A DNA stretch of 7,425 nt from Bacteroidales bacterium (GTDB taxonomy: Bacteria; Bacteroidota; Bacteroidia; Bacteroidales; UBA10428), in NCBI GenBank assembly GCA_016935595.1, contig JAFGQQ010000354.1, positions 1-7,425 on the forward strand, read 5' to 3'. The translations under genes were made by a program, and so were the position numbers. Below the pieces are notes generated by a model. The model searched no databases and was not told the DNA's origin. It saw only the letters and a list, made by a program, of their open reading frames with translations. Below, piece by piece: positions 1 through 7,425 of this stretch. Position 1 is the first letter of the stretch. Each line of letters opens with the position of its first letter.

Positions 1-23
1 ATTATTAAAAAACACACACGACA

Positions 24-40
24 ATGATTATTTTAATCAT
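24..40. repeat. Short AT-rich perfect palindrome
   Basis: ATGATTA at 24-30 and TAATCAT at 34-40 are perfect reverse complements around a three-base TTT centre. The stem is entirely A/T apart from one G-C pair and no T-run follows, so it is a poor terminator. It could be the tail of an upstream gene's 3' region, an operator-like site for the small membrane gene at 80, or chance in AT-rich DNA. Nothing else recognisable is seen in 1-79. Confidence 0.25.
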
Positions 41-79
41 GCGGTTCCATCTGACAATTGAGAATTAAAATATAAACAG

Positions 80-400
80 ATGAAAAAGAATCCTTTTATT
101 GCAGGTTTAATATCATTGATTGTTCCTGGCTTGGGGCACATTTATAGTGGAGAAACCAATAAAGGTGCTATAATTTTAATTGGTGCAATAATTATAGCTA
201 ATTTGAATGTCATTATTTTACCTCTTCTTTTGATAGCTAATCCTGAATTATCATTAATACGGAATAATGTTACAAATATATGGGCATACTGGATACCAAG
301 GGTAGTTCATGATATAGTCTCGTTATGGAGCATAATATTTTGGATATGGGTAATATTTGATGCATTTTATATAACACGAAAAATTAAGAGGTGTAATTGA
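80..400 (+). CDS. Small TM2-like multi-pass membrane protein, function unknown
   Basis: This 106-residue protein is very hydrophobic. It opens with a short basic N-terminus (MKKN) and then the sequence FIAGLISLIVPGLGHIYSGE. The P16-G17-L18-G19-H20-I21-Y22-S23-G24 core matches the 'PGLGQxYxG' hairpin typical of TM2-domain and related small bacterial membrane proteins. Likely membrane segments are about residues 6-22, 29-53 and 77-98; the last ends in a WVIFDAFY motif, where an acidic D-A pair is also common in this group, followed by a basic tail (TRKIKR). The protein probably sits in the inner membrane; no enzymatic motif is visible. The gene ends 51 bp from the convergent stop of the kinase gene. 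The ATG follows an A-rich stretch, as expected for Bacteroidota, and no upstream in-frame start is better. The family's cellular role is not established, so no function is assigned. Confidence 0.7.
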   Translation: MKKNPFIAGLISLIVPGLGHIYSGETNKGAIILIGAIIIANLNVIILPLLLIANPELSLIRNNVTNIWAYWIPRVVHDIVSLWSIIFWIWVIFDAFYITRKIKRCN

Positions 401-451
401 TAATAACAAATAAATCAAAATATTCATATATATACTCGTCAAATTATCTAT

Positions 452-1552
452 TTATCTAATATTATTGATTATAACAATAAAATCTGTGCCTCCTTTTTCA
501 TTTATCTTAAAAGTAATTTCAAAACCATGAGAATCGAGAATTTTTTTACAAATATGCAATCCAATACCTGTGCCTTTTTCTCCTTCTGTGCCTTTAACCG
601 ATTTATTTATTGTGTTTTTAAATAGTTCTTCAGGTGTAATGTCATACAGCCCTGTACCACTATCCGATATAATAATTTTATGTGAATTATCAATTGATTC
701 GGTAAAAACTTTTATATTTCCATTACGTGGAGTGTATTTTATGGCATTATTGATTAAATTATTCATTACCTGGGTAAAACAGGTGGTATCCACAAATAAT
801 TCGAGGTTTTCGTCAAAATCAGTATTAAATTCGATTTCTTTTTTTTCTATATCGGTTTTGTAAATCGTTAGTACATTTGAAATAATTTCGGAAAGTTTAA
901 TTTTTTCTTTATTCAATACTAATTCTTTTGAACCAAGGCTCGACCAGCTTAACATTTTATTAAAATAATTTACAATAAAATGTGAGGAATCAATAATAAA
1001 TTTAAGGCTTTCCTTTTGGTCGGCATTAAGCTTGGAAGTAAGTTCGGGATCACTGTATAATAATTTGGCTAAACCTGTTATGGCTGTAAAAGGAGTTCTG
1101 ACATCATGAGAGATAATGCGAATAAACTCTTCTTTTGCCAACAACATTTCTTTTAGTTTATCTTCCTGCTGTTTTATTTTTAAGGCAGATTTTACACGGG
1201 CAAGCAATTCAATTTCATCAATTGGTTTTTTAATATATTCAATTGCTCCTATTGATAAAGCTTTTTCCAGGTTTCCAGAGTCAGTTCGTGCAGTAACCAT
1301 CACTACCGGAATATTACTGGTCTCTTCATTATTGACAATTTTTTCCAGAACCTCTAAACCGTCCATTTCAGGCATCATAATATCGAGTAATATCATATCT
1401 GGTTTATTGGATTTTAAATAATCCAAACATTCAAATCCATCTTTTGCTGTTGAAACATCATATCCTTCAGCTTTTAAAAAACTTTCAAGGAAGAAAATAT
1501 TTGAAGGGGAATCATCAACTATTAAAATTTTTGACTTTTGATCTGTATCCAT
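452..1552 (-). CDS. Receiver-histidine kinase protein (REC-HisKA-HATPase_c), soluble
   Basis: This is a 366-residue two-component signalling protein. Residues 7-125 are a receiver domain: acidic pair D13/D14, phospho-acceptor D57 in LLDIMMP, T87 and K109 (KKP). Residues about 127-137 look like a helical linker. The dimerisation/phosphotransfer domain follows with the H-box SHDVRTP (H149), and then the ATP-binding domain: N-box NNLINNAIKYT (264-274), G1 box DSGTG (D297, G299, G301) and G2 box GTGIG (327-331). There is no signal peptide or membrane segment, so it is cytoplasmic. Its input probably comes from a separate kinase that phosphorylates D57, or from protein contacts. All catalytic residues are present. 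REC-first kinases are common in Bacteroidota and often work in multi-step phosphorelays. No cognate regulator is adjacent, so target and stimulus are unknown. It is divergent from the leader/ilv transcription unit across a 355-bp spacer. Confidence 0.9.
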   Translation of the reverse strand: MDTDQKSKILIVDDSPSNIFFLESFLKAEGYDVSTAKDGFECLDYLKSNKPDMILLDIMMPEMDGLEVLEKIVNNEETSNIPVVMVTARTDSGNLEKALSIGAIEYIKKPIDEIELLARVKSALKIKQQEDKLKEMLLAKEEFIRIISHDVRTPFTAITGLAKLLYSDPELTSKLNADQKESLKFIIDSSHFIVNYFNKMLSWSSLGSKELVLNKEKIKLSEIISNVLTIYKTDIEKKEIEFNTDFDENLELFVDTTCFTQVMNNLINNAIKYTPRNGNIKVFTESIDNSHKIIISDSGTGLYDITPEELFKNTINKSVKGTEGEKGTGIGLHICKKILDSHGFEITFKINEKGGTDFIVIINNIR

Positions 1553-1561
1553 ATATTATTC

Positions 1562-1597
1562 AAATTTGTCAATTCTCATAAATTTATAAAATTTGTC
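1562..1597. repeat. Direct repeat AAATTTGTC upstream of the kinase gene
   Basis: AAATTTGTC occurs at 1562-1570 and again at 1589-1597, 27 bp apart, in the first 45 bp upstream of the kinase start codon. Read on the minus strand, the copies are GACAAATTT. They could be tandem regulator sites in the kinase promoter, but the region is very AT-rich and chance is plausible. No convincing TAnnTTTG -7 element was found on the minus strand here. Confidence 0.3.
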
Positions 1598-1646
1598 TTG
1601 ATTTTATGTAATAACTTTTAGATAATATGTTTTTTAATACATTTAC

Positions 1647-1700
1647 ATATTACTATTTTTTAAATAATTATTTTGATGTAAAATAAATATTACTATTTTT
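1647..1700. repeat. 14-bp direct repeat overlapping the leader promoter
   Basis: ATATTACTATTTTT is present twice, at 1647-1660 and 1687-1700, exactly 40 bp apart. The second copy forms most of the -7 element of the proposed leader promoter. The first is followed by T instead of G and so lacks the terminal G of TAnnTTTG. It may be a duplicated or decayed promoter, or a pair of regulator sites. Confidence 0.45.
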
Positions 1701-1701
1701 G
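1672..1701 (+). promoter_or_regulatory. Bacteroidota-type promoter for the leader/ilv transcription unit
   Basis: TTTG at 1672-1675 and TATTTTTG at 1694-1701 match the Bacteroidota housekeeping sigma consensus (-33 TTTG/TTG; -7 TAnnTTTG), with an 18-bp spacer. The -7 match is exact. The spacer is slightly short of the Bacteroides optimum but falls in the range described for flavobacteria. Transcription would begin around 1706-1710, leaving a 5' UTR of roughly 15 nt before the leader ATG at 1723. The match was made by eye; a chance TAnnTTTG in AT-rich DNA is possible, but its position just ahead of the leader ORF supports it. Confidence 0.6.
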
Positions 1702-1722
1702 TAGCCATTAATATTTAAAATT

Positions 1723-1785
1723 ATGAAATTATATACTATTCTTGTTGTGTTAGTTGTGGTTGTTGTAGTTATTATAACACAATGA
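1723..1785 (+). CDS. Branched-chain amino acid leader peptide (attenuator peptide)
   Basis: This 20-codon ORF encodes MKLYTILVVLVVVVVVIITQ and ends at TGA 1783-1785. Codons 6-18 are an unbroken run of Ile/Leu/Val. The whole peptide holds eight Val (five GTT, two GTG, one GTA), three Leu (TTA, CTT, TTA) and three Ile (ATT, ATT, ATA). All three end products of the downstream ilv genes are therefore represented. Directly after the stop lie competing RNA hairpins and a strong intrinsic terminator. The composition resembles the known ilv leader peptides of enterobacteria, such as the valine-rich leader of ilvB. Inferred role: a sensor whose translation speed reports charged tRNA-Val, -Leu and -Ile, with the peptide itself probably dispensable. 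The alternative reading is a tiny single-pass membrane protein, since the sequence is hydrophobic enough to span a membrane. The overlap of segment 2 with the stop codon argues for the leader role. Confidence 0.8.
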   Translation: MKLYTILVVLVVVVVVIITQ

Positions 1786-1829
1786 GAATGGTATAGTATT
1801 ATATTAAGGTATTGCAAAAGCCATTCTCA
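1732..1829 (+). promoter_or_regulatory. Attenuator: alternative protector (1:2) and antiterminator (2:3) RNA pairings
   Basis: Segment 1 (1732-1744, leader codons 4-8) can pair with segment 2 (1783-1795) over 13 contiguous positions, three of them G-U. Segment 2 (TGAGAATGG, 1783-1791, beginning at the leader stop codon) is also perfectly complementary over 9 bp to segment 3 (CCATTCTCA, 1821-1829). Segment 3 is the 5' half of the terminator, so 2:3 and 3:4 exclude each other. Expected logic: a ribosome stalled in the Val/Leu/Ile run (1744-1776) covers segment 1 but leaves 2 free, so 2:3 forms and transcription continues. A ribosome that reaches the stop covers segment 2, so the terminator forms. 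Without translation, 1:2 forms and again frees 3 for the terminator. The pairings are read from the sequence; the mechanism is inferred from the trp/his/ilv paradigm. Confidence 0.78.
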
Positions 1830-1848
1830 AAAAGGGGATGGCTTTTTT
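1816..1848 (+). terminator. Intrinsic terminator of the ilv attenuator
   Basis: AAAAGCCATTCTC (1816-1828) pairs with GGGGATGGCTTTT (1834-1846) in an uninterrupted 13-bp stem, including two G-U pairs, closed by an AAAAA loop (1829-1833). It is followed by TTTTTTAATTT. This is the best Rho-independent terminator in the window. It lies 30 nt beyond the leader stop and 59 nt before the next gene. Since the same-strand unit that would end here is only the 20-codon leader ORF, a regulated leader terminator is the natural explanation. Confidence 0.88.
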
Positions 1849-1853
1849 AATTT

Positions 1854-1885
1854 AATAGATAATAGTAAATATTAAATAGAATATA
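1854..1885. repeat. Left arm of an imperfect inverted repeat flanking the S23-family gene
   Basis: Positions 1874-1885 (AAATAGAATATA) are a perfect 12-bp reverse complement of 2305-2316. Extending outward, 1860-1885 matches the reverse complement of the right arm at 21 of 26 positions, and AATAGA at 1854-1859 pairs with TCTATT at 2335-2340 after a short offset. The S23-family ORF would sit in the loop. Stem-flanked S23 ORFs are typical of intervening sequences in 23S rRNA genes. The low-complexity AT composition raises the chance-match risk. Confidence 0.5.
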
Positions 1886-1907
1886 GTATAATGAAAATAG
1901 TTGTAAA

Positions 1908-2297
1908 ATGAAGGAGAATAGCAAAGATAATTTTAGGGAACAAATGTCTGAAAGACTTATGGAGTTTGCTGTCTGCATAATAAAACTTGAGTCTAAACTT
2001 CGCTATACTTATACTGGCAGGCATATTTATGGACAACTCTTTCGAGCTGGCTCTTCTTCAGGAGCTAATTATGAAGAATCTGTTGCGGCAGAATCAAAAG
2101 CTGATTTCATTCATAAAACACAAGTTGTTTTAAAAGAACTAAGAGAATCACAATATTGGCTAAGATTGATTAAAAAAGCATATTTGCTTTCTGAAGATGG
2201 ATCTGACTTACAATTTCTTTTAAGTGAAAATCTTGAATTGATTAAAATAATTAGTAAATCATTAATCACTGCTAAACAAAATAAAAATGCAAAATAA
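1908..2297 (+). CDS. Four-helix-bundle protein, S23 / 23S rRNA-intervening-sequence family
   Basis: This 129-residue, mostly helical, charged protein contains the family's hallmark region: QLFRAGSSSGANYEES (43-58), then AAESKADFIHKTQVVLKE (60-77), then LRESQYWLRLI (78-88). The family forms a four-helix bundle, known from ORFs inside 23S rRNA intervening sequences and widespread as stand-alone genes in Bacteroidota. Its molecular function is unknown and RNA or nucleic-acid association has only been suggested. Length is normal (about 115-130) and there are no membrane segments. ATG 1908 is preceded by an A-rich tract; M13 is a possible later start. The gene lies 59 nt after the attenuator terminator and 110 nt before ilvD, with no recognisable promoter of its own. 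It would thus be transcribed by read-through with the ilv genes. No link to amino acid synthesis is known, and the flanking inverted repeats suggest it arrived as an insertion. Confidence 0.88.
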   Translation: MKENSKDNFREQMSERLMEFAVCIIKLESKLRYTYTGRHIYGQLFRAGSSSGANYEESVAAESKADFIHKTQVVLKELRESQYWLRLIKKAYLLSEDGSDLQFLLSENLELIKIISKSLITAKQNKNAK

Positions 2298-2304
2298 TAT
2301 TTTT

Positions 2305-2340
2305 TATATTCTATTTTCAATTTGCTATTTTATTTCTATT
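2305..2340. repeat. Right arm of an imperfect inverted repeat flanking the S23-family gene
   Basis: TATATTCTATTT at 2305-2316 is the perfect complement of 1874-1885, and the similarity continues to 2340 with mismatches and a 3-4 nt length difference. The arm starts 8 bp after the S23-family stop codon. The remaining 2341-2407 is plain AT-rich sequence in which no promoter or terminator was recognised. Confidence 0.5.
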
Positions 2341-2407
2341 GATAATATAAGAAAAAATAAACTTAATTATCACTTAAAAAAATACAACTTATTTAGATAA
2401 ATAAAAT

Positions 2408-4240
2408 ATGAGAAATCAACTTAGAAGTCATACAACAACACAAGGACGCAGAATGGCCGGTGCCAGGAGTCTTTGGAGAGCCAACGGAATGAAAGAAGAA
2501 CATTTTGGCAAACCCGTAATTGCTATTGTAAACTCTTTTACACAATTTGTACCTGGTCATGTTCATTTACATTCGATTGGTCAACACATTAAAAAAAGTA
2601 TTGAAGATCATGGCTGGTTTGCTGCCGAATTTAATACCATAGCTATTGATGACGGTATTGCAATGGGACATGATGGAATGTTATACTCCCTTCCATCCAG
2701 GGATATTATAGCTGATAGTGTTGAATACATGTGCAATGCACATATGGTTGATGCCATGATATGTATAAGCAATTGTGATAAAATTACACCGGGAATGTTA
2801 ATGGCAGCTATGAGGTTGAATATTCCTTCGGTTTTTATTTCGGGAGGGCCTATGGAAGCAGGATTAGTAGGCGATAAACATTTTGATTTGATAGATGCCA
2901 TGGTTATGGCAGGTGATCCTAATGTTCCTGATGAATATTTAGAACAGGTCGAAAAATCGGCATGTCCGACTTGCGGATCGTGTTCAGGTATGTTCACTGC
3001 CAATTCGATGAATTGTCTGAATGAAGCAATTGGAATGGCTTTACCGGGAAATGGAACTATTGTGGCAACCCATATTAACAGAAGAAAATTATTCAATAAA
3101 GCAGCCAAAACAATAATAGATATCACAGATAAATATTATTACCAGGGAGATGATTCGATTCTTCCGCGTTCAATCGCAACTAAAGCGGCTTTTATGAATG
3201 CTATGTCATTAGACATTGCTATGGGAGGATCAACAAATACGGTTTTGCATTTATTGGCTGTTGCTCATGAAGCTGAGGTTGATTTTACCATGAAAGATAT
3301 TGATGAACTTTCGCGGTGTATTCCTGTTCTTTGTAAAGTTGCACCAAGCTCATCCTATCATGTTCAGGATGTAAACAAGGCAGGAGGAATATTATCAATT
3401 ATGGGAGAATTAAATACAGCTAAACTTCTTGATACTACTGTTGGCCGTATTGATAGTAATTCATTAGCTGATACTTTAGATAAGTATGATATTTTAAGTC
3501 CAAATGTTTGTGACGAGGCTTTAGACAATTTCAGGAGTGCTCCGGGTATTTTACCAAGAAACCTGGAACTGGGCTCACAAGATAATAAATATCGTGAATT
3601 GGATATTGATCGTGAAAAAGGTTGTATCAGAAACGTTGAACATTGCTATAGTCCTGACGGAGGTTTAGCTGTATTATTCGGAAATCTGGCGTTTAACGGA
3701 TGTATAATAAAAACTGCCGGTGTTGATGAATCGGTTTTCAAATTTAAAGGAAAAGCAAAAGTTTACGAATCGCAAGATACAGCTTGTGACGGAATTTTAA
3801 ATGATGAAGTTAAAAGAGGTGATGTAGTGGTTATTCGTTATGAGGGGCCAAAGGGAGGCCCGGGAATGCAGGAAATGCTTTACCCTACTTCATATATTAA
3901 ATCGAAGAAATTAGACAAGGTTTGTGCTTTAATTACTGATGGACGCTTTTCAGGAGGAACATCAGGTCTTTCAATTGGTCATATTTCACCTGAAGCAGCT
4001 GCTGGCGGTGCAATTGCTATTATAAAAGACGGCGACGAAATTGAAATAAATATACCGGAAAGGAAAATTAATTTAAAAATCCCTGAAAAAGAGTTGGAAG
4101 AACGGATGAAGCAAGAAAAATTAAAAGGAGATAACGCGTTTAAGCCACAGGGCCGTGACCGGAAGATTTCCGCAGCTCTCAAGGCTTACGCGAGCTTAGT
4201 CACTTCAGCCGACAAGGGAGCAGTAAGAATGATAAAATAA
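2408..4240 (+). CDS. ilvD: Dihydroxyacid dehydratase
   Basis: This enzyme dehydrates 2,3-dihydroxy-isovalerate and 2,3-dihydroxy-3-methylvalerate to the 2-keto acids, the third common step of Val/Ile synthesis (EC 4.2.1.9), in the cytoplasm. At 610 residues it matches the usual length. The first family signature [11 protein letters not shown] places cluster cysteine C123 with D124 and K125 (the lysine carbamylated in the family). A second cysteine cluster is [11 protein letters not shown] (C186, C189, C192). D81/D82 lie in [21 protein letters not shown]. The C-terminal signature is [11 protein letters not shown] (about 479-489) and [18 protein letters not shown] (about 509-526). At the position where plant-type [2Fe-2S] enzymes carry a further cysteine, this protein reads [12 protein letters not shown], as in E. 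coli IlvD, so an oxygen-sensitive [4Fe-4S] type is inferred. It is the first ilv gene of the cluster, with a 52-nt gap to ilvB. Its last ~80 coding bases (4141-4220) are unusually GC-rich. Confidence 0.97.
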
Positions 4241-4292
4241 TAGATACATTAAATTAATAAAGTAAAATAATGAATTAATAAATAATAAGAAA

Positions 4293-6023
4293 ATGAGTAA
4301 AATTAATAATATAAAGGAAGCTAAGAACATAACCGGATCTGAGGCTATAGTACTTTCTCTTTTAAATGAAGGTGTTGATTTAATGTTCGGTTACCCGGGT
4401 GGGGCAATTATGCCTGCATATGATGCATTGTATCAATACCAGGATAAGATTAAACACATTTTAACCCGGCATGAACAGGGGGCTATGCATGCAGCCCAGG
4501 CCTATGCCCGTATTTCAGGAAGAACAGGTGTTGTTTTTGCTACATCTGGACCTGGTGCTACAAATTTAATAACCGGTATTGCTGATGCAATGATTGATTC
4601 AACGCCTATAGTTTGCATAACAGGGCAAGTTACCAGTCCTTTATTAGGAAGCGATGCATTCCAGGAAACCGATGTGGTTGGAATTTCAATGCCTGTAACC
4701 AAATGGAATTTTCAAATTACAAAACCTGAAGAAATTCCGGGAGCTATTGCAATGGCATTTTATATAGCCAGTAGTGGCAGGCCAGGTCCTGTTTTATTAG
4801 ATATTACAAAGGATGCCCAATTTGGCAGGTTAGATTTTAAATATGAAAAATGTACAAATATAAGAGGTTATATACCTGAACCTAAAATAGACGAGGCAAA
4901 GATTGATGAAGCTGCCAAATTAATAAACCATGCAAAGAAACCTTATGTTCTCTTCGGACAAGGAGTAATTCTTGCTAAAGCCGAAGAAGAATTCAAGGAA
5001 TTTATTGAAAAGGCAGGTATACCGGCAGCATGGACAATTCTGGGCTTATCGGCGCTTCCATCCGATCATCCGTTGAATGTGGGCATGCTTGGAATGCATG
5101 GTAACTATGGGCCTAATATTAAAAATAACGAATGTGATTTATTAATTGCAGTTGGTATGCGTTTTGACGACAGGGTAACCGGAAATTTGAATGTATTTGC
5201 CAAACAGGCAAAAGTAATACATATGGATATCGATCCTTCTGAAATTAATAAAAATGTACAGACTGATGTGCCTATTCTTGGTAATTTAAAAAAAACATTA
5301 CCATTATTGACGTCTAAAATAAAAGAAAATTCTCATCAGCAATGGATAGAAGAATTTAGAAAATGCGATGAAATTGAATATAACAGGGTCATTAATAAAG
5401 CTACTCATCCAACCGAAGGAGGTATATTAATGGGCGAGGTAATAAGAATAGTATCAGAAGCAGTTAATGGAGAAGCAATTATGATAACTGATGTTGGTCA
5501 GCACCAGATGATGGCAACCAGGTATTTTAAATTTAAACATTCGAGAAGTGTGGTAACCTCAGGTGGTTTAGGTACTATGGGTTTTGGATTACCAGCTTCA
5601 GTTGGTGCCAAAATAGCTGCACCCGATCGCACAGTTGTTGCATTTATTGGAGATGGAGGATTTCAGATGACCATACAAGAGCTTGGTACTATATTACAAT
5701 CTGATGTTAGAGTTAAGATTGTATTGCTTAATAATAGTTATTTAGGAATGGTTCGCCAATGGCAGGAAATGTTTTTTGATAAACGTTATGCTCAAACTAC
5801 CTTGATAAATCCCGATTTTATTACAATTGCAAAAGGCTATGGGATAAAAGGCCGTAGGATTACTGATAGAAAAGACCTGGATGAAGCCATACATGAAATG
5901 CTTGGACATGACGGGGCATTTTTACTTGAAGTTGCAGTAGAGAAAGAAGGGAATGTATTCCCAATGGTTCCTGCAGGAGCTTCAGTTTCAGATATATTAT
6001 TGGGAGATGAGCAAAATAAATAA
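4293..6023 (+). CDS. ilvB: Acetolactate synthase, large (catalytic) subunit
   Basis: This ThDP-, Mg2+- and FAD-dependent enzyme condenses pyruvate with pyruvate (to acetolactate) or 2-ketobutyrate (to acetohydroxybutyrate), the committed step of Val/Leu/Ile synthesis (EC 2.2.1.6). The 576 residues show the three-domain plan. The N-terminal ThDP pyrimidine domain (about 14-180) has GYPGGAIMPAYDAL and the activating glutamate E61 in RHEQGAMHAA. The central FAD-associated domain (about 200-335) has the GMRFDDRVTGN motif. The C-terminal pyrophosphate domain (about 390-545) has the ThDP/Mg motif GDG (453-455) ... NN (480-481), then SYLGMVRQWQEMFF. FATSGPGATNLITGIADA is also classic for the family. 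This is an anabolic, not catabolic, synthase because a regulatory subunit gene follows 34 nt downstream. The start ATG follows AATAAGAAA and no Shine-Dalgarno is seen. All expected catalytic residues are present. Confidence 0.97.
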   Translation: MSKINNIKEAKNITGSEAIVLSLLNEGVDLMFGYPGGAIMPAYDALYQYQDKIKHILTRHEQGAMHAAQAYARISGRTGVVFATSGPGATNLITGIADAMIDSTPIVCITGQVTSPLLGSDAFQETDVVGISMPVTKWNFQITKPEEIPGAIAMAFYIASSGRPGPVLLDITKDAQFGRLDFKYEKCTNIRGYIPEPKIDEAKIDEAAKLINHAKKPYVLFGQGVILAKAEEEFKEFIEKAGIPAAWTILGLSALPSDHPLNVGMLGMHGNYGPNIKNNECDLLIAVGMRFDDRVTGNLNVFAKQAKVIHMDIDPSEINKNVQTDVPILGNLKKTLPLLTSKIKENSHQQWIEEFRKCDEIEYNRVINKATHPTEGGILMGEVIRIVSEAVNGEAIMITDVGQHQMMATRYFKFKHSRSVVTSGGLGTMGFGLPASVGAKIAAPDRTVVAFIGDGGFQMTIQELGTILQSDVRVKIVLLNNSYLGMVRQWQEMFFDKRYAQTTLINPDFITIAKGYGIKGRRITDRKDLDEAIHEMLGHDGAFLLEVAVEKEGNVFPMVPAGASVSDILLGDEQNK

Positions 6024-6057
6024 TTAATTGATTTCTAAAAAATTAAAAATAAAAAAA

Positions 6058-6591
6058 ATGACAGAAGAATTTACCATATCAGCGTTTTCCGAAAATCATA
6101 TAGGTTTACTGAACCGGATTACCATCATATTTACACGGAGGCATATAAATATTGAAAGTTTAACTGTTTCTGCGTCTGCAATAGATGGTATTCATAAGTT
6201 TACCATTGTGGTCGATACTACAGAGGAACAAGTAAAAAAAGTTGTAAAGCAAATAGAGAAACATGTTGAGGTTCTAAGGGCTTTTTATTATAGGAATGAT
6301 GAAATTGTTTTTCAGGAAATAGCAATGTATAAAGTGCCAACAGAAGCTTTAACACAAAGTGATGAAATTGAAGGCATTATCAGAAGACATTATGCCCGGA
6401 TACTTGAGGTAACACCTACTTTTACTGTAATTGAAAAAACAGGTCATAAAAACGAGACACAGCAACTTTTTGAAGAATTGAAGCAATTTAAAGTGCTTCA
6501 ATTTACACGTTCAGGCCGGATTTCAATTACGAGAGCTAATATTGAAAGATTATCCGATTATTTAGAAAAAATAAATTTTGTAATTAAATAA
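6058..6591 (+). CDS. ilvN: Acetolactate synthase, small (regulatory) subunit
   Basis: This subunit activates IlvB and confers feedback inhibition by valine. The chosen ATG at 6058 gives 177 residues (MTEEFTISAF...), following an A-rich tract. An in-frame TTG at 6028 would add ten lysine-rich residues that are not typical of the family. Residues 4-80 form an ACT domain: SENHIGLLNRITIIFTRRHI, then NIESLTV. N13, G16 and N31 align with N11, G14 and N29 of E. coli IlvH, positions tied to valine binding, so valine sensitivity is likely. Residues about 95-170 are the C-terminal ALS_ss_C domain (REIxxxKV-like EIAMYKVP, ILEVTPTFTVIEKTG, FTRSGRISITR). The length resembles IlvH/IlvN enzymes of ~160-190 residues. 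It lies 34 nt after ilvB and 16 nt before ilvC, so co-translation and stoichiometric assembly are expected. The symbol could equally be ilvH. Confidence 0.95.
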   Translation: MTEEFTISAFSENHIGLLNRITIIFTRRHINIESLTVSASAIDGIHKFTIVVDTTEEQVKKVVKQIEKHVEVLRAFYYRNDEIVFQEIAMYKVPTEALTQSDEIEGIIRRHYARILEVTPTFTVIEKTGHKNETQQLFEELKQFKVLQFTRSGRISITRANIERLSDYLEKINFVIK

Positions 6592-6607
6592 TTAATAAAT
6601 TAAAATT

Positions 6608-7425
6608 ATGGCAAAAATTAATTTTGGCGGAGTTGAAGAAACAGTTATAACCCGCGAAGAATTTTCAATTAATAAGGCATTAGAAGTTCTTAAAGATGAA
6701 ACCATAGCTGTAATTGGTTATGGTGTTCAAGGTCCAGCTCAGGCATTAAATATGAAAGACAATGGTTTTAAAGTTATTATAGGTCAGGCACCTGAATTTA
6801 AAAGCGATTGGGATAGGGCAGTTGCTGATGGCTGGGTTCCCGGCGAAACATTATTTCCGATTGAAGAAGCTGCTGAAAAAGGAACAATTATTCAGTATTT
6901 GGTTTCAGATGCAGCTCAAAGAGCAATCTGGCCTAAGTTAAAACCGCATTTGAAAGAGGGTAATGCACTATATTTTTCGCATGGTTTTTCTATTACCTAT
7001 AATGAACAGACAGGGGTAATTCCTCCTGAGAATATTGATGTTATATTAGTTGCCCCAAAAGGTTCTGGTACTAGCGTTCGCAGAAATTTCCTGGCAGGAG
7101 CAGGGATTAATTCGAGTTATGCAGTTCATCAGGATTTTACCGGAAAGGCAGAAGAAAGAACTATTGCTATTGGTATTGCAATAGGATCGGGATATTTATT
7201 CCCAACTACTTTCGAGAATGAAGTTTATAGCGACTTAACAGGTGAAAGAGGAGTTTTGATGGGAGCCCTGGCAGGAATTATGGATGCACAATATGAAGTA
7301 TTGCGTGCAAATGGACATAGTCCGAGTGAAGCATTCAACGAAACAGTTGAGGAACTCACGCAAAGTCTGATCAGACTGGTCGATGAAAACGGCATGGACT
7401 GGATGTATGCCAATTGCAGTGCAAC
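6608..7425 (+). CDS. ilvC: Ketol-acid reductoisomerase (partial, C-terminus beyond window)
   Basis: This enzyme isomerises and reduces acetolactate and acetohydroxybutyrate to the dihydroxy acids used by IlvD (EC 1.1.1.86). The window holds 272 codons with no stop. The Rossmann motif is AVIGYGVQGPAQALN (34-48; the more usual form is GYGSQGHAQ). Catalytic and metal residues are visible: H125 (FSHGF), K151 (APKGSG), D209 and E213 (SDLTGERG), and E245 and E249 (NETVEE). The sequence is of the fungal Ilv5/Bacteroides kind (for example VILVAPKGSG, GINSSYAV, SDLTGERG, NGHSPSEAFNETVEE), not the plain short bacterial kind. Roughly 75 residues are probably missing if it is about 347 long, as in Bacteroides. 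The cofactor loop after beta-2 reads GQAPEFKSDW (59-68) and lacks the arginine I recall at this place in NADPH-using yeast Ilv5. ATG 6608 begins 16 nt after the ilvN stop. No acyl-ACP thioesterase gene lies between ilvN and ilvC, as I recall in Bacteroides. Confidence 0.95.
   Translation, partial: MAKINFGGVEETVITREEFSINKALEVLKDETIAVIGYGVQGPAQALNMKDNGFKVIIGQAPEFKSDWDRAVADGWVPGETLFPIEEAAEKGTIIQYLVSDAAQRAIWPKLKPHLKEGNALYFSHGFSITYNEQTGVIPPENIDVILVAPKGSGTSVRRNFLAGAGINSSYAVHQDFTGKAEERTIAIGIAIGSGYLFPTTFENEVYSDLTGERGVLMGALAGIMDAQYEVLRANGHSPSEAFNETVEELTQSLIRLVDENGMDWMYANCSA

Follow-up and report, generated by a model that had tools for sequence, protein, structure and literature searches.

What controls the ilvD-ilvB-ilvN-ilvC operon at this locus, and what is an unrelated gene doing between the operon and its leader? 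Along the window, by which we mean the whole stretch of 7,425 nucleotides analysed here, the order runs from a gene at 80-400 and one at 452-1552 on the reverse strand, through an AT-rich spacer, to a short leader ORF, a set of RNA hairpins, the intervening gene and lastly the cognate biosynthetic operon (Table 1). The closest relatives of the window's IlvD belong to Bacteroidota, at 71-75% identity. We consider it very probable that the operon is under the control of an ilv-type attenuator, in which a ribosome on the leader decides the fate of the transcript; termination, translation of the leader and starvation-dependent read-through are steps that we infer from the sequence. At the other end of the spacer, and divergent from the ilv operon, 452-1552 encodes a hybrid protein in which a receiver domain comes first and a histidine kinase follows, and 80-400 on the forward strand encodes a small hydrophobic, membrane-type protein whose match to DUF6677 falls below threshold.

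Table 1. Features of the window, in order of position, with the basis of each assignment.
Feature	Position	Strand	Basis
TTTG, likely upstream (-33-type) Bacteroidota promoter element, -51 from leader ATG	1672-1675	+	motif
TATTTTTG, matching TANNTTTG, -29 from leader ATG	1694-1701	+	motif, start site predicted
Leader peptide ORF MKLYTILVVLVVVVVVIITQ, stop TGA at 1783-1785	1723-1785	+	ORF translation
Segment 1, pairs with 1775-1795	1732-1752	+	pairing check, folding
Segment 2; core 1783-1792, opening on the stop codon, is the partner of segment 3	1775-1795	+	pairing check, folding
Segment 3: 1820-1829 with 1783-1792; 1816-1828 with 1834-1846	1816-1829	+	pairing check
Segment 4, 3' arm of the terminator hairpin	1834-1846	+	pairing check
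T-run of the predicted intrinsic terminator (UUUUUU)	1843-1848	+	sequence
Apparent inverted repeats around the IVP-type gene, approximate extent; 12-bp perfect core 1874-1885 / 2305-2316	1852-2342	+	flank duplex
Four helix bundle protein, 129 aa, 23S rRNA-intervening sequence protein family (PF05635 / TIGR02436)	1908-2297	+	profile match
ilvD, dihydroxy-acid dehydratase	2408-4240	+	sequence annotation
ilvB-type acetolactate synthase large subunit	4293-6023	+	sequence annotation
Acetolactate synthase small subunit (ilvN/ilvH type)	6058-6591	+	sequence annotation
ilvC, ketol-acid reductoisomerase, continues past window end	6608-7425	+	sequence annotation

The leader peptide is short and strongly biased, with 14 of its 20 residues being Val, Leu or Ile (8 V, 3 L, 3 I). 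Upstream of it lie a TTTG and a TANNTTTG motif, which we take to be the -33-type and -7-type elements of a Bacteroidota promoter. The promoter at TATTTTTG is predicted to be used, with the transcript starting shortly downstream. The same motif recurs within 110 nt upstream of the leader in 100 of the 119 loci counted among the relatives and window described below (14 expected from shuffles; one of 120 leaders was dropped as too short).

An earlier note on this DNA had proposed a complete four-segment attenuator with mutually exclusive hairpins, and its three helices can all be found where it had placed them. In the 1:2 helix, all 13 positions of 1732-1744 pair with 1783-1795, three of them as G-U; the helix is longer than that note stated, extending to 21 contiguous pairs (1732-1752 with 1775-1795), and the isolated piece 1730-1797 folds at -24.6 kcal/mol. 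Pairing of 1783-1791 with 1821-1829 gives the nine Watson-Crick pairs of 2:3, to which a tenth is added as G-U 1792/1820, with the piece 1783-1830 at -16.0 kcal/mol. The 3:4 helix consists of 13 pairs, two of them G-U, between 1816-1828 and 1834-1846, together with the T-run, and in isolation reaches -17.0 kcal/mol. Segment 2, taken as the core that pairs with segment 3, begins on the leader stop codon, because the TGA sits at 1783-1785. None of 100 dinucleotide shuffles equalled the 2:3 complementarity of the window, and none of 100 codon permutations of the leader equalled its 1:2 duplex. The four segments, the run of branched-chain codons, the terminator with its T-run, the masking at the stop codon and the cognate operon are all borne out in the sequence or in the folds.

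How would such a device work? RNA polymerase would start just after 1701 and transcribe the leader. With charged Val/Leu/Ile tRNAs plentiful, the leading ribosome would reach the stop codon and cover segment 2, whereupon 3:4 would pair and transcription would end at about 1848. Were these charged tRNAs scarce, the ribosome would halt in the Val/Leu/Ile run and cover segment 1, segment 2 would be left free, 2:3 would be made ahead of segment 4 and the polymerase would read on. With no ribosome present, 1:2 would form and 3:4 would terminate.

Folds of 1707-1830 or 1707-1850, with the parts covered by a ribosome masked, bear on this logic. The unmasked RNA, which stands for the absence of a ribosome, adopts 1:2 with 21 pairs plus 3:4 with 13 pairs, and a ribosome at the stop codon (1770-1797 masked) leaves 3:4 to form. 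If the RNA ends at 1830, a stall at the Val codons (1732-1759 or 1747-1774 masked) yields all 10 pairs of 2:3, and a stall at an early Leu codon yields 2:3 too. Once the RNA is extended to 1850, however, 3:4 replaces 2:3 in the Val-codon stall, and in the full-length window RNA 3:4 wins in all five masking conditions. The folds follow the classic logic that the earlier note had read into the geometry, with 2:3 forming in the stalled case while segment 4 is still unmade, but at full length 2:3 never beats 3:4. Since 3:4 wins in every full-length condition, read-through would have to be kinetic, with 2:3 made before segment 4 emerges; in classic attenuators the antiterminator is assumed to form first and hold. 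An equilibrium winner of this kind also suits a constitutive terminator, in which the short ORF would be incidental and the operon driven from elsewhere. We regard this as very improbable, given that many loci have before ilvD an ORF rich in branched-chain codons together with the option of 2:3 pairing, and that in the window a search for the sequence motif alone finds no TANNTTTG from the terminator up to ilvD.

The recurrence emerges from a sample of 197 ilvD upstream regions: the window, 80 IlvD loci of named records, and 116 from the order of genome G010. The last came from a search of 295 genomes (126 with a match), leaving out places that were edge-cut, partial, remote or already included; the two sets may share genomes, as the upstream hairpin is identical in loci L064 and L181. 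Our detector scored a region as positive if it had an ORF of 9-45 residues in which I, L or V filled at least 6 of 9 positions, and if a hairpin and T-run came after that ORF. Leader and terminator were found in 120 of the 197 regions, that is, in 39 of the 80 named loci, 80 of the 116 from the order of G010, and the window. All 39 positives of the named set are titled Bacteroidota, and among the same 80 the loci titled Desulfobulbaceae, Spirochaetes or Proteobacteria are detector-negative. Within the last 300 nt before ilvD, 112 of 196 regions were positive on the forward strand (one of the 197 being too short), as against 3 on the reverse strand and none after dinucleotide shuffling, with one shuffle each; over 1000 nt the figures were 120 forward versus 4 reverse. 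The Val/Leu/Ile share is 57% in the leader frame, compared with 24% and 7% in the alternative frames, a difference that arises partly by selection, and 89 of 115 leaders contain each of I, L and V two or more times.

Detector-negative regions number 77 of the 197, including 36 of the 116 from the order of G010. At least four of them (L105, L129, L131 and L146) carry leader- and terminator-like sequence by eye, and others, such as L095, show no leader- or terminator-like sequence by eye; some positives are doubtful, L164 having its leader 421 nt from ilvD and no 2:3 pairing.

Two side observations concern the layout of these regions. Two serial leader peptides precede ilvD in L018 (4646-4939), L024 (4647-4938) and L029 (about 4560-4895), of Labilibaculum, Marinifilaceae and Marinifilum, each with its own hairpin and T-run, as apparent tandem attenuators. 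In L056 and L059, G/C-rich palindromic repeats occupy the spacer after the terminator and extend into the start of the ilvD match.

Are the pairings kept as well as the parts? After five of the 120 positives, whose leader peptides were identical to another, had been dropped, 115 different leaders remained for the pairing tests, and in 98 of these at most 5 of 100 shuffles were as good as the observed 2:3 complementarity. Segment 3 contains CCTTTCTC in 55 of the 115 and lacks it in 60, the window having CCATTCTC. At the 60 non-consensus loci, a locus's own segment 3 beats the consensus segment 3 as a partner for its own segment 2 in 54 cases, and beats the other variants in 58. The mean own 2:3 score was 22.2 versus 16.75 for permuted partners (sd 0.29; maximum of 5000 permutations 17.97; n = 115), a test that overstates independence because the loci are related. 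Own partners thus outscore swapped ones, and the compensatory changes keeping 2:3 in homologous leaders, to which the earlier note had pointed as a check, are present among these related loci. The corresponding co-variation in 3:4 is circular, because the hairpins were selected by pairing. In 88 of 115, no more than 6 nt separate the start of segment 2 from the end of the leader stop codon. Where 2:3 is good (98 loci), the folds of 2..3 and 3:4 are balanced, with a median difference of -0.1 kcal/mol and 3:4 more stable in 47. Only 46 of 115 leaders have a 1:2 duplex that is equalled by no more than 5 of 100 codon permutations, with about 6 expected and a median z of -1.3; the protector helix is not general among the relatives, though it is present in the window. 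A MAFFT alignment of 22 chosen loci puts segment 2 of the window in the wrong place; it served for display, and no count draws on it.

The position of the hairpins raises another reading, in which they act mainly on downstream translation or mRNA stability and not on termination. Indeed, the hairpin of the 120 positives ends at a median of 32.5 nt before ilvD, near the start codon. Yet a T-run follows the 3:4 stem, in the relatives by definition of the detector, and in the window the next gene, of the IVP type, lies 59 nt and ilvD 560 nt past the end of the terminator, so that we hold this reading to be very unlikely. A metabolite-binding riboswitch or a tRNA-binding T-box would occupy the same genomic position and have the same output, a terminator before an amino acid operon. 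Rfam, however, gave no matches up to E = 1 on both strands of the 7425 bases for 4227 families, T-box, riboswitches and amino acid leaders included, and the conserved parts are an ORF and three complementary segments; we rejected this candidate on the Rfam result and consider it extremely improbable here.

How new is an attenuator of the ilv type in this setting? The enterobacterial ilvGMEDA and ilvBN operons are governed by ribosome-mediated attenuators, and the window shares with them a branched-chain leader peptide, the 1:2, 2:3 and 3:4 pairings, an intrinsic terminator and ilv genes downstream; it differs in its Bacteroidota-type promoter motif, in having ilvD first, in its RNA sequence, and in that its control is predicted. 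Closer to home, the comparative survey of Vitreschak et al. in 2004 reportedly predicted candidate attenuators in Bacteroidetes/Chlorobi, a likeness that consists in the same mechanism being predicted in the same phylum. In Flavobacterium psychrophilum, a member of the phylum, the available part of one study describes strong clues that amino acid biosynthesis operons are preceded by attenuators of this kind, with a leader peptide and premature termination, although, unlike what we see in the window, that part of the text names no ilv gene or segment anatomy (PMC9723704). Excerpts of other work mention, for Bacteroides thetaiotaomicron, short ORFs that resemble leader peptides (PMC7366714) and state that leader peptides were, in 2010, known only in Proteobacteria and Actinobacteria, to which Firmicutes were then added (PMC2965389). 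The Corynebacterium ilvBNC attenuator, as portrayed in the parts available, resembles the window in placing a BCAA uORF and a terminator/antiterminator before an ilv operon, but belongs to Actinobacteria and precedes ilvBNC, whereas the window is from Bacteroidota with ilvD first (PMC10272879, PMC11857589). Judged by title or the start of the abstract, no paper that we found describes a Bacteroidota ilvD leader. As attenuation has already been hinted at or predicted in the phylum, the probable attenuator of the window is a further case of a known mechanism, and the less explained part of the locus is the IVP element.

The intervening gene does not figure in the earlier note's account of the attenuator. 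The protein that it encodes matches its family at 44.7 bits for PF05635 (cut-off 33.8) and 73.1 for TIGR02436 (cut-off 24). After the window, the largest distance from terminator to ilvD among the positives is 361 nt, in the doubtful L164; taking out 1852-2342 would bring the window terminator to about 70 nt from ilvD, a distance that falls among those of the relatives. Plain tblastn with the window's IVP missed known family matches and was too insensitive, so absence was rechecked by profile: no IVP-type ORF was found in the other 196 ilvD upstream regions (8 of them shorter than 500 nt), with a sensitivity such that seven ORFs were found in L081-L087, and L084 and L088 were missed. Relatives carry several copies of the family (11 of 12 genomes, with 21 matches in G010). 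Close relatives of the window's IVP are patchy, occurring in 39 of 295 genomes at E <= 1e-20, and are absent from G018, whose IlvD is the most similar to that of the window.

The flanks of the gene can pair as a duplex of -25.0 kcal/mol, compared with -14.6 (sd 3.1) for shuffles, 3 of 500 being as good; the 12-bp perfect core was equalled in 13 of 500 shuffles, and the fold of the whole region 1849-2407 is unexceptional (z -1.44, 9 of 100 as good). Inverted-repeat flanks were seen at 20 of 32 other IVP genes versus 3 of 63 neighbouring ORFs, counts to which simple AT-rich repeats contribute, and at 16 of 28 in an earlier, overlapping sample. The nearest copy found, L205, with 73% amino acid identity over the match, has sugar-nucleotide genes on both sides. 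Its left flank resembles the left flank of the window (1 of 300 shuffles as good), as does the complement of its right flank (0 of 300), and its right flank compared with the window's right flank shows no excess likeness (25 of 300). Insertion by target-site duplication was considered and set aside, as the longest direct repeat between the flanks is 7 bases and no duplication was seen.

What could this element be? 23S rRNA intervening sequences can hold an IVP-coding ORF within complementary ends, and they sit in the 23S rRNA gene, whereas 1852-2342 is not inside a 23S rRNA gene and lies between attenuator and ilvD, in the mRNA leader of a metabolic operon. That the gene appears to be enclosed by inverted repeats, as many other IVP genes are, suggests an intervening-sequence-like element; from its place downstream of the terminator, its transcription is expected to depend on read-through, barring a promoter of its own. 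We tentatively offer, as a possibility we would rate well below even, that 1852-2342 is a mobile intervening-sequence-like element that has entered an mRNA leader between attenuator and ilvD, with transcription dependent on branched-chain starvation, and closed by a long imperfect stem that an RNase III-type enzyme could cut.

Were this true, cleavage of the stem would split the mRNA as it does the rRNA at intervening sequences, and IVP elements in mRNAs and spacers of Bacteroidota would form a class of RNA-closed elements that is dispersed and has gone unrecognised. The extra gene of the window raises a testable question: what role does an IVP-type gene with inverted-repeat ends play outside rRNA? 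As for the attenuator, classic attenuation needs tight coupling of translation to transcription, and the conserved ilvD leader would offer a simple way to test that coupling in Bacteroidota; in gut and environmental species alike, the leaders also suit tests of whether translation is efficient where no Shine-Dalgarno sequence is evident.
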